Translations under genes and position numbers: made by a program
Part shown: piece after piece, positions 1-64,000 of the stretch
Numbering within the stretch: the stretch's first letter is position 1
Layout of the letters: each line of letters starts with the position of its first letter
Notes under the pieces: model-generated
Seen by the model: only the letters and a program-made list of their open reading frames with translations
Databases searched by the model: none
What the model was told of the DNA's origin: nothing
Assembly: GCA_018812925.1 (NCBI GenBank)
Contig: JAHJCU010000005.1
Coordinates: forward strand, 207,706-271,705
Direction: 5' to 3'
DNA: 64,000 nucleotides
Source of the DNA: Candidatus Omnitrophota bacterium
GTDB lineage: Bacteria; CAIJMQ01

Positions 1-1
1 T

Positions 2-769
2 GGAGATGGGGATAAATTATGGATAGCTTATGGAGGCTTTGGTAAAGAAAGCGGGTTAGGTATATATACCCCTAAAACAAAGCATTGGGAAACAGTTCTT
101 TGCAGTACAGTAAAAGGTGATACTCCTTTCAATATGGGTAATCCGTATGCCATATCAAACCTTACTTTTTCTCCAAAGAGAGATAAGTTATTTTTTATAG
201 TAGGAGAAGTTGTTGATTCCCGTTGTTTGGGTTGCTTTGACGAGTGGACCCATTTGTGGGGGCTTTGGAAAATTAATATCGAAACGAGAAAAGTAGAGTT
301 TATATGGGATAGAGAACAAGATTGTGGTTATTACCCTGATGTAAAGTATATTATAGATTCAGGCTATAAATGGTGGCTAAAGATAAGAGAATGCCTTATA
401 GAATTCGATCCCGATTTAGAAAAAGGGAAAATCATCGTGGGGGGTTATTATGGGGAAATGTTATTAAGAGGGAAAAAACCAGTACCTCAATTGGAAATTG
501 ATTCTTCTTTTTCTAGGAAAAAGATTCCAATTGAATTGGGGAGCTTAACTGTTCACAATGATAGATGCTGGGAAAGATTAGGTAACAATCAAATAATATC
601 AATACATAAGGATGATAAAGGACATGAAGACACTAAAATATTTAATAATGACATCTTAAATGGAGACGCCGTACGTGAATTTTTCAGCACACCTTATGGA
701 TTGATTGCTATCGGCAACGGAGTAGTAGGACTGATAGAAACCGAGAATATAGATACAAAAAATGAATAG
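2..769 (+). CDS. C-terminal part of a large propeller-like exported protein (5' end outside window)
   Basis: The reading frame is open from base 2, so this is the 3' end of a longer gene; an internal ATG at 134 is not the real start. The 255 visible residues align along their length with residues about 845-1116 of the next gene (shared GDKLW, GLGIY, WGLWKI, LIAIGNG and VGLIETE), so the two are tandem paralogues. The repeated W/G-rich strands resemble a beta-propeller similar to two-component-regulator propeller repeats; that fold is inference. It lacks an about 17-residue stretch found in the downstream copy. Its stop overlaps the next gene's start by 8 bases, suggesting translational coupling. 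Function unknown. Confidence 0.8.
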   Translation, partial: GDGDKLWIAYGGFGKESGLGIYTPKTKHWETVLCSTVKGDTPFNMGNPYAISNLTFSPKRDKLFFIVGEVVDSRCLGCFDEWTHLWGLWKINIETRKVEFIWDREQDCGYYPDVKYIIDSGYKWWLKIRECLIEFDPDLEKGKIIVGGYYGEMLLRGKKPVPQLEIDSSFSRKKIPIELGSLTVHNDRCWERLGNNQIISIHKDDKGHEDTKIFNNDILNGDAVREFFSTPYGLIAIGNGVVGLIETENIDTKNE

Positions 770-3700
770 AAAATTTTTGAGTTTTGCATTGCTTGTTCTA
801 GTAATAATAATCCCATTAGAAGCGGCTGAGACAAAATCCCAACCAACAATTGCAGTTCTGGGAACAACAACGGAACTGTCTGATTTATGTTCGCTTGTTG
901 AGGCGGGGCTGTTTCAAAAAGGGTTGGCTTTAGTTGAACGGGCAAAAATAGACAGCATATTAAAAGAGCAGAAGCTAACTGCCTCGGGACTCGTTGAACG
1001 AGATAATCTCCTAAAATTAGGACAATTAATCCGAGCAGATGGATTCCTGTTGATATCAATAGAGGAAGTCCCAAAAGAAAACAAAAACAAACTTCTTCGT
1101 ATTCGTCTTATTGACACAGCACATGGACTATGTTTTCTGGATACCTTTGAATCTTGGGATGATACAAAATTAAAAGAAACTACAGAAAGAATTACAGGAA
1201 ATGTATCTGCAATGGCTCCCAAACTAATCCTGCCTCCAGATAAAGCAATCCCGATAGGTATAGTAGGTATTCATAGGGTCGAACTTGATGAACGCTATCA
1301 ATGGCTTACAAGAGCATTACCTGTAATGCTGTCAGCACGTCTAAACAAAGAGCCAAGAATAATAATGCTTGAACGTGAAGACCTGAAGATGCTCTTGGAC
1401 GAGAAACTACTGACAAAAGGACAAGACACAGCATTCTTAAATTCTGCCATATTAATTGATGGATATCTACAAAGAGGAGAAAAGGAAGGGATAAAGCTAC
1501 GAGATGAGGAGGATGAAATAAAGTTAGAACTACATATGAAAGATTTCTTAGGTAAAGAAAGAGCTGTATTTACAGAGTTAGTTCATCCTGATGAACCATT
1601 AACAACAGTAGAGAAAGTAGTACCCAACATCATCAAAGAATTACTTAATGCTTCATCTATAACTGTATGGGAACCCAAGAAAGAGGCTGAAGAATTTTTC
1701 CTACAAGGAGATTTGTTAAAGAAACACGGAAGACACAAAGATGCAATATCACCCCTTGAAACGGCATATGCTCTTCAACCAGATAATATTATTTACACAG
1801 GAGCACTTTTTGAGAATGAATGGGGTACTCGTGTTATACAGGGAGGACATACTGTAGAAACAGGTATCTCTAATTATTCAGATTTAGAATTGGCTTGTAC
1901 TGTCTCTCGTTTGGTTCGACAAATAAAAACGGGATACGAGAACGGTTCAGTATCTGCAGATGATATTCTAAAATGGGAAGAATTAATCGGTAAAGGAGGC
2001 GCTTGGAAAGGCGGCTATCTTATAAATTCCGCTTCGTCTTCTACTCAAGAAGTTAGAGATATAAACCGCGAAAACCGAAATTTTTTTGTAGAGATACTAA
2101 AAAAAATTAGTAAAAGAAACAATAACAGGTATCTTCCTTTAACTGCAGTTTACATTAGTTCTGACAATCCATACGAATTGATAAAAAACTTTAGAGAATT
2201 TGCGCAGGAAGTTATTTTGCCTCCTAAAATAGGCGAAATGGAGCAATCATTTGATGAAAGATATGTTGCTTGCCGTTTAATATTAACACAACTGCCGGAT
2301 CGTTGGGGACCGTACGCTCTTTCTGAGAAGAGTCAATTAAGAGAACAAAGCAAAAAATTTCAGGAATTATGGATAGAATATGTTAAAGAACTAACACAAA
2401 TTAAAGACCCATTAGTAAGATTTTCAAGTTGTTTATGTCTTGCGCAAATATTAAAAAGAGGAAGTCCAGAAGCAAAGGAATATTGTTTGAAGGCAGTAGA
2501 TATCTTGCTAACAGAACTTAATAGTCCCAATGAACCTTTTAAAAGTAATTCAAGGACGTATAAAGAATCTATGCGTAGCGATATGAAATGTGGTATAAGG
2601 TTTGCGGGATTTCCCTATGATGAAGAAGTTAGCATTTTTGAGAAGATTTATGAACCCTTAATAGTAAATAAAGACTGTCATAATTTAATGTTATGGCGTC
2701 CGACGCTAATAGGGTTTGCACCTATTTTCCGTCCCACTCCCGAAGAAGAAAGGCGCTACATAAAACTCTTAGAAAGAATAGCTGATGTTTTTGAGACTTG
2801 TGGCACTGATAAATGGGTTTTAACCGAGATAAAAGATTATTTAATAAGAGCAAAGAAGAAATTCCCTGAGTTAGGATCTTCCAATAATCCAACAACTCTT
2901 CCAGTTAATATCTTACTAAGCAATAAAGACTGGCAACAGAACAAGAAATTTAAACATACAAAATTTATGTGTCAGGATGATATGTTATGGATTTCTTTTG
3001 CAGAGCCTGGCGTCGGTCTTGCGGGAATAAATCTCAAGACAAGACAATTAACTTCGCTCTGGTATACAGATTTAGGCGGCAGGGAAATAGCATTTCCTTG
3101 TTTCTGGGAACCACCACTTTCTTTAGTAACTCCAATAAATGGTATAGCAGTAAGCGCAAATGCGAGTTATGTTGCTATCTGGAATATTGGTTTAATAGAG
3201 TTCCCGGGAAGTTCTGTTGTTGGCAAAAAATCTTTTGCAACTCCTAAAATATTTACTGAAAAAGACGGGCTTCCTTCAATATCAATTACAAGTATGGCTG
3301 GAAATGGAGATAAATTATGGGTTGCTTATGGAGGAACAGAACAAAGACATGGTAGAAGAGCATATGGTACTGTTTATTCAGCCGCAGAAAAAGATAGCGG
3401 ATTAGGTATATATAATCCTAAAACAAGACATTGGGAAACTGTATTTTGTAGTACCCTAAAAAGCGGTAATAATCCTTTCAATTCAGGGAACCCCTATGTC
3501 ATTTCTGACCTTACGTTTTCTTCTAAGAAAGACAAATTATTTTTTGTGGTAGGTAATCAAACTCGTGAGTCAGCTCAAAGAATTGATGAAATGAATAAGT
3601 GGTGGGGGCTTTGGAAAATTGATGTCAGCACAAGAAAACCTAAGTTTCTATGGTATAGAGAAGGGAATGATGATAATAGTTGTTATTCCCTAATATCTGG

Positions 3701-4112
3701 GCATATTTTAGATTCTGGAGATAAATTGTGGATTAAAGGAGAGGGCTCTCTTGTAGAATTTGATCCTAATTCAGAAAAGGCTAAAATTATAATAAACAGG
3801 TCCTGGTCAAGAAATACACATCCACCTCAACCTGAAAAAGAAATAGATTATTCTTTTTCTGAAAAGAAGAACCTATTTAGCTATGGTTCTTTTGATTGTA
3901 AATGTTCTGCTGTCTATAAAGATACATTTTGGGGGCGATTGGGGAGAAATCAGTTAATAACTACACATAAGAAAAAAGAAGAAGTGCAAATAATTGACAA
4001 CAATATTCTGGATGGTGATCCAGTGCAATATTTTTTCAGCACACCTTATGGATTAATTGCCATCGGCAATGGAACTGTAGGACTGATAGAAACAGAAGGT
4101 ATTGGGAAATAA
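762..4112 (+). CDS. Large exported protein: CsgG-like N-terminal repeats, TPR-like segment, C-terminal propeller-like region
   Basis: 1116 residues. Residues 1-21 form a signal peptide (MNRKF, hydrophobic core, then LEAAE). Residues about 28-105 (IAVLG, LVERAKIDSILKEQ, ADGFLLI) and again about 165-245 (GIVGIHR, MLEREDLKMLLDEK, ILIDGYL) look like two successive CsgG/TolB-N-type domains, as in proteins that build a value from lipoprotein-like subunits. About 305-345 (FLQGDLLKKHGRHKDAISPLETA) resembles one TPR. The middle is helical and unassigned. About 720-1110 has propeller-like strands and matches the truncated paralogue upstream. Likely periplasmic or envelope-associated. It overlaps the preceding gene by 8 bases. 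Domain calls come from motif reading; precise function unknown. Confidence 0.85.
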   Translation: MNRKFLSFALLVLVIIIPLEAAETKSQPTIAVLGTTTELSDLCSLVEAGLFQKGLALVERAKIDSILKEQKLTASGLVERDNLLKLGQLIRADGFLLISIEEVPKENKNKLLRIRLIDTAHGLCFLDTFESWDDTKLKETTERITGNVSAMAPKLILPPDKAIPIGIVGIHRVELDERYQWLTRALPVMLSARLNKEPRIIMLEREDLKMLLDEKLLTKGQDTAFLNSAILIDGYLQRGEKEGIKLRDEEDEIKLELHMKDFLGKERAVFTELVHPDEPLTTVEKVVPNIIKELLNASSITVWEPKKEAEEFFLQGDLLKKHGRHKDAISPLETAYALQPDNIIYTGALFENEWGTRVIQGGHTVETGISNYSDLELACTVSRLVRQIKTGYENGSVSADDILKWEELIGKGGAWKGGYLINSASSSTQEVRDINRENRNFFVEILKKISKRNNNRYLPLTAVYISSDNPYELIKNFREFAQEVILPPKIGEMEQSFDERYVACRLILTQLPDRWGPYALSEKSQLREQSKKFQELWIEYVKELTQIKDPLVRFSSCLCLAQILKRGSPEAKEYCLKAVDILLTELNSPNEPFKSNSRTYKESMRSDMKCGIRFAGFPYDEEVSIFEKIYEPLIVNKDCHNLMLWRPTLIGFAPIFRPTPEEERRYIKLLERIADVFETCGTDKWVLTEIKDYLIRAKKKFPELGSSNNPTTLPVNILLSNKDWQQNKKFKHTKFMCQDDMLWISFAEPGVGLAGINLKTRQLTSLWYTDLGGREIAFPCFWEPPLSLVTPINGIAVSANASYVAIWNIGLIEFPGSSVVGKKSFATPKIFTEKDGLPSISITSMAGNGDKLWVAYGGTEQRHGRRAYGTVYSAAEKDSGLGIYNPKTRHWETVFCSTLKSGNNPFNSGNPYVISDLTFSSKKDKLFFVVGNQTRESAQRIDEMNKWWGLWKIDVSTRKPKFLWYREGNDDNSCYSLISGHILDSGDKLWIKGEGSLVEFDPNSEKAKIIINRSWSRNTHPPQPEKEIDYSFSEKKNLFSYGSFDCKCSAVYKDTFWGRLGRNQLITTHKKKEEVQIIDNNILDGDPVQYFFSTPYGLIAIGNGTVGLIETEGIGK

Positions 4113-4154
4113 ATTTATTAGAACAATAAAACAAGTAGAGTAAGGAGAATAATT

Positions 4155-4808
4155 ATGAGATATTTATTAAGAGTTGTGTTATTAGTAGCGATATTGGGTA
4201 TAACTAATATCGCATTTTCAGAAGAGCCCGTTATTCCTTCTCTTGCCCCAGATATTATGGAAGCAATATTAACTGAAGGTAGAGATTTGCTTAGAACTAT
4301 TATGACAGTTGAAAAAACATATTTTTCCGAATATGGGAAACATACAACTAAATGGAAAGATATAAATGCGGATGTCGATTTGACTAAGAATAAATATTTC
4401 ATTACGCCTCCGGTTATTATTGTTTGGGGTAATGGTTTTAAAGCTACTGTTAAAGGTTCTGGAAAAGCAGATTGGATTTGCATCAGTATAAACCAAAATG
4501 GTGTTATAACTCATATGAATATTAAGCGAGCAATAGGAAGCGAAGGGCAAGATTTAGTTGCTTTGATTAGAACGCAGGAAAGGGTTTATTTTTCAAAGAA
4601 CAACAGATATACGGATAAATGGGAAGACATAAGCGCAGAAATTGATTTAACTAATAATAAGTTTTTCATTACGACTCCCGTTATTACTGTTTCCGGGAAT
4701 GGAAGTTATACTACTTTTACTGCTACCATAACGGGTTCGAGAGAAGCAAAGGGAGTTAGTATAAGCATAAACCAAAACGGGAGTGTAACAGCAACAGGTC
4801 TGTATTAA
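4155..4808 (+). CDS. Exported protein with two tandem pilin-like globular domains
   Basis: 217 residues, with a signal peptide about 1-22 and an AAGGAG site 8 bases before the ATG. The mature part is two copies of one domain: about 50-115 (EKTYFSEYGKHTTKWKDI, KNKYFIT) and about 135-205 (ERVYFSKNNRYTDKWEDI, NNKFFIT), each ending in a SINQNG strand. The pattern of a helix with YF...Y..KW followed by a four-strand sheet recalls the C-terminal domain of type IV pilin or pseudopilins, but the N-terminal pilin helix and GFxxxE motif are absent. It sits 42 bases after the propeller protein and before a terminator, so it may form the end of that transcript. Function unknown. Confidence 0.75.
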   Translation: MRYLLRVVLLVAILGITNIAFSEEPVIPSLAPDIMEAILTEGRDLLRTIMTVEKTYFSEYGKHTTKWKDINADVDLTKNKYFITPPVIIVWGNGFKATVKGSGKADWICISINQNGVITHMNIKRAIGSEGQDLVALIRTQERVYFSKNNRYTDKWEDISAEIDLTNNKFFITTPVITVSGNGSYTTFTATITGSREAKGVSISINQNGSVTATGLY

Positions 4809-4838
4809 ACAGTTAAAAAGTAGATGATAGTATCTAAA

Positions 4839-4881
4839 GGGGAAAATCTCTTCTTTAATAAGAGATTTCCCCCCCCTTTTG
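4839..4881 (+). terminator. Rho-independent terminator
   Basis: A 13-bp stem with one bulged A (GGGGAAA..CTCTT pairing with AAGAG..TTCCCC), a 7-nt loop and a C/T-rich tail, 31 bases after the pilin-like gene. It separates the exported-protein cluster from smc. Confidence 0.75.
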
Positions 4882-4939
4882 TTTGTAGCAATTCCTCAAT
4901 GTCTTTGATAAAATAAACCGATGCTTAAGGCTTTTCTAA

Positions 4940-4945
4940 TATAAT
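4940..4945 (+). promoter_or_regulatory. -10 box of smc (probably leaderless)
   Basis: Perfect TATAAT 11 bases before the smc ATG, with no Shine-Dalgarno in between. No convincing -35 at 16-18 bp. Confidence 0.45.
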
Positions 4946-4956
4946 TTAATCGCGCA

Positions 4957-7900
4957 ATGGAACTTAAAAGTTTAAAGATTTTCGGATTCAAGTCATTTCC
5001 CGATGAAACCAAGTTTGAATTTGAGCCCGGCGTTACCGCAATAGTTGGTCCCAACGGTTGCGGAAAAAGTAATATCGTTGACGCTATCCGCTGGACTCTG
5101 GGTGAACAAAATGTCCATTCTCTTCGCGCGGGTCTAACAGAGCAGCTTATCTTTAACGGCAGTCAAACGCGCCAGCCGCTTGGTATGGCAGAAGTTTCGC
5201 TTACTTTCTCCAATCCCAGCCATTATGCTCCGCCTTCTTTAGGCGGCAGTGACAAAGTAAATCTTACTTTTTCTGAAATAACTATTACGCGCAAAATTTT
5301 CCGTTCGGGTGAAAGCGAATATTTTATTAATAAAGCTCCCTGCCGATTAAAAGATATTACGGAAGTTTTTATGGATACGGGTCTTGGTGTCAATGCATAT
5401 TCGGTAATAAGCCAAGACCAAATCGATATGATACTTAACGCTAAACCCGAAGAACGCAGATATATATTCGAAGAAGCTGCCGGCATAACCAAATACAGTA
5501 AGAGGAAAAACGAAGCATTAAGAAAATTAGACCTTACCAAACAAAACTTACTCAGAGTTCAGGATATTATCGCCGAGCTGGAACGCCAGAGCAACGTATT
5601 GAAAAGGCAGGTATATAAAGCCAAACGTTATCGGGGTTTCAATGATGAACTTAAAAGCCTTCAGGTGACGGATGCTTTTTACCAATACAAAGGTTTCCAG
5701 GAAGAAAAAAGCAGGATAGATAAATCAATAGAAAATTTCGGGAAAGAGAAAAGCGACATAGATGTTGTTTTCAAAAAAGAGGAAGAAACTTTCAGAAATC
5801 TGCAGGACGGATTAACGAAGCTGGAAACCGAACTTGAAGAAAAAAGGGAAGAACAGCTTCGGCTATTTGCCGAGATAGAAAGAGGCAATTCCACGATTAT
5901 CGTCAATGAGGAAAGAATAAAAAATTTAACCCTTAAGTTGGCGGAAGAGGGTGTCGTAAAAACAAAATTAAACGAAGAATTTTCCGCTATTTCCCAGCAG
6001 CTCAAATCTCATTTAAAAACCATTGAGTTGGCGAAAAAAGAAGAAGAAGCTTTAAGCATAGAAGCCGAAGAGGTTTCCGGAAAGATTACCGAAATATCCG
6101 ATAGGGAAAAAACAAACGAAAAAGAACTGGAAGAGAAAAATTCGCAATTGATAGAGCTATTATCCGAACAAGCGCGTCTTAAAAACGCTTTGGAAAATTC
6201 AAAAATCAATGCGCATAATCTGGAAATCAGGTTAAAGAAATTAGCAGAAGAAAAAGAGGGTATGGTTGTCCTTAAACTGTCTTTAGAAACCGAACTTAAT
6301 ACTAAAAAACAAGAGTTAGAAAACAGCAAAAAAGAGGCAGAGGAAGTAGAAGCAAGGATTAAATCGTTTGAGAAGAGTTTAATAAAAATAGAGGAAGCGT
6401 TAAAAAGAGTAGAAGACGGTATTATTAACGTTAAATCCGAACTGCAGGCGAAAAGAACCCATCTTTCCGCGTTAGAAGAAATGCATTCCAAAGACGAAGG
6501 GATGCAGAGTTCGGTTAAATTTATCATGGAATCGGAAGAAAAATCTCATGCTTACGGCTTGATTTTTAATACATTACAAGTGTCCGAAGAATTCCAAAAA
6601 GCGATTGAAGTGGCGTTGATGGATAATGTTCAGGGTTTGATAGTAAAAGACAATGACGCTGTTTCAAAACTTATAGAGATGCTAAAGGACAAAGAAAGAG
6701 GCAGAGCCACTTTCTTCCCCGTGGCAAATATAACAAGAAGCAGGGCAAGCGGTGATTCTAAATATGAATTTGCCATAGATAAAATAAAATTCCCGCAGGA
6801 ATACGCAGGCATATTTAATTATCTCCTAGATAAAGTGGTTATTGCCAAGAATTGGGATGAAGCGCTCAAGTTATATTCCTCTTTAAGTGAAGAATATAAG
6901 ATAGTAACCCGCGACGGGGAGCTATTACATCCCGGCGGTTTTATACAGGGCGGTTCCAGAAACCAAATGCATGCGTTGATCGGCAGAAAAGAGAGAATAG
7001 ACAAGATGCAAAAGGAAGTATCCGTCTTGGAAGAAAAATTAAAATCGGTCGAACAAAAGAAAATCGAAGAACTCAACAAAATTAAAAAAATAGAACAGGA
7101 TTTACAAGAACAAAGAAGGAATTTAGCTAATAAGAACGAGAATAGGGCAAAGTTGGAAAATGAAAGCGGTTCAATTGTAGAAAAACTAAGTGAACTTCAA
7201 AAAAGAGACAAGTTCTTAATAGACGAAGAGAAAAATCTTGTTCAAGAAAAGGAACTGGCGGGAGAAAAACATAAAGAAACCCAAGAAGAATTAGAAGCTA
7301 TACAAACAAAAACAAACGAGCATAACCTGGCTATCGGTTCCATAAAAAAATCCGTTGAATCCTTAAGCGAAGAAGAGACAAAAATAAAGGAAATTTCGGA
7401 AGAGAAAAGAATAAAACTGTTCAATTTGAGGCAATCCCTCAAAAACGCCGAAGATACGCTTAAGAATCTGGAAGATAAAAAGAAAATGTTGCTTGAAAGA
7501 ATTCCGAATCTAAGCGTTGAAGCCGAAGAAGCCAACAAGAGAATGGAGCTTTTAAAGAAAGAAACGGAAGACAGCAAGGCGAAACTAATAGAGAATAAAC
7601 AGCAGATAGAGTCTTTAAAACAGAATTTGGAAGAACTAAAAACCAAAAGGACTGTTATCGGTGAACAAAGCAAAGATAAAGAACAATTCATAAGGGAAAA
7701 AGGTTCACAACTGGAAGAAAGAAGAAACGCTTTGCAATCTTTGGAAATAGAAAAGACAAAAATTGAAACCGAAATTAAAGACTTAAAGGAAAATATTTCT
7801 TCCAACCATGCAATATCGTTAGACGATTTCACGCCTCCTGAAACCGAAACGGCAAAGGAGCATATCAAAGAAAGAGTTGAAGATTTAAAAGATAAACTCA

Positions 7901-8598
7901 CGGGCATGGGCAATGTAAACCTTGCCGCGATAGAGGAAGAAGAAGAGCTTAACGAAAGATATAGTTTCTATCTTACACAGCAAAAAGATTTACTTGATTC
8001 CGAACAATCTTTGAGGGATACAATAACGCAAATAAATTCCACCGCGCGCAGTTTGTTCAGAACCACGCTTGATAATGTAAGGAAAGAATTCAGAGATGTT
8101 TTTATAAATCTCTTTCAGGGCGGAGAAGCTGATTTGAAACTTGTCGGTTCACAGGATATTCTGGAAGCGGGAATTGATATAGTCGTATCGCCTCCGGGTA
8201 AAAAACTTTCTTCAATTAGTTTGCTCTCGGGCGGAGAAAGAGCATTAACTTCTATTGCCCTGCTTTTTGCTCTTTTTAAAGTAAAACCTTCCCCGTTTTG
8301 TGTTCTTGACGAGATAGATGCTCCTTTGGATGAAAACAATATAGAAAGGTTTACGAATTTCTTAAAAGATTTGGCAAAAGATACCCAGTTTATAATAATT
8401 TCCCATAACAAAAAGACCTTGTCTATTTCAGAAATCTTGTACGGCGTAACGATGGAAGAACCCGGCGTTTCCAAGATGATATCCGTAAAATTTGTTGGGC
8501 GTCATAAAGATGATGCAGATAAAAACAAAACTGAAACTGCCACTAAACTCGCTGATGCTAAAGTTTCTAATAAAACTGTTACGCAGGCGGCGGAATAA
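4957..8598 (+). CDS. smc: Chromosome segregation ATPase SMC
   Basis: 1213 residues, the usual length for bacterial SMC. The N-terminal ATPase lobe has Walker A GPNGCGKS at 31-38; two long coiled coils (about 170-500 and 680-1010, rich in K/E) flank a hinge at about 515-680 (YGLIFNTLQVSEEF, GGFIQGGSRN). The C-terminal lobe has the LLSGGE signature at 1089-1094 and Walker B CVLDEIDAPLD near 1115-1125. It is the DNA-loop-extruding core of condensin and acts with ScpA/ScpB, which are not in this window. The ATG follows a -10 box at 11 bases; ftsY begins 8 bases after the stop, so the two are probably cotranscribed. Confidence 0.98.
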   Translation: MELKSLKIFGFKSFPDETKFEFEPGVTAIVGPNGCGKSNIVDAIRWTLGEQNVHSLRAGLTEQLIFNGSQTRQPLGMAEVSLTFSNPSHYAPPSLGGSDKVNLTFSEITITRKIFRSGESEYFINKAPCRLKDITEVFMDTGLGVNAYSVISQDQIDMILNAKPEERRYIFEEAAGITKYSKRKNEALRKLDLTKQNLLRVQDIIAELERQSNVLKRQVYKAKRYRGFNDELKSLQVTDAFYQYKGFQEEKSRIDKSIENFGKEKSDIDVVFKKEEETFRNLQDGLTKLETELEEKREEQLRLFAEIERGNSTIIVNEERIKNLTLKLAEEGVVKTKLNEEFSAISQQLKSHLKTIELAKKEEEALSIEAEEVSGKITEISDREKTNEKELEEKNSQLIELLSEQARLKNALENSKINAHNLEIRLKKLAEEKEGMVVLKLSLETELNTKKQELENSKKEAEEVEARIKSFEKSLIKIEEALKRVEDGIINVKSELQAKRTHLSALEEMHSKDEGMQSSVKFIMESEEKSHAYGLIFNTLQVSEEFQKAIEVALMDNVQGLIVKDNDAVSKLIEMLKDKERGRATFFPVANITRSRASGDSKYEFAIDKIKFPQEYAGIFNYLLDKVVIAKNWDEALKLYSSLSEEYKIVTRDGELLHPGGFIQGGSRNQMHALIGRKERIDKMQKEVSVLEEKLKSVEQKKIEELNKIKKIEQDLQEQRRNLANKNENRAKLENESGSIVEKLSELQKRDKFLIDEEKNLVQEKELAGEKHKETQEELEAIQTKTNEHNLAIGSIKKSVESLSEEETKIKEISEEKRIKLFNLRQSLKNAEDTLKNLEDKKKMLLERIPNLSVEAEEANKRMELLKKETEDSKAKLIENKQQIESLKQNLEELKTKRTVIGEQSKDKEQFIREKGSQLEERRNALQSLEIEKTKIETEIKDLKENISSNHAISLDDFTPPETETAKEHIKERVEDLKDKLTGMGNVNLAAIEEEEELNERYSFYLTQQKDLLDSEQSLRDTITQINSTARSLFRTTLDNVRKEFRDVFINLFQGGEADLKLVGSQDILEAGIDIVVSPPGKKLSSISLLSGGERALTSIALLFALFKVKPSPFCVLDEIDAPLDENNIERFTNFLKDLAKDTQFIIISHNKKTLSISEILYGVTMEEPGVSKMISVKFVGRHKDDADKNKTETATKLADAKVSNKTVTQAAE

Positions 8599-8606
8599 TT
8601 CTTAAA

Positions 8607-9566
8607 ATGTTTTTCAAAAAGAAACAGACACACCCCATTAGAAGTCCCGATATAAAGTCAGAAATTACTTCCAATAAGACCCATTTCGGACTTCTAAAAA
8701 CCAGAACATCCGTTTTAGAAAAGATTTCCAATCTATTTAAGAAAAATGTAGAAACAGAAAACTTATGGAGTGAACTGGAACAGATTCTTATAGAATCAGA
8801 TATGGGCGTTAGGTTGTCCTGCGAAGTTTTGGAAAATTTAAGGAAAAACATAAAAATAACTATTAGCAAAGACGAGATACTAAAAAACTTAGAAAAAGAG
8901 ATTTTAAAAAATTTTCTTCAAGTTCCAAGAAATTTAAACGCTTGCGATACACCCCCTTCGATTATTCTTGTTCTTGGTGTAAACGGAGTAGGTAAAACGC
9001 TTACTACCGGCAAGTTAGCTTATAGATTGAAAAATGAAGGCAAGAAGGTTATTCTGGCTGCAGGTGATACTTTTAGAGCGGCGGCTATTGAACAACTCGG
9101 TATTTTTAGTAAGAAAATAGATATAGATATAATAAAGCATAGTCACGGCGCCGACCCTGCGGCTGTCTGTTATGATGCAATAGAGGCGGCACAAGCAAGA
9201 GGCGCGGATTTTTTACTTATTGATACCGCAGGCAGGTCGCATGTCGATAAAAGTCTTATGGAGAGCTTGAAAAAGATAAAAAGAGTGATAGATAATCGTC
9301 TGCCGGGTGCTTTGAAAGAAGTGTTTTTGGTATTGGATGCCACCACAGGACAGAACGCTCTTTCTCAGGCAAAAGTCTTTGCAGATTCACTCGGTGTTAC
9401 AGGTATTGTTCTCACAAAATTAGACGGAACTGCAAAAGGCGGTATAATAGTGGCAATAGAACAGGAAATTAAGGTTCCTATTAAGTTTGTAGGAACAGGA
9501 GAGAGTCTGGAAAACTTTGAAGTGTTTGACCCGAATGTTTTTGTAGAATCACTGTTTGAGGAATAA
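8607..9566 (+). CDS. ftsY: Signal recognition particle receptor FtsY
   Basis: 319 residues. The short basic N-terminus (MFFKKK) and helical N domain (about 40-110) precede the SRP GTPase G domain: GVNGVGKT at 124-131, DTFRAAAIEQL near 153, DTAGR at 206-210 and TKLDG near 270, ending in GTGE and DLxxF-like FEVFDP. It docks ribosome-SRP complexes at the inner membrane. It lacks the long acidic N-terminal extension of E. coli FtsY, as in many other phyla. It follows smc by 8 bases; the smc-ftsY pairing is common in bacteria. Confidence 0.97.
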   Translation: MFFKKKQTHPIRSPDIKSEITSNKTHFGLLKTRTSVLEKISNLFKKNVETENLWSELEQILIESDMGVRLSCEVLENLRKNIKITISKDEILKNLEKEILKNFLQVPRNLNACDTPPSIILVLGVNGVGKTLTTGKLAYRLKNEGKKVILAAGDTFRAAAIEQLGIFSKKIDIDIIKHSHGADPAAVCYDAIEAAQARGADFLLIDTAGRSHVDKSLMESLKKIKRVIDNRLPGALKEVFLVLDATTGQNALSQAKVFADSLGVTGIVLTKLDGTAKGGIIVAIEQEIKVPIKFVGTGESLENFEVFDPNVFVESLFEE

Positions 9567-9583
9567 TTCTAAAAATGATTATA

Positions 9584-9716
9584 AAAATCCGAAATACGAA
9601 TATCGAAAATCGAAACAAATTCAAAATTATAATTACCAAAATTCTAAACATTTGTTTTGAAAATTTGAATTTTTGTCATTCGTGCTTCGGATTTAGGATT
9701 TCGAATTTCAAAAGAC
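9584..9716. repeat. Imperfect palindrome of stuttered 'CGAAATACGAAT' units
   Basis: Fills the ftsY-hisS gap. The left arm (AATCCGAAATACGAATATCG...) is roughly the reverse complement of the right arm (...CATTCGTGCTTCGGATT), with each arm made of repeated 7-10-nt ATTCG/CGAAT words and an A/T-rich centre. A related single arm lies at 15021-15092. A 64-codon open frame across it is not considered a gene. Confidence 0.7.
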
Positions 9717-9744
9717 AAAATGGTAGTATTAAATTAAAAATATT

Positions 9745-11037
9745 ATGGCGACAAAATATCAATCATTAAGAGGCACAAAAGATATTCTTCCCGAAGACAG
9801 CCGAACCTGGCGTTATGTGGAAGGAAAAATATCCGATATATTTGCGCGATTTGGCTATCAGGAAATAAGAACTCCTATTTTTGAAATGACGGAGCTTTTT
9901 GTAAGAAGTATCGGCGCCTCAACTGATATCGTAAATAAAGAGATGTATACTTTCCCTGACAAAAAAGGTAGGAGCCTAACGCTTAGACCCGAAGGCACGG
10001 CGCCTGTTGTAAGAGCGTATATACAAAATCAACTCTATCAAAAAGATGAGGTTTTGAAACTCTATTACAAAGGGCCTTTTTTTAGATATGAAAGGCCGCA
10101 AGCAGGCAGAGAGCGGCAGTTTCATCAGTTCGGCGTGGAAGTATTGGGCGCATCCAGTCCTGCCATAGACGCGGAAATTATTTATTTAGGATGTTTTATC
10201 TTGAAAAGTTTAGGGTTGGATAATGCTAAACTTTTATTGGGCAGTGTGGGTTGTTCCGATTGCAGACCTGCATATGAAAAACTGATTGTTTCTACACTTA
10301 AAGAATCCACTTCTAAGCTTTGTGATGATTGCCAAAAAAGATATAAGACCAATCCGTTAAGAATGCTTGATTGCAAAAACGAAGATTGCAAAAAACAATT
10401 GAAGAAAATACCGTCTTTTGCCGGGTCTCTTTGTGACGATTGCAAAAAATATTTAAACGAAACAGAAGAATTGCTTAAACTTTTAGAAGTAAGTTATACA
10501 ATAAGCCCTCATCTTGTAAGAGGGCTGGATTATTACACCCGCACGACTTTTGAGTTTGTTTATTCAGGTTTGGGAGCACAGTCAACTGTAATCGGAGGCG
10601 GACGGTATAATAATCTTATAAAAGAATTCGGCGGTCCGTCAGTTTCAGCGTGCGGTTTTGCCGGAGGTATGGAGCGTTTAATCTCGGTCCTTAAAAACGA
10701 GGGAAAAATACCATCTCTTTCGGACGGATTGGATGTTTTTATAGCCCAAATCCCCGCCAATACTGAAACGGCGGGTAAAGGCGATGAATGTTTTAAGACG
10801 GCATTCAAACTTTTGCAGGAAATAAGATGCTTTAAGATATCCGCGGATATGGATTATAGAAACGGCAGTTTAAAATCGCAGTTTAGAAAAGCCAACAAAC
10901 TAAAAGCGAGTTATGTTATCGTTATCGGCGAAGATGAAATAAAAAAAGGTATAGTGAAATTGAAAGATATGAAAACAGGAAATGAAGAAAATATAAAACT
11001 TGACGAAGCAACAAGTAAATTAAAGGAAAAATTTTAA
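9745..11037 (+). CDS. hisS: Histidyl-tRNA synthetase
   Basis: 430 residues. A class II synthetase with motif 1 around TPIFEMTELF, motif 2 around RPEGTAPVVRAY, FFRYERPQAGRERQFHQ, the histidine-specific LVRGLDYYTRTTFEF, and GGGRYN. The C-terminal anticodon-binding domain begins at about 330. The insertion at about 170-245 carries CxxC/CDDC pairs (SDCRPAY, LCDDCQKR, LCDDCKKY), found in many bacterial HisRS. It charges tRNA-His in the cytosol. aspS starts 3 bases after the stop, the common hisS-aspS operon. Confidence 0.97.
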   Translation: MATKYQSLRGTKDILPEDSRTWRYVEGKISDIFARFGYQEIRTPIFEMTELFVRSIGASTDIVNKEMYTFPDKKGRSLTLRPEGTAPVVRAYIQNQLYQKDEVLKLYYKGPFFRYERPQAGRERQFHQFGVEVLGASSPAIDAEIIYLGCFILKSLGLDNAKLLLGSVGCSDCRPAYEKLIVSTLKESTSKLCDDCQKRYKTNPLRMLDCKNEDCKKQLKKIPSFAGSLCDDCKKYLNETEELLKLLEVSYTISPHLVRGLDYYTRTTFEFVYSGLGAQSTVIGGGRYNNLIKEFGGPSVSACGFAGGMERLISVLKNEGKIPSLSDGLDVFIAQIPANTETAGKGDECFKTAFKLLQEIRCFKISADMDYRNGSLKSQFRKANKLKASYVIVIGEDEIKKGIVKLKDMKTGNEENIKLDEATSKLKEKF

Positions 11038-11039
11038 TC

Positions 11040-12824
11040 ATGACAAAAATAGAGGGTTTAGGAGATTGGAAAAGAACGCAATATTGCGGCGAGGTTTCAG
11101 ACAAAGAAATAGGTAACACTGTTACCCTGATGGGTTGGGTTAGAACAAGCCGCGACCATGGCGGAGTTATCTTTATTGACCTGTGGGATAAAACCGGTAT
11201 CGTCCAAATCGTATTCAGTCCGCAGGTTAGCGCGGAAATACATAGTAGAGGGGCGAGTTTAAAAAGCGAATTTGTCATTGCCATAAAAGGTAATGTCAGA
11301 CCGCGTCCTCAAGGCACGGAAAACACAGCTCTTCCCACCGGAAAGATAGAAGTTGTCGTAGATGAAATGAAAGTTTTGAACGAATCGGAAACTCCTCCCT
11401 TTGAACTTGATGAAGAACAAATAGGCGAGGAAGTTCGGCTTAAATATAGATACATTGACTTAAGAAGAGAAAGGATGCAGAAAAATCTCTTATTAAGACA
11501 TAAAGCCACTCAAGAGACAAGAAAATTCCTGACCGAAAAAGGATTCCTTGAAATAGAAACACCGTTTTTAGCTCGAAGCACGCCTGAAGGCGCGCGCGAT
11601 TATCTTATTCCTTCGCGGCTCAATCCGTATTCGTTTTATGCCCTTACTCAATCGCCACAACTATTCAAACAATTGCTTATGGTTGGCGGAGCGGATAAAT
11701 ATTTTCAACTCGTCCGTTGTTTCAGAGATGAGGATTTGAGAAAAGACAGGCAACCCGAATTTACACAAATAGATATGGAAATGTCTTTCGTGGAAAAAGA
11801 AGACATTATGGAAATCTCCGAAAGTTTAATGAAACGCATTTTTGAAACGGCAGGACACAAAATCAAAACACCTTTTACTAAAATCACTTACGACGAAGCA
11901 ATATCCCGTTACGGCGTGGATAAACCCGATATAAGATTCGGATTGGAACTAAAAGATATAACCGACATCGCAAAACAAACTGATTTAAAAATCTTTCATC
12001 AGGTGCTGGAAAAAGGCGGTATAGTAAAAGCCATAAATGTTTCAGGCGGCGCAGAAACCCTTTCAATTAAAGTGCGAAACGATTTAATAGAATATATCAA
12101 AGGTTTCGGCGCAGGGGGGCTCGCGTGGATAGAAGTGAAAGCGGACTCTTGCCATTCGCCCATCGTGAAATATTTCAAAGAAGAACAGCTAAATAGATTA
12201 AAAGAAGTTCTGGGCACAAAAGCAGGCGACTTAATCCTGATAGTAGCCGATAACAAACAGATAACAAATACCGCGCTTGGAAGTTTAAGAATGAAATTAG
12301 CTGAGGATTTGGGATTGTTAAAAGATGTGGAGCCCTTCTCGTTGGTATGGGTTATAGATTTCCCGCTTCTGCATTATTCTATGGAAGAAAACAAGTTGGA
12401 ATTTGCTCATCATCCGTTTACTTCACCTGTTGAAGAGGACTTGAAATATCTTGATAGCGAACCCGAAAAAGTAAAAAGCAAAGCTTATGATGTTGTCTTA
12501 AACGGAACCGAAATCGCAAGCGGTAGTATAAGATTACATAACCGCGCGTTGCAGGAACAAGTATTCAAAACTGTCGGCTTAAGCAAAGAAGAAACAGAAG
12601 AAAAATTCGGCTTCCTGTTGGAAGCCCTCAAATATGGCGCGCCGCCACACGGCGGCATAGCGTTTGGTTTTGACAGACTTATGGCAATAATGATGGGAGA
12701 GGATTCCATCAGAGATGTAATCGCATTCCCCAAAACACAAAAAGGCATCTGCCTTACCACCAAAGCCCCATCATCCGTCAACGAAAAACAATTAAAAGAA
12801 CTGCATATAAAGTTAGATAAGTAG
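11040..12824 (+). CDS. aspS: Aspartyl-tRNA synthetase (bacterial type)
   Basis: 594 residues. An N-terminal OB-fold anticodon-binding domain (about 10-110) is followed by a class II catalytic core with FRDEDLRKDRQPEFTQID (motif 2), the bacterial GAD insertion domain (about 290-420) and motif 3 GIAFGFDRL. The full length with a GAD domain indicates the bacterial enzyme. The ATG is 3 bases after the hisS stop. Whether it is discriminating (Asp only) or also charges tRNA-Asn cannot be told from sequence alone. Confidence 0.97.
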   Translation: MTKIEGLGDWKRTQYCGEVSDKEIGNTVTLMGWVRTSRDHGGVIFIDLWDKTGIVQIVFSPQVSAEIHSRGASLKSEFVIAIKGNVRPRPQGTENTALPTGKIEVVVDEMKVLNESETPPFELDEEQIGEEVRLKYRYIDLRRERMQKNLLLRHKATQETRKFLTEKGFLEIETPFLARSTPEGARDYLIPSRLNPYSFYALTQSPQLFKQLLMVGGADKYFQLVRCFRDEDLRKDRQPEFTQIDMEMSFVEKEDIMEISESLMKRIFETAGHKIKTPFTKITYDEAISRYGVDKPDIRFGLELKDITDIAKQTDLKIFHQVLEKGGIVKAINVSGGAETLSIKVRNDLIEYIKGFGAGGLAWIEVKADSCHSPIVKYFKEEQLNRLKEVLGTKAGDLILIVADNKQITNTALGSLRMKLAEDLGLLKDVEPFSLVWVIDFPLLHYSMEENKLEFAHHPFTSPVEEDLKYLDSEPEKVKSKAYDVVLNGTEIASGSIRLHNRALQEQVFKTVGLSKEETEEKFGFLLEALKYGAPPHGGIAFGFDRLMAIMMGEDSIRDVIAFPKTQKGICLTTKAPSSVNEKQLKELHIKLDK

Positions 12825-12862
12825 TTGATGGTTTATGGTGGATGGTTTATAGTGAATAGATA
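12825..12862. repeat. 'GTTGATGGTTTATGG' stutter repeat
   Basis: Directly after the aspS stop: runs of GATGGTTTAT/GGTGGATGG words. The same words recur at 33154-33230 (with an inverted arm) and 44573-44597. Confidence 0.55.
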
Positions 12863-12874
12863 TGGTGAATTGAT

Positions 12875-13615
12875 ATGAAAATATATTGCTGTCTCTCTGT
12901 GGTGCTTCTTTTTGTGATATTTTGTCAATCCTCATTTGCTCAATCATCTCAAATTAACCCAAAGCAAGCGATACAGCAATCTTCAATCAGCAAACAAGAT
13001 AAAGCTGTACAAAACAGTAACATAGATGGACAGAATGAAAATAATGAATGGTCGCTTAGTAATAAAATTGCCACTGTTGCAATTATTTTAGTTTTCTGTC
13101 AGTTTGTTGCTTTGTGCATTACTATTGGGATAATGAAGGGGACTGCTGTACGGCAATTGCGGGCCTACGTTTTGCCAGATACTGGTGGTCTCATTGATGG
13201 TACAATGTTGAATCCACCTGACTCATCTCTTGCTAACATACCAGGTGCTTATCTCATCATTCGGAATACTGGTCAGACGCCTGCTTATAACCTTATAAGT
13301 TTGGCAAAAATAGACATTGCATCAATAAACAAACCTTCTCTGGATGTCCCACTATTGCATGAAGTGTTTTCCGCTACTCTAGGAGTCGGTAGCACAATGT
13401 CTAAAGCGATATGGTTTAATCGACAACTTACGCAAGAAGAACTTAAAAATATTTCGAAAAAGACTTATGCAATTTACTTGCATGGCCGAATTGAATATAG
13501 AGATGTCTTTAAGAAAAGGAGAATTACTAACTTCAGGTTCCACTATTCTGGAAAATTCCCACCTTTGAAGGGCATGTTATTTAATTTCAGTGAACAAGGC
13601 AATGATGCAAAATAA
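12875..13615 (+). CDS. Unrecognised exported or membrane-anchored protein
   Basis: 246 residues. A signal-like segment at 1-22, a Q/S/N-rich low-complexity stretch (about 24-60), then one transmembrane helix (about 65-90) followed by a globular domain with RAYV, NTGQTPAYNL and LHGRIEYRDVFKKRR. The NTGQTPAY and GRIEYRD..RRITNFRF motifs recur in scattered uncharacterised bacterial proteins (recollection, not searched). It is the first of three unassigned genes between aspS and the MFS transporter, with repeat DNA on both sides. No clear Shine-Dalgarno. Function unknown. Confidence 0.7.
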   Translation: MKIYCCLSVVLLFVIFCQSSFAQSSQINPKQAIQQSSISKQDKAVQNSNIDGQNENNEWSLSNKIATVAIILVFCQFVALCITIGIMKGTAVRQLRAYVLPDTGGLIDGTMLNPPDSSLANIPGAYLIIRNTGQTPAYNLISLAKIDIASINKPSLDVPLLHEVFSATLGVGSTMSKAIWFNRQLTQEELKNISKKTYAIYLHGRIEYRDVFKKRRITNFRFHYSGKFPPLKGMLFNFSEQGNDAK

Positions 13616-13645
13616 TAGACAACTAATTAAATATAGGAATTCTAT

Positions 13646-14179
13646 ATGTTATTTCTAAAGTTGCTCTTTTCTCCAAAATTGAGAACGCTTCGAAATTTAT
13701 TATTAGAATCAAAAACATTAGCTGGTCCACCAGACAAGGATCCTTTTATACTTAGCATGATGTTCTTTTCACACCTTTTTTACATGCATGGCTTCCTATG
13801 TGCAAATCAACCAATTCCAGCTTTCCCCAACGCGTATAAAAATATTTCAAATCATGTTTTCAAAAGTACTTACGTAGCATTACCAATCTATTTTGGGTAT
13901 CGCTGTGGTTTGCACAACTCAAACATTAAAACTAATGAAGAATTCAAACAGATAATATTGAAGAAATATCCAACTTTGGATCATGATGTTGCAGATATTT
14001 TAATCTCAGAGTGGAGTAATACTACCAAAGAGCATCTAAACCACCTTTTATTCAAACATTTTGATAAATACTCCGTTTTCCAAAAAGTCTTTAAAGATGC
14101 TACTGCTACAGAAAAATGGTTTATAAATTTCTTAAATCAAACATTTGATTACGCTTTGCAGGCTTATCCTATATCGTGA
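13646..14179 (+). CDS. Unrecognised cytosolic protein, 177 residues
   Basis: Not recognised. Predominantly helical, rich in F/N/H/K, with no signal peptide; the stretch FILSMMFFSHLFYMHGF is hydrophobic but contains H/M and need not span a membrane. It starts 30 bases after the preceding unknown gene and ends 35 bases before the next, on the same strand, so the three could be one transcript. The codon use looks looser than that of the flanking housekeeping genes (impression only). Confidence 0.6.
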   Translation: MLFLKLLFSPKLRTLRNLLLESKTLAGPPDKDPFILSMMFFSHLFYMHGFLCANQPIPAFPNAYKNISNHVFKSTYVALPIYFGYRCGLHNSNIKTNEEFKQIILKKYPTLDHDVADILISEWSNTTKEHLNHLLFKHFDKYSVFQKVFKDATATEKWFINFLNQTFDYALQAYPIS

Positions 14180-14214
14180 AATAGTAAAAATAGAAGCATT
14201 AAAAACAAATATAT

Positions 14215-14871
14215 ATGCAAAAAGAAATCATAATGGAATTTATAAAAGATTTATCAATAGTCATTGGGCTTTGGGTGCTATTTTATAAAATTGCTGCATG
14301 GCATTTAGAACACAGAGGTAAGCGAAATATTGAACTGGCAGAAGAAACCCTATCTTTATTCTATGAAGCAAAAGATGTCATTATGTGGATTCGCTACCCC
14401 GGAAGTTTTGTCAACGAAATAGATTCAATCAAACAAGAAACCAGTGAGAGCGAGGCAGAATTTAATGCTAGAAAAAAGGCAAGTATTGTTTTTGTGCGGT
14501 ATAACCAAAATAAGGAACTATTTAATAAAATACATTCAATAAGATATAGATTTATGGCACAGATAGGCAAAGAAAAAGCGAAGCCCTTTAATGACTTAAA
14601 CCAAATTATAAAAGAAATAATCTTAGCTGCGAGACAATTAGAAAGCTTATGGTCGGAAGGAAGTTTTACAGATGAAGAAAAAAGAAAAAAACATCGTAAA
14701 AAAATAAACGAAGCTCAAGATGTGTTTTGGGATACATTCTCTGATGATGACCCAATTAATCCCAAATTAGATAAGGTTATTGAAGATATTGAGAAGATAT
14801 GTAAAGAAATTATAATGGCAAAAGGGACATTATACGGTTTTTTGAATTTACCAATAGGAAGACGTAAATAA
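14215..14871 (+). CDS. Unrecognised protein with one N-terminal membrane helix
   Basis: 218 residues. One N-terminal transmembrane segment (about 10-28, IVIGLWVLFYKIAAW) is followed by a long charged helical cytosolic region (RNIELAEETLSLFYEAKDVI, then K/E-rich to the end). A second ATG at 14233 (MEFIKDL) is an equally possible start. Proteins of this shape occur singly in many bacteria without assigned function. Last of the three-gene unknown cluster. Confidence 0.65.
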   Translation: MQKEIIMEFIKDLSIVIGLWVLFYKIAAWHLEHRGKRNIELAEETLSLFYEAKDVIMWIRYPGSFVNEIDSIKQETSESEAEFNARKKASIVFVRYNQNKELFNKIHSIRYRFMAQIGKEKAKPFNDLNQIIKEIILAARQLESLWSEGSFTDEEKRKKHRKKINEAQDVFWDTFSDDDPINPKLDKVIEDIEKICKEIIMAKGTLYGFLNLPIGRRK

Positions 14872-14877
14872 AAATAG

Positions 14878-15095
14878 AGAAATAGGGTCAGGTCTCCGCA
14901 CTAACTAATCGTAAAGAAAAAACGGTTATCGAAAAGAAGAAAACGGTTATCGTAATTACGAAAACTGAAACAGATTGCCACGCTCACTACGTTCGCTCGC
15001 AACGACACATAGTGTCAGTTTGGAAAATTTGAACATTATAATTTAGAATTTGTTTCGTGCTTCGTATTTCGTGCTTCGAGTTTAAAACATTAACG
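14878..15095. repeat. Composite of three repeat fragments
   Basis: Within the 278-base gap before the MFS gene: (i) two AACGGTTATCG words at 14918-14961, recurring at 24077-24092 and 58218-58234; (ii) a GATTGCCACGC...GTTCGCTCGCAAC hairpin-like word at 14973-15005; (iii) a single arm of the TTCGTGCTTCGTATTTCG family at 15021-15092, related to the palindrome at 9584-9716. Confidence 0.55.
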
Positions 15096-15113
15096 TTACT
15101 ATTTTAAAAATGG

Positions 15114-15142
15114 TTTACAATTTATCATTGCTAATGTAAACT
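15114..15142 (+). promoter_or_regulatory. Promoter of the MFS gene (leaderless)
   Basis: TTTACA, 17-bp spacer, TAAACT, then only 7 bases to the ATG at 15150 and no Shine-Dalgarno. Confidence 0.5.
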
Positions 15143-15149
15143 TCCTTCT

Positions 15150-16343
15150 ATGATTTTACTGATTATTGTAAGCGCGGCTTTTGGTTTGAGTGTCGGGCTA
15201 TACGATTTTCTCCTGCCGCTTTTCTTAGACGATATGGGGATGTCATACGGCAGTATGGGTATTATTTTTTCTTTTTCCGCAATATTTATGTTCTTTGTCA
15301 GGGTTTATGCCGGGCATATTTCTGATTTGTTTGGCAGGAAGCACGTTTTTTCTTTATCTGTTTTCCTTTGCGGTTTATCTACTTTATTAACTCCTTTTCT
15401 TCCTAACATTGCATCTCAAGTGGTATTACGGTCTTTGAGGGAAATTGCAAGAGCCGTTAAGGAAACACTTCAGCAGTTATTGATTTTTGATAAGTGGAAG
15501 GAGTCGTTCCGGCATTTATCCGCCTGGATAGGGGGGGCTGATTTTACTTTTCAGGGGATAGGAATTCTTCTGGGAGGATTTTTACTTATAAAAATAGGTT
15601 ATAAGTATTCTTTTATTATCCCCGGAGCAATTGTAGTCCTTGTTTGTCTTCTGTTCCTCTTTAAGTTTAAAGAAAGCTATATTCCCCTGAAGACTCAAAA
15701 AGTTTTATCGGGTGATAATGTTTTGGCAACGGATTCTTTTTATTGGTCTTCTCCCTTTCAACATCGTTTGCCACGCCCTTTAGTGCTTATGGCTGTATCA
15801 GGATTTATTCTTGGAACAGGGGTGAGCATGAGCCATTCTTTTATGGCGCCTTTGTTTTTCTTGAATAAGTTCGCTATATCACCTGCCTGGGTTGCTATTA
15901 TTTTAGCTTTTCACAGGTTAAGTTTCGGTCTGCCTATGATTATGGCAGGCAAAATTGTTAAGTGGAATCTTAAAAGGACAATAATTATTTTTGTTTTATT
16001 ACAGGGTATTTTTGTATCTCTTACCGCAGTACCCGGATATTTTTTAACTGCGGCAATTATATGGCTTATGCATGATTTATTTGGTGCCAGCTTGTGGGTG
16101 CCTGCGCGCAATACCCTGATTCAGCAGTATGCGAGGGAAGGCAAGCGCGGACTTGATGTGGGGATGGTTCTTTCGTGGCAGGGGATGGGATGGATATTTG
16201 GGCCTTTGCTTGCGGGTTTGGCGGCTAAGAGTTCTATAAATTATCCTTTTATTTTAAGCGGTATAATAACTTCGCTTTCTGTTATTCCTCTTTTTTGGTT
16301 GAAAGATTCTTTCAAAAAATCGCAATTCGTAAAGGGTAATTAA
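15150..16343 (+). CDS. Major facilitator superfamily transporter
   Basis: 397 residues with about 11-12 hydrophobic segments. The loop after helix 2 has the MFS signature-like GHISDLFGRK (about 52-61). A central charged loop (about 175-205) divides two six-helix halves, and GLDVGMVLSWQGMGWIFGP lies in the C-terminal half. Substrate unknown; drug or sugar efflux is plausible but unsupported. The last codons (FVKGN) and stop are read from the GTAA-rich repeat that begins at about 16323, so the natural C-terminus may have been replaced. Confidence 0.85.
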   Translation: MILLIIVSAAFGLSVGLYDFLLPLFLDDMGMSYGSMGIIFSFSAIFMFFVRVYAGHISDLFGRKHVFSLSVFLCGLSTLLTPFLPNIASQVVLRSLREIARAVKETLQQLLIFDKWKESFRHLSAWIGGADFTFQGIGILLGGFLLIKIGYKYSFIIPGAIVVLVCLLFLFKFKESYIPLKTQKVLSGDNVLATDSFYWSSPFQHRLPRPLVLMAVSGFILGTGVSMSHSFMAPLFFLNKFAISPAWVAIILAFHRLSFGLPMIMAGKIVKWNLKRTIIIFVLLQGIFVSLTAVPGYFLTAAIIWLMHDLFGASLWVPARNTLIQQYAREGKRGLDVGMVLSWQGMGWIFGPLLAGLAAKSSINYPFILSGIITSLSVIPLFWLKDSFKKSQFVKGN

Positions 16344-16478
16344 AGATTCGTAAACGGTAATCAGTAATTCGTAAATAGTAATAAACAAGTAGCTAAAAAT
16401 AGAAAAAATTATGGATTACTGGTTACTAATTACCAAATTCACAAATTACAGTTTACGCTTTACCAATTACCAGTTACG
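16323..16478. repeat. Palindrome of stuttered 'ATTCGTAAATAGTAAT' units
   Basis: The left arm has repeated ATTCGTAAA(G/C)GGTAAT words; the right arm has TTACTAATTACCAAATTC, ACAAATTACAGTTTACG and TTACCAATTACCAGTTACGAA, roughly its reverse complement, around an A-rich centre. The left arm overlaps the 3' end of the MFS gene. A second member is at 60720-60873. Confidence 0.7.
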
Positions 16479-16481
16479 AAC

Positions 16482-16510
16482 TTGATTAACAAGCTTCTTT
16501 GGATTATAAT
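16482..16510 (+). promoter_or_regulatory. Promoter of rpmA
   Basis: TTGATT, 17-bp spacer, TATAAT; the leader of about 30 nt ends with AAGGAGG 9 bases before the rpmA ATG. Confidence 0.65.
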
Positions 16511-16548
16511 CATCCCTTCAATTATATATTTATAAGGAGGTTTTAAAT

Positions 16549-16797
16549 ATGGCACAAAAAGCCGGAGGTGCATCAAATAATCAGGGTAGAGATTCTGTAT
16601 CTAAAAGGCTTGGAATTAAGAAGTTTGGCGGTGAAAAGGTTAAAGCGGGAAGTATTATTGTAAGGCAAAGAGGGACAAAGATTAAACCGGGGAAAAATGT
16701 GGGATTGGGTTCTGACCATACTATTTTCGCTATGGTGGACGGAGCTGTCGCATACACCGGAAAGAAGCAAAAAACTGTAAGCGTTATTACCTCGTAA
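16549..16797 (+). CDS. rpmA: Ribosomal protein bL27
   Basis: 82 residues, usual length. It has the family signature ([45 protein letters not shown]). The N-terminus is MAQKAGGAS, without the cleavable extension seen in Firmicutes; this tail reaches the peptidyl-transferase centre of the 50S subunit. It has a strong Shine-Dalgarno and its own promoter. Its usual partner rplU is not adjacent; the next gene is dxr. Confidence 0.97.
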
Positions 16798-16896
16798 ACA
16801 TTTAACATTCTTACTGCTTATTTTGATTAGTTCGCCGTTATATCAAAGTCGGCAGTCATGTCGTTCCGCTTCGCTGATAAGGCGAAATAAGATATT

Positions 16897-18048
16897 ATGA
16901 AAGAAATTACCATTCTTGGCTCTACAGGCTCAATAGGGAAAAACACGCTGGAAGTTGTGTCTCAGTTAAACGGACAATTCAAAGTTGTCGGTTTGAGCGC
17001 CCAAAATAATATAGAACTCTTAACAGAACAAGTCGAAAAATTCCATCCAAAATGGGTTGCTATTGCCGATGATGCAAAAGGCGAACAATTCAGGAAACAA
17101 TTCAAAGGTTCCCTGGAAGAAATTTTTATCGGAAGCGAAGCTGTTACGAAGCTTGCAGGTAAAAAAGTTGATTTGATTGTAATTGCGCTTGTGGGTTCTG
17201 CGGGGATGTTGCCTACATTTGAAGCAATAAAAACCGGAAACGATATAGCCCTTGCCAATAAAGAGGTTTTGGTAATTGCCGGTAAAGAGGTTATGGCAAA
17301 GGCAAAAGAAAGAAATATTAAGATATTTCCTTTGGACAGTGAGCATTGTTCTATATTCCAAAGCATAGACAAAGAAAAAAAAGAGGCAATTCATAAAGTT
17401 ATTTTAACGGCTTCCGGAGGACCCTTTTATAATTATGATGAGAATAAGTTTTCGTCCATTAAAGCAAAAGATGCGCTTATACATCCTACTTGGGATATGG
17501 GAGCGAAAATCACCGTAGATTCGGCTACGTTGATGAACAAAGGTTTTGAAGTTATTTCAGCAAAGTGGTTCTTTGATTTAGATTGGGATAAAATTGATGT
17601 GATAATTCATCCGCAATCCGTGGTCCATTCTTTAGTGGAATTTGTTGACGGGACGACATTGGCTGTGTTATCCGAACCCGATATGAGAATTACTATTAAA
17701 CATATTTTGACATATCCCAATAGAACTCAAGGTCAATTTAAGACGATTGATTTAAATGAAATTTCCGAACTTACTTTTTCAAAGCCGGATGAGAAAAGAT
17801 TCCCTGCTTTAAGGCTTGCTTGTTCGGCAGGCAGGATTGGGGGAACAATGCCTGCTGTTCTTAATGCTTCCAATGAAGTGGCTGTAGAGGTGTTTTTGAA
17901 AGACAAAATATCATTCCCGCAAATTTGGCAGGTCTGTGAATCCGTTATGAAAAGACACAGCCCCAATCTTGAACAAGAATTGCAGAATATTTTAAAAGCA
18001 GACCATTGGGCAAGAATACAAGTCGGTAGTATAATAGAGAAGTTATGA
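16897..18048 (+). CDS. dxr: 1-deoxy-D-xylulose 5-phosphate reductoisomerase
   Basis: 383 residues. The NADPH-binding motif GSTGSIGKNTLEV lies at 8-20; the catalytic and metal region has LANKEVLV, PLDSEHCSIFQ and LTASGGPF, followed by HPTWDMGAKITVDSATLMNKG and HPQSVVHSLVEF, all diagnostic. It performs the committed step of the MEP isoprenoid pathway. The stop overlaps the gspC start (ATGA), so dxr leads or is embedded in the secretion operon. No Shine-Dalgarno before the ATG; repeat-like DNA precedes it. Confidence 0.97.
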   Translation: MKEITILGSTGSIGKNTLEVVSQLNGQFKVVGLSAQNNIELLTEQVEKFHPKWVAIADDAKGEQFRKQFKGSLEEIFIGSEAVTKLAGKKVDLIVIALVGSAGMLPTFEAIKTGNDIALANKEVLVIAGKEVMAKAKERNIKIFPLDSEHCSIFQSIDKEKKEAIHKVILTASGGPFYNYDENKFSSIKAKDALIHPTWDMGAKITVDSATLMNKGFEVISAKWFFDLDWDKIDVIIHPQSVVHSLVEFVDGTTLAVLSEPDMRITIKHILTYPNRTQGQFKTIDLNEISELTFSKPDEKRFPALRLACSAGRIGGTMPAVLNASNEVAVEVFLKDKISFPQIWQVCESVMKRHSPNLEQELQNILKADHWARIQVGSIIEKL

Positions 18049-18899
18049 GAAGAGGATGGATTAAATATTTAAATATTTTTCTCTGCGTTATAGTGATATA
18101 CCTATCATTTAATATTTTTTTATTCCTACGTTCTTATGGAAAAGAAAAGGCAGAAGCTGCTGTTTTGCCGATTTCTCCTGAATCTCAATCTCTCGCAAAG
18201 TCTGAAAAAAATCTTAGTGATTACGCGGTAATTTATAAAAGAAATTTATTTAATATTAGTGAAATTTCTAAACCTACAACTACTTCTTCCAAAATTTCGT
18301 CTTTTAAATTAAAAGGGACGGTAGTGGGCTCCGAAGAATTTACATTCTGTATAATAGAAGATAGAAGCAAGAGAAAAGATGACCTTTATCAAAAAGGTGA
18401 TAAAATACAGGATATGGAAGTTAATGAGATTATGGCTGACAGCGTGATATTAACAAGGGGCACTGAAAAAATAGTTTTGTATATCAACGAAAAAGGAGAG
18501 GAAATCAAAACAAATGATAGAACTGTTGTTACTGCCGGTTTGCCGTCGCCTGATTTTCCCAGTTTAGAAAATCCTGCTCCTAATAAGTGGATTTTAAGCA
18601 GAGAAGATATTCTTCAGGCAACGAGCAATGTTTCGCAGATTATGTCGGGTTTGAAAATTAAGCCTAATTTTTCTGCGGGTAAAATGGAAGGTTTTAGGAT
18701 TGACGACATTGACGATGGAAGCATAGCTTTGGAAATGGGAATAAAGAAAGGCGATGTTGTTAAGAAAATAAACGGCGAAACGATAGATAGCCCCAAAAAG
18801 ATTTTTGAGTTTTACAGGAATTTGGAACAGTCTAACTCAATTCAATTGGAGGTTGGCAGAGGCGATTCAACGGAAACTTTAACTTATGAAATAAAATAA
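18045..18899 (+). CDS. gspC: Type II secretion protein GspC-like (PDZ)
   Basis: 284 residues. One N-terminal membrane helix (about 7-28), a periplasmic homology region (about 55-145, YKRNLFN, FKLKGTVVG, KGDKIQDMEV) and a C-terminal PDZ domain (about 195-284, GFRIDDIDDGSIALEMGIKKGD, NGETIDS). GspC links the inner-membrane platform to the secretin. Its position before gspD-gspE-gspF and the ATGA overlap with dxr support the call. Sequence divergence means the name rests on architecture and context. Confidence 0.8.
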   Translation: MRRGWIKYLNIFLCVIVIYLSFNIFLFLRSYGKEKAEAAVLPISPESQSLAKSEKNLSDYAVIYKRNLFNISEISKPTTTSSKISSFKLKGTVVGSEEFTFCIIEDRSKRKDDLYQKGDKIQDMEVNEIMADSVILTRGTEKIVLYINEKGEEIKTNDRTVVTAGLPSPDFPSLENPAPNKWILSREDILQATSNVSQIMSGLKIKPNFSAGKMEGFRIDDIDDGSIALEMGIKKGDVVKKINGETIDSPKKIFEFYRNLEQSNSIQLEVGRGDSTETLTYEIK

Positions 18900-18918
18900 T
18901 AAATTTATGATTATGCCC

Positions 18919-19037
18919 TTGCAATTCGCACCCTGAAATTTCATAGAAATTTCGGGTACTTAGTCCTTGAAATGCTTTGCATTTCTAAGGGAAGAATTGC
19001 GGGTACTTAATCCCGGAAATCCTAAGGATTTCTCGGG
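18919..19037. repeat. Three-hairpin palindromic element (CCCx-GAAAT...ATTTC-xGGG)
   Basis: Fills the gspC-gspD gap. Hairpins at 18931-18955, 18964-18990 and 19012-19037 share an outer CCC/GGG clamp and GAAAT/ATTTC stem, but have different, internally complementary cores. GCAATTC near 18921 and GAATTGC near 18994 form an enclosing pair. Related hairpins are at 43305-43412 and 36083-36109. Confidence 0.8.
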
Positions 19038-19052
19038 GCACATATTAAAAAA

Positions 19053-20939
19053 ATGCGATTTAAATCAGTTATTTGTGCGGTTTTATTTTTTATAATGTTT
19101 TTGAATGTTAACTGCGCTCTTGCCAACTCTCCATTGCCGGGAGCAGACGCCGAACAACTTATCTCTATAAATTTTGAGGATGTTGATTTAAGAATAGTTA
19201 CGAATTTTGTTTCGAAAGTGACAGGAAAGAATTTTCTTCTCGACGATAGGGTTAGAGGAAATGTAACTATTATCTCCCCAACTCAAATACCCGTGGAAGA
19301 AGTATATACAGTGTTTTTGTCTGTGCTTGAGGTGAGGGGATTCACCGCTATTCCTGCCGGCAGAGTTACGAAAATAGTGCCTATGGCAACAGCCAGGCAA
19401 TCTTCCCTGCCGACAAGTATTGGCAAGGAAATTTCAGAAATGCCGTTCGAAGATAAGATGATTACGCATCTTATTCCTTTAGAGTATGCAGATAGCCAGC
19501 AGCTTCTGGCTATACTTGCTCCGCTTATTTCTGCGCAGGGGCATTTGACTTCCTACCAGCCTACGAATACTTTGATTGTTACGGATACATCTTCCAATAT
19601 CCGCAAACTCTTGACGATTATAAATAGTTTTGACATTGAAGGCGCAAAGTTAGAGACATCTATAATTTCTTTAAAATATGCTTCTGCTCAAACGATTTCT
19701 GAAAAAGTCAGTAGCGCCGTAGAAAGCGCCGGTAGCACATCAATTACTAGTGCAAGGTCTGTAAGAGGCGCTGCGCCAAGGGCTCCTATGTCTGTGGGAG
19801 GGGGAATTACTCTTATTCCCGATGAGCGTATAAATTCTATTATTTTAGTAGCCAATCAAGATGATACTTTAAGAGTAAGGGAGCTCATTGAACAATTGGA
19901 TATCTTACCTCCCCCCGGCAGAGAGACCATACATATTTATAAATTAAAATACGCTGACGCAGAAGAATTGGCTAAAGTTCTATCGGCTATGCCTTTAGGA
20001 AAAGAGGCAGCCTCAAAAGGAGCCAAACCTATCAGTATCAGTGCCGATGTTTCCACTCGTTCCTTAATTGTTACCGCAGACCCTGAGGATTATAGCAACA
20101 TAAAAGAAGTGATAGACCAGCTTGATTCTGTAAGACCTCAAGTTTTCTTAGAAGCGTTGATTGCCGATGTGTCTATGGATATGATGACAGATTTAGGTGT
20201 TGAATGGGGTACAGTAGATAACCCGGTAGAGGGGGAATACAGAGGGTTTGGGGGTGCGAAATATGGCACAGGGTCTCTTTATGAAAAAGCTGCAACTTTC
20301 TCCGGTCTTATTATAGGCGCTATGAAAGGGACAACTTCGGGAATACCTAATGTGGGGATGATTATACAAGCGTATAGTAAAAAAACTGGGTTTGATATTC
20401 TTTCCACTCCGCAGATACTTACTCTGGATAATAAAGAAGCTAAAATATTAGTCGGCGAGAATATTCCTTATCTAACTTCATCCCGTATAACCGAGCAGGA
20501 TACTGTTGTAAATAGTTATGCATATAAAGATGTAGGTATAGAATTAACGATAACTCCTTATATAGGAACGGAAAATAACCTTAAACTTGATATACATCAG
20601 AAAGTTACGAAACTTGTTCCCACAGCAACCGGAACAGAACTGCCTACAACGACGATACGAGAAGCGAAAACAAGCGTGTCGGTCGATGATGGTTCTACGA
20701 TTGTTATCGGAGGACTTATAAGAGACGATAGCACTGAAGTGTTGTATAAAGTTCCGTTATTGGGAGATATATGGATTTTAGGCGCATTATTTAGAAGAAC
20801 CGAGAAAAAAATTGAGAGAAGAAACCTTCTTATATTTATAACCCCTTACATTATAAGAAAGAAGGAAAAAATAGAAGAATTGACACAAAATAAAAAGGAA
20901 CTTCAGGATAAATTCAAGATAGAGGAAGCAGTTAAGTGA
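19053..20939 (+). CDS. gspD: Type II secretion outer-membrane secretin GspD
   Basis: 628 residues. Signal peptide about 1-24, N0 domain about 36-105 (ISINFEDVDLRIVTNFVSKV), N1-N3 domains about 130-345 (repeated IPLEYADSQQLLAIL-type motifs), and the secretin pore about 385-605 (VFLEALIADVSM, ILSTPQILTLDNKEAKILVG, VGIELTITPYIG, VVIGGLIRDD, VPLLGDIWILGALF). The VPLLGDIP..LGxLF motif is diagnostic. It forms the outer-membrane channel. The start lacks a Shine-Dalgarno because repeat DNA reaches to within 15 bases. Confidence 0.96.
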   Translation: MRFKSVICAVLFFIMFLNVNCALANSPLPGADAEQLISINFEDVDLRIVTNFVSKVTGKNFLLDDRVRGNVTIISPTQIPVEEVYTVFLSVLEVRGFTAIPAGRVTKIVPMATARQSSLPTSIGKEISEMPFEDKMITHLIPLEYADSQQLLAILAPLISAQGHLTSYQPTNTLIVTDTSSNIRKLLTIINSFDIEGAKLETSIISLKYASAQTISEKVSSAVESAGSTSITSARSVRGAAPRAPMSVGGGITLIPDERINSIILVANQDDTLRVRELIEQLDILPPPGRETIHIYKLKYADAEELAKVLSAMPLGKEAASKGAKPISISADVSTRSLIVTADPEDYSNIKEVIDQLDSVRPQVFLEALIADVSMDMMTDLGVEWGTVDNPVEGEYRGFGGAKYGTGSLYEKAATFSGLIIGAMKGTTSGIPNVGMIIQAYSKKTGFDILSTPQILTLDNKEAKILVGENIPYLTSSRITEQDTVVNSYAYKDVGIELTITPYIGTENNLKLDIHQKVTKLVPTATGTELPTTTIREAKTSVSVDDGSTIVIGGLIRDDSTEVLYKVPLLGDIWILGALFRRTEKKIERRNLLIFITPYIIRKKEKIEELTQNKKELQDKFKIEEAVK

Positions 20940-20940
20940 T

Positions 20941-21063
20941 CCCCGTTAGAGATTAAAATTTTTTTATGATTTATATCAATGTTGCAGAAACAAAGATAAA
21001 GAAGGTTCACACGTTAAGTATAATTTACGCTTTGATGTATCGTCGGAGCTATCTCTAGCGGGG
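20941..21063. repeat. MITE-like element with 13-bp terminal inverted repeats, copy A
   Basis: Bounded by CCCCGTTAGAGAT (20941-20953) and ATCTCTAGCGGGG (21051-21063), 12 of 13 complementary. It fills the gspD-gspE gap, beginning 1 base after the gspD stop. Its interior aligns loosely with copy B at 25941-26067 (AAATAAAGA..., TTTACG, TATCTCTA). Confidence 0.8.
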
Positions 21064-21067
21064 TAAA

Positions 21068-22765
21068 ATGGATTTTAATATCAGCCAGCTGCTTCTTAAA
21101 GAAAACCTTGTCAATGAAGACGACTTAAATAAGTTTCTCAAACTTTCCAAAGAACGAAACGAGCGCCTTGATAAAGTTCTCCTTAAAGAAGGACATATAA
21201 CCGAAGAAACACTTTTGCAATTCTTAAGTAAAATATTGTCCATCCCATTTATTCCTGAACTTTCCATAGATAAAATTGAGGAGTCCGTTCTTAAATCCAT
21301 CCCGTTAAAAATTCTTAAAAACTATAAACTGCTCCCCGTAGAGAAAAATCAAGATACTCTTACCTTAGCAACTTCAGACCCGTTAAATTTACCTTCCACA
21401 GGAGAACTTGCCAGTATTACCGGATATAAAATTAAACTTGTGCTTGCCTGCGAAAAAGAAATTTTTGGCAATTTAGATAAATTATACAGGCCGCAGTCGG
21501 GTTCTACGGAAGATGTTATGAAGGAAATGAAAGAAGACCTTTCTGCGTTTACAAGAGACGAAAAAGCCGAAGACTTATTAGACCTTGCAAATAAAGCGCC
21601 GGTAATTAAATTCGTAAATTTAGTGATTTTCCAGGCAATTGAAAAAAGAGCAAGCGATATACACATAGAACCCCTGCCCGGAAAACTGAGAATAAGATAC
21701 CGCATAGACGGCATTTTATATGACGCATTGACTCCGCCCAAATCCTATCATTCAGCGATTGTTTCAAGGGTTAAGGTTATGGCAAGTTTGAATATTGCCG
21801 AAAGAAGATTGCCACAGGATGGCAGGTTTGACATAAAATCGGGAGAAAAAGAGGTTGATATACGGGTATCCGTAATTCCTGTTGCAGGAGGCGAGAGGGT
21901 TGTTTTGAGGTTGCTTGACAGGGGAAGTCTTTTTGATTTGGGAGAACTGGGATTTGATGAACAAATGTTCAAAACCGTTGATAGTTTGATTCATCTTTCC
22001 AACGGTATTATTTTGGTTACCGGACCTACGGGTTCAGGAAAAACAACTACTCTTTATGCCGCGCTTTCAAGAATAAATTCTCCCGATAAAAATATAGTAA
22101 CGGTTGAAGACCCGATAGAATATCAGTTGCCCGGCATTGCTCAAATTCAGGTTAAACCCGAAATAAATCTTACATTTGCAAACGGTCTGCGTTCAATACT
22201 GCGTCATGACCCCGATATTATAATGGTAGGCGAAATGAGAGATTTGGACACCGTTGATATTGCAGTAAGAGCTTCTTTGACGGGTCACTTGGTTTTTTCT
22301 ACTATTCATACCAATGATACGGCCGGAGCCATTACAAGGCTTATCGATATAGGCGTGGAACCGTATCTTCTCACATCATCGGTGAGAGCGATAATAGCGC
22401 AAAGGTTAATTAGAAAAATATGTTCTCACTGCAAGACAGAATACAATTTGGAACAGAAAGACGAAATTATGGAATTTGAAAAACTCGGCATAAAAAAAGA
22501 AGAACTTCCCAAGAAATTGTTCAAAGGCAAAGGGTGCACTTATTGTCATGAGGGATATTCGGGACGAATAGCTATATTTGAAATTTTGCTTATTCAAGAA
22601 GAGATTGAAAAGATGATAATGGAGAAAAAAACGTCTCGAGCTATCAGAAATGAAGCTAAAAAGCACGGCATGAGGACTTTAAGAGGCGATGGGATAAAAA
22701 AAGTTTATGAAGGCGTTACGACTCTATCTGAGGTTTTAAGCGAAACGCAGGAAATAATGGAATAG
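21068..22765 (+). CDS. gspE: Type II secretion ATPase GspE
   Basis: 565 residues. Two N-terminal MshEN/T2SSE_N segments (about 1-60 and 65-150), then the AAA-like ATPase: Walker A GPTGSGKTTT near 319-328, Asp box VTVEDPIEYQ, Walker B PDIIMVGEMRD and His box TGHLVFSTIHTND. A C-terminal tetracysteine zinc site (CSHC about 456, CTYC about 495) matches GspE/PilB. It drives pseudopilus assembly in the cytosol. The ATG is 4 bases after a palindromic element, without a clear Shine-Dalgarno. Confidence 0.96.
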   Translation: MDFNISQLLLKENLVNEDDLNKFLKLSKERNERLDKVLLKEGHITEETLLQFLSKILSIPFIPELSIDKIEESVLKSIPLKILKNYKLLPVEKNQDTLTLATSDPLNLPSTGELASITGYKIKLVLACEKEIFGNLDKLYRPQSGSTEDVMKEMKEDLSAFTRDEKAEDLLDLANKAPVIKFVNLVIFQAIEKRASDIHIEPLPGKLRIRYRIDGILYDALTPPKSYHSAIVSRVKVMASLNIAERRLPQDGRFDIKSGEKEVDIRVSVIPVAGGERVVLRLLDRGSLFDLGELGFDEQMFKTVDSLIHLSNGIILVTGPTGSGKTTTLYAALSRINSPDKNIVTVEDPIEYQLPGIAQIQVKPEINLTFANGLRSILRHDPDIIMVGEMRDLDTVDIAVRASLTGHLVFSTIHTNDTAGAITRLIDIGVEPYLLTSSVRAIIAQRLIRKICSHCKTEYNLEQKDEIMEFEKLGIKKEELPKKLFKGKGCTYCHEGYSGRIAIFEILLIQEEIEKMIMEKKTSRAIRNEAKKHGMRTLRGDGIKKVYEGVTTLSEVLSETQEIME

Positions 22766-22769
22766 TAAT

Positions 22770-22827
22770 TAGACAGACAACAGAATACAGATAACAGAAA
22801 AAGTTAATATCTGATTTCTGTCTTTTG
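22770..22827. repeat. 'ACAGAATACAGATAACAG' palindrome
   Basis: In the gspE-gspF gap. The left arm repeats ACAGA words; the right arm CTGATTTCTGTCTTTTG is an approximate reverse complement. Same architecture as the other stuttered palindromes but different wording. Confidence 0.55.
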
Positions 22828-22834
22828 AAAAAAC

Positions 22835-24046
22835 ATGGCAGTATTTGAATACAAGGCTTTAAATAAGAGCGGCAGGGCAATTAAGGGAATAATAGATGCT
22901 TCTTCTCTAGAAGAAGCAAGAGATAAATTACGGGAACAATCTCTTTTTCCCGTTGAGGTGGGTACTGTTACTCAATCCTCTGCCGGTCGAAATTCCCTGT
23001 CTTTTAGAAGGACAAGCAATGAAGACATTGCATTGTTTTCACATCAACTTGCCAGTTTGATAAAAGGCGGGCTCCCGCTTTTATCCAGCTTGAATGCCAT
23101 AGCCGAACAGATGGGTTCACATTATTTGAGAAGAGTAGTATTGGGCTTGGCGGAGTCTGTCAAGGAAGGTAAATTATTCGCAGAATCCCTTTCTTTATTT
23201 AGCAGAGTTTTCTCGCCTATTTATATAAATATGGTAAAAAGCGGAGAAGAAACCGGTAGTTTGGCGGATATTCTTCTTAGAATTTCCGCGCTGATGAGGG
23301 AAAGCATTAATTTGCGCAATAAAGTTAGAAACGCTTTAATCTATCCTGTGGTGATTGGTTTTGTCAGCATGGGAGTTCTTATTTTTCTTATGATAGTCGT
23401 GGTTCCCACTCTTTCGGGATTATTTGAACAGATGAATAGAACTTTGCCTCCCCTTACTTTGGGTTTAATAAATGTATCTAATTTTTTAAAAGATTATTGG
23501 ATTATAGTTTTAAGCGCAGTAGTTGTTTTAATTGTGGTATTTGTATGGTTGCTTCGCATAAAAAAAACAAGAGAAAAAATTGACAACTTAAAATTAAAAC
23601 TTCCCATCATAGGAGAAATTCTTAGAAAGTCGCTTGTTGCAAACTTTGCAAGAACTGTATCCACTCTTCGCAAAGGTGGAGTTACGATTATTACATCGCT
23701 GGAGCTTGCAAAGGACGCGGTTAGAAACGAAGTTATGTCGGAGGCGATATATCAGGCAAAAGAAGACATATCCCGCGGAGACAGCATGAGTAAAGCTTTA
23801 AGAAAAAGCGGTGTTTTTCCGCCGCTTTTTTTGCACATGGTTGAAGTAGGGGAGAAAAGCGGAAATTTAGAACATATGCTGGACGATATATCAAATAGTT
23901 ATGAAGAAGAAGTGACAATGGCTTTAAATAGATTTACGACTCTTCTTGAGCCCCTGGTTATAATCACTATGGGTCTTATAGTTGGTATTATTGCTATCTC
24001 TATTCTTTTGCCGATATTTGAAATGAATCAGATAATAGGGCTATAA
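22835..24046 (+). CDS. gspF: Type II secretion inner-membrane platform protein GspF
   Basis: 403 residues, usual length. Starts with the family's FEYKALNKSGRAIKG; two GspF cytoplasmic domains (about 70-190 and 270-395), each with LxxLxxGGxPLLxSL and SGEETGSL/VGEKSGNLE motifs, and three membrane helices (about 170-195, 220-245, 370-395). Interacts with GspE. Pseudopilin genes (gspG etc.) are not next to it and must lie elsewhere. Confidence 0.96.
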   Translation: MAVFEYKALNKSGRAIKGIIDASSLEEARDKLREQSLFPVEVGTVTQSSAGRNSLSFRRTSNEDIALFSHQLASLIKGGLPLLSSLNAIAEQMGSHYLRRVVLGLAESVKEGKLFAESLSLFSRVFSPIYINMVKSGEETGSLADILLRISALMRESINLRNKVRNALIYPVVIGFVSMGVLIFLMIVVVPTLSGLFEQMNRTLPPLTLGLINVSNFLKDYWIIVLSAVVVLIVVFVWLLRIKKTREKIDNLKLKLPIIGEILRKSLVANFARTVSTLRKGGVTIITSLELAKDAVRNEVMSEAIYQAKEDISRGDSMSKALRKSGVFPPLFLHMVEVGEKSGNLEHMLDDISNSYEEEVTMALNRFTTLLEPLVIITMGLIVGIIAISILLPIFEMNQIIGL

Positions 24047-24157
24047 TAGACAAAAGGTTATAGTTAGTGAAAATAACGGTTATCGGTTTTCGTGATAATC
24101 AAATAATAAACACTGAAATGGGTTTTTTAAAACTAATTAATTCCTATGGAGGGAAAA

Positions 24158-25027
24158 ATGTTTGATGGTTCAATTGTAGCGGTAGTTACTCCTTTTGATG
24201 AAAAGGGCGAAATTGATTTTGAAAGTTTAGAGAATTTAATAGAGTTTCATATTTCGGAAAAAACGGATGGTATAGTGCCCTGCGGATGTACCGGCGAAGC
24301 CGCTACATTAAACCATGCCGAACAGAAAAAAATAATAGAATTTGTGGTAGAGAAAGTAAACGGAAGAATCCCTGTTGTGGCGGGAACCGGTTCTAATTCC
24401 ACCAAAGAGTCAATTGATTTAACATCCTTTGCGAAAAAAGTAGGCGCAGATGCTGCGTTAATAATAACGCCTTACTACAATAAACCTACGCCAGAAGGAC
24501 AATATCTGCATTATAAAAAAATAGCCGAAGAAGTTGGTATGCCAGTTATTCTTTACAATGTGCCCGGTCGGACGGGTACAAATATGTTGCCGGAAACAAT
24601 AGCAAGACTTTCAAAAGTTCCCAATATAGTTGCTATAAAAGAAGCTAACCCATCTCTTGACCAAGTAAGCAAGATAATTTCGCTTTGCGACATAACGGTT
24701 TTATCGGGTAACGATTCTGTAACTCTGCCGATTCTTTCGGTTGGCGGAAAAGGAGTTATTTCCGTGGCGGCAAATGTGGTTCCAAGACAAGTGCACGAGC
24801 TTGTTAGTAATTTCAAAAAAGGTAAATTAGAAGAAGCGCAAAAAATACACTTGGAATTATTCCCGTTATTTGAAGCTCTTTTCTACGAAACAAATCCAAT
24901 TCCTTTAAAAGAAGCACTTGCCTTAATGGGGAAAATCCAACCGCATTTAAGACTGCCTCTTTGCAGAATGGGGGAAGAAAGTAAAGCAAGATTGGTTAAG
25001 GTTATTAAAGACTTGGGTTTAATATAA
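24158..25027 (+). CDS. dapA: 4-hydroxy-tetrahydrodipicolinate synthase
   Basis: 289 residues. An aldolase-type TIM barrel: GCTGEAATL near 45, AGTGSNSTKESI near 77, the YYNKPTPEGQYLHYK loop, YNVPGRTG with catalytic Tyr near 134, and the Schiff-base lysine in IVAIKEAN near 162. Commits aspartate semialdehyde to lysine and meso-diaminopimelate. I chose the ATG at 24158 over one at 24146, because GGAGGG (24148-24153) lies 4 bases before it and the earlier ATG overlaps that site. Confidence 0.96.
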   Translation: MFDGSIVAVVTPFDEKGEIDFESLENLIEFHISEKTDGIVPCGCTGEAATLNHAEQKKIIEFVVEKVNGRIPVVAGTGSNSTKESIDLTSFAKKVGADAALIITPYYNKPTPEGQYLHYKKIAEEVGMPVILYNVPGRTGTNMLPETIARLSKVPNIVAIKEANPSLDQVSKIISLCDITVLSGNDSVTLPILSVGGKGVISVAANVVPRQVHELVSNFKKGKLEEAQKIHLELFPLFEALFYETNPIPLKEALALMGKIQPHLRLPLCRMGEESKARLVKVIKDLGLI

Positions 25028-25058
25028 GATTTTCCCGCATTTTTTTATTTAAATCAAG

Positions 25059-25077
25059 GGTTTTACAGGTAAAAACC
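25059..25077 (-). terminator. Possible weak terminator between dapA and rpmB
   Basis: GGTTTTA/TAAAAACC stem in the convergent gap; read on the minus strand it is followed by an A/T-rich tail. Weak. Confidence 0.3.
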
Positions 25078-25085
25078 AACGGTCT

Positions 25086-25277
25086 TTAGGACGCTTTTTT
25101 GACTTTTCCAGAACGGATGCAGGACGTGCAGGCACGTATTCTCTTCACGCCTTCCTCGGTTATCGCTCTTACCCGTTGCAAATTAGGTAGCCATCTCCTT
25201 CTTGTTTTTTTATTGGAATGGCTGACGTTATTACCCGTAACGGGTCTTTTTCCGCATATTTGGCATATTCTAGACAT
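25086..25277 (-). CDS. rpmB: Ribosomal protein bL28
   Basis: 63 residues. [30 protein letters not shown] and a C-terminal [12 protein letters not shown]. Both CxxC pairs (C5-C8 and C50-C53) are present, so this is the zinc-binding form. Part of the 50S subunit. It stands alone on the minus strand between dapA and a DUF4416 gene. TATACA lies 11 bases upstream of the ATG with no Shine-Dalgarno. Confidence 0.95.
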
Positions 25278-25348
25278 TGGACCGAAATTGTATACTATTC
25301 AATATAAATTTGCAAGACCTGTTAGAGAGAACCATATAAACTCAATGC

Positions 25349-25377
25349 TTGTAAAGATATTGGGCTACATATACAAT
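25349..25377 (+). promoter_or_regulatory. Promoter of the DUF4416 gene (leaderless)
   Basis: TTGTAA, 17-bp spacer, TACAAT, then 7 bases to the ATG at 25385; no Shine-Dalgarno. Confidence 0.5.
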
Positions 25378-25384
25378 TGGGATT

Positions 25385-25912
25385 ATGGGAACAATTCAAT
25401 ATCCTTTACCGGTAAAATTAATTATGGCTATTTTTACCAGACAGTTAGAGCTTTTTGACGGGATAGAAGCAAAATTGGAAGAGGAATATGGAAAATTGGA
25501 TTTTAAAAGCTCTATATTTGATTTTGATTATACCGATTATTATCAAGATGAAATGGGCCCTGGCTTAAAGAAGAAATTCATAAGCTTCAAGAATTTAATA
25601 AAACTTGAAAAAGTTAATTCAATCAAGAACTTTACGAACGTTTTAGAGGAAAAATATTCTATCAAAAATAAGCGAGTGATAAATATTGATCCCGGTTATA
25701 TCAGCAATGCCCAACTTGTTCTTGCCTCCACCAAAAATTTTTTTCACAGAATATATTTGGGGAAAGGGATTTATGCCGAAGTTACGCTATTTTTCAAGGA
25801 AGGGACTTTCCAGCCATTACCGTGGACATATCCCGATTATAAAGTCGAAAGTTCGATAAACATTTTCAACAAAATACGGGGAATTTATAGAGAGCAATTG
25901 GTCCAATTATGA
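25385..25912 (+). CDS. DUF4416 family protein
   Basis: 175 residues, full family length as I recall it. Family motifs visible: PVKLIMAIFTR near 9, FDFDYTDYYQDEMG near 46, KKKFISF, VINIDPGYIS near 98, STKNFFHRIYLGKGIYAEVTL near 113 and LPWTYPDYK near 145. It is a single-domain cytosolic protein of unknown function, found mostly in anaerobic bacteria and sometimes annotated as GTP-binding without evidence of a P-loop. None is visible here. Confidence 0.85.
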   Translation: MGTIQYPLPVKLIMAIFTRQLELFDGIEAKLEEEYGKLDFKSSIFDFDYTDYYQDEMGPGLKKKFISFKNLIKLEKVNSIKNFTNVLEEKYSIKNKRVINIDPGYISNAQLVLASTKNFFHRIYLGKGIYAEVTLFFKEGTFQPLPWTYPDYKVESSINIFNKIRGIYREQLVQL

Positions 25913-25940
25913 GAATACCTGCATGGGTTGCGGGGGTTTA

Positions 25941-26067
25941 CCCCGTTAGAAATTAAAAGAAAAAGTTATACTATATCTCTAGTTTCAAAACCAAAATAAA
26001 GAGTGTTTAGCCCTTAAGGCTGATTTACGGTCACCATAAATACAATGGCGACCTATCTCTAACGAGG
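25941..26067. repeat. MITE-like element with 13-bp terminal inverted repeats, copy B
   Basis: Bounded by CCCCGTTAGAAAT (25941-25953) and ATCTCTAACGAGG (26055-26067). Similar length (127 bp) to copy A (123 bp), with loosely alignable interior. Fills the DUF4416-SPOR gap. Confidence 0.75.
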
Positions 26068-26115
26068 TTTACATTTCATAAGTAATTTGTTAACATAAAG
26101 TCCAATAAAAAAGTT

Positions 26116-26676
26116 ATGTTTAGAAGGCGAAAAAAACTCTACTTTAAAAATACAGTGTCCAAATTTCCTGCAATAATTTTTGTTATCTCCGTTATTATAG
26201 GCGGGTTTTTTTTATTCAAGATAATATCTACGCTGGTTAAGGAAAGTGAAAGCGCTGCGGAATTTGCCCCCATAGAAGTAAAAACCGAAACAAAAAAGAA
26301 GACAGAGATAGTTACTCCTCCAAAAGAAATTGTCTCAAAACCTGCGAAAATTTCTAAGCCTGCAGTTAAGCCGCCGACCGAAAAAACAGTAGTAAAAACA
26401 ACTAATCAGGAAAAACAAGTAATTACTCCTGTCTCATCAGAGTTCTATACTATACAGGTGGCTACTTTTAGCGACATGAGAAGAACACAGAATTTAGCCA
26501 ACGAATTAAAGAAGAATTTTTCTCCTGTATACATAAAAATAAGAGGCAAGTTATTTGAAGTATGTGTAGGAAAATTTTCCAACCCGCAAGAAGGTCATGA
26601 AGTTCTTTCAAAAATAAGAAAAGATTTCCACGATGCTTTTTCCAGAAGAATTCAGCCCCCATTTGAAGAAAAATAG
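26116..26676 (+). CDS. SPOR-domain membrane protein
   Basis: 186 residues. A basic cytosolic N-terminus, one membrane helix (about 18-38), a P/K/E/T-rich periplasmic linker (about 55-105) and a C-terminal SPOR domain (about 112-180, YTIQVATFSDMRRTQNLANEL, VCVGKFSNPQEG). SPOR domains bind denuded peptidoglycan at division sites, so a septal role is likely; this matches FtsN-like or DedD-like layout. No Shine-Dalgarno is visible. It lies upstream of the amidase lipoprotein. Confidence 0.88.
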   Translation: MFRRRKKLYFKNTVSKFPAIIFVISVIIGGFFLFKIISTLVKESESAAEFAPIEVKTETKKKTEIVTPPKEIVSKPAKISKPAVKPPTEKTVVKTTNQEKQVITPVSSEFYTIQVATFSDMRRTQNLANELKKNFSPVYIKIRGKLFEVCVGKFSNPQEGHEVLSKIRKDFHDAFSRRIQPPFEEK

Positions 26677-26750
26677 CCGCATATTTTTTTAATTCCCAAT
26701 ATTATAAAAATATTGTATAACATTATAAATAACGACATTTTTTAGAAAAA

Positions 26751-26779
26751 TTGATATTTGAGGATAAGGAAGTTATAAT
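26751..26779 (+). promoter_or_regulatory. Promoter upstream of the amidase lipoprotein
   Basis: TTGATA, 17-bp spacer, TATAAT: the best consensus match in the window. Predicted start near 26786, giving a leader of about 75 nt before the ATG at 26862. Confidence 0.65.
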
Positions 26780-26861
26780 AAAAATCGCGAAAAAGGTCTG
26801 CGTTGCTTAGAAATAGACTTTTAATTGGGTGCGTGAAATATGCGAAAAGGTATGAGAGGGT

Positions 26862-27683
26862 ATGGTTAATATTCTACGAAAAAACTTTAGAAAATTGAAA
26901 TGCCGTCTGTTTAGATGTCGGACGGCGTTTTTCTATAAAACATCGAGAGTTGCCGGTATATTTATTGCCCTTTTTATCCTTTTTAATCTTTGGGGTTGCG
27001 CAACGGCGCCTCATAGGAGAGTTCCTCCTCGGGGGGTTTATCATATAGTGGGTAGCGGCCAGACGATTTACAGAATTGCAAAGACTTATAATGTTGAGGT
27101 AAATGTGATTATGCTGGCAAATCAAATCAACGATCCTACCAAAATTGGTGTTGGGCAACAGTTGTTCATTCCCGGCGCAGAGACGGTTTTATGGATTGAA
27201 CCTTATCGGCCTGTTATTAAAGAATCGGTGGAGAAAATCGTCGGTCAGAAAAATTATTTTTCTAAATGGAAATACATTACCCTGCATCACAGCGCAACAT
27301 CGCAGGGAAATGCCGAACGTTTTGACAGAAATCACCGTAGTCGCGGTATGGGCGGGCTTTTTTATCATTTTGTAATTGGCAATGGCACTGCTTCCGATGA
27401 CGGTGAAATTGAAGTAGGTTGGCGTTGGCAAAAACAAGCGCAGGCAAATAGACCATATGATATACAGATTTGTTTGGTCGGTAATTTCAATGAACAACAA
27501 GTCAGCAATGCGCAGTTCGGGACATTAGTAGAGTTGATTAATGTTTTACGAAAACAATATGGTATCCCTATATCCAATATACGAGGACACAAGGACATAA
27601 AAGGCTCTACGACAGAATGTCCGGGGAATTATTTCCCATTTGATAGAATCAAAACAGAGTTAAGAAAAACCAATCCCTATTAA
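26862..27683 (+). CDS. LysM-containing N-acetylmuramoyl-L-alanine amidase lipoprotein
   Basis: 273 residues. Lipobox LWGC with Cys46, LysM domain about 58-108 (YHIVGSGQTIYRIAKTYNV, IGVGQQLFIP), then an Amidase_2/PGRP-type domain about 138-265 with zinc ligands suggested by ITLHHSAT (His near 144-145), IRGHKDI (His near 243) and the conserved TECPG. It cleaves the amide bond between MurNAc and the stem peptide, tethered to a membrane. The 45-residue N-terminus before the lipobox is long and basic and is encoded by DNA that forms a terminator-like hairpin, so the start is uncertain. Nothing better lies in frame downstream. Confidence 0.85.
   Translation: MVNILRKNFRKLKCRLFRCRTAFFYKTSRVAGIFIALFILFNLWGCATAPHRRVPPRGVYHIVGSGQTIYRIAKTYNVEVNVIMLANQINDPTKIGVGQQLFIPGAETVLWIEPYRPVIKESVEKIVGQKNYFSKWKYITLHHSATSQGNAERFDRNHRSRGMGGLFYHFVIGNGTASDDGEIEVGWRWQKQAQANRPYDIQICLVGNFNEQQVSNAQFGTLVELINVLRKQYGIPISNIRGHKDIKGSTTECPGNYFPFDRIKTELRKTNPY
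26902..26932 (+). terminator. Terminator-like hairpin inside the start of the amidase frame
   Basis: GCCGTC (26902-26907) pairs with GACGGC (26921-26926) and is followed by GTTTTT. It lies about 115-145 nt after the predicted transcription start, so an attenuated leader or a short RNA could end here. Confidence 0.5.
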
Positions 27684-27687
27684 ACTT

Positions 27688-28665
27688 ATGACGAATAGAA
27701 GAAATATATTTATTATTGGGTTGTTTTTTGTTTTATTATCTGTCTCGGCGGTTTTTTTAAATCAATATTATCAGGTACAAAAAATATTGAAAGAAGAAAC
27801 CGAAAAAGAAAGGATTCTGTTAGAGAAAAGAAAATCGGATTGGCTAATATTGGAACAGACATTATCAGAATATATAACCAGTTTTAATGGAGAAGCTGGT
27901 ATTTTAATCAAAGATTTGCAGTCAAATTGGAAGATATCTTTTAATAAAGATAAATTGTTCCCTTCGGCAAGCGTAGTAAAGATTCCCATTCTGGTTTCAT
28001 GTCTTAGCGCAATCGGGGATGGGAAACTTAATCCTGATTCTGTTATACGTCTTAGGTCTATAGATAAAGCTTCAGGCTCCGGGGTTCTGAAAAATATGTC
28101 TACAGGTAAAGAAATTAGTATTAATGAGTTGTTTGAGCTTATGATTACTAAAAGCGACAATACGGCTGCCAATATACTGATAGACCGTTTGGGTTTTGAA
28201 TATCTCAATTCATCTTTTAAATCTTTGGGGATTAAAAATACAAATTTGTCCCGTAAGATGGTTGATTTTAAGGCACGCAGTCGAGGTGTTGAGAATTATA
28301 CGACTGCAGAAGATCTTGCCCTTGTTTTAGAGAAAATTTATCGTGGAGAAATTGTTAACAGCGATATTTCAGAGCAATGTCTGGATTTGTTAAAACAACA
28401 AAAAATAAATGACCGTATCCCCAAATATTTACCCAAAGAAGCTGTTATTGCTCACAAAACCGGGCTTGAACGTTTTGTTTGTCACGATGCAGGAATTGTG
28501 TATACTCCTAATGGTGATTTTGTTATTTGCGCATTAGTTAAGCATTCAGAAACCACCAGCAAATCAGCGAAAAAATTTATTGCAAACATAGCTGAAATCG
28601 CATATCAATATTTCGAAAACAAACAGACTATGGCTGGCGCCATAACTTTTTCAGTTATCAATTAG
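27688..28665 (+). CDS. Serine beta-lactamase/transpeptidase-fold protein (class A-like)
   Basis: 325 residues. N-terminal membrane anchor about 6-27, then the DD-peptidase/beta-lactamase fold with S95-V-V-K98 (nucleophile and base), S156-D157-N158 and K257-T258-G259. In the omega-loop region (LSRKMVDFKARSRGVENYTTAEDL) I do not see the class A Glu166 signature, so hydrolysis of beta-lactams is doubtful and a cell-wall role is possible. It starts 4 bases after the amidase stop, implying one transcript and a shared peptidoglycan context. The last about 20 residues (NKQTMAGAIT...) look unlike the family end. Confidence 0.8.
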   Translation: MTNRRNIFIIGLFFVLLSVSAVFLNQYYQVQKILKEETEKERILLEKRKSDWLILEQTLSEYITSFNGEAGILIKDLQSNWKISFNKDKLFPSASVVKIPILVSCLSAIGDGKLNPDSVIRLRSIDKASGSGVLKNMSTGKEISINELFELMITKSDNTAANILIDRLGFEYLNSSFKSLGIKNTNLSRKMVDFKARSRGVENYTTAEDLALVLEKIYRGEIVNSDISEQCLDLLKQQKINDRIPKYLPKEAVIAHKTGLERFVCHDAGIVYTPNGDFVICALVKHSETTSKSAKKFIANIAEIAYQYFENKQTMAGAITFSVIN

Positions 28666-28682
28666 TATGTAGGAAAGGATTA

Positions 28683-28823
28683 TATGAAAAGGATTCTACT
28701 GAAATGCCAAAGGAAGAGAAGAAAACGCGTATGAAGAACATGCGTAAAATCATAAACGAAAACAATGTTTATCATTGGGCAGCAAATATAGTTACAGAAC
28801 TGACTGCTCTGAAAAAGGTTTAA
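28683..28823 (+). pseudogene. Remnant of the C-terminus of a trehalose-6-phosphate synthase (OtsA-like)
   Basis: A short frame reads EMPKEEKKTRMKNMRKII then NENNVYHWAANIVTEL and a stop at 28821-28823. The pattern MPxEERxxRMxxMR..V..NNVYRWA is the C-terminal signature of glycosyltransferase-20 trehalose-phosphate synthases, but no upstream catalytic region is present. It lies between the beta-lactamase-fold gene and hflK. I infer a deletion remnant; a coincidental small ORF (39 codons from the ATG at 28704) cannot be excluded. Confidence 0.5.
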
Positions 28824-28900
28824 AGTTTACAATGACTTCATTAAGTTATATTAGCGAGTGAAACCGCTTCTCAATTATGGGAAATAAGGAGGTAAGTGAA

Positions 28901-29902
28901 ATGGAATGGAAAGATGTGCAAGGGGTAGAAGATGCGATTGATGTAGGTAAGCAGAAATTTAGTGATTTTGGGCGGTTTATGCCATGGATAATTATGGGCT
29001 TTTTTGTTCTGATTATTTTAATGGGTTCAATTTATTCTATCGGTCCGGATGAAGTTGGCGTAAGGCAGCGGTTTGGTAAATACCTTAATTTAAGTTCTCC
29101 GGGACTGCATATAAAGATTCCTTTTGGTATAGAGAAAGTTACTCCGATTAAAGTGGAGAAAGTTTTTAAGGAGGAGTTTGGAGTCAGGACATTGCAGCCA
29201 GGCGTGAGAACATCGTATTCTTCGAAACAATACCTTGAAGAATCTTTGATGCTTACAGGTGATTTAAACATCTTAGATGTGCGTTGGATTGTGCAATATA
29301 AAGTAAAGGACCCTGTGAAGTTACTTTTTGCGGTTAGAGACCCCAAGGATAATATACGGGATGTATCTGAAGTAGTTATGCGTCGGCTTGTCGGGGATTA
29401 CAGCGTAGATGAGGTTCTTACTACTCAAAGAGAAGAGATAGATTATTTAGCACAGGACGAACTGCAGAAAATATTAGATGATTATCAGACAGGTGTTCAG
29501 ATTATTACGGTTAAGCTGTTAGATGTAAATCCTCCCGAAAAGGTCAAACCTGCCTTTAATGAGGTCAATGAGGCAAAGCAGGAAAAAGAAAAGGTGATTA
29601 ACCAGGCTTGGGAGGCTTATAATAAGGTTATTCCCAGGGCAACAGGAGAAGCAGAAAAAACCATACGGGAAGCAGAGGGTTATGCCTTGGACAAGATAAA
29701 CCGGGCAAAAGGTGAGGCAGAAAGGTTCCTTGTTACTTTGGGAGAATATAAAAAGGCACCACAGATAACCCAGAAAAGATTGTATTTAGAGACAATGATG
29801 GAAGTCCTGCCTCGGGCAAAACAGAAGTATATCATTGACCCTAAACAATCCTCAATTTTACCTTTATTAAATATAGGCGAGCAGGGAGGGGCAAAACAAT
29901 GA
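28901..29902 (+). CDS. hflK: HflK-like SPFH/prohibitin-family membrane protein
   Basis: 333 residues. One membrane helix about 28-48 (WIIMGFFVLIILMGSIYSI), SPFH domain (GPDEVGVRQRFGKYLNLSSPGLHIKIPFG), then a long helix with repeated E/A/K (EAKQEKEKVINQAWEAYNKVIPRATGEAE). With HflC it forms the cage around FtsH. Start chosen at 28901, since AAGGAGG (28887-28893) lies 7 bases before it; the ATG at 28877 is upstream of that site. hflC overlaps by 4 bases. Confidence 0.93.
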   Translation: MEWKDVQGVEDAIDVGKQKFSDFGRFMPWIIMGFFVLIILMGSIYSIGPDEVGVRQRFGKYLNLSSPGLHIKIPFGIEKVTPIKVEKVFKEEFGVRTLQPGVRTSYSSKQYLEESLMLTGDLNILDVRWIVQYKVKDPVKLLFAVRDPKDNIRDVSEVVMRRLVGDYSVDEVLTTQREEIDYLAQDELQKILDDYQTGVQIITVKLLDVNPPEKVKPAFNEVNEAKQEKEKVINQAWEAYNKVIPRATGEAEKTIREAEGYALDKINRAKGEAERFLVTLGEYKKAPQITQKRLYLETMMEVLPRAKQKYIIDPKQSSILPLLNIGEQGGAKQ

Positions 29903-30864
29903 AAAAAGGAATGTTAGGGACTGTTTTAGGAATTTTAATGGTAGCGGTTATTTTGGTGATAATCGCATTTATAAGTGGTGCGTTATTTATTGTTGATGAA
30001 AGTCAGCAGGTGGTAATTACTCAATTTGGTAAACCCATAGGTAACCCGATAGTTGCTGCAGGATTACATTTTAAAAAACCTTTTATTCAACAGATACATT
30101 ATTTTGAGAAAAGGATTTTAGATTGGGATGGTGACGCTAATCAGATTCCTACCCAAGACAAGAAATATATCTGGGTAGATACCACTGCCCGTTGGAAAAT
30201 AGTTGATGCGTTGAAGTTTTTGCAATCCGTAGGTAATGAAATGAGCGCACACAGCCGATTAGACGATATTATTAATTCAGCGACCAGAGATGTGATTACA
30301 AACCATCTTTTGGTTGAGGCGGTAAGGGATTCCGACCGTATCTTGGAAAGCAAAGAATTGGGTGCGGATGCTATTTTTGCCGATGAAGCGCTTGAACGCA
30401 TTTCTGTAGGTAGGCAACAACTTACACGGGTTATTTTAGAAAAGGCAAAGATATTGGCACCTCAGTATGGGATTGAAATCGTAGACGTGCGTATAAAACG
30501 TGTCAATTATGTAGAAGATGTGCGCAATAAAGTTTACGACAGGATGATTTCAGAAAGAAAACGCGCAGCGGAAAAATACCGTTCAGAAGGCCAAGGAAAA
30601 TCAGCGGAGATTTCAGGCCAAGTAGGAAAAGAATTAAAGCTCATTACTTCCGATGCATATCGTCAGGCGCAGGGAATTGTAGGTAAAGCTGATGCCGAGG
30701 CAATTAACATATATGCACAGTCCTATAGTCTTGACCCGGAATTCTATGCATTTCTAAAAACATTAGAGACATATCAAAAAACAATAGATGAGAATTCTAC
30801 GATAATCTTGACCACCGACAGCGATTATTATAAGTATCTAAAAAGTATGGATCATATGAAATAA
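29899..30864 (+). CDS. hflC: HflC-like SPFH/prohibitin-family membrane protein
   Basis: 321 residues. One N-terminal helix (about 8-32), SPFH domain (VDESQQVVITQFGKPIG, LHFKKPF, YIWVDTTARWKI), then the HflC hallmark IEIVDVRIKRVNYVEDVRNKVYDRMISERKR and a C-terminal EFYAFLKTLETYQK. Partner of HflK in regulating FtsH; the ATGA overlap indicates translational coupling. No ftsH in the window. Confidence 0.95.
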   Translation: MKKGMLGTVLGILMVAVILVIIAFISGALFIVDESQQVVITQFGKPIGNPIVAAGLHFKKPFIQQIHYFEKRILDWDGDANQIPTQDKKYIWVDTTARWKIVDALKFLQSVGNEMSAHSRLDDIINSATRDVITNHLLVEAVRDSDRILESKELGADAIFADEALERISVGRQQLTRVILEKAKILAPQYGIEIVDVRIKRVNYVEDVRNKVYDRMISERKRAAEKYRSEGQGKSAEISGQVGKELKLITSDAYRQAQGIVGKADAEAINIYAQSYSLDPEFYAFLKTLETYQKTIDENSTIILTTDSDYYKYLKSMDHMK

Positions 30865-31000
30865 CATAGCAAGATTATTAAAAATAAAAGTAGATTTTAT
30901 AAGAAAATCACCTTTTGATAACTATTTAAAGATTTTCAGTAGTTAGGAAAATTTTATACTTTCCTATCCCATAACCATAAAAATTTTATAAGGAGGGATT

Positions 31001-32059
31001 ATGTATAGTGAAGTGCTTAAATATGTTTTTTGGGGAAATAGTATTTTGGATTATATGATGGCAGGCATAATTTTGGTGGGAGGTTTTATACTCATTAAAA
31101 TAGGATTGTGTTATTTTATAAAACGACTTAAAAATTTTGCAGGAAAAACCCCTTCAAAGATAGGAGAATTTTTTTCAAGTGGAGTTGAAAAAATAGGCAT
31201 TCCTTTTTTATATCTTCTTATCGTTTATCTTTCTGTAAAAACACTTACATTTGGTCCTGATATGGAAAGAGGGTTAAACTATTTTGGTTTGGCTATTGCG
31301 CTCATATTTTCCGCCCGCCTTGTTATTATACTTATAGGATATGGTTTAAAGATGTATTTTTCCAAAAGTGGTGATGATACGACCCTTGAACGTAGTATTA
31401 AAGGTCTTTTGATAATAACAAAAATATTGGTATGGACAGGAGCAATTGTATTCTTTTTAGATAATCTCGGTATTAAAATCACAGCGGTTATAGCTGGTTT
31501 AGGTATAGGAGGTATAGCTATAGCTCTTGCAGGACAGGCAATTTTGAAAGACCTTTTTAGTTACTTTTCCATAATTTTTGACCATCCGTTTAAAGTCGGA
31601 GATTTTATTATCATAGATGATTATCTGGGAACAATAGAATATATCGGTATAAAAACAACACGCATACGAAGTTTGGGCGGAGAAATGCTTATATTTTCAA
31701 ATTCCGACCTTACGGATTCACGACTGCGCAATTACAAGTTAATGGAAAAAAGGCGTGTCGCATTTAGGCTCGGAGTTGTTTATCAAACATCACTGGAAAA
31801 ATTGAAAGAAATACCAAAAATCATAGAAAACACTATAAAAAATGTCAAAGATACAGTTTTTGACAGAGCTCATTTTTTTTCTTATGGGGATTTTAGTTTG
31901 ATATTTGAGGTTGTATATTATGTTGTTGGTCCTGAATACAATAAGTATATGGATATTCAGCAGGAAATTAATTTCTGTCTTAAAGAAGAGTTTGGGAAAA
32001 AAGGAATTGAGTTTGCGTATCCAACTCAAACTCTTTATATAAATAAATCCGCATCCTAA
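31001..32059 (+). CDS. Small-conductance mechanosensitive channel (MscS family)
   Basis: 352 residues with an ideal AAGGAGG site 5 bases before the ATG. Four or five membrane helices (about 18-37, 62-80, 92-115, 140-160, and the pore helix about 160-190, VIAGLGIGGIAIALAGQAILKDL), then the MscS beta domain (FKVGDFIIIDDYLGTIEYIGIKTTRI) and a C-terminal alpha/beta domain. The pore helix has the Gly/Ala-rich packing of MscS. Releases solutes on hypo-osmotic shock. Confidence 0.92.
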   Translation: MYSEVLKYVFWGNSILDYMMAGIILVGGFILIKIGLCYFIKRLKNFAGKTPSKIGEFFSSGVEKIGIPFLYLLIVYLSVKTLTFGPDMERGLNYFGLAIALIFSARLVIILIGYGLKMYFSKSGDDTTLERSIKGLLIITKILVWTGAIVFFLDNLGIKITAVIAGLGIGGIAIALAGQAILKDLFSYFSIIFDHPFKVGDFIIIDDYLGTIEYIGIKTTRIRSLGGEMLIFSNSDLTDSRLRNYKLMEKRRVAFRLGVVYQTSLEKLKEIPKIIENTIKNVKDTVFDRAHFFSYGDFSLIFEVVYYVVGPEYNKYMDIQQEINFCLKEEFGKKGIEFAYPTQTLYINKSAS

Positions 32060-32101
32060 TTTTTCCTTGCAAGAGAAAAATTAAAAGCGGAAGAAGGTGC
32101 A

Positions 32102-32404
32102 ATGTTTATATTCTCCAATTTTTTAATCGCATTTGCCGATGTTTTGGGTTTAGTTCTTACCATAGCATATTGGTTGATACTTATCCGCGTTTTAATCAGT
32201 TGGGTCAATCCTGACCCTTATAATCCTATTGTGCAGTTTCTTTATAAGGCTACTGAACCTATACTTGCGCCGATAAGGAAATTACTCCCTTTTAGTCTAA
32301 AATTTAGCATAGATATTTCACCTATAATAGCTTTTCTAATAATCTGGTTTTTGAAAATATTTTTAGTGCAGACGTTTATAGATTTAGCGCTTAAACTAAA
32401 ATAA
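32102..32404 (+). CDS. YggT family membrane protein
   Basis: 100 residues, two hydrophobic segments (about 8-32 and 74-96), with the YggT motif ILIRVLISWVNPDPYNPIVQFLYKATEPILAPIRK in the loop. Shine-Dalgarno-like GGAAGAAGG precedes the ATG. In other bacteria YggT-family genes sit near division or osmotic-stress genes; here it follows mscS. Confidence 0.9.
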   Translation: MFIFSNFLIAFADVLGLVLTIAYWLILIRVLISWVNPDPYNPIVQFLYKATEPILAPIRKLLPFSLKFSIDISPIIAFLIIWFLKIFLVQTFIDLALKLK

Positions 32405-32616
32405 ATCTAGAAGGTAAAAGATACAAAATACCATTGCAAACCGATTTAGGAGTCTTATATTACCGCAAGGATTTTCTGTAGAATAAGGGATGCAAATCTG
32501 TTTTGAAGATATTAGAGTGTATCTGAATCCGGAACGAGACTCTTTTCACATGAAAATTTTCGGAGTCGAAAGAATAGGCAAATATTCCATATAAGAGACA
32601 ACGGAACAGAGTTTTC

Positions 32617-33000
32617 TTACTTGCTTTTTCCTCTGATTTTTATACCTTTTGTTCTTAATTTTTCTGTTTTGGCTTTTGAACATTCAATGCAAAGAAATAT
32701 TGGGGTTGTATCTCTTTTGTCATAGTTTGGCGCTTTAACTAATCTCCATAGGTTTTCTTCTTTTCCGCAACCATCACATTTGCCGGTATCTTTAAACTGC
32801 CAAACTTCTATTGCATAACTAGTAAATATGAATCTATCAATCCAGAAAAAAATTGCTCCACCGATTAGATTAGCTATAATTGTAGCTCCAATTCCTGCTC
32901 CCAATTTTCTTACAACAAGCCATAGGATGGGGGTGCTTAATTGCCATCGGAACAAATATAAGAAGAATCTTCTCAGATTAGCTTTATTTTTAGTGTGCAA
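32617..33000 (-). CDS. Membrane protein with C-terminal four-cysteine zinc ribbon
   Basis: 127 residues. Two hydrophobic segments (about 20-35 and 38-62, GATIIANLIGGAIFFWIDRFIF) are followed by a treble-clef or ribbon-like motif: CDGCGK near 75 and CIEC near 103. A basic tail ends the protein. The start is TTG at 33000, the only plausible initiator because the protein has no internal Met. It lies 52 bases downstream of tRNA-Asp on the same strand and could be read from the tRNA transcript. Function unknown. Confidence 0.65.
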   Translation of the reverse strand: MHTKNKANLRRFFLYLFRWQLSTPILWLVVRKLGAGIGATIIANLIGGAIFFWIDRFIFTSYAIEVWQFKDTGKCDGCGKEENLWRLVKAPNYDKRDTTPIFLCIECSKAKTEKLRTKGIKIRGKSK

Positions 33001-33052
33001 CCTAGGCTCATCCTTTATATTGATAGTGGCAAAGAATGACTTAATACTCCGT

Positions 33053-33129
33053 TGGCGGGGTCGACGAGGCTCGAACTCGCGACCTCCTGCGTGACAGGCA
33101 GGCGTTCTAACCAGCTGAACTACGACCCC
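33053..33129 (-). tRNA. tRNA-Asp (anticodon GTC)
   Basis: Acceptor GGGGTCG/CGACCCC, D-arm GTTCAGCTGGTTAGAAC, anticodon stem CCTGC-CTGTCAC-GCAGG with GTC, T-arm GTCGCGAGTTCGAGCCTCG-type, discriminator G and encoded CCA. 77 nt. Confidence 0.95.
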
Positions 33130-33132
33130 AAA

Positions 33133-33154
33133 ATCTTTCGCTAATGCGAAAGAT
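33133..33154. repeat. Perfect hairpin between the two tRNA genes
   Basis: ATCTTTCGC, loop TAAT, GCGAAAGAT: a 9-bp perfect stem just upstream of tRNA-Asp. Possible processing signal or another small palindromic repeat. Confidence 0.6.
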
Positions 33155-33230
33155 AGTTGACAGTGTATAGTTTATGGTTTGTGGTTAAAAATATGTCTTC
33201 TATAAACTATAAACACTAAACTATCAACTC
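33154..33230. repeat. 'GTATAGTTTATGGTTT' palindrome
   Basis: Left arm AGTTGACAGTGTATAGTTTA and right arm TAAACTATAAACACTAAACT..CAACT are imperfect reverse complements. Same wording as the stutter repeats at 12825-12862 and 44573-44597. Confidence 0.65.
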
Positions 33231-33233
33231 TGT

Positions 33234-33308
33234 TGGTGGGCGATAGAGGATTTGAACCTCTGACCTCCTCCGTGTAAGGGAGGCGCTCTCCCGCTAAGCT
33301 AATCGCCC
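33234..33308 (-). tRNA. tRNA-Val (anticodon TAC)
   Basis: Acceptor GGGCGAT/ATCGCCC, D-arm TAGCTTAGCGGGAGAGC, anticodon stem CCTCC-CTTACAC-GGAGG with TAC, T-arm with GGTTCAAATCC, discriminator A and encoded CCA. 75 nt. Transcribed before tRNA-Asp. Confidence 0.95.
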
Positions 33309-33489
33309 TTTTTCTATTTCGCAACACGCAGTCTATCACAAATTGCGGATATATTTCAAAGCCCGATTGATTTAATAATTATACCTATTGCATTCTTAGC
33401 GTGCTTTAATAGGGTCGATTAATTCCCTGTTTTTGTATTTGTCAAACCCTCTCAAAAATTGTATTATAACTATCGGTAGAGGATGAAAG

Positions 33490-34116
33490 ATGAATAAGAA
33501 AAAATTAAAAATAGCCGTTTTGGGTTCTACGAGGGGAACGAATCTGGAAGCTATTTTTAATACTATCCAAACAGGTGAATTGGATGCTGAGATAATAGCG
33601 GTAATTTCTGACAAGAAAAATGCTTACATATTGGAAAGAGCTAGAAGCTATGGACTTCCCGCTTTTTTTATTGACCCAAAAGATTTTAATAAACGGGAAG
33701 ATTACGACAAAAATATAATAGAGAAATTGAAAAACGAAAAAACAGATCTTGTTCTTCTTATCGGATATATGAGGATTCTTTCTCTATGTTTTGTCGAGCA
33801 ATTCAAAAATAAAATTATGAATATTCACCCGTCTTTGCTTCCCGCATTTGCGGGAGGTATGGACCTGGATGTTCATAAATTGGTAATAGAACAAGAGGTA
33901 GAAATTACCGGTTGCACACTTCATTTTGTGGATGAGGGGACGGATACTGGACCTATTATTTTACAAAAGACCGTCGAAGTAAACAAGGACGATACCCCTC
34001 AATCTCTTAAAGGAAAAGTCCAGGAAGCCGAACAAAAAATTATCGTGGAGGGAATAAAACTTTTTCAGAAGGGACAACTGAAAGTAGAAAACGGGAAAGT
34101 TAAAATTCTTTCCTAA
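33490..34116 (+). CDS. purN: Phosphoribosylglycinamide formyltransferase (PurN-like)
   Basis: 208 residues. N-terminal LGSTRGTNLEAIF (phosphate loop), LIGYMRILS, the catalytic signature MNIHPSLLPAFAG with Asn and His, and VDEGTDTGPIILQ with the catalytic Asp. Transfers a formyl group from 10-formyl-THF to GAR in purine synthesis. The usual GLHAHEQAL after the signature is GMDLDVHKLV here, a mild departure. GAGG lies 5 bases before the chosen ATG. Confidence 0.93.
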   Translation: MNKKKLKIAVLGSTRGTNLEAIFNTIQTGELDAEIIAVISDKKNAYILERARSYGLPAFFIDPKDFNKREDYDKNIIEKLKNEKTDLVLLIGYMRILSLCFVEQFKNKIMNIHPSLLPAFAGGMDLDVHKLVIEQEVEITGCTLHFVDEGTDTGPIILQKTVEVNKDDTPQSLKGKVQEAEQKIIVEGIKLFQKGQLKVENGKVKILS

Positions 34117-34184
34117 TAACAATATTATTAAAAGATTAAGCAGTAAAACTGCCTTGTCTTGCGATAAAACATCGGAAACTTTAT

Positions 34185-34622
34185 ATGGACTATGTAATCA
34201 GATATGTAAAAAAAAGCGACATTGACCAAATCCAAAAAATAGAAGAAGAATCTTTTCCGCATCCTTTTTCCATAAACCAGTTTCTTCAGTTGTATGTTAA
34301 TTACAATGAAATATTTTTCGTTGCCGAAAAAAACAAAGAAATTTTGGGATATATAGTCGGGATAATGGGATTTAGAAAAATTACCGTCGCTTCAATTGCG
34401 GTAAAAGAAGAATGGAGAAGGAAAGGTGTTGCTACTAAATTGATACGCTACTTTACAAAAAAGATGAAGACAATAGTAAAAACGCTTGAATTGCAAGTCC
34501 GCATAAGCAACAAACCTGCTATATTTTTTTACGAAGGTATCGGATTTACTTGCAAGAGTATTTTGCGTGGTTATTATCCTGACAAAGAAGATGCTATTTT
34601 ATATTGCAAAGCTTTGTGTTGA
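34185..34622 (+). CDS. rimI: GNAT acetyltransferase, RimI-like
   Basis: 145 residues. One GNAT domain: N-terminal YVIRYVKKSDIDQIQKIEEESFPHPFS, strand IASIAVKEEWRRKGVATKLI with the acetyl-CoA motif (RRKGVA) near 84-89, and NKPAIFFYEGIGF near 112. The 'SFPxPFS' and 'RGYYPDKEDAILYCKAL' ends fit RimI, which acetylates the N-terminal Ala of S18. No tsaB/tsaD neighbour. Confidence 0.85.
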   Translation: MDYVIRYVKKSDIDQIQKIEEESFPHPFSINQFLQLYVNYNEIFFVAEKNKEILGYIVGIMGFRKITVASIAVKEEWRRKGVATKLIRYFTKKMKTIVKTLELQVRISNKPAIFFYEGIGFTCKSILRGYYPDKEDAILYCKALC

Positions 34623-34752
34623 GAATTTTTAATGGAATTGATCATTGCCTTTATTAAAGCGAAATGCTTGACATGGCGGGATGTTTTGGTTAGTATACAA
34701 AGAGTTTTTAAGATGCTTTAAATGAAAAAACTTCAAATAAGGAGGTGGAAAA

Positions 34753-34986
34753 ATGGTTGCATTTACCGCTGGTCTTGTAGCTTTTGTTTTGGGGCTTATT
34801 GGATTGATTGGTTGGTGGGGTTATTTTGTGGCAGTTCTCAAAGGAACTGTGCCTCTTATTCTTATGTTAGGAGGACTTATAGCTTTATACGGCGCATATA
34901 CCGCACAGCAAGATAAGATAGAAGAAAAAAAAGAAGAAAAGAAAGCCAAACTAAACGATAAAAAAGAGAAAAAAGAAAAGAAGTAA
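34753..34986 (+). CDS. Small two-helix membrane protein with K/E-rich tail
   Basis: 77 residues. Two adjacent hydrophobic segments (about 4-25 and 27-52, with LIGLIGWWGYF and LILMLGGLIALYGAY), then a strictly alternating K/E cytosolic tail ending EKKEKK. AAGGAGGTGG 6 bases before the ATG is one of the strongest Shine-Dalgarno sites in the window, so it is expressed. No family recognised. Confidence 0.7.
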   Translation: MVAFTAGLVAFVLGLIGLIGWWGYFVAVLKGTVPLILMLGGLIALYGAYTAQQDKIEEKKEEKKAKLNDKKEKKEKK

Positions 34987-35176
34987 GTATTTTTAGTTGT
35001 CTATATTAAGTGAGTGGAATTTTGTTTTGATATTGTCGCGTATCTTTTTTTTGATGGTTTATTTTATTGAAAAGGGCGTGACAATGGCGAAGTAGAATTA
35101 TGGGAAATTCGTCCTTATTTCATTTCCGGTTATAAGTTTTATTTCAATTGTTCATCTTCTATAAAAATTTAAAATT

Positions 35177-35917
35177 ATGAAGTTAAAAAATCAGGTATCA
35201 TTGGTTACAGGAGCTGCGCAGGGTATTGGCAAAGCCATTGCTTTTAAATTGGCAGAAGAAGGCTCTGATGTTGTTCTTATTGATATGAATGAAGAAAAAT
35301 GCAAAGAAGTTGCAGCCGAAATCCAAAAAAAGAGTAGGAAATCTTGGATTTATAAAGTAGATATAGCCGATTATAAACAGGTTGAAGCGCTTTTTGACAA
35401 TGAAATGGAACAATGGGGCAGAATCGATGTGCTCGTTAATAATGCGGGCATTACCAAAGATAATCTTATTTTAAGAATGAAAGAAGAAGAATGGGATGAT
35501 GTAATAAAAATAAATCTTAAGGGTGCATTTAATTTCTGCAAGTCAGCAAGCAGGTTTATGATGAAGCAAAGAGCAGGAACGATTATCAACATATCTTCAA
35601 TCATAGGTATTATGGGCAATGCAGGACAAGTAAATTATTCGGCCTCGAAAGCGGGAATAATAGGTCTTACGAAATCTTTGGCAAAGGAGCTAGCTTCACG
35701 CAATATAAGAGTAAATGCTGTTGCTCCGGGGTTTATTGAAACATCCATGACAAAGGATTTAAATGAAGAAAGAAAACGACTAATGCTTAATGCAATCCCA
35801 TTGAAGAGAATAGGTTCGCCTGAAGAGGTGGCAAATCTCGTTCTATTTCTTGCTAGCGAGGATTCCTCTTATATAACGGGTCAAGTTATCAATGTGGATG
35901 GTGGTATGGTAATGTAG
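35177..35917 (+). CDS. fabG: 3-oxoacyl-[acyl-carrier-protein] reductase
   Basis: 246 residues. Short-chain dehydrogenase: TGAAQGIGKA near 12, NNAGITKDN near 90, catalytic Ser near 139 (NISSIIG) and YSASKAG with Tyr and Lys near 153-157, then PGFIETSMT and ITGQVINVDGGMVM. The ITGQVxxVDGGM end and full length favour FabG. Reduces 3-ketoacyl-ACP with NADPH. Stands alone, without fabD, acpP or fabF neighbours, so another SDR role is possible. Confidence 0.9.
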   Translation: MKLKNQVSLVTGAAQGIGKAIAFKLAEEGSDVVLIDMNEEKCKEVAAEIQKKSRKSWIYKVDIADYKQVEALFDNEMEQWGRIDVLVNNAGITKDNLILRMKEEEWDDVIKINLKGAFNFCKSASRFMMKQRAGTIINISSIIGIMGNAGQVNYSASKAGIIGLTKSLAKELASRNIRVNAVAPGFIETSMTKDLNEERKRLMLNAIPLKRIGSPEEVANLVLFLASEDSSYITGQVINVDGGMVM

Positions 35918-35924
35918 TATAAAT

Positions 35925-36109
35925 GACCGTAACCCGTAACCTGTAAAGAGTAATACGATTAAAAACTGCCTGCCTGAAAATCTTACTTTGCACCAACAAA
36001 CAGGTTAGCATAATTCTTAATTTTAAAATTAAGAATTACCATTTACCCTTAGAGATTGATGAGCAATCTCAAGGACTTTGGTCCCGGGAATCTTTTAGAT
36101 TCCACGGGG
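35925..36109. repeat. Composite repeat region with a 28-bp perfect palindrome and a CCCG hairpin
   Basis: Includes GTAACCCGTAAC stutter (about 35930-35960), a perfect 28-bp palindrome TAATTCTTAATTTT|AAAATTAAGAATTA (36011-36038) and a CCCG-GGAATCT-TTT-AGATTCC-ACGGGG hairpin (36083-36109). It lies between the convergent fabG and phosphodiesterase genes. Confidence 0.7.
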
Positions 36110-36129
36110 CAAATTACTAATTACGAAAG

Positions 36130-36864
36130 TTATTCTCCTAATTCCAATCTTTCTGCAAGCCTATTAGGTAGCCCGGCTTCAAGAATCTTTTCTTGTGCTT
36201 TTTTTATGTCGTATTCCATTCTTCTTATTTCTACAATTTTATTATCTTTGTCATATATGGCATAACAAGCTTTTGGGTCGCCGTCTCTTGGCTGACCTAT
36301 GCTGCCGACATTTATAAAATACTTGTAACCGTCTTCTATTTGTATTCTTATTTCTTTTGAAAATTTGATAGATCCCTTGATTTCCGACTGTTCACAGAAA
36401 GTAATTGGCACGTGAGAATGTCCCGCGAATAAAAGAGAAGTTTTCTGAATTTCTATGCTTTTATGAGCTTGAAAAGTCGAACGAATATACTCCCATTTTT
36501 CAGGATTTTGAAGCGTGGAATGTACTAATGTTATGTCGTCTATTGTTTGAACTAAGGGCAGTTTTTGCAGGAATTCTTTATCTTTTTTGGACAATTTGTT
36601 CATTGTCCATTGTATTGCTTCTTTGGCATATGAATTAAAATTGTCTATTGAAGACAATTCAACCGCTCCATAATCATGATTCCCGGCAACGGCTACGCAT
36701 TTTAATTTTTTCAACTCTTCGATACATTCGCAAGGATTTGCCCCATAACCCACAATATCTCCAACAAACAGATATTTATCAACCTTATCTTTTTTGATTT
36801 CGTCTATTACCTTTTGGAATGCTTCTAAATTGCTATGGACATCGGATATTATTGCGTATTTCAT
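36130..36864 (-). CDS. Calcineurin-like metallophosphoesterase (YfcE/DUF2437-type)
   Basis: 244 residues. Dimetal motifs in order: SDVHSN (8-13), FVGDIVGYG (near 34), AGNHD (near 60), LVHSTL (near 114) and AGHSHVP (near 149), then INVGSIGQPRDGDP. Likely a cytosolic phosphodiesterase; substrate unknown. A -10-like TAAAAT lies 11 bases before the ATG, with GGAAG between. Confidence 0.88.
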   Translation of the reverse strand: MKYAIISDVHSNLEAFQKVIDEIKKDKVDKYLFVGDIVGYGANPCECIEELKKLKCVAVAGNHDYGAVELSSIDNFNSYAKEAIQWTMNKLSKKDKEFLQKLPLVQTIDDITLVHSTLQNPEKWEYIRSTFQAHKSIEIQKTSLLFAGHSHVPITFCEQSEIKGSIKFSKEIRIQIEDGYKYFINVGSIGQPRDGDPKACYAIYDKDNKIVEIRRMEYDIKKAQEKILEAGLPNRLAERLELGE

Positions 36865-36954
36865 AGCTCTTCCATATTTTAATAATTTTGCATTCGCATA
36901 CTAAAAGAATACAAGTATGAAATTTAGCTTTTATTTTCTTAAGTGGCAAATACC

Positions 36955-36995
36955 AGCGCGCTACTCTGAAAAAAGTATAATTTCAGAGTAGCGCT
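36955..36995. terminator. Strong hairpin, likely terminator of the DUF5679 gene
   Basis: AGCG(CG)CTACTCTGAAA pairs with TTTCAGAGTAGCGCT over 15 bp (2-nt bulge). It lies 49 bases downstream of the minus-strand mini-gene. No long T-run, so it may instead be an mRNA-stabilising hairpin. Confidence 0.5.
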
Positions 36996-37043
36996 TTGAT
37001 GTTTAGTATCTAACCGATCATTTCTTTAATATTGAGAAATCGT

Positions 37044-37184
37044 TTATTTTCCCAATATCCGAAACATTCCGGTGCCACAGTCAGGACATTTGCCTTTCAT
37101 TGCTTTTCTGCCGTTCTTTAAAGTTGTAGCTTCGGCATTTTTCATTTCCTTCTTTGCCTTGCACTTCACACAATAACCTTCCAT
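37044..37184 (-). CDS. DUF5679-like small zinc-ribbon protein
   Basis: 46 residues. YCVKCKAKKEM, then LKNGRKAMKGKCPDCGTGMFRI: two CxxC pairs (C5-C8 and C33-C36) and the family's K-N-G-R-x-A-x-x-G centre and MFRI end. AAGGAGG lies 6 bases before the ATG, and a -10 box with a moderate upstream region precedes it. Function unknown; such proteins occur near ribosomal or topoisomerase genes elsewhere. Confidence 0.85.
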   Translation of the reverse strand: MEGYCVKCKAKKEMKNAEATTLKNGRKAMKGKCPDCGTGMFRILGK

Positions 37185-37243
37185 AAATCCTCCTTTGCGT
37201 AGCACCCCGCATCCTACATGGTACGGAGCAGTGTTTGGGTTTT

Positions 37244-37249
37244 ATTATA
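37244..37249 (-). promoter_or_regulatory. -10 box of the DUF5679 mini-gene
   Basis: TATAAT on the minus strand, about 60 nt upstream of the ATG. No good -35. Confidence 0.35.
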
Positions 37250-37325
37250 CCAACAATTCCCTCATTACGGTCTTTTCTCTCTTTGGGAATAAGTAAATAA
37301 TATACTTTTATTCAATCTTATGCAA

Positions 37326-38315
37326 TTATCCATCTTTTCTTTGATTTATTATTTCCAGAAGTTCTTTCTGTGTTACACCTGCGGTGCCGAGTTTACCGAC
37401 TACAATGCCTGCGGTAAAATTGGAAAGAATAGCGGCTTCTTTTAATGAAGCGTTTGCTGATAGCGCCAATGCTACTGTTGCAATTACCGTATCGCCTGCG
37501 CCTGTTACATCATGAATTTCCTTCCCTAAAGAAGGTATCTCGCTAAGGGTTTCCTTTTCCAACAGCGTCATTCCCTGTTCTCCACAGGTGAGTAAAATAT
37601 TCTTAACTCCTAATCTTTCTCTAAGTTCATGGACTATTTTCCTTTTTGGTGTATCATCTGCTTTGGCCAGTATTTGCAGGGCTTCCTTAAGATTTGGTTT
37701 TATTAAAGTAGCGCCGGAATAATCCTCTATATTTTTCAATGTCGGGTCAACGAGAACCGGGATTTTGGATGTTTTGAACATGCTTAAAATTTTGCTCAAT
37801 AATTTTCGATTTAATAATCCTTTAGCATAATCTGATATTACGACGCAATCTGTTTTAGGAATGCGTTTTGTTATATATTCCGTTATCTTTTTGATTGATG
37901 CGTATGAGATCTCTTTGTTTGTTTCTCGGTCTAATCTTATTACTTGTTGAAAATGGGCTATAACTCTTAATTTATGTGTAGTGGGTCTTTTATTTTCAGT
38001 AATAATCCCGCTTGTGGCTAGTCCGCAATTTCGCATTAGTTTTAAGAAATCTTTTGCCTGCGAATCGTCGCCTATTACTCCTACAAGAAAAGGATTTCCT
38101 CCCAGGGTTTTAATATTATAGGCTACATTTGCAGCTCCGCCTAATGAAAGTTTTCTCTGACCATTTTTAATTTTTACTATGGGAACAGGCGCTTCGGGGG
38201 AAATTCTTTCAATTTTTCCTCCGAGAAATTCATCAAGCATCAGGTCGCCGATTACTAATACTCTGCATTTCCCAATTTTTTTTATTATTTCTAATAATCT
38301 TTTATTTTCTGCCAA
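37326..38315 (-). CDS. hldA: D-glycero-beta-D-manno-heptose-7-phosphate kinase (PfkB family)
   Basis: 329 residues, kinase domain only (no fused nucleotidyltransferase as in HldE). Motifs: VLVIGDLMLDEFLGG near 20, ISPEAPVPIVK, SLGGAANVAYNIKTLGGNP near 57, and the PfkB signature DVTGAGDTVIATVALAL near 263 with the catalytic Asp. Makes heptose-1,7-bisphosphate for the LPS inner core. It starts with TTG at 38315, 14 bases inside the end of korC; no in-frame ATG is available nearby. Confidence 0.9.
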   Translation of the reverse strand: MAENKRLLEIIKKIGKCRVLVIGDLMLDEFLGGKIERISPEAPVPIVKIKNGQRKLSLGGAANVAYNIKTLGGNPFLVGVIGDDSQAKDFLKLMRNCGLATSGIITENKRPTTHKLRVIAHFQQVIRLDRETNKEISYASIKKITEYITKRIPKTDCVVISDYAKGLLNRKLLSKILSMFKTSKIPVLVDPTLKNIEDYSGATLIKPNLKEALQILAKADDTPKRKIVHELRERLGVKNILLTCGEQGMTLLEKETLSEIPSLGKEIHDVTGAGDTVIATVALALSANASLKEAAILSNFTAGIVVGKLGTAGVTQKELLEIINQRKDG

Positions 38316-38841
38316 TTTCTTCGCCTTTTCTTAGAGCTTGAATATTTATATCCAGAATCTCTTTTTTTGCTTTCGGAAAAATATTACTTAACGATTCTTC
38401 CAATTTTTTTAGCGGGATAATTTTACTTTTCCCTATATAAGCGCCCAAAGCTATCATATTAGCTGTCTTTATATTTCCTATTTCTTCGGCTATTTCAGTG
38501 GCGGGAATAAATATGGGTTGAATGTCTTTTCTTGTAATTTCCCTGTCAACGAGAGATGAATTTATTATCAGAAGCCCGTTCTTGTTTAATCTGGATTCGA
38601 ATTTATTAAGCGAAGCGCTATTCATGATTATAAGACTACTTGGGATTTCAACCAACGCAGAGGCGATTTCACTGTCCGAAATGATTACTGAACAATTTGC
38701 CGTTCCGCCACGCATTTCTGCCCCGTATGACGGAATGAATGTAACATATTTTTCGTCTTTTAGCGCTGCCCAAGCCAAAACCTTGCCCATTGTTACTATT
38801 CCCTGTCCGCCAGAACCGGCGCAAATTATTTTTTCTTTCAT
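38302..38841 (-). CDS. korC: 2-oxoacid:ferredoxin oxidoreductase, gamma subunit
   Basis: 179 residues. A POR gamma domain: CAGSGGQGIVTMGKVLAWAA near 7, SYGAEMRGGTANCSVIISD near 39, MNSASLNKFE near 73, and NMIALGAYIG near 129. It is the shared electron-transfer partner of the alpha and beta subunits. A 127-base gap from korB holds a palindromic repeat, unusual within the kor cluster. hldA starts inside its 3' end. Confidence 0.93.
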   Translation of the reverse strand: MKEKIICAGSGGQGIVTMGKVLAWAALKDEKYVTFIPSYGAEMRGGTANCSVIISDSEIASALVEIPSSLIIMNSASLNKFESRLNKNGLLIINSSLVDREITRKDIQPIFIPATEIAEEIGNIKTANMIALGAYIGKSKIIPLKKLEESLSNIFPKAKKEILDINIQALRKGEEIGRK

Positions 38842-38849
38842 GATTTTTT

Positions 38850-38960
38850 AGAAAATAAAATAGAAATAAATAGAAATATATTGAAATGCATTGAAATAAG
38901 TTGTCTGACTACTATGTATTTCTATCATATTTCCACGTATATCTACGTATTTCTATTCTT
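38850..38960. repeat. Palindrome of 10-bp 'ATAGAAATAA' tandem units
   Basis: Left arm of four 10-bp units (AATAGAAATA-type, last ones TATTGAAATG and CATTGAAATA); right arm TATTTCTATC, ATATTTCCAC, GTATATCTAC, GTATTTCTAT is its degenerate reverse complement. Lies between korB and korC. Confidence 0.7.
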
Positions 38961-38968
38961 TATTTTTG

Positions 38969-39706
38969 TTAACTGTCATCTTTTATTTCTCCCAAAGGAT
39001 AATAGAGGAGCATATTTTCCCTGACCCAATCGTATGACTTTATCGAACTTAATCTCAAATTTGTTGGACAAGGAGAAAGGACTTCGACTAAAGAAAATCC
39101 TGCTTTTTCCATCTGCAGGACAAATGCTTTTTTGATATATTTTTTCAATCTTATTATATTTTTGGGAGAAATAACTGTTTCTCTTGCAAGATAAACAGCA
39201 CCTTCTATCGATTTAAGCATTTCAGGAACTCTTAATGGAAATCCTGCGGATTTCGGGTCTCTTCCAAATGGAGTTGTTTGTGTCTTTTGTTTAATTAGAG
39301 TAGTTGGAGCCATCTGCCCGCCTGTCATACCATAGACAGCATTATTTACAAATATTGTGGTTATATTTTCACCTCTTGCTGCAGTATGCACAATTTCTCC
39401 TGTTCCTATAGCAGCTAAGTCCCCGTCTCCCTGATAGGTAAAAACTATTTTGTTTGGCTGGACTCGTTTTATGCCTGTGGCAACTGCTGGAGTTCTACCG
39501 TGAGGTGCTTCAGCCATATCTATATTAAGATAATCATATGCAAGCACAGCGCATCCTACAGGCGCTATGCCTATTGTTATTTCTCTTATGTTTAACTCGT
39601 CTATGACTTCAGCTACTATTCTATGGATGACGCCGTGTCCGCAACCAGGGCAATAATGAGTAACGACGTCCTTCATAGTTTTTGGCAGACCAAATTTCTT
39701 TTCCAT
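38969..39706 (-). CDS. korB: 2-oxoacid:ferredoxin oxidoreductase, beta (TPP-binding) subunit
   Basis: 245 residues. CPGCGHGVIHRI near 18, the thiamin-diphosphate motif GDGDLAAIGTGEIVHTAARGENITTIFVNN near 86, with GMTGGQMAPTT. Decarboxylates the 2-oxoacid. I chose ATG 39706 (MEKKFGLPK); an upstream TTG at 39745 would overlap korA by 17 bases. Substrate may be 2-oxoglutarate or branched-chain 2-oxoacids. Confidence 0.93.
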   Translation of the reverse strand: MEKKFGLPKTMKDVVTHYCPGCGHGVIHRIVAEVIDELNIREITIGIAPVGCAVLAYDYLNIDMAEAPHGRTPAVATGIKRVQPNKIVFTYQGDGDLAAIGTGEIVHTAARGENITTIFVNNAVYGMTGGQMAPTTLIKQKTQTTPFGRDPKSAGFPLRVPEMLKSIEGAVYLARETVISPKNIIRLKKYIKKAFVLQMEKAGFSLVEVLSPCPTNLRLSSIKSYDWVRENMLLYYPLGEIKDDS

Positions 39707-39728
39707 AATTTTAAAAATAGTTAAATTT

Positions 39729-40778
39729 TTATAGTTTCGATTCAATAATACTTATTATTTCTTCTTCTTTCGGGACTCCACCGCCTGTTCTTCCATAGAA
39801 ATAAACAGGAGCTTTTCCTTCTGTTGCAAGTCTTACGTCTTCAACCATTTGTCCTGTGCTCATTTCTATTGTAAGTAAAAATTTAGCTTTAGATGCAGCT
39901 TTTTTAATGGCTTGTTCAGGGAAGGGCCAAAGAGTAATAGGTCTTATTAGTCCTGCTTTTATATTTTTTGCTCTTAATTTTCTTAAAACACTTTTACAGA
40001 TACGAGCAACAGTTCCGTAGGCGACCAATATTATTTCTGCGTCATTAGTTGATATTTCCTCAACAAGACAGAATTCTTTCTTTATTTTTTGAAATTTTCT
40101 TTGTAATTTTTCATTATGTGCTTCTAATGCGCCGTCTCCCAAATACATGCTATGTATTGCATTTGGGGTTCTGTTCTTTGCTCCGGTTAAAGCCCAATCT
40201 TTAGTTACATGAAGAGTTTCTTTTTTTTCTATTATTGTGGTAGGTTCCATCATTTGCCCCAAATATCCGTCTGCAAGAATTATTACAGGTGTTCGGTATT
40301 TATCTGCAACATCAAAAGCAGTAAAAGTTAGGTCTATCATTTCTTGAACAGTCGAAGGTGCAATTACAATAAGATTATAGTCGCCGTGCCCGCCTCCTTT
40401 GACAGATTGGAAATAATCGCTTTGTGAGCCGGCTATATTTCCAAGTCCGGGACCTCCTCTTGCAATATTTGCTATTACACAGGGCAGTTCGTCTCCTGCC
40501 ATATATGAAATAGCTTCCTGCATTAAAGATATTCCCGGAGATGAAGAAGTCGTCATTGTCCTTACGCCTGCAGCTGATGCGCCTAAGACCATATTTATGG
40601 CGGCAAGTTCGCTTTCAGCCTGAATAAATACTCGGTTTTTTTCAGGCATTTGCCGTGACATATAAGCGGTTATTTCATTCTGTGGCGTTATTGGGTATCC
40701 AAAATACGCTTTACAGCCCGCTTGAATAGAAGCTTCTGCCAACGCCTCGTTGCCTGAAATTAGAATTTTATTTTTCAT
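39729..40778 (-). CDS. korA: 2-oxoacid:ferredoxin oxidoreductase, alpha subunit
   Basis: 349 residues. GNEALAEASIQAGCKAYFGYPITPQNEI at about 9-36, TTSSSPGISLMQEAISYMAG near 77, GGPGLGNIAGSQSDYFQ near 109 and GYLGQMMEP near 169; C-terminal domain II with AYGTVARI. The motif set is that of the four-subunit KorA/VorB type; it could be named vorB. Generates acyl-CoA and reduced ferredoxin in anaerobic metabolism. Confidence 0.94.
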   Translation of the reverse strand: MKNKILISGNEALAEASIQAGCKAYFGYPITPQNEITAYMSRQMPEKNRVFIQAESELAAINMVLGASAAGVRTMTTSSSPGISLMQEAISYMAGDELPCVIANIARGGPGLGNIAGSQSDYFQSVKGGGHGDYNLIVIAPSTVQEMIDLTFTAFDVADKYRTPVIILADGYLGQMMEPTTIIEKKETLHVTKDWALTGAKNRTPNAIHSMYLGDGALEAHNEKLQRKFQKIKKEFCLVEEISTNDAEIILVAYGTVARICKSVLRKLRAKNIKAGLIRPITLWPFPEQAIKKAASKAKFLLTIEMSTGQMVEDVRLATEGKAPVYFYGRTGGGVPKEEEIISIIESKL

Positions 40779-40793
40779 ATAAAGGACACTAAA

Positions 40794-41060
40794 TTACATA
40801 ATCAAAGACTTTTTTCTTTTTGAATTTATATCGAATTCTCCATAGATTTCTATAGCGACGTCAGGGCATACGAGGAAACAAATTCCGCATCCGGAACACT
40901 TTTCTTTATGTATAACTTCTACCGGATAAAACCCTTTTTTGTTTATTTTTTTTGATATCCCTAACACACCGCGTGGGCAGAAGTTAATACAAATCTGGCA
41001 ACCTTTACATTTCTCTTCTTTTATTTGTATCCCGTAAGAAACCTCTTTTTGGCTTATCAT
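40794..41060 (-). CDS. korD: 2-oxoacid:ferredoxin oxidoreductase, 2x[4Fe-4S] ferredoxin-like delta subunit
   Basis: 88 residues. Two Cys clusters of the CxxCxxCxxxCP type: CKGCQICINFCP near 18 and CSGCGICFLVCP near 55. It carries electrons for the KorABC core. First gene of korD-A-B-C (then hldA); AAGGA lies about 12 bases before the ATG. The korDABC order is the classic arrangement. Confidence 0.95.
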   Translation of the reverse strand: MISQKEVSYGIQIKEEKCKGCQICINFCPRGVLGISKKINKKGFYPVEVIHKEKCSGCGICFLVCPDVAIEIYGEFDINSKRKKSLIM

Positions 41061-41128
41061 GAATTTATTTTCCTTTTTAGATATAAGAATCCAGCCTTGT
41101 ACAAATTATAAGCAAAGTTTAACAACTT

Positions 41129-42202
41129 TTACCGTTTTTTCCAAATATAAAACATCCCTATACCTAAGAATAAGATATTAGGAAACCATATACCCATTGC
41201 GGGAGGGATGGTACCTTTTTCAGACATAGCTACCAACAAGGAAAAAAGGACGTAGTATATAAGACAAAGCCCCAATGCCCAACTCATTCTTCCCGCAGCG
41301 TTTTGGTGTAGGGATAAAAGACAGAAAGGAATTGATATAACAAGAAGCGTAAAATTTATAAACGGCAGGGAAAAACGGGAATGAAATTGTGTCAAGTAAG
41401 GATAACGCGAAAGGGATGTTTTATATTCCAAAATGTATTTTTTAATCGTTTTCATTGGCATTATTGAAGGGCTCTTACTGTAGAGCCAAAGTTCGTGGGC
41501 AGACAAGGAAAGCGCGCTTTCTTTACTATCAAACACTTCTATTTCTTTCACATTGCCGTCCTTGTCGAATATCTTTTTTACCCCGTCTATTAGAACCCAT
41601 TTGTCTTTTTTCCATAAAGCTTTTTTTGCAGTTATTATTACACTATTACCGTTTCCTATTTCGTTATATACACTCTTAATTTCGTTCATTTCGCTTTCTT
41701 TCCCGCTGAAATTCTTTGTAAAATAGACAATATCTTGCGAAGCAAACTGAAAATTCTCTTTACTTTTGTTTAAGTATTCTTCTTCGCCTTGAATTCTGCC
41801 TTTCCATGTTTCTTCTTTTTTTTCTTCGCAAAAGGGAACTAAATTTATATTTATACCAAGACAGAAAGAAGAAATTATCAACCCCGATATTAAAAGAGGC
41901 ATAGTAATTCTTAAAGCTGATATCCCGGATAATCTCATTGCCATTATTTCTCTATCTTGAGCCAGATGCCCGATTGAAAACCAGACTCCTATTAAAACCG
42001 TAAGAGGCGATAATTGCATCCAAAGAGAAGGCAGGAAAAATGCGTAATATTTTGCTACGTCGATTATTCCTGCGCCTTTGTCTAAAAATTGGTTCAAGTT
42101 CGACAGGAGGTTCACCAGACAGTAGAAAAAACAGAACATAATTCCTGCAAACAAATATGTGGGTAAAAAATGTTTTAAAAGATATTTGTCGAGTATTTTC
42201 AT
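41129..42202 (-). CDS. lptG: LPS export permease LptG-like (YjgP/YjgQ family)
   Basis: 357 residues. N-terminal helices about 14-38 and 50-75, a short transmembrane pair near 100-122, a periplasmic beta-jellyroll (about 130-255) and three C-terminal helices (270-355, with SRFSLPFINFTLLVISIPFCL). Pairs with the preceding gene to move LPS from the inner membrane with LptB. Overlaps it by 4 bases. Assignment of G versus F follows gene order only. Confidence 0.88.
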   Translation of the reverse strand: MKILDKYLLKHFLPTYLFAGIMFCFFYCLVNLLSNLNQFLDKGAGIIDVAKYYAFFLPSLWMQLSPLTVLIGVWFSIGHLAQDREIMAMRLSGISALRITMPLLISGLIISSFCLGININLVPFCEEKKEETWKGRIQGEEEYLNKSKENFQFASQDIVYFTKNFSGKESEMNEIKSVYNEIGNGNSVIITAKKALWKKDKWVLIDGVKKIFDKDGNVKEIEVFDSKESALSLSAHELWLYSKSPSIMPMKTIKKYILEYKTSLSRYPYLTQFHSRFSLPFINFTLLVISIPFCLLSLHQNAAGRMSWALGLCLIYYVLFSLLVAMSEKGTIPPAMGIWFPNILFLGIGMFYIWKKR

Positions 42203-43287
42203 AACTGTTTCTTTAATAAATACGGCATGCAGAAACTTAATAGAAAGATATTAGGAAGCCACATGATTATAAAGGGGTAAAATAATCCTTTTTGGGAAAT
42301 TCTTTCGCAAACCAGTAGGATAACATAATAAACGATAATTATGGGCAGGCTTATTCCAAATCCTCTTATTTTGCTTTTACCTTTTATTTTTATACCTAAT
42401 ATAGACCCTATCAAAAGAAAAAACAAAGGGGAAAAAGACAAGGAAAATCTCTTGTAGATTTCCGTGAGTAAATGATAGGGAATTGTTTTTTGTTTTTTGA
42501 AGTCTCTAACGCTTTTGTTAAGCTCTTCTAATTTCATATCCCACGGTTTTTTATTTACTTCTTTTGCATTTCTTCTTGGCTCAAGTTGGATATCATATGT
42601 GTCGAAATTAACCCTGGTAAAATTTATGGGGTTTCCTTCTTCTGCTTCATCAATAGTTCCGTCAATAAGTTTCAATCTCTGCTGTTTATTGTTTTCGGAT
42701 ATTATTATTTCGCCTTTTTTTGCGACTATAACAGAAGGACTTCCCGTTTCTTTGAGTTTGAAAACGGTTATGCCTTCTATCTTTTTACCCGTCATTCTAT
42801 CTATATAAATTTTATAATCTTTAAAACTATCAATGAGAACTTTTTCTTCAACAGTTGAGGTAACAATATTTTCTATCTTGAAATCTTCCTGTATTTGTTT
42901 AATTCCTAAGTGTGCAGAGGGCGAAACTTCAGCGTGAAGATATAGGCAAAATATACTTATCAGAAAAGATAAGCCCAATACCGATAAAATAGCAGCCAAA
43001 GGATCAATTCCACAGGATTCCAGCCCCACAACTTCTCCGTCTTGAGACAATCTGTTGAAACAATTAACGCTCCCCAATAAAACACCCATTGAAATCGAAT
43101 AGGGCAGAATGAGGCAAACTATATTAAAAAGCAATGTCATTGTTGTCGCCAGTCCTATTCTCTCGTCAAAAAAAACGCGCGCCAACGGGAAAAAATTACT
43201 TATGAATAAAACGAAAGTAAATATAAAAAACCCCAGCAGGAAAGACGGAATAAATTCTTTTATTATGTAAAGCCTTAATATTTTCAT
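42199..43287 (-). CDS. lptF: LPS export permease LptF-like (YjgP/YjgQ family)
   Basis: 362 residues. Same architecture: N-terminal helices about 10-35 and 50-75, SQDGEVVGLESCGI near 80 (family motif), periplasmic domain about 120-260, C-terminal helices with KRFSLSFSPLFFLLIGSILGIK. Starts the lptF-lptG pair. A -10 TATAAT lies 11 bases before the ATG, immediately followed upstream by a hairpin element. Confidence 0.88.
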   Translation of the reverse strand: MKILRLYIIKEFIPSFLLGFFIFTFVLFISNFFPLARVFFDERIGLATTMTLLFNIVCLILPYSISMGVLLGSVNCFNRLSQDGEVVGLESCGIDPLAAILSVLGLSFLISIFCLYLHAEVSPSAHLGIKQIQEDFKIENIVTSTVEEKVLIDSFKDYKIYIDRMTGKKIEGITVFKLKETGSPSVIVAKKGEIIISENNKQQRLKLIDGTIDEAEEGNPINFTRVNFDTYDIQLEPRRNAKEVNKKPWDMKLEELNKSVRDFKKQKTIPYHLLTEIYKRFSLSFSPLFFLLIGSILGIKIKGKSKIRGFGISLPIIIVYYVILLVCERISQKGLFYPFIIMWLPNIFLLSFCMPYLLKKQL

Positions 43288-43298
43288 TATTTATTATG

Positions 43299-43304
43299 AT
43301 TATA
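43299..43304 (-). promoter_or_regulatory. -10 box of lptF (leaderless)
   Basis: TATAAT 11 bases upstream of the lptF ATG on the minus strand. The -35 position falls in the hairpin element at 43305-43412. Confidence 0.45.
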
Positions 43305-43412
43305 CCCTGCAATTCAAAGAATTGCGGGCACTTAATCTCCCTTTAAGGGACTAAATCCCTGAAATCGCATTCGCGATTTCTAGGGGCCGGAAATCCTTTG
43401 GATTTCTCGGGG
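43305..43412. repeat. Multi-hairpin palindromic element (CCCx-GAAAT...ATTTC-xGGG)
   Basis: Hairpins CCCTGCAATTC-AAA-GAATTGCGGG (43305-43328), TCCCTTTAAGGGA (about 43338-43350), CCCT-GAAATCGC-ATT-GCGATTTC-TAGGG (43357-43385) and CCG-GAAATCC-TTT-GGATTTC-TCGG (43387-43411). Same family as 18919-19037. The remaining 190 bases of this 312-base gap hold nothing clear except the promoter at 43572-43601. Confidence 0.8.
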
Positions 43413-43571
43413 AACAGATTTACCAATTATTTTAAAGTAGCTGGTAGAAAGTAGCAAGTCCTGTTATATGCTTCCATATCTTTAAATAGTAAGGCGGAGC
43501 AATAAAAATCCTTGAGTTTAAGGTTTTCATCCTGCTGTTATTATACGCCTCTTTATTGGTGCCTTAAATGG

Positions 43572-43601
43572 TTGCAGTATATTTGTTTTATATGCTATAG
43601 T
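43572..43601 (+). promoter_or_regulatory. Promoter of the flippase-like gene (near-leaderless)
   Basis: TTGCAG, 18-bp spacer, TATAGT, then 13 bases to the ATG at 43615. This rules out an upstream GTG at 43600, which would lie in the -10 box. Confidence 0.6.
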
Positions 43602-43614
43602 GCGACAGTTAATT

Positions 43615-44586
43615 ATGAAAAAAAATATCATATTTTTTGTCATCAGAGCGCTGGTAAGTATTTCTTTGATAGATTTTATTCTGCTTAATCTTGGCAAAGA
43701 AAATCTGCAGAGCTTCCCCAGTTATCTTCAAAATGCATCCTATCCTTTTTTATTCATTGCAATTTTGTTTTTTGCTGTAGCTGTTACGATAACGACTATC
43801 AGGTGGAAGAGATTGTTGGAAGTGCAGGATGTCAAACTTAGTTTTATAGAAGCATTCCAATTAACATTTATCGGTCTTTTCTTCTCGAATTTTTTGCCCG
43901 GTACTTTGGGGGGGGACGCAGTGAAGTTATATTATATTGCAAAACATACCCGTAAAAATGCCGGCTCTTTGGCTTCTATTCTTATTGACCGGGTGATAGG
44001 AATGTCGGCGCTTATTTTTATTGCTATTCCTGTTGTTCTTTTGAATTTCAGATATCCTGTTGTTAAAAATCTGTCACCATTGGTTTTTGGTCTGTTTGCG
44101 TTTTTCTTGATTACGAGTTTTCTTTTCTTTAATTTTAAAAATACGTTTCTCTTAAAAAAACTTTTTAAAATTAGATTATTTGGGATAGGTGATAAAATAG
44201 CAAACTTTAAAAAAGCATTGGTTCTATATCGAAAAAGTAAAACTATCCTTGCATTTGCCCTTTCAGTTTCCGTTATTATTCAAATCCTTGTAATATTTGT
44301 CTGCTATTTCCTATCCAAATTTCTTAATCTGAATATACCGATTGTATACTTGTTTCTTTTTATACCTATAATCCAATTGATTGTAGCCATTCCTGTAACA
44401 GTCTCAGGGATAGGAACCAGAGAAGTTGCTTTTGTTTTTTTCTTCGCAACCACTGCAGGAATTATCCCTAAAATGGATGCATTTGCCTTGAGTATAGTAT
44501 TTTATCTTGTTATGGTAGCTACCTCGCTTATTGGAGGTGTCGTGTATCTATTTAAAGGCGGGGAAATTAAAAAGGTTGATGGTTGA
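43615..44586 (+). CDS. Lysylphosphatidylglycerol synthase TM-region family protein (UPF0104)
   Basis: 323 residues. Eight or so hydrophobic segments; the family motif GLFFSNFLPGTLGGDAVKLYYI near 85-106, and SGIGTREVAF near 265. The start was chosen at ATG 43615 from the promoter position. The family resembles the MprF flippase domain and related integral membrane lipid transporters; substrate unknown. The last codons (KKVDG) and stop are encoded by the GTTGATGGTTTATGG repeat beginning at about 44573. Confidence 0.85.
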   Translation: MKKNIIFFVIRALVSISLIDFILLNLGKENLQSFPSYLQNASYPFLFIAILFFAVAVTITTIRWKRLLEVQDVKLSFIEAFQLTFIGLFFSNFLPGTLGGDAVKLYYIAKHTRKNAGSLASILIDRVIGMSALIFIAIPVVLLNFRYPVVKNLSPLVFGLFAFFLITSFLFFNFKNTFLLKKLFKIRLFGIGDKIANFKKALVLYRKSKTILAFALSVSVIIQILVIFVCYFLSKFLNLNIPIVYLFLFIPIIQLIVAIPVTVSGIGTREVAFVFFFATTAGIIPKMDAFALSIVFYLVMVATSLIGGVVYLFKGGEIKKVDG

Positions 44587-44597
44587 TGGTTTATGGT
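44573..44597. repeat. Short 'GTTGATGGTTTATGG' repeat
   Basis: GGTTGATGGTTGATGGTTTATGG: overlaps the 3' end and stop of the flippase-like gene; same words as 12825-12862 and the left arm of 33154-33230. Confidence 0.55.
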
Positions 44598-44619
44598 AAT
44601 TGTAAAGTCTAAGATCACT

Positions 44620-44649
44620 TTGTTAAAATGGTTTTGTTAGATATATAAC
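44620..44649 (+). promoter_or_regulatory. Promoter of hisI
   Basis: TTGTTA, 18-bp spacer, TATAAC; leader of about 15 nt with AAGGAG (44658-44663) before the ATG. Confidence 0.4.
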
Positions 44650-44670
44650 CTCAATTTAAGGAGTTTTTAA

Positions 44671-45174
44671 ATGGACAAAAGCTGGATAGACCAATTGAAA
44701 TTTAAGGACGATGGACTGATGCCTGCAGTTATTCAGGATTATGCCAATGGACAAGTATTGATGGTTGGATATATGAATAAAGAAGCTGTTAAATTAACTC
44801 TTGAGAGTGGATTGGTGCATTTTTATTCCCGCTCAAGACAGAAAATGTGGAAAAAAGGGGAAATTTCAGGACACATTCAAAAGGTTAGGGAGATATTATT
44901 AGATTGTGACGAAGATACATTGCTTATAAAAATAGAACAAGAATGTGCAAGTTGTCACAAAGGTTATAGAACCTGTTTTTATAGAAAAGTGAACTCTGAC
45001 GGCAGTCTTGAAACAATAGAAAAGAAAATTTTCGAACCAAAAGACATTTACCTGCGCACCAGTCCCGACGTGGCGTCGGGACGATGCGGGGTTTCGCCTT
45101 CAAAAAAAAAGAATTTAGATTGGGGAGGCTTCACAAATAATGGAATTGACACAAGAAATGTTGAGGGATATTAA
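44671..45174 (+). CDS. hisI: Phosphoribosyl-AMP cyclohydrolase with odd C-terminal tail
   Basis: 167 residues; the enzyme's core is about the first 110. PAVIQDYANGQVLMVGYMN near 13, HFYSRSRQKMWKKGE near 50, LLDCDEDTLLIKIEQ, and the zinc/metal Cys CASCHKGYRTCFYR near 92. Third step of histidine synthesis. After EPKDIYL the frame reads through a perfect 9-bp hairpin (45062-45082) into an unrelated tail of about 40 residues that overlaps the next gene by 35 bases. The natural stop appears lost by repeat insertion. No hisE domain. Confidence 0.9.
   Translation: MDKSWIDQLKFKDDGLMPAVIQDYANGQVLMVGYMNKEAVKLTLESGLVHFYSRSRQKMWKKGEISGHIQKVREILLDCDEDTLLIKIEQECASCHKGYRTCFYRKVNSDGSLETIEKKIFEPKDIYLRTSPDVASGRCGVSPSKKKNLDWGGFTNNGIDTRNVEGY
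45062..45082. repeat. Perfect hairpin inside hisI 3' coding region
   Basis: GTCCCGACG, loop TGG, CGTCGGGAC. GC-rich compared with its surroundings. Confidence 0.75.
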
Positions 45175-46027
45175 ACCTCAAAAAGATTTTTTCATAGGTG
45201 TGGATTCCGATGGTTGTGTTTTTGACACAATGGAGATAAAACAAAAGGAATGTTTTATTCCCAATACCATAAAATATTGGAATCTGCAGCCGATTTCTAA
45301 ATATGTCAGAGAGACAGAGGAGTTTGTAAATCTTTATTCAAGTTGGCGTGGTATGAATCGATTCCCTGCTTTATTAATGGTCTTTGACTTGCTCAAGGAT
45401 AGACCTGAGGTTTTGAAAAGAGAATTTAAAATGCCGGAAGTAGGTTCTTTGAGAGACTGGATAAAAAAAGAACCAAAGCTTGGGAATCCTTCTCTTAAGG
45501 ATATTGTGGAGGAAATGGGTGACGCAGTACTTAAAAAAACTCTTCAGTGGAGTGAAGCTGTTAATAAAGCAGTTTCTGAAATCGTTAAAGATATTCCACC
45601 CTTTTCCTTTGCGAAAAAATCACTTGTAAAAGCTCAAGAAAAAGCTGATTTAATTGTTGTATCCACCACTCCAAACGAAGCTTTAGAAAGAGAGTGGGAT
45701 GAACACAAATTAGCGCAATATGTAAGAGCTATTTGCGGGCAGGAGCTTGGTAAGAAACGGAAGCAGTTAGAGTTGGCGTCCGGAGGCAAATACAAAAAAG
45801 AACATATATTAATGGTGGGTGACGCTTTGGGTGATATGCAGGCTGCAAGAGAAAACGATGCTTTGTTTTATCCGATTAACCCCGGCAGAGAAGATGAAAG
45901 CTGGGAAAAGTTTTATAATGAAGCTTTAGATAGATTTTTTGCTGAAGAATATGCAGGGACCTATGAGTTGAGACTTATAGGAAAATTTGAGAAATATCTG
46001 CCAAGTATTCCGCCATGGAAAAAATGA
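45140..46027 (+). CDS. HAD-superfamily hydrolase
   Basis: 295 residues. HAD motif I GVDSDGCVFDT with D22 and D24; motif II VVSTTPNE near 172-179 (Thr/Ser); motif III lysine in the KKRKQLEL region; motif IV MVGDALGDMQAA near 228. A large helical cap (about 60-150) sits between I and II. Cytosolic phosphatase or phosphotransferase of unknown substrate. GGAGG lies 12 bases before the ATG, inside the hisI tail. Confidence 0.85.
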   Translation: MELTQEMLRDIKPQKDFFIGVDSDGCVFDTMEIKQKECFIPNTIKYWNLQPISKYVRETEEFVNLYSSWRGMNRFPALLMVFDLLKDRPEVLKREFKMPEVGSLRDWIKKEPKLGNPSLKDIVEEMGDAVLKKTLQWSEAVNKAVSEIVKDIPPFSFAKKSLVKAQEKADLIVVSTTPNEALEREWDEHKLAQYVRAICGQELGKKRKQLELASGGKYKKEHILMVGDALGDMQAARENDALFYPINPGREDESWEKFYNEALDRFFAEEYAGTYELRLIGKFEKYLPSIPPWKK

Positions 46028-46045
46028 GGAGTGTAAAATAATCAT

Positions 46046-47263
46046 ATGAACTGGTTACCGATTGTTACATTGTTTGCGGGTTTTATTTTGGGGCTGGTTG
46101 TTGCATTTGTAATTAGGTTAATGCATGTAAAATCAGCAGGAGAAGGCGAAACTGAACGTAAGGCTGCCATGGATGCCATCATAGAAAATATTAAAGCAAG
46201 TTTTGGAAGCTTATCTCTTGATGCTCTTAAAAAATCCACTGAAGAATCCCTTAAATTATCGAAAGAAATCTTAGGCAGGGAAAGGGAAGTAAATGTTAAG
46301 GAATTAAACGAGAAAAAAGGTCTTATTGACCTACAACTGAAGAATATGACTACTAAGTTAGAAGATGCATCTAAACTTATGAAAGCACTTGAGAAAGATA
46401 GAGAAAATAAATTCGGAGAGCTTACTGAGCAGCTTAAAAAAGCCGGCGAACAAACTAAATATCTTACGGAAACAACTGTTACTCTTCGTGAAGCATTATC
46501 AAGCACAAAAGCAAGAGGACAATGGGGCGAAAGAATGGCAGAGGATGTGCTGCGGCTTGTTGGTCTTATTGAAAATGTTAATTACGAAAAACAAAAAGCG
46601 GTTGATGAGGGGCGTACAAGGCCTGATTTCACTTTTTTCTTACCCAATCATCGGAAACTTAATATGGATGTTAAATTCCCTTTGGATAATTATATGAAGT
46701 TTCTGGAAGCTGATTCAGTGTCCGATAAAGCAAACTTTCGCAACAATTTTTTAAAGGATGTTAAGGCAAGAGCCAAAGAGATTACAACCCGTGAATATAT
46801 CAATCCGGAGAAAAACACGGTTGATTGTGCGCTTTTATTCATTCCTAATGAACAGGTTTATGCCTTTATAAATGAACAGGATCGTTCAATTATTGATGAA
46901 GGACTTAATAAAAAGATAATTTTTTGTTCGCCTATGACTCTTTATGCAATTTTGGTAGTTATCCGTCGGGCGGTTGAAAATTTTGCGATGGAAAAAACTT
47001 CAAACGAGATACTTTCTTTGTTAGGCGAAATCAAAAAACAATGGAGTGCATTTGTCGGGAAAATGGAGATGATGGGCAAGCGCATTGCAGAAGCACAGAA
47101 AGAATACGATTCTCTTGCTACTACTAGAAAACGTCAGCTTGACAGGTCTTTTAATAAGATTGAAGAATTAAGCAAACAGCGCGGGTTGCCGATAGAGTCC
47201 ACGGTTAAAGATGTAGAGGCGTTGTCTTTAGTTGAAGAAGAAATTAAAGAGGAGGATATTTAA
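46046..47263 (+). CDS. rmuC: RmuC family DNA recombination protein
   Basis: 405 residues. One N-terminal membrane helix (about 3-23), coiled coil about 30-145, then the RmuC nuclease-like domain (about 155-330): RGQWGERMAEDVLRLVGLIE, RTRPDFTFFLPNHRKLNMDVKFPLDNY, and FIPNEQVYAFI. The PDxxF..DxKFP pattern resembles PD-(D/E)xK folds. In E. coli RmuC suppresses inversion at short inverted repeats, of interest given the palindromes in this window. Confidence 0.94.
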   Translation: MNWLPIVTLFAGFILGLVVAFVIRLMHVKSAGEGETERKAAMDAIIENIKASFGSLSLDALKKSTEESLKLSKEILGREREVNVKELNEKKGLIDLQLKNMTTKLEDASKLMKALEKDRENKFGELTEQLKKAGEQTKYLTETTVTLREALSSTKARGQWGERMAEDVLRLVGLIENVNYEKQKAVDEGRTRPDFTFFLPNHRKLNMDVKFPLDNYMKFLEADSVSDKANFRNNFLKDVKARAKEITTREYINPEKNTVDCALLFIPNEQVYAFINEQDRSIIDEGLNKKIIFCSPMTLYAILVVIRRAVENFAMEKTSNEILSLLGEIKKQWSAFVGKMEMMGKRIAEAQKEYDSLATTRKRQLDRSFNKIEELSKQRGLPIESTVKDVEALSLVEEEIKEEDI

Positions 47264-47272
47264 AAACAAGGT

Positions 47273-48112
47273 TTATTTTGAAAGCTCTTTGCTTCTCTCT
47301 TCCGCTTTTTTGATTGCCTCTATCAGAGTTTCTTTCCATTTTTTACTCTTTAAGACTTTAAATGCAGTTTCAGTTGTGCCTTTAGGAGAGGTTACTCTTT
47401 GTCTTAGGTTAGTGGGACACTCTCCTTTTTCTATCATTTTTGCTGCGCCAATTATTGTCTTAACAGAAAGAGTTTTCGCTTGTTCTTTTGTAAGCCCTAA
47501 CTCAATTCCGGCCTTGGCCATTGCTTCTAACATATAGAATACATAAGCAGGTCCTGAACCGGAAATAGCCGTGACAGCATCTAACTTTTCTTCTTCTAAT
47601 TTAATCACTTTCCCTAAACTTCCCAAAATTTTTACCACTACGCCTTCTAACATTTCTGCTATTGTTTTATTTTCTTTTGATACCGTTGCTGATACGGCAT
47701 AAGCAGATATTCCTTCGCCTATTAAAGCAGGCAAATTGGGCATCACTCTTATTATTGGTATTGTTTTTTGAATGATTTTTTCTATAAACGATATCTTTAT
47801 TCCTGCAGCTATTGATATTATCAAGTGTGAATTGTTCAAAAAAGGAGATATTTCTTTGAGCAGTGCTTCCATATCCTGTGGTTTTACCGCAAGTATTATT
47901 ACAGAGGAGTTTTCAATTAAAGATTTATTGTCTTTGGCGGAATTAATTCCCTGATGTTTATTTTTTACGAATTGGAGTCTTTCTTCCTGTTTTTCGCTTA
48001 TAGTTATATGATTTTTATCAAATATATTCTTCTTTAATAATCCGGCCAGCGAAGCTTCTCCCATATTGCCACAGCCGATTATTCCAATCCTTATATTTTT
48101 TATATCAAACAA
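47273..48112 (-). CDS. proC: Pyrroline-5-carboxylate reductase
   Basis: 279 residues. Rossmann motif IGIIGCGNMGEASLAGLL at 8-25, AVKPQDMEALLKEI near 76, IIRVMPNLPALIGEGISAY near 116, and the signature ISGSGPAYVFYMLEAMAKAGIELGLTKEQA near 170. Makes proline from P5C. The start codon is TTG at 48112, fixed by AAGGAGG 6 bases upstream. Own promoter at 48137-48165. Tail-to-tail with rmuC. Confidence 0.95.
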   Translation of the reverse strand: MFDIKNIRIGIIGCGNMGEASLAGLLKKNIFDKNHITISEKQEERLQFVKNKHQGINSAKDNKSLIENSSVIILAVKPQDMEALLKEISPFLNNSHLIISIAAGIKISFIEKIIQKTIPIIRVMPNLPALIGEGISAYAVSATVSKENKTIAEMLEGVVVKILGSLGKVIKLEEEKLDAVTAISGSGPAYVFYMLEAMAKAGIELGLTKEQAKTLSVKTIIGAAKMIEKGECPTNLRQRVTSPKGTTETAFKVLKSKKWKETLIEAIKKAEERSKELSK

Positions 48113-48136
48113 GATTTGCCTCCTTTTAATAAACAG

Positions 48137-48165
48137 ATTCTATCACCCCTGAACTGTTCTATCAA
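48137..48165 (-). promoter_or_regulatory. Promoter of proC
   Basis: Minus strand: TTGATA, 17-bp spacer, TAGAAT, then a leader of about 20 nt with AAGGAGG. Confidence 0.65.
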
Positions 48166-48178
48166 TCGCTTCTTCTGA

Positions 48179-48184
48179 TATAAT
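48179..48184 (+). promoter_or_regulatory. -10 box divergent from proC, likely for maf
   Basis: TATAAT 176 bases before the maf ATG, with the double hairpin of 48279-48348 in between. Confidence 0.4.
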
Positions 48185-48278
48185 CTCTTATTCGCCTTTA
48201 CAAAAGATCTAAACTGTTTTGTTTTATTCAAAGAAGGCGAAACAAAATGGCGGTTGCTGTGACTATACTGGCGGATAA

Positions 48279-48348
48279 CCCCCGTCGCTTTGATTTGCGG
48301 AGCAAATCAGAGGGGGTAAATCAATGTACCACGGGCGTAATCCCGTGG
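48279..48348. repeat. Two GC-rich hairpins upstream of maf
   Basis: Hairpin 1: CCCCC outer, TGATTTGC-GGA-GCAAATCA, GGGGG outer (48279-48316). Hairpin 2: CCACGGG-CGTAAT-CCCGTGG (48329-48348). Confidence 0.75.
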
Positions 48349-48360
48349 GCTTCATTAAAA

Positions 48361-48978
48361 ATGGAAATAATTCTTGCGTCTGCTTCTTTACAAAGAAAAG
48401 AACTTCTAAAGAAAATTATCAGAGAGTTTAAAATTGTTCCTGCCGATGTCGATGAAAATATTGCTGTTAATCAAAGTGACTTTCCCAAGATTGCAGAAAA
48501 ACTTGCCTTAAAAAAAGCGGAGGTAATAGCAGGGAAATATCCTAAATCGCTTGTTATAGGAGCTGATACTATTGTAGAAATGGGTGGTAGAATCTATGGC
48601 AAACCTAAAGATGATATGGAAGCCGTAGAAATTCTAAAAGAACTCAAGGGAACCGTTCAAAGAGTTATAACAGGCATAGCTGTTCTGTGTAAAGAAAAAA
48701 ATATTTGTCTCGTAGACTCTGGAATAACCCAAGTAAAAATGAAAAATGATATAAGTGATGAAGAAATAGAAAATTATGTAAAAAGCGGCGAAGGAGAAAA
48801 TAAGGCGGGAAGTTATGCGGTTCAGGAGGAAGGTGACAAATTCATTGAATGGATGAAGGGCGATTATTATAATGTGGTGGGATTGCCTTTAAGAAAACTT
48901 TCCAAAATGCTAAAAGAAGCAAAAGTTCAATGGAATTTAGAAATCAATTTAATATACAATAAAAACAATGGCAGATAA
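48361..48978 (+). CDS. maf: Maf-like nucleoside triphosphate pyrophosphatase
   Basis: 205 residues. Starts MEIILASASLQRKELLKKI; active-site VDENI near 33 and GADTIVEMGGRIYGKPKD near 67, plus SGEGENKAGSYAVQEEG near 145. Hydrolyses non-canonical or dTTP/UTP-type nucleotides (housekeeping). A longer frame from 48247 reads through the double hairpin and is rejected because family homology starts exactly at 48361. The next gene overlaps by 11 bases. Confidence 0.93.
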   Translation: MEIILASASLQRKELLKKIIREFKIVPADVDENIAVNQSDFPKIAEKLALKKAEVIAGKYPKSLVIGADTIVEMGGRIYGKPKDDMEAVEILKELKGTVQRVITGIAVLCKEKNICLVDSGITQVKMKNDISDEEIENYVKSGEGENKAGSYAVQEEGDKFIEWMKGDYYNVVGLPLRKLSKMLKEAKVQWNLEINLIYNKNNGR

Positions 48979-50830
48979 TAAATTTAGAATTATCCGTATC
49001 GGTCTTTTGTTTTTGCTATTCATTATTCCCCTTGGAAGATTTCCTATATCTTTCTCGGAATCTTTGAATTTGCCGCAACTTATAACAGTTTACGCTATTT
49101 TTTTATTGCTTCTTTTTATTTATTGGATGTATATTGTTTCATTTAAAGAAAAAAGTAATTTCGTTAAAACCAACTCCCTATATATTCCTTTGGGATTGTT
49201 TTTTCTATGGAGCGTATTGTCATTGATATGGACCGTAAGCATCCCTGCGACTTTTACTCAAGTTTACTATTTTCTATTTTATTTGCTTGCCTTTTTTATC
49301 TCTTTCAATGTAGTAGAAAATGACAAAGATAGAAAAAAATTCCTTGAGGTTTTATTGTTCTCCGCTTTAATAGTATCTATTTATGCAATACATCAGTATT
49401 TTTGGGGATTGGAAGAGACACGGCAATATCTTCAAATGTATAAAAATGAAATAACACTTGCTGGTTCCGGTAATTTTATGTCACGGCTAAATACAGATAG
49501 AGCATTTTCAACATTTCTATATCCCAATACTTTAGCCACGTTTCTTATGATGGTTTTTCCTTTCTCAATTTTTTGCGCTATCTTTTATTCAAAAACAGGA
49601 GCTCATAAAAGTCATGTTCTTGCTGTAAGAGGGCTTTCTTTTATTTTATCTTTGCTTATTCTCTTTGCATTTATGCTTACATTCTCTAAGGGCGGAACAG
49701 TTGTTTTAATTCTTTCTTGGCTTTTGTTTTTGCTGTTTAAAGTTCCTAAATCGCGCAAGATAATAGCGGTTATCGGTTTTGTTTTTTTGCTCGCTTTTAC
49801 AATATTTTATGTATATAACGATGACTATATCGAAAGTAAATTACAGCCGGTCAAAGCTTCTTCAAGAGTAAGAGGGGAGTATTGGCGGGCAGGTTTAGAA
49901 ATGCTCAAAGAAAAACCTCTTGTTGGTTTTGGGCTGGGCAGTTTCGGTAGAATTTATGCAAAGTATAAATTGCCCAAAGCCGAAGAAACGCAGATGGCTC
50001 ATAACGATTTTCTTCAAATATGGACAGAACTTGGGGCTGTGGGATTTTTAATATTCTTAAATATTTTTATCTTTTACTTCAGGCAAATGAATCGACAAAT
50101 AAAAAAAATCGACAATCTCTCATCAATTCAGAAGGTCTTTATTTGCGGAGGGTATGTTTCAGTTCTATCTTTTGCATTTCATTCTTTGGGAGATTTTAGT
50201 TTTTATGTTTTTAACGTTCCTGCCATTCTTTTTATGATTATGGGTGTTTCGTTGAGCATAAATTGCGAAGAGAAAAAAGTTAAAAACAAAAAATTACTCT
50301 TTGCTCCCTTATTTGTTGTGACAGTTTTTATTATTTTCTTGCTTTTTAGAGTTTTTGCAGCCGAAGGACATTATTCAAACGCGATGAACTCTGATAATTC
50401 AGATGAAGCTATAAAGGAACTCAAACTTTCCGTTCATTATTTACCTTTCGGGGAAAGTGAATACAGAATAGGCTACCATTATATTTTAAGCCAACTTTAT
50501 AAACAAAAAATGTTTCAGGAAAGAAAAGATTTTACTCCAGCAATAATCGAGCATTTGAATCAAGCTATAAAATATGACAAGTGCCGTTCTCTTTACTACA
50601 GGGAATTGGCTTGGATAAGTTTATTTAAAAATGATAAAGAAAAAGCGATGGAATACATAGAAAAAGCAATTTCTTGCTATCCTACTAATGGAGTTAATCA
50701 TCTCGTGATGGGGGATATTTATATAGCTATAAATAAGAAAGATGAAGCATTAAGAGAATATCAAATAGCCTTGGAGTATGATGTCTCTCTGAAAGAAGGA
50801 ACAGACAAGAGAATACAAGAGCTTAAATAA
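48968..50830 (+). CDS. O-antigen ligase/polymerase-like membrane protein with C-terminal TPRs
   Basis: 620 residues. About 12 hydrophobic segments (about 8-460) including the Wzy_C/WaaL-type motif RGEYWRAGLEMLKEKPLVGFGLGSFG near 300 and AHNDFLQIWTELGAVGF near 345, then a periplasmic TPR region (about 475-620, EAIKELKLSVHYLPFGE, KEKAMEYIEKAISCYPTNGVN, KKDEALREYQIALEY). Likely attaches or polymerises surface glycan; in some phyla this shape glycosylates proteins. Overlaps maf by 11 bases. Confidence 0.88.
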   Translation: MADNKFRIIRIGLLFLLFIIPLGRFPISFSESLNLPQLITVYAIFLLLLFIYWMYIVSFKEKSNFVKTNSLYIPLGLFFLWSVLSLIWTVSIPATFTQVYYFLFYLLAFFISFNVVENDKDRKKFLEVLLFSALIVSIYAIHQYFWGLEETRQYLQMYKNEITLAGSGNFMSRLNTDRAFSTFLYPNTLATFLMMVFPFSIFCAIFYSKTGAHKSHVLAVRGLSFILSLLILFAFMLTFSKGGTVVLILSWLLFLLFKVPKSRKIIAVIGFVFLLAFTIFYVYNDDYIESKLQPVKASSRVRGEYWRAGLEMLKEKPLVGFGLGSFGRIYAKYKLPKAEETQMAHNDFLQIWTELGAVGFLIFLNIFIFYFRQMNRQIKKIDNLSSIQKVFICGGYVSVLSFAFHSLGDFSFYVFNVPAILFMIMGVSLSINCEEKKVKNKKLLFAPLFVVTVFIIFLLFRVFAAEGHYSNAMNSDNSDEAIKELKLSVHYLPFGESEYRIGYHYILSQLYKQKMFQERKDFTPAIIEHLNQAIKYDKCRSLYYRELAWISLFKNDKEKAMEYIEKAISCYPTNGVNHLVMGDIYIAINKKDEALREYQIALEYDVSLKEGTDKRIQELK

Positions 50831-50895
50831 GCATAGCGAGAATTTGCAAGAAGTCTCGGTTTCTGGTTTAATTGAACTCGAAAGAGAGTGTGAAA

Positions 50896-51336
50896 ATGAT
50901 AAAAATTTTAGTTATTCACGGTCCAAATCTTGATCTATTGGGCGAAAGAGAACCTAATGTTTATGGAAAAGACACCCTAGAAGGCATAAATTCGCTTTTA
51001 CAAAAAGAAGCAAAAAAGAATGACATAGAGCTTAAAACTTTTCAGTCAAATTCCGAAGGCGATATTGTCAATTGCCTAGGGGATAACAGGAAGTGGGCTA
51101 AAGGTATAATCATAAATCCTGCCGCTTATACTCACACGTCGGTTGCCATAAGAGATGCGGTTAAGGCTTTAAATATACCGACTGTAGAGGTGCATTTATC
51201 CAACATTTATGCAAGAGAAGAATTCCGTCACAAATCTCTTATTGCTCCCGTAGCAGTTGCTACAATATCCGGTTTTGGAAAACAAAGTTATGTATTGGCT
51301 TTATACGGGCTATTAAGTTTAATAAAAACCCTTTAG
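50896..51336 (+). CDS. aroQ: Type II 3-dehydroquinate dehydratase
   Basis: 146 residues, usual length. HGPNLDLLGEREPNVYG (7-23, with catalytic Tyr), FQSNSEGDIVN near 48, INPAAYTHTSVAIRDA near 74 and VEVHLSNIYAREEFRHKSL near 98, all family signatures. Third step of the shikimate pathway. The ATG at 50896 is preceded by GAGAG at 7 bases; an upstream in-frame TTG at 50872 is not needed. Confidence 0.96.
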   Translation: MIKILVIHGPNLDLLGEREPNVYGKDTLEGINSLLQKEAKKNDIELKTFQSNSEGDIVNCLGDNRKWAKGIIINPAAYTHTSVAIRDAVKALNIPTVEVHLSNIYAREEFRHKSLIAPVAVATISGFGKQSYVLALYGLLSLIKTL

Positions 51337-51377
51337 AGAAATGTATTTTCTTTCTAATGGGATAAAAAGGACAAAAA

Positions 51378-52724
51378 ATGGCTAAATTGTGGGAAAAAGA
51401 TTACCGTCTTCTCAATGATATAGAAGAATTTACTGTGGGCGAGGACTATATACTGGATAACGAACTTGTAAAAGCGGATGTTTTTACAAATATTGCGCAG
51501 GTTAAGATGTTAAATTCGATAGGAATATTGAATAAGCAAGAGACGTCTAAACTCCAAAAAAGTTTAAAAGAAATAATCAAGTTATGGGAGAAAGGTGAAT
51601 TTAAAATAAGTCGCGAACAAGAAGATGTGCATACTGCTGTAGAAAATTACTTGACTAAAAAATGTTGTTCTGTGGGCGCAAAAATTCATATCGGCCGCTC
51701 AAGAAATGATCAGGTAATTTCGGATTTAAGACTCTATTCCAAAGAAAAACTTTTATCTTTAGGTGAACCGCTTCTGGCTTTAATCGAAACACTATTGAGA
51801 TTTGCCGACAAACATAAAAATGTTCCCATGGTGGGATATACACATTCCCGCAAAGCTATGCCTTCATCTGTTGGCTTATGGGCGGCATCTTTCGCGGAAT
51901 CTCTTGTAGACAATTTAAGAATTTTGAGAGCAGCCTATATTCTTAATAACCGCTCTCCATTGGGTTCGGCTGCGTCTTACGGCAGTAATCTTGAAATTGA
52001 CAGAGAACTTTTAAGGGAATTATTGGGTTTTGAGAAAATACAAAATAACGTTCTCTATGTAAATAATTCAAGAGGGAAAATTGAATCAATAATACTATTT
52101 GCTTTGGTGCAGGTTATGCTTGATTTGTCTAAATTGTCCGAAGACCTTATTCTTTTCACAAGAGAAGAATTCGAATATTTCACATTGCCCAGGGAAGTTC
52201 TTTTGGGTTCATCAGTTATGCCTCAAAAAAGGAATCCGGATGTCTTAGAGCAGGTCAGAGCAAGATATGTGCAGGTCCAGTCTTATCTTTTTACGGTTCT
52301 TAATATTCTCAAAGGTTTACCTTCAGGTTATAACGGTGACTTGCAATTGACAAAGGAGCCTCTTATTAAAGGTTTCCAAATTACTAAACTTTCATTAGTA
52401 GTGATGGATATATTGGTAGGCAAATTAAAAGTAAACGAAAACAAACTCGTCAAAGGTTTTAGTAAAGAGGTCTTTGCTGCCGATGAAGCCACAAAACTTG
52501 CAAAGAAGGGGATGCCGTTTCGTGAAGCTTATAAAAAAGTATCCAAAGATTTGGATAAATTGGGCAAAATAGACCCGTATAAAAATATAAAAGAGAAAAA
52601 ATATCAAGGAGCGACGGGGAATCTTTCTTTAGAAGAAAATAAAAAACAAATCAATATCTATAAAAATCTTATATCAGAACAAAAAAAGAAATTGAAAGAA
52701 GTAAAAAATAGGTTATTAAGATAG
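51378..52724 (+). CDS. argH: Argininosuccinate lyase
   Basis: 448 residues. AEDVHTAVE-type REQEDVHTAVENYL near 80, HIGRSRNDQV near 105, NRSPLGSAASYGSN near 190 and the fumarase-superfamily signature GSSVMPQKRNPDVLE near 275. Releases fumarate and arginine. No argG nearby. A/T-rich leader, weak AAAGGAC. Confidence 0.96.
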   Translation: MAKLWEKDYRLLNDIEEFTVGEDYILDNELVKADVFTNIAQVKMLNSIGILNKQETSKLQKSLKEIIKLWEKGEFKISREQEDVHTAVENYLTKKCCSVGAKIHIGRSRNDQVISDLRLYSKEKLLSLGEPLLALIETLLRFADKHKNVPMVGYTHSRKAMPSSVGLWAASFAESLVDNLRILRAAYILNNRSPLGSAASYGSNLEIDRELLRELLGFEKIQNNVLYVNNSRGKIESIILFALVQVMLDLSKLSEDLILFTREEFEYFTLPREVLLGSSVMPQKRNPDVLEQVRARYVQVQSYLFTVLNILKGLPSGYNGDLQLTKEPLIKGFQITKLSLVVMDILVGKLKVNENKLVKGFSKEVFAADEATKLAKKGMPFREAYKKVSKDLDKLGKIDPYKNIKEKKYQGATGNLSLEENKKQINIYKNLISEQKKKLKEVKNRLLR

Positions 52725-52740
52725 GGTTTTGTTTCAGGAA

Positions 52741-53067
52741 ATGGCAAAACAAATTATAGTAATCGTAATAACGCTTTTTGTGGCTATTTGTATACTTGAA
52801 ACAATCACTTATCCATTAATAGTTCCACCTCATGCAGAGCGTGCTTGGTATCATATTGCTCCGTTAGCATTTATAGGTCTGATAGTTGGAATTCCTGTAG
52901 TTATACTCACTGTTAGTTTAGGTATGTTAGGCATGTCAAATTCCTTTATCCAAATGATTTCATTCCTCGCGTTGATTTTATGGTGCTATTGGGTTTATAG
53001 GATATGTTACCGGTGTATAGTTAAAAGAAATATGCAACGGAGAACAAAAGAAAAGGTTTCATCGTGA
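52741..53067 (+). CDS. Small three-helix membrane protein
   Basis: 108 residues. Hydrophobic segments about 4-22, 38-60 and 72-92, ending in a basic tail (VKRNMQRRTKEK). The ATG is preceded by AGGA at 2 bases; an upstream in-frame TTG at 52729 is possible. No family recognised. Follows argH by 16 bases and faces mutL. Confidence 0.55.
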   Translation: MAKQIIVIVITLFVAICILETITYPLIVPPHAERAWYHIAPLAFIGLIVGIPVVILTVSLGMLGMSNSFIQMISFLALILWCYWVYRICYRCIVKRNMQRRTKEKVSS

Positions 53068-53085
53068 CATTTAAAATTTCCCCTC

Positions 53086-54894
53086 TTATTCTTTTCTATT
53101 GAATCTTTTTTCTATTTCATTCCAGCTGAATCTTATTATTGCAGGTCTTCCGTGCGGACACCAATTTTTGTATTCGGTATTTTCCCATTGGTTGATCAAA
53201 GATTTTATTTCCTCATTGGTAAGCTTATCTCCTGCTTTGATAGCTGCTTTGCAAGCTACCATAGTCAAGATTTTTTCCGCGCATTCTTCCACTGAGAGTT
53301 GTTTGTCCATATTTTCAAATTCTTCGGCAATATCAAGAATGATAACTGATGGAGATGACTTTTTAATTGTTTTGGGAACGGAATGCACTATAAAAGTATT
53401 TTGTCCAAAAGGTTCAATGTTGAATCCTAAATTTTTGAGTAGAACCAAATTTTCAGTAATCATAGAAGCTTCGTGCTTATTTAATTCTATCGTTTCAGGT
53501 ATAAGAAGATTTTGCACCTGAATAGTTGAAGTTTTCATTTCTTTTTTTAGTTTCTCATAAAGAACTCTCTCGTGGGCTGCATGCTGGTCTAGCATAAAAA
53601 CCCCTTCAGAATCTTCTCCCAATAGGTAGGTGTTTTTAATCTGTACTTTGATATTTAATTTATCAGAAACAAGAAGATAATCTTCTCTCTTTTCTTTTAC
53701 CCCGTTAGAAATTCCCCCTATTTCATCTCTTGCAACAGAATCCCCGAGTATTTTATTTCTAACGGGGTGAACTGGTGTTCCCCCCAATTCTGTAAATCCC
53801 AATTGAGTATTTTTATCTTTTTCAGTTAAAGGCGTCCTTGTGTAGGGTTTATCAAATGTCTTTATTGTTACGTTTGGTTTTTTAAAAAATATTTCAGGTA
53901 AAAGTTTGGCATTTTTCAGGCAGTTTCTTACTCCTTCGCGGATGATTTCGAAGATTTCATTTTCCTTTTGAAATTTAATGATATCTTTAGAAGGATGTAC
54001 ATTTATATCTATTTCTTTTGGATCTATCGTAAGAAATAGAAAAACTTGAGGTTGTCTTTCTTCCGGTATAACGGGTTGATATCCTCTTTTGCAGGCGGCG
54101 GCTATTAAACCGCTTGAAATTGTTCTACCGTTTACAAAAAGATATTGCATGCCAGATTTTCTTCTGGCGAAGAAAGGCTTAGATATAAATCCTTCAATAT
54201 GGAAAAGAGAATTTTCTATTTTTAGAGGGATAAGTTCGGAAGTGAACTCTTTGCCCCAAAAATCTATAATTTTATCTAAATTGTTATTCCTGCTGAGTGT
54301 ATTTATGCGTTGTTTTTTATTGTGAAATAGCTGAAACGCAATTTTGGGACGAGCCAATGCTTCTCTTGTCACGATATTTAGTATGTGTCTTAATTCTACG
54401 CTGTCGTTTTTTAGGAATTTTTTTCTTGCAGGGAGATGAGAAAAAAGGTTTTTAACCGTTACAGTAGTCCCTTCGGGGCTGGCTTGTTCGGTTATTCTTT
54501 TTATCTTTCCGTTTTCTGCTTCAACCAAAATGCCTATCGATTCTTCTTTTGATTTTGTAAGAATAGAAAGTTGCGATGCTGTTGCAATTGAAGGCAGAGC
54601 TTCGCCGCGGAATCCTAAAGTGGAAAGTTTTAATAGGTCGTTGAAATCTCGGATTTTGCTTGTGGAATAACGCTCTAGGCAAAGTTCTGCGTCATCTCTT
54701 GTCATTCCATCGCCGTCGTCCCTGACTCTTATAAGTCTTTTCCCGCCTTCTTCAAGTTCAATTGTTATTTTTTTTGCATCCGCATCCAATGAATTTTCAA
54801 TCAATTCTTTTATGACAGATACCGGTCTTTCTATTACTTCACCGGCCGCAATGCGTTTGATTGTATCTTCACAAGGAATTCTAATTTTACCCAT
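53086..54894 (-). CDS. mutL: DNA mismatch repair protein MutL with an in-frame palindromic insertion
   Basis: 602 residues. GHKL ATPase: ELIENSLDADAKKI near 30, RDDGDGMTRDD near 57, GFRGEALPSI near 95; transducer domain to about 330; C-terminal endonuclease domain with DQHAAHERVLYE, VACKAAIKAGD and CPHGRP, so it is likely a nicking MutL. Residues about 376-399 (VHPVRNKILGDSVARDEIGG-type) are encoded by a 70-bp palindromic element in the linker between the ATPase and the dimerisation domain. No mutS in the window. Confidence 0.95.
   Translation of the reverse strand: MGKIRIPCEDTIKRIAAGEVIERPVSVIKELIENSLDADAKKITIELEEGGKRLIRVRDDGDGMTRDDAELCLERYSTSKIRDFNDLLKLSTLGFRGEALPSIATASQLSILTKSKEESIGILVEAENGKIKRITEQASPEGTTVTVKNLFSHLPARKKFLKNDSVELRHILNIVTREALARPKIAFQLFHNKKQRINTLSRNNNLDKIIDFWGKEFTSELIPLKIENSLFHIEGFISKPFFARRKSGMQYLFVNGRTISSGLIAAACKRGYQPVIPEERQPQVFLFLTIDPKEIDINVHPSKDIIKFQKENEIFEIIREGVRNCLKNAKLLPEIFFKKPNVTIKTFDKPYTRTPLTEKDKNTQLGFTELGGTPVHPVRNKILGDSVARDEIGGISNGVKEKREDYLLVSDKLNIKVQIKNTYLLGEDSEGVFMLDQHAAHERVLYEKLKKEMKTSTIQVQNLLIPETIELNKHEASMITENLVLLKNLGFNIEPFGQNTFIVHSVPKTIKKSSPSVIILDIAEEFENMDKQLSVEECAEKILTMVACKAAIKAGDKLTNEEIKSLINQWENTEYKNWCPHGRPAIIRFSWNEIEKRFNRKE
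53699..53768. repeat. Palindromic element inside mutL, copy C
   Basis: Perfect 14-bp inverted ends: ACCCCGTTAGAAAT (53699-53712) and ATTTCTAACGGGGT (53755-53768), the same terminal sequence as copies A and B but with a shorter, different interior. Read in frame by mutL. Confidence 0.9.
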
Positions 54895-54902
54895 TTGTTT
54901 GT

Positions 54903-54931
54903 ATTTTACCAGAGAGACAAATAATGAACAA
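54903..54931 (-). promoter_or_regulatory. Promoter of mutL (leaderless)
   Basis: Minus strand: TTGTTC, 17-bp spacer, TAAAAT, then 8 bases to the ATG; no Shine-Dalgarno. Confidence 0.45.
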
Positions 54932-54963
54932 AGGCTTTTAAATAACTGGATTGCAGCATATGA

Positions 54964-55060
54964 TATAATTTAATCGGAACACAGTTCCGATTACCCCGCA
55001 GAGTATCGGGAAAATTTTCGGGAAATTTCTGAAAAATTTTCGGGATGTCTTACGTTACGG
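54964..55060 (+). repeat. -10 box followed by a palindrome-rich insert upstream of the FHA gene
   Basis: TATAAT at 54964-54969, then ATCGGAAC-ACA-GTTCCGAT (54973-54991) and CGGGAAAATTTTCGGG / GAAAAATTTTCGGG (55007-55043), then GTTACGGGG. The -10 is 117 bases from the FHA ATG. Confidence 0.55.
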
Positions 55061-55086
55061 GGTTAATCCAACAAACTGAACTTTAT

Positions 55087-55407
55087 ATGTTTAAATGGTT
55101 TAAAAAGGAAAAACAGGTGGTTTTAATATCAAATAGCGGAAAAGAGTTTATTCTTGATTCCGAAATTCCCAATAAAATAGGCAGGGGTCAATCTGCTCAT
55201 GTATTTGTTGATGATGACCTTGGTGTTTCACGCCAAAATTCTGTAGTTACCTTCGATAAAAAAATGAACATGTATTATATCCAGGATACAGATAGTAAGC
55301 ATGGCACTTATTTAAACGGTGAACAAATATCAGAAAAAAAAGAATTAAAGAGCGGAGATATAATAGGAATCGGTAAATATACGAAGTTTACATTTGGAAT
55401 ACGATAA
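55087..55407 (+). CDS. FHA-domain protein
   Basis: 106 residues. One forkhead-associated domain: IGRGQSAHVFVDDDLGVSRQNSVVTF (about 32-57; GR and SRxN contacts to phosphothreonine), DTDSKHGTYLNGE near 72 and LKSGDIIGIGKY near 87. Binds phosphothreonine peptides in the cytosol. Start chosen at 55087 (MFKWFKK); an earlier ATG at 55045 would translate repeat DNA. No kinase in the window. Confidence 0.88.
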   Translation: MFKWFKKEKQVVLISNSGKEFILDSEIPNKIGRGQSAHVFVDDDLGVSRQNSVVTFDKKMNMYYIQDTDSKHGTYLNGEQISEKKELKSGDIIGIGKYTKFTFGIR

Positions 55408-55444
55408 GACTTGTCCCAATCTCTCTGGTTCCAATAAAATTATT

Positions 55445-56842
55445 ATGTTTACAAAACAAACACTGCTTGAGCTTTGTGCTTCTGTTGGCGCTGATTTTAC
55501 GGAAGTTAGAATAGTAGAATCCTTCAATGCCGCTATACAAATTCAAGACGGAAAAGCTTTAAAACTCAGCTCATCAAACTCTATAGGCGCCGGAATCAGA
55601 GTATTGAAAGACGGCAGTTGGGGCTTTGTTTCCTGTGAAAATATCTTAAATAAAGATTCTCTGTATTCGGCAATAAAAAACGCATTGGCTCTTGCTGTTT
55701 CCTCGGATAGAAAATGGACGGAAAAAAGAGAAATAGCGAAAGTCGAACCTATCCAAGCCATAATTTCCTCGAAAGTAAAAATCGATCCCAGAAATGTTCC
55801 TTTTAAGACAAAAATGGAGAAATTGAGCCAGCTTGAAGCAAGTGCGAGAAAATATTCTCCCTCTGTAGTTAATACGGTTCTTAATTACGGTGATTCTTAT
55901 ATAAAAGAAACTATAAGTAATTCATCGGGAACTTATATACAACAGGAAAAAATTTTGACTCGGGCTTCTTTAACCGTTACCGCTTATAAGGATGGGGTAA
56001 GACAATCTTCTCATAAGTCTGCGGCCGGAGTTAAAGGATTTGAAATAATAGAGGAACTTACACCGGAAAATTTTTCGCATAAAGTTGCATCTAAAACAGT
56101 TGAACTTCTTGCGGCAGAAAATCCTCCATCGGGAAGATTTCCCGTTATACTGGCACCATCTATGGTAGGACTGTTTACGCATGAAGCTGTGGGACATAAT
56201 GCCGAAGCGGATGCAGTTAAAAGTAGTAGTTCAATTTTTGAAGGTAAAATTGGTAGTCAAATTGCTTCTTCGGTTGTTTCTATGGTGGATGACCCTACTT
56301 TTGAAAATGCATATGGTTCTTATGTATATGACAGCGAAGGCACAAAAGCGAAAAAGACGATAATAATAGAAAACGGTGTTTTGAAAAATTTTATTAATAA
56401 TCTTGAAACCGCGCGCTTTTTTAATGTTTCGCCTACAGGTAATGCAAGAGCCGACGGTTATTCTTCATCGCCAATAGTAAGGATGAGCAACACATATATG
56501 CTCCCAGGCAAGTCGAGTTTTGATGATATTCTTGCAGGCACAAAAAAAGGTATATTTGTAGAAGATGTGGGCTTTGGCGGTTATGTATTCCCTGAAAGAG
56601 GACAATTTATGTTTAACGCAAATTCTTCATACTTAATTGAAAACGGCAAGAAAACTAAATTATTGAAAAATGTATCTTTAACCGGGCTTACACTTGAAAC
56701 TCTACTTAATGTTGAACAGGTAAGCAAGGAATTTTCTCTTTCAGGTGAGGGAGGGACATGCGGTAAGAGCGGACAGGGGGCTCCCGTAGATGACGGCGGA
56801 CCCTATATCAAAGTGAAAGAAATGTTGGTGGGGGGAAGATAG
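55445..56842 (+). CDS. tldD: TldD metalloprotease subunit
   Basis: 465 residues. Zinc-site motif THEAVGHNAEAD with HEAVGH at 246-251 and the conserved Cys439 in GGTCGKSGQGAP. TldD forms a heterodimer with TldE/PmbA and degrades unfolded or leader peptides. Start chosen at ATG 55445; an upstream TTG at 55394 overlaps the FHA gene. Followed 9 bases later by its partner. Confidence 0.94.
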   Translation: MFTKQTLLELCASVGADFTEVRIVESFNAAIQIQDGKALKLSSSNSIGAGIRVLKDGSWGFVSCENILNKDSLYSAIKNALALAVSSDRKWTEKREIAKVEPIQAIISSKVKIDPRNVPFKTKMEKLSQLEASARKYSPSVVNTVLNYGDSYIKETISNSSGTYIQQEKILTRASLTVTAYKDGVRQSSHKSAAGVKGFEIIEELTPENFSHKVASKTVELLAAENPPSGRFPVILAPSMVGLFTHEAVGHNAEADAVKSSSSIFEGKIGSQIASSVVSMVDDPTFENAYGSYVYDSEGTKAKKTIIIENGVLKNFINNLETARFFNVSPTGNARADGYSSSPIVRMSNTYMLPGKSSFDDILAGTKKGIFVEDVGFGGYVFPERGQFMFNANSSYLIENGKKTKLLKNVSLTGLTLETLLNVEQVSKEFSLSGEGGTCGKSGQGAPVDDGGPYIKVKEMLVGGR

Positions 56843-56851
56843 TAATCAAAA

Positions 56852-58174
56852 ATGAAAGATAAAAACATAAAAAAATGGGCTTTGAAAGCTTGTGAGCTTT
56901 TAAAGAAAAAACCTATTGACCAGGCAGAAGTTGTTGTTTTTGGCGGCGATGATATTGAAGTGGAGTTCGAAAAAAATAAAATATCCTCTTCTGCAATGCA
57001 TTCTAATCGGACTATTTCCATAGTGGCTTTTTCCAAAGGGGGTAGGGGCAGATATTCCACTACTATTTATAACGAAAAAGATATTGAAAAAGCGGTGGAC
57101 ATTGTTTCTTCTATAACTGTCAACACTCATCATGACCCCGACTTTAAATCGCTTCCTTATCCTTCTAAGTATCTTGGGATAGAAAATTTGTTTGATGAAA
57201 AGATTGTTTCTCTCGAAAAGAGCAAACTCTTTCTTTGGGCGGCTAATGCGATTAAAGAAGCGCTTGGTATAGAACCAAATATAATTATTTCCGGAGAAGT
57301 GACATTGAGTTCAGGAGAAGGGTTTCTTGCAAATACTAACGGCGTAGAAGCAACTGATAAAACCACTAATATTGCCATGAGTTTATTCGGTGTGCTTCAT
57401 TCTGGCGGGGAAGTAGGCAGCGCTTATGACTTTGATGAAGCAAGGATGTTAGAGGATTTTGCTCCTTTGGGATTAGGAGGAAAAATTGCGAATGATGCCA
57501 GAAATCAACTTGGTTCAAGAAAGTGTAAAGGTGGCAGGTTTCCCGTAGTTTTGGGACCGTTAACTTCCGCTTCTTTATTCGGCATACTTGCTTCTGCATG
57601 TAATGCGGAAGGGGTCCAAAGAAAGCGTTCTTTTTTATGCGATATGAAAAACAAACAAATAGCTTCTAAAATTTTAAGTATAATTGATGACCCGTTGATT
57701 GCAGGCGGTATTCACTCCGGTTCTTTTGACGGCGAAGGAACAGCTCATAAGAAAATTTTACTCATAGAGAAGGGAATATTGAAAACATATTTGCATAATT
57801 CTTATACTGCCGGCAAAAGTGGCGAGGAAAATACAGGACATGCGACTTTCACGGGAGGAATCTTACCGACTAACCTTATTCCTAAATTAGGTAGTCGAAC
57901 CGCAAAAGAAATTATAAGCGAAATAAAAGAAGGTATATACATAGATAGCACATCAATTCAGCCTGATTCGGCATCGGGTGATTTTTCCCAGCCAATCGAT
58001 TTTGGATTTAAAATTGAAAACGGGGAAATTGCTTATCCTTTAAAAGAAACAATGGTCGGAGGGAATTTCTTGGAACTTCTTAAGAACATTGAGGAGATTT
58101 CATCAGATTACAGAGCCGAGCCTGGAAGTGTAATGCCTACTATAAAAGTGAGAGAAATGCAGGTTATCGGGTGA
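56852..58174 (+). CDS. tldE: TldE/PmbA partner subunit of TldD
   Basis: 440 residues. The TldD/PmbA fold with FEKNKISSSAMHSNRTISI near 31, FPVVLGPLTSASLFGIL near 230, LSIIDDPLIAGGIHSGSFDGEGTAHKK near 272 and NSYTAGKSGEENTGHAT near 315. The HExxxH motif is absent, as expected for TldE. With TldD, probable cleavage or maturation of peptides. Adjacent genes suggest one transcript. Confidence 0.93.
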   Translation: MKDKNIKKWALKACELLKKKPIDQAEVVVFGGDDIEVEFEKNKISSSAMHSNRTISIVAFSKGGRGRYSTTIYNEKDIEKAVDIVSSITVNTHHDPDFKSLPYPSKYLGIENLFDEKIVSLEKSKLFLWAANAIKEALGIEPNIIISGEVTLSSGEGFLANTNGVEATDKTTNIAMSLFGVLHSGGEVGSAYDFDEARMLEDFAPLGLGGKIANDARNQLGSRKCKGGRFPVVLGPLTSASLFGILASACNAEGVQRKRSFLCDMKNKQIASKILSIIDDPLIAGGIHSGSFDGEGTAHKKILLIEKGILKTYLHNSYTAGKSGEENTGHATFTGGILPTNLIPKLGSRTAKEIISEIKEGIYIDSTSIQPDSASGDFSQPIDFGFKIENGEIAYPLKETMVGGNFLELLKNIEEISSDYRAEPGSVMPTIKVREMQVIG

Positions 58175-58207
58175 GTAGCATTTCGCAAAATAAGGAAAAA
58201 ACGCAAA

Positions 58208-58242
58208 AAATTAAAAACGGTTATCGGTTATCGCAAAAAAAA
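58208..58242. repeat. 'AACGGTTATCG' repeat
   Basis: AAAACGGTTATCGGTTATCGCAAAA between tldE and leuA; same word at 14918-14961 and 24077-24092. Confidence 0.5.
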
Positions 58243-58293
58243 CGAGTACACTTCCAGATACACTTTTTAGTGAAACATATTTATAAGTTATCT

Positions 58294-58322
58294 TTGACGA
58301 ACACACCTGTTTTTAGTACAAT
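58294..58322 (+). promoter_or_regulatory. Promoter of leuA (leaderless)
   Basis: TTGACG, 17-bp spacer, TACAAT, then 9 bases to the ATG; predicted transcript starts at or next to the start codon. Confidence 0.65.
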
Positions 58323-58331
58323 TCCAAAGCT

Positions 58332-59840
58332 ATGGAAAAGATATATATATTTGAATCAAGTTTAAGAGAAGGTGAGCAGGCCGCGGGTTGTGGCTTTAAT
58401 CCCAAGAATAAATTAGAAATTGCCCAACAGTTGGAAAGATTGGGAGTTGATGTTATCGAAGCTGGATTTCCGGTAAGTTCCCCTGGTGAACTAGAAGCGG
58501 TGAAATTGGTAGCTTCAAAGATTAAAAAATGCACTGTTGCCGGTCTTGCCCGTTCTATGAAAAAAGATATTGATGCATGTTGGGAAGCAATAAAAAAAGC
58601 TAAAAAACCAAGGATTCACGTGTTTTTAGCGACTTCCAATATACACATGAAATATAAATTTGGTAAAGCGCGCGAAGAAATCTTAAAAATGGCAGTTGAG
58701 GCGGTAAAATATGCCAAGAAATATACCAACGACATAGAGTTTTCCCCTGAAGATGCTACAAGAACAGACCTTGATTTTTTATGCAAAATTGTAGAATCAG
58801 TCATAGGTGTCGGCGCAACTGTTATAAATATTGCGGATACTGTGGGATATTCTCTTCCTATGGAAATGTACAGGATTGTAAAACATGTAAAAGAGAATGT
58901 TTCTAATATAGATAAAGCTATAATCTCAGTCCATTGCCATAATGATCTGGGGCTTGCATCAGCCAATTCTATTGCTGCAATTGAAGCCGGCGCAACTCAA
59001 GTTGAGTGTACGATAAACGGAATTGGCGAAAGAGCGGGAAATGCATCTTTGGAAGAAATAGTTATGGCGATTCAGACAAGAAAAACTCTTTTACAAAAAT
59101 TCACTCAAGTAAACACGAAAGAAATTTGCAAGACCTCTCGTCTTATATCTCATCTAACCGGAATTTCTGTTCAACCAAACAAAGCGGTTGTAGGTAGTAA
59201 CGCTTTTGCGCATTCCGCAGGTATTCACATTGACGGAATTCTAAAAAACAGGCGTACTTATGAAATAATGAAACCGGAAGATGTCGGAGCCCAAGGTCAT
59301 AAGATAGTATTGACTGCGCGTTCTGGAAGACACGCCTTAAAAGATAAATTGCAGAAGTTGGGATATAAATTGAAAGATAAGGATTTCCAGAAGACATACG
59401 AAAAATTCTTGAACTTGGCGGATAAAAAAAGAGAAATCTTCGACGAAGATTTGAGAACACTTGTAGAAGGGCAGATTTTTAAAATTCCCGAGACCTATTC
59501 TTTACAGTATGTGAATGTGGTCACCGGAAACAAAACTATTCCCACTGCCACAGTAGAAATAAAGCAAAAAGGTAAAATAACCGAAGAGGCGTCATGCGGT
59601 GATGGCCCTGTTGATGCTGTTTATAAAGCTGTAGATAGAATTACGAAAATTAAGACAAAGCTTTTAGATTATTCAATAAAATCTGTCACAAGCGGTAAAG
59701 AGGCTTTAGGCGAAGTTACCGTAAAAATTAAAGTAAACGGAAAAGAATTTTTAGGGAAAGGCGCATCTACGGACATTATAGAAGCGTCAGCTAAAGCATA
59801 TTTGGAAGCCATCAATAGAGCATGTCAACCCCGTAAATAG
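58332..59840 (+). CDS. leuA: 2-isopropylmalate synthase (Asp-to-Glu at metal motif)
   Basis: 502 residues, bacterial LeuA length. A TIM barrel with GFPVSSPGELEAV near 45, HVFLATSNIHMKYK, VHCHNDLGLASANS (metal His pair) and NGIGERAGNASLEE near 235, then a C-terminal LeuA allosteric domain (about 370-500, DGPVDAVYKAVD). The catalytic motif is LREGEQ at 11-16 instead of LRDGEQ, so the metal-binding residue is Glu13; homocitrate synthases use Glu here. Substrate could therefore differ. No leuB, leuC or leuD next to it. Confidence 0.88.
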   Translation: MEKIYIFESSLREGEQAAGCGFNPKNKLEIAQQLERLGVDVIEAGFPVSSPGELEAVKLVASKIKKCTVAGLARSMKKDIDACWEAIKKAKKPRIHVFLATSNIHMKYKFGKAREEILKMAVEAVKYAKKYTNDIEFSPEDATRTDLDFLCKIVESVIGVGATVINIADTVGYSLPMEMYRIVKHVKENVSNIDKAIISVHCHNDLGLASANSIAAIEAGATQVECTINGIGERAGNASLEEIVMAIQTRKTLLQKFTQVNTKEICKTSRLISHLTGISVQPNKAVVGSNAFAHSAGIHIDGILKNRRTYEIMKPEDVGAQGHKIVLTARSGRHALKDKLQKLGYKLKDKDFQKTYEKFLNLADKKREIFDEDLRTLVEGQIFKIPETYSLQYVNVVTGNKTIPTATVEIKQKGKITEEASCGDGPVDAVYKAVDRITKIKTKLLDYSIKSVTSGKEALGEVTVKIKVNGKEFLGKGASTDIIEASAKAYLEAINRACQPRK

Positions 59841-59873
59841 AATTGCATAGTAGGTTAATGAATAAAGGATTAA

Positions 59874-60716
59874 ATGAGAGAAGTATCCGCTAAAGTATTT
59901 ACCGCCGTTATTGCCAAACTCATAAAGGAAGCCAATTACGAATTGCCTCTGCAAGTAAAAAAGGCGATTATTAAATCATCCTACAAAGAAACTTCTAAGC
60001 TCGGAAAATATATTTTCAAGCAGATGCTTGAGAATATAAGTATAGCTCCCAAAAAGGAAATGCCTTTATGCCAAGACACCGGTATACAGGAGATTTTTGT
60101 GTCTATAGGAAGAAATATCTTTGTAAAAGGGAATATAGAAGAAGCTATAAATAAGGGCGTTAGCATAGCGACGAAGGAAGGAAAATTAAGAGCATCAATT
60201 GTTAAATCTCCTCTTTTTGAAAGAATTAATACTAAAAACAATACTCCTGCAGTTATTCATTATAAATTTACAGCGGGTGAGAGGATAAAGATAACTGTAA
60301 TGCCCAAAGGATTTGGCTCTGAAAATGCTAGCGCGGTTAAAATGCTTACACCTTCGCAGGGAATAGAAGGTGTTAAAAATTTTGTCTTAGAGGTTGTAAA
60401 AGAAACAGGTTCAAATGCATGCCCTCCGCTTTTTTTGGGAATAGGAGTAGGAGGAAGCATGAGTAATGTCACGCTTTTGGCAAAAGAGGCACTTCTTCGT
60501 CCACTTAACACATCAAACCCTGACAAGAAAATCGCAAAACTCGAAAAAGGACTCCTTAAGAAAATAAATAAATTGGGAATAGGACCTCAGGGAGTTGGCG
60601 GAAAAGTGACCGCTTTAAATGTGAGTATCAAAGATTCTCCTACACATATAGGTGGATTGCCGGTGTGTGTAAATTTGTCGTGTTATTTATTAAGATATAA
60701 GAGCGTAATAATATAG
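59874..60716 (+). CDS. Fumarate hydratase class I, alpha subunit
   Basis: 280 residues. The three Fe-S cysteines of the catalytic domain: MPLCQDTG near 64, SNACPPLFLGIGVGG near 182, and PVCVNLSCYLLRY near 262. Two-subunit class I fumarase/tartrate dehydratase type (FumA N-terminal half). Converts fumarate and malate. The tail usually contains HxxGLPVAVNxxCHxxRH; here SPTHIGGLPVCVNLSCYLLRY, with the His-rich end altered. TtdA-like tartrate dehydratase is an alternative. Confidence 0.9.
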   Translation: MREVSAKVFTAVIAKLIKEANYELPLQVKKAIIKSSYKETSKLGKYIFKQMLENISIAPKKEMPLCQDTGIQEIFVSIGRNIFVKGNIEEAINKGVSIATKEGKLRASIVKSPLFERINTKNNTPAVIHYKFTAGERIKITVMPKGFGSENASAVKMLTPSQGIEGVKNFVLEVVKETGSNACPPLFLGIGVGGSMSNVTLLAKEALLRPLNTSNPDKKIAKLEKGLLKKINKLGIGPQGVGGKVTALNVSIKDSPTHIGGLPVCVNLSCYLLRYKSVII

Positions 60717-60719
60717 GAG

Positions 60720-60873
60720 TTAGCGAATAGGTTAGAAACCGTAAATGGTAAATGGTAATTAAAGATTCGTAATTCGTAAATAGTAATTGGTAAATGGTAG
60801 TTAAATAATAAAAACAACTGAAAAGATTACGAATTACGGATTACGAGATTCATTATTTTAACTGGCTAACTAA
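60720..60873. repeat. Palindrome of 'ATTCGTAATTCGTAAATAGTAAT' units
   Basis: Outer AGTTAGC / GCTAACT pair, then left-arm repeats of GTAAATGGTAA and ATTCGTAATTCGTAA, and right-arm ATTACGAATTACGGATTACGA. Same family as 16323-16478. Confidence 0.75.
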
Positions 60874-60878
60874 ATAAA

Positions 60879-61442
60879 ATGAAAATGTTAACTACTCCTC
60901 TAACTTTAGATAAAATTGCTTCACTCAGTGCGGGTGATATAGTCTCAATTACCGGCATTATCTATACTGCACGGGATGCGGCGCATAAAAAAATATTGGA
61001 AGCGATAGCAAAGAAAAAAGCCCTGCCCGCTTCCGCAAGGCAGGCGGGTTTACCTTTTGATTTAAAAAGTCAGATTATTTATTATGCCGGTCCAACTCCT
61101 GCTGTCAAGGCAATGCCGATTGGTTCCTGTGGGCCTACTACAAGTTCGCGAATGGATTCTTATACTGTCCCGCTTTTGGAAAAAGAGTTAAAAGGAATGA
61201 TTGGCAAAGGAAAAAGAAGCGAAGAAGTGATAAAAGCGATAAAAAAACATAAAGCGGTTTATTTTCTCGCGGTGGGCGGAGCAGCTGCATTACTTGCCAC
61301 AAAAATAAAAAAATCAAAAATAATAGCATACTCGGAACTTGGCACCGAAGCTATACGTGAATTAGAAATAAAAGATTTCCCTGTGATTGTTGCAATAGAT
61401 TCTAAGGGCAAAAATATTTTTGATAGAAAAAAGAAAGGATAG
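60879..61442 (+). CDS. Fumarate hydratase class I, beta subunit, with a short repeat-encoded insertion
   Basis: 187 residues. Swivelling C-terminal domain of class I fumarase: SAGDIVSITGIIYTARDAAHKKI near 18, YYAGPTPAVK near 70, GPTTSSRMDSY near 84 and GKGKRSE. Pairs with the alpha subunit 162 bases upstream. Residues about 50-59 (PASARQAGLP) are encoded by GC-rich inverted-repeat DNA (CTGCCCGC...GGCAGGCGGG) at a loop where close family members have only a few residues. Confidence 0.9.
   Translation: MKMLTTPLTLDKIASLSAGDIVSITGIIYTARDAAHKKILEAIAKKKALPASARQAGLPFDLKSQIIYYAGPTPAVKAMPIGSCGPTTSSRMDSYTVPLLEKELKGMIGKGKRSEEVIKAIKKHKAVYFLAVGGAAALLATKIKKSKIIAYSELGTEAIRELEIKDFPVIVAIDSKGKNIFDRKKKG
61022..61049. 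repeat. GC-rich inverted repeat inside the fumarase beta gene
   Basis: CTGCC/GGCAG and CCCGC/GCGGG nested pairs; read in frame as about 9 extra residues. Confidence 0.6.
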
Positions 61443-61445
61443 AAA

Positions 61446-62162
61446 ATGAGAGCTGACAAGAGAAAGAATAACGAGATACGAAAAATAAAGGTGGAACTTG
61501 ATTACATAAGACATGCCGAGGGCTCCTGTTTAATAGAAATGGGAAATACTAGAGTAGTATGCACTGCCACATTTGAAAATAAAGTTCCAGTTTTCTTGAA
61601 AGGAATGGGCGGAGGTTGGGTTACTGCGGAATATGGAATGCTGCCCCGCGCAACAGGAATAAGAACTTATCGCGACCAAACAAGAGAAGGCGGGAGAGTA
61701 AAAGAAATCCAGAGGTTAATCGGAAGAGTTTTAAGAACAGTTACGGATTTGAGGGCTTTTGGAGAATCGACAATGAAAATTGACTGTGATGTTATACAAG
61801 CAGACGGCGGGACAAGAACTGTTTCGATAATAGGCGGATTTATCGTTTTGGTGGAAGCGTTTAAAAAATTAAGAACTCAACGAGTAATACATTCTATACC
61901 CATTAAAGATTATCTTGCTGCGGTGTCGATTGGTATTGTGGAAGGCGAGAAACTGCTTGACCTTGCATTCAGCGAAGATTCTAAAGCGGAAGTGGATATG
62001 AACGTCTGCATGACAAGCGCAGGTAAGATAGTCGAAATTCAGGGCACAGCCGAAAAAGAACCATTTTTTACTACAGACCTTGATGGTATGCTTTCATTAG
62101 CAAAAAAAGGAATAATAGAAATAATTGAGATAGAGAAAGAGATTGTGGGAATAATTATTTAA
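61446..62162 (+). CDS. rph: Ribonuclease PH
   Basis: 238 residues, usual length. GNTRVVCTATFENKVP near 32, GWVTAEYGMLPRATGIRTYRD near 53, EIQRLIGRVLRTVTDLRAFGE near 84, DCDVIQADGGTRTVSI near 115 and the phosphorolytic AEVDMNVCMTSAGKIVEIQGTAE near 178. Trims tRNA 3' ends in the presence of phosphate. AGGA before the ATG, 3 bases after the fumarase gene stop. Confidence 0.96.
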   Translation: MRADKRKNNEIRKIKVELDYIRHAEGSCLIEMGNTRVVCTATFENKVPVFLKGMGGGWVTAEYGMLPRATGIRTYRDQTREGGRVKEIQRLIGRVLRTVTDLRAFGESTMKIDCDVIQADGGTRTVSIIGGFIVLVEAFKKLRTQRVIHSIPIKDYLAAVSIGIVEGEKLLDLAFSEDSKAEVDMNVCMTSAGKIVEIQGTAEKEPFFTTDLDGMLSLAKKGIIEIIEIEKEIVGIII

Positions 62163-62221
62163 ATTCCCAATCCAATCTTTAATAAAGTTAAATAGAAATG
62201 AAATATACAAAGAGATAAATT

Positions 62222-64000
62222 ATGAATAAAAACAGAATTATCATTATTTTATTTTTACTTGTTGGGATAATAGGATTCGCAAGCCAAGCTCAAGCCGCCA
62301 CCCTCACTCAAATCACCGCTACTCCCTCTGATGTAACAGCAGGAAACACAACTATCTATACGATTGCTTTCAATACTGCAACCACAATCCTCAATACTGG
62401 AAAGATAACCATCGAATTCCCAGCAGGTTTTGATGTATCCGGCGCTTCTTTTGACTCTTGGACCGGTTTTGATGGGGGACAAACTTTAACAGTAACTACC
62501 CAGACAATAACAATCACCAGAGATGGTTTGGGAACATCTTCCATCGCCGGAGCTAAAACCATTGTATTGGGGAATATAATAAATACTGCTGTTACCGCAA
62601 ACAACTACCAAATTACAGTCACCACTAAAAATGCCGCAGACACAACCTTAGACGGTCCTACAGGCACAATATACTTTCAAATCTTCTCTTCCCATTCTGA
62701 AACCGATATTAACGGTATATACTATCTCAGAGATGACGCTCAAACCCATTATCAGAATCGGGGAGGCTCAGGCACCGGGATTGATATCGGCACTCTTTCC
62801 AGAACTGCTCCAATTTCTGATGGATATAGATATTGTGTTGCCTGGGTTCAATTCTATTTTGACGAAAACGGAACCTATACCCAGACAAACCAGATAACCA
62901 ATATCTATTATCATATCTGGTGGGTAACCAATAGTAGCCAAGGAATGTTGGGCTATAACAAAACAGGCGATTATGGCGGCGCTATTAATGAAAGCTTTAC
63001 TGTCAACACTGTTAATTCTCCAAATAAGGTGGGGTATTATCTCTACACCGGGAAACAAACCTTTGCTTCATCTCAATCTATTCTGGGAAACGCAATCTAT
63101 AATTTCGGGGTGATTTTTTCAGGTATTTATCCAAATATAATCTCTTATCCCAACCAATCCTCTTTTATAATCATCAACCTTCCTGATGACGCCACTCTCC
63201 AATCTCTTGATTCAGACAGCGACGGATTAACTGACTACGATGAATTATTCCCTGTTGCGCCAACTCCTCCTACTAATCCCCATAAGGCAGACACCGACAA
63301 TGACAACTGGGAAGACAAATACGAGATTGACAATAATCTAAACCCGATTGATCCTGACCAAGCGCCAACTTTAGGAAAATGGTTTATTAAACAATACGAC
63401 GGCGGAACAGCTAATGATTATTTTGGCTGGTTTGTTTCCTCCATTTCAGACATAGATGGAGACGGAAAAGACGATGTCTTGGTTGGTGTTCCTTATGCTG
63501 ACCCTGGCGGTCGTACTGATGCCGGCTCCGCATATATCTACTCTTCCGGCATAGCTGGTACTCTTCTTAAACAATACGACGGCGGAGCGGCTGCTGATTA
63601 TCTCGGCTATTCTGTTTCCTCCATTTCAGACATAGACGGAGACGGAAAAGACGATGTCTTGGTTGGCGTTCCTTCTGCTGACTTTTCTGGCGGTCTTACT
63701 GATGCCGGCTCTGCATATATCTACTCTTCCGGCACAATTGGTACTCTTCTTAAACAATACAACGGCAGAGCGGCTGCTGATTATCTCGGCTATTCTGTTT
63801 CCTCCATTTCAGACATAGACGGAGACGGAAAAGACGATGTGTTGGTGGGTGCTCGTTATGCTGACCCTGGCGGTCGTACTAATGCCGGCTCCGCATATAT
63901 CTACTCTTCCGGCACAGCTGGTACTCTTTTTAAACAATACGACGGCGGAGCGGCTAATGATAATTTCGGCTATTCTGTTTCCTCCATCTCAGACATAGAC
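62222..64000 (+). CDS. Large exported FG-GAP repeat protein (3' end outside window)
   Basis: 593 codons visible, no stop before the window ends. Signal peptide 1-26 (cleavage after AQA). A unique beta-rich region (about 27-310) is followed by calcium-binding-type repeats DSDSDGLTDYDELFP and DTDNDNWEDKYEI (about 335-375), then FG-GAP repeats of 60-61 residues from about 390: KQYDGG..., SSISDIDGDGKDDVLVG, DAGSAYIYSS. Four near-identical DNA copies (about 180 bp) are visible. The FG-GAP motif suggests an integrin-alpha-like propeller on the cell surface. Signal start chosen by the hydrophobic N-terminus. Confidence 0.85.
   Translation, partial: MNKNRIIIILFLLVGIIGFASQAQAATLTQITATPSDVTAGNTTIYTIAFNTATTILNTGKITIEFPAGFDVSGASFDSWTGFDGGQTLTVTTQTITITRDGLGTSSIAGAKTIVLGNIINTAVTANNYQITVTTKNAADTTLDGPTGTIYFQIFSSHSETDINGIYYLRDDAQTHYQNRGGSGTGIDIGTLSRTAPISDGYRYCVAWVQFYFDENGTYTQTNQITNIYYHIWWVTNSSQGMLGYNKTGDYGGAINESFTVNTVNSPNKVGYYLYTGKQTFASSQSILGNAIYNFGVIFSGIYPNIISYPNQSSFIIINLPDDATLQSLDSDSDGLTDYDELFPVAPTPPTNPHKADTDNDNWEDKYEIDNNLNPIDPDQAPTLGKWFIKQYDGGTANDYFGWFVSSISDIDGDGKDDVLVGVPYADPGGRTDAGSAYIYSSGIAGTLLKQYDGGAAADYLGYSVSSISDIDGDGKDDVLVGVPSADFSGGLTDAGSAYIYSSGTIGTLLKQYNGRAAADYLGYSVSSISDIDGDGKDDVLVGARYADPGGRTNAGSAYIYSSGTAGTLFKQYDGGAANDNFGYSVSSISDID

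Follow-up and report, generated by a model that had tools for sequence, protein, structure and literature searches.

The stretch of DNA that we analyzed (64,000 nucleotides, referred to here as the window) carries on its reverse strand a mutL gene, whose open reading frame has profile matches to the HATPase, transducer, and MutL_C domains and whose product retains the invariant DQHAxHE motif when aligned with its orthologues. This reading frame stays open across the whole of a palindromic element (Table 1), which adds 24 residues (HPVRNKILGDSVARDEIGGISNGV) to the protein and whose arms are read, free of stops, as PVRN and ISNG. Perfect 13-bp inverted repeats are rare in this DNA: when loops of up to 120 bp are allowed, the window has just three, one of which is the MutL copy. 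An earlier note on this DNA had described a 70-bp unit with perfect 14-bp inverted ends, identical to elements in intergenic regions, that adds about 24 residues while keeping the frame and avoiding stops. The inverted ends were as described, the frame is indeed kept and free of stops, and the figure of 24 codons held; the insertion is however 72 nt when measured against empty sites (a 68-nt element and 4 bp), and what is shared with the other elements is the arms, which are imperfect in those copies (123 and 127 nt long) and enclose different interiors. We found no other copy of the interior of the MutL element among the sequences searched, and the element had a folding z of -4.2.

Table 1. 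The palindromic element in mutL and the other copies of its family in the window (positions are those of the window)
Feature	Position	Strand	Remarks
mutL open reading frame, host gene	53086..54894	-	602 residues; MutL_C E=2e-42, DNA_mis_repair E=3e-34; DQHAxHE kept
Palindromic element proper	53700..53767	.	68 nt; with the 4-bp duplication, the 72-nt difference from empty sites
Left arm	53699..53712	+	ACCCCGTTAGAAAT; perfect 14-bp inverted repeat, outermost base within the flanking 4-bp site
Right arm	53755..53768	-	Reverse complement of left arm
Interior	53713..53754	.	42 nt
Right target-site copy	53696..53699	-	TAAA (gene strand), identical to the empty sites in G003 and G002
Left target-site copy	53768..53771	-	TTCA (gene strand), diverged; 2/4 bases match TAAA
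Second family copy	20941..21063	.	123 nt; one arm with 1 extra mismatch; other interior
Third family copy	25941..26067	.	127 nt; imperfect right arm; other interior

For comparison with relatives we refer to the genome studied as G000, to two genomes of the same genus as G001 and G002, and to one of a sister genus as G003. The MutL of G001 (95% identical) carries the insert with two residue changes, V to I and G to E, and an intact frame. At the position where G000 has TPVHPVRNKILGDSVARDEIGGISNGVKEKREDY, the MutL proteins of G003 (79%) and G002 (73%) have TPVKEKEEEY and TSVKEKDTEY, respectively, and their genes are without exactly the 72 nt, or 24 codons, that make up the element and the 4 bp. 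The insert peptide was also absent from all nine more distant MutL orthologues in our alignment. The earlier note had suggested aligning MutL with close relatives to see whether the insert is absent from them, and, beyond the two species G000 and G001, the closest orthologues do lack it. Judged from the aligned sequences, these comparisons show a gain of the segment and not its ancestral presence, with a target duplication that is imperfect at this site (TTCA/TAAA). Two other clean pairs of empty and filled sites, each differing by 75 nt in frame, were a glycosyltransferase (L119 filled, L160 empty) and PyrD (L140 filled, L101 empty), so that the empty and filled orthologous sites looked for in a MITE are provided by the MutL, L119, and L140 pairs. 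Further, the extra segment is missing at the same point in solved homologues of GatB (3al0), PyrD (1ep1), the OGG-type glycosylase (3fhf), and NadA (4hhe), and the alignment of CarA to 1c30 stops just before the element.

The insert occupies residues 376-399 of MutL, and in an AlphaFold2 model pLDDT was below 50 over residues 338-412, which places it in a flexible linker predicted to be disordered; its assignment to the linker between the ATPase and dimerization domains in the earlier note agrees with this model. Because the landing site is a linker predicted to be disordered, the enzyme is probably unaffected and the insert has been kept, and the segment would most simply be a tolerated, near-neutral scar.

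The family to which this copy belongs is defined by its arms, CCCCGTTAGARRT...AYYTCTAACGGGG, which form 13-bp terminal inverted repeats. With one mismatch or none, the arm CCCCGTTAGAAAT had 63 matches in the 1.47-Mb genome vs 4 for a reversed-pattern control, and exact matches numbered 74 and 29 in two congeners; among the stretches read, arm clusters corresponded to 48 copies in G000, 52 in G001, and 21 in G002. The elements range from compact hairpins of ~29 nt to others of 50-160 nt (29-157 nt for most copies), and their interiors are largely unrelated. A 71-nt form recurs; its fold is a three-way junction containing two inner hairpins (z ~ -9), and it is translated as PVRNRSPLGDRTEMPEALPISNG. 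Host proteins in the genus included IleRS, the OGG-type glycosylase, NadA, LipB, UvrC, PyrD, GatB, PurH, CarA, an AddB-like protein, and an M24 peptidase. Between eight orthologous copies in G000 and G001, differences were found at 8/204 arm sites, a figure biased downward because the copies were found by their arms, at 166/2342 flank sites, and at 71/500 interior sites.

Some individual loci deserve mention in their own right. In LipB, one insertion site is occupied in two species (L100:5874-5944 vs L133:6909-6979) with arms and flanks conserved and the second inner hairpin exchanged, which suggests template switching or conversion between copies. At positions 3001 and 3695 of L149 (G002), elements read LSLTG directly before FTLLEV/FTFLEI and thereby adjoin the prepilin-type cleavage site in each of two pilin-like genes, and L192 (Omnitrophota) likewise shows LTGFTLIEI. 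The window also contains a second palindromic repeat, CCGGAAATCC...GGATTTCTCGGGG, at 19013-19046, 36084-36117, and 43387-43420, and AT-rich tandem-like repeats of the type AATTCGTAAATRGTAATTGGTAAA at 16317-16406 and 60736-60804. A sequence related in appearance to the second palindromic repeat is translated twice within one PyrK-like protein of G000 (L101) as LRNSMEFQGPKSRKSFRFLGGK; from its sequence, this doubled peptide suggests a second in-frame element family in that genome.

To characterize the ends of the family we used 156 distinct copies with exact arms. The 4-bp flanks were identical in 87 of these, vs a mean of 12.3 and a maximum of 22 when the right flanks were permuted, and other duplication lengths showed no comparable excess over this control; a target duplication of fixed length is thus present at the level of the family, with the consensus YNNR (mostly TNNA). 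The free arm positions 11-12 agreed between the two arms in 150/156 copies (61 expected after permutation), so each copy has matched ends, and the 13-bp terminal inverted repeats expected of a MITE are matched even when variant.

All 32 copies that lie inside open reading frames (frame open for at least 30 codons before and at least 50 after; drawn from the 156) have a length of 2 mod 3, so that with the 4-bp duplication the frame is kept, although these copies partly share length classes (68, 71) and are not fully independent; copies outside any open reading frame were spread 22/15/15 across the three length residues. The in-frame translations mostly read PVRN/PVRS...SNG, with a few PLE[IV]...LTG; in the third frame, the arm contains a stop. 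A further 30 copies have no upstream frame and carry an internal ATG in frame with the downstream gene; half of these (15/30) sit in the native start codon as ATGNN[element]TG..., e.g., the A|TGAA insertions in L203, L177, L246, and L095:11161-11228. In L203, MEIKNTKISNGV now stands ahead of KFILGKKIE. Elements lay near an upstream stop codon in 22/156 cases (14%) vs 3% for random positions, and several were exactly at ATGA stop/start overlaps.

Among GTDB genomes, at least 115 stretches had exact paired arms (gap 40-70), compared with ~0.03 matches that we estimate would be expected by chance. Among the matches listed, the carriers, which are named as the deposited MAGs are named, included many classes of Patescibacteria, Deltaproteobacteria/Syntrophaceae, Elusimicrobia, Omnitrophota, Planctomycetota/Phycisphaerae, Nitrospinota, Nitrospiraceae, KSB1, Ratteibacteria, and Stahlbacteria. 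The spread is patchy: in the phylum to which a Nealsonbacteria MAG belongs, 10/286 genomes had the element (control 0), and a single arm was found in 8/60 genomes of a set of relatives. Hosts outside the genus included IF-2, DnaE, HypD, GlyRS, ribosomal L25, TGT, Ppx/GppA, and an SMC-type ATPase, and the earlier note's expectation of a translated scar (HPVRN...ISNGV) in other proteins was realized in many of them; not anticipated there were the occurrence in many phyla, the duplicated 4-bp target, and the copies that supply a start codon. One distant genome (G026) has 22 exact arm matches and near-identical copies of 93-94 nt, some at contig ends, i.e., a sequence pattern of putative recent activity. 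With one arm match in 2.9 million viral contigs (scrambled-arm control 0), phages seem unlikely to be the main carrier, and the element peptide was not found in the plasmids searched. The identical 13-bp ends in distant genomes would suggest that groundwater bacteria share a mobilizing enzyme and have passed the element on horizontally.

In our view the MutL segment is a member of a MITE-like family of non-autonomous mobile palindromes, the insertions that survive being those that preserve the frame; to this reading we assign a probability of roughly 0.85. An element with 13-bp terminal inverted repeats (CCCCGTTAGARRT), a variable interior, and a 4-bp duplication at YNNR sites would have inserted into the linker codons of mutL (ACACC-TGTAAAA) in an ancestor shared by G000 and G001, and the resulting 68 + 4 = 72 nt, read in the stop-free frame of the arms, would have added 24 residues and left the gene unbroken. 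Across the family, selection would remove insertions that shift the frame or add a stop, leaving the in-frame ones visible. We infer mobilization by a DDE-type transposase acting in trans, which would fit the ends and the fixed 4-bp duplication. No PF13701, PF01609, PF13586, or PF12762 transposase scored above the cut-off in the genomes of the genus itself, and the Y1 transposases present in relatives were not flanked by arms in any case inspected. Long arm pairs with matching 4-bp flanks proved, at the loci examined, to be unrelated arms beside ordinary genes, and a 2.9-kb arm pair in G026 contained no transposase. Since a search with five transposase families turned up, at the loci examined, no kilobase-scale arm pair with a transposase, i.e., no autonomous parent with the same ends, we class the family as MITE-like and not as the MITE of a named IS. 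MAG assemblies often lose multi-copy IS, so the absence of a parent transposase is a weak negative. The largely unrelated interiors are unusual for a single MITE family and count against this classification, as does the imperfect target duplication of the MutL copy.

It is unlikely that the copies are REP/BIME sequences mobilized by a RAYT (Y1 HUH) transposase. Proteins matching PF01797 were present in 7/8 of the element-bearing genomes examined, and the 71-nt copies, with two inner hairpins between inverted arms, are BIME-like; however, G000 itself was without a PF01797 match, the repeat did not flank the Y1 genes we inspected, and the arms (CCCCGTTAGARRT) have neither a GTAG nor a CGTC tag at one end. 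Single-strand Y1 transposition is not expected to duplicate a 4-bp target, which makes the duplication seen here unexpected under such mobilization. We regard as slightly less probable still that the palindrome has been retained for a function, as an mRNA hairpin or a peptide that tunes host expression or protein contacts. The perfect pairing and covariation of the arms (150/156 vs 61 permuted at positions 11-12), the folding of the MutL copy (z = -4.2) and of the 71-nt three-way junction (z ~ -9), and the slower change of arms than of interiors in orthologous copies (8/204 vs 71/500) would all suit such a function, but the ends of a transposing element would likewise be conserved and covary, and the conservation is in part a matter of ascertainment, the copies having been found by their arms. 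Moreover, the hosts are functionally unrelated, the locations within them differ, and close species do without copies.

An integron attC-like or other site-specific recombination site is highly improbable: the arms do contain GTTAG/CTAAC at a spacing of 30-130 bp, but in reversed order (GTTAG...CTAAC, not RYYYAAC...GTTRRRY) and with 7-base boxes off consensus, and the copies occur as single, dispersed units marked by a 4-bp duplication, not in arrays. Even though the genome is a 14-contig draft, an assembly artefact or binning error is hardly credible, as the independently assembled G001 carries this insert too, its frame intact and its coding sequence differing at two places, and exact paired arms recur across many independent assemblies. 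Rfam covariance models gave no match at E up to 1.

To our knowledge, in-frame coding palindromes are well documented only for the Rickettsia and Wolbachia repeats, having been regarded as peculiar to Rickettsia at first and to Wolbachia as well later on. The Rickettsia palindromic elements (RPE) and those of Wolbachia are short palindromes inserted in frame in many unrelated genes, where they are translated and for the most part tolerated, at exposed or flexible places in the protein (PMC10969869, PMC3767692). The parallel with RPE drawn in the earlier note, which took the sequence to be a different one, is apt, as in-frame insertion in many unrelated open reading frames is found here as well. 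The family differs from RPE in length (29-157 nt for most copies vs ~100-150 bp), in its fixed 13-bp arms with largely unrelated interiors and a clear 4-bp target duplication, and in its occurrence in many phyla with copies that supply a new start codon. We did not file it as RPE because its carriers (Patescibacteria, Deltaproteobacteria, Elusimicrobia, Omnitrophota, and others) lie outside Rickettsiales, to which RPE are restricted. By comparison of descriptions, the family appears to work like RPE with a different sequence and a far wider host range. Bacterial MITEs (the QMITEs of Coxiella, BOX, ERIC, and Nezha type), for which some in-frame fusions are reported (PMC5896051, PMC10969869), are similarly non-autonomous with terminal inverted repeats and a target duplication; in contrast to the present family, their in-frame copies are occasional and not frequent, and here we identified no parent insertion sequence, the interiors are unshared, and the ends are identical across phyla. 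REP/BIME sequences with RAYT are also palindromic and dispersed, sometimes with two inner hairpins between inverted ends, whereas the family described here has no GTAG tag, does not flank the Y1 genes inspected, duplicates 4 bp, and often lies inside open reading frames. In the open-access literature searched (subscription papers were outside the search) we found no earlier description of the arm or the peptide, neither of which led to a relevant paper.

Since this unrelated family does likewise in core genes of many phyla (IF-2, DnaE, GatB, GlyRS, MutL, PyrD, L25), it is not in a single order of endosymbionts alone that selfish DNA supplies protein segments. For many MAG proteins, scar peptides of this kind also distort alignments, the calling of start sites, and predicted structures. 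More tentatively, and with somewhat less than even confidence, we propose that the family is gene-safe and has spread horizontally over many mostly uncultured phyla, its stop-free PVRN...ISNG ends, frame-keeping lengths, and own ATG at start codons and ATGA overlaps turning insertions into functional fusions. If this is true, the family would act as a general source of new protein segments and N-termini outside Rickettsiales.
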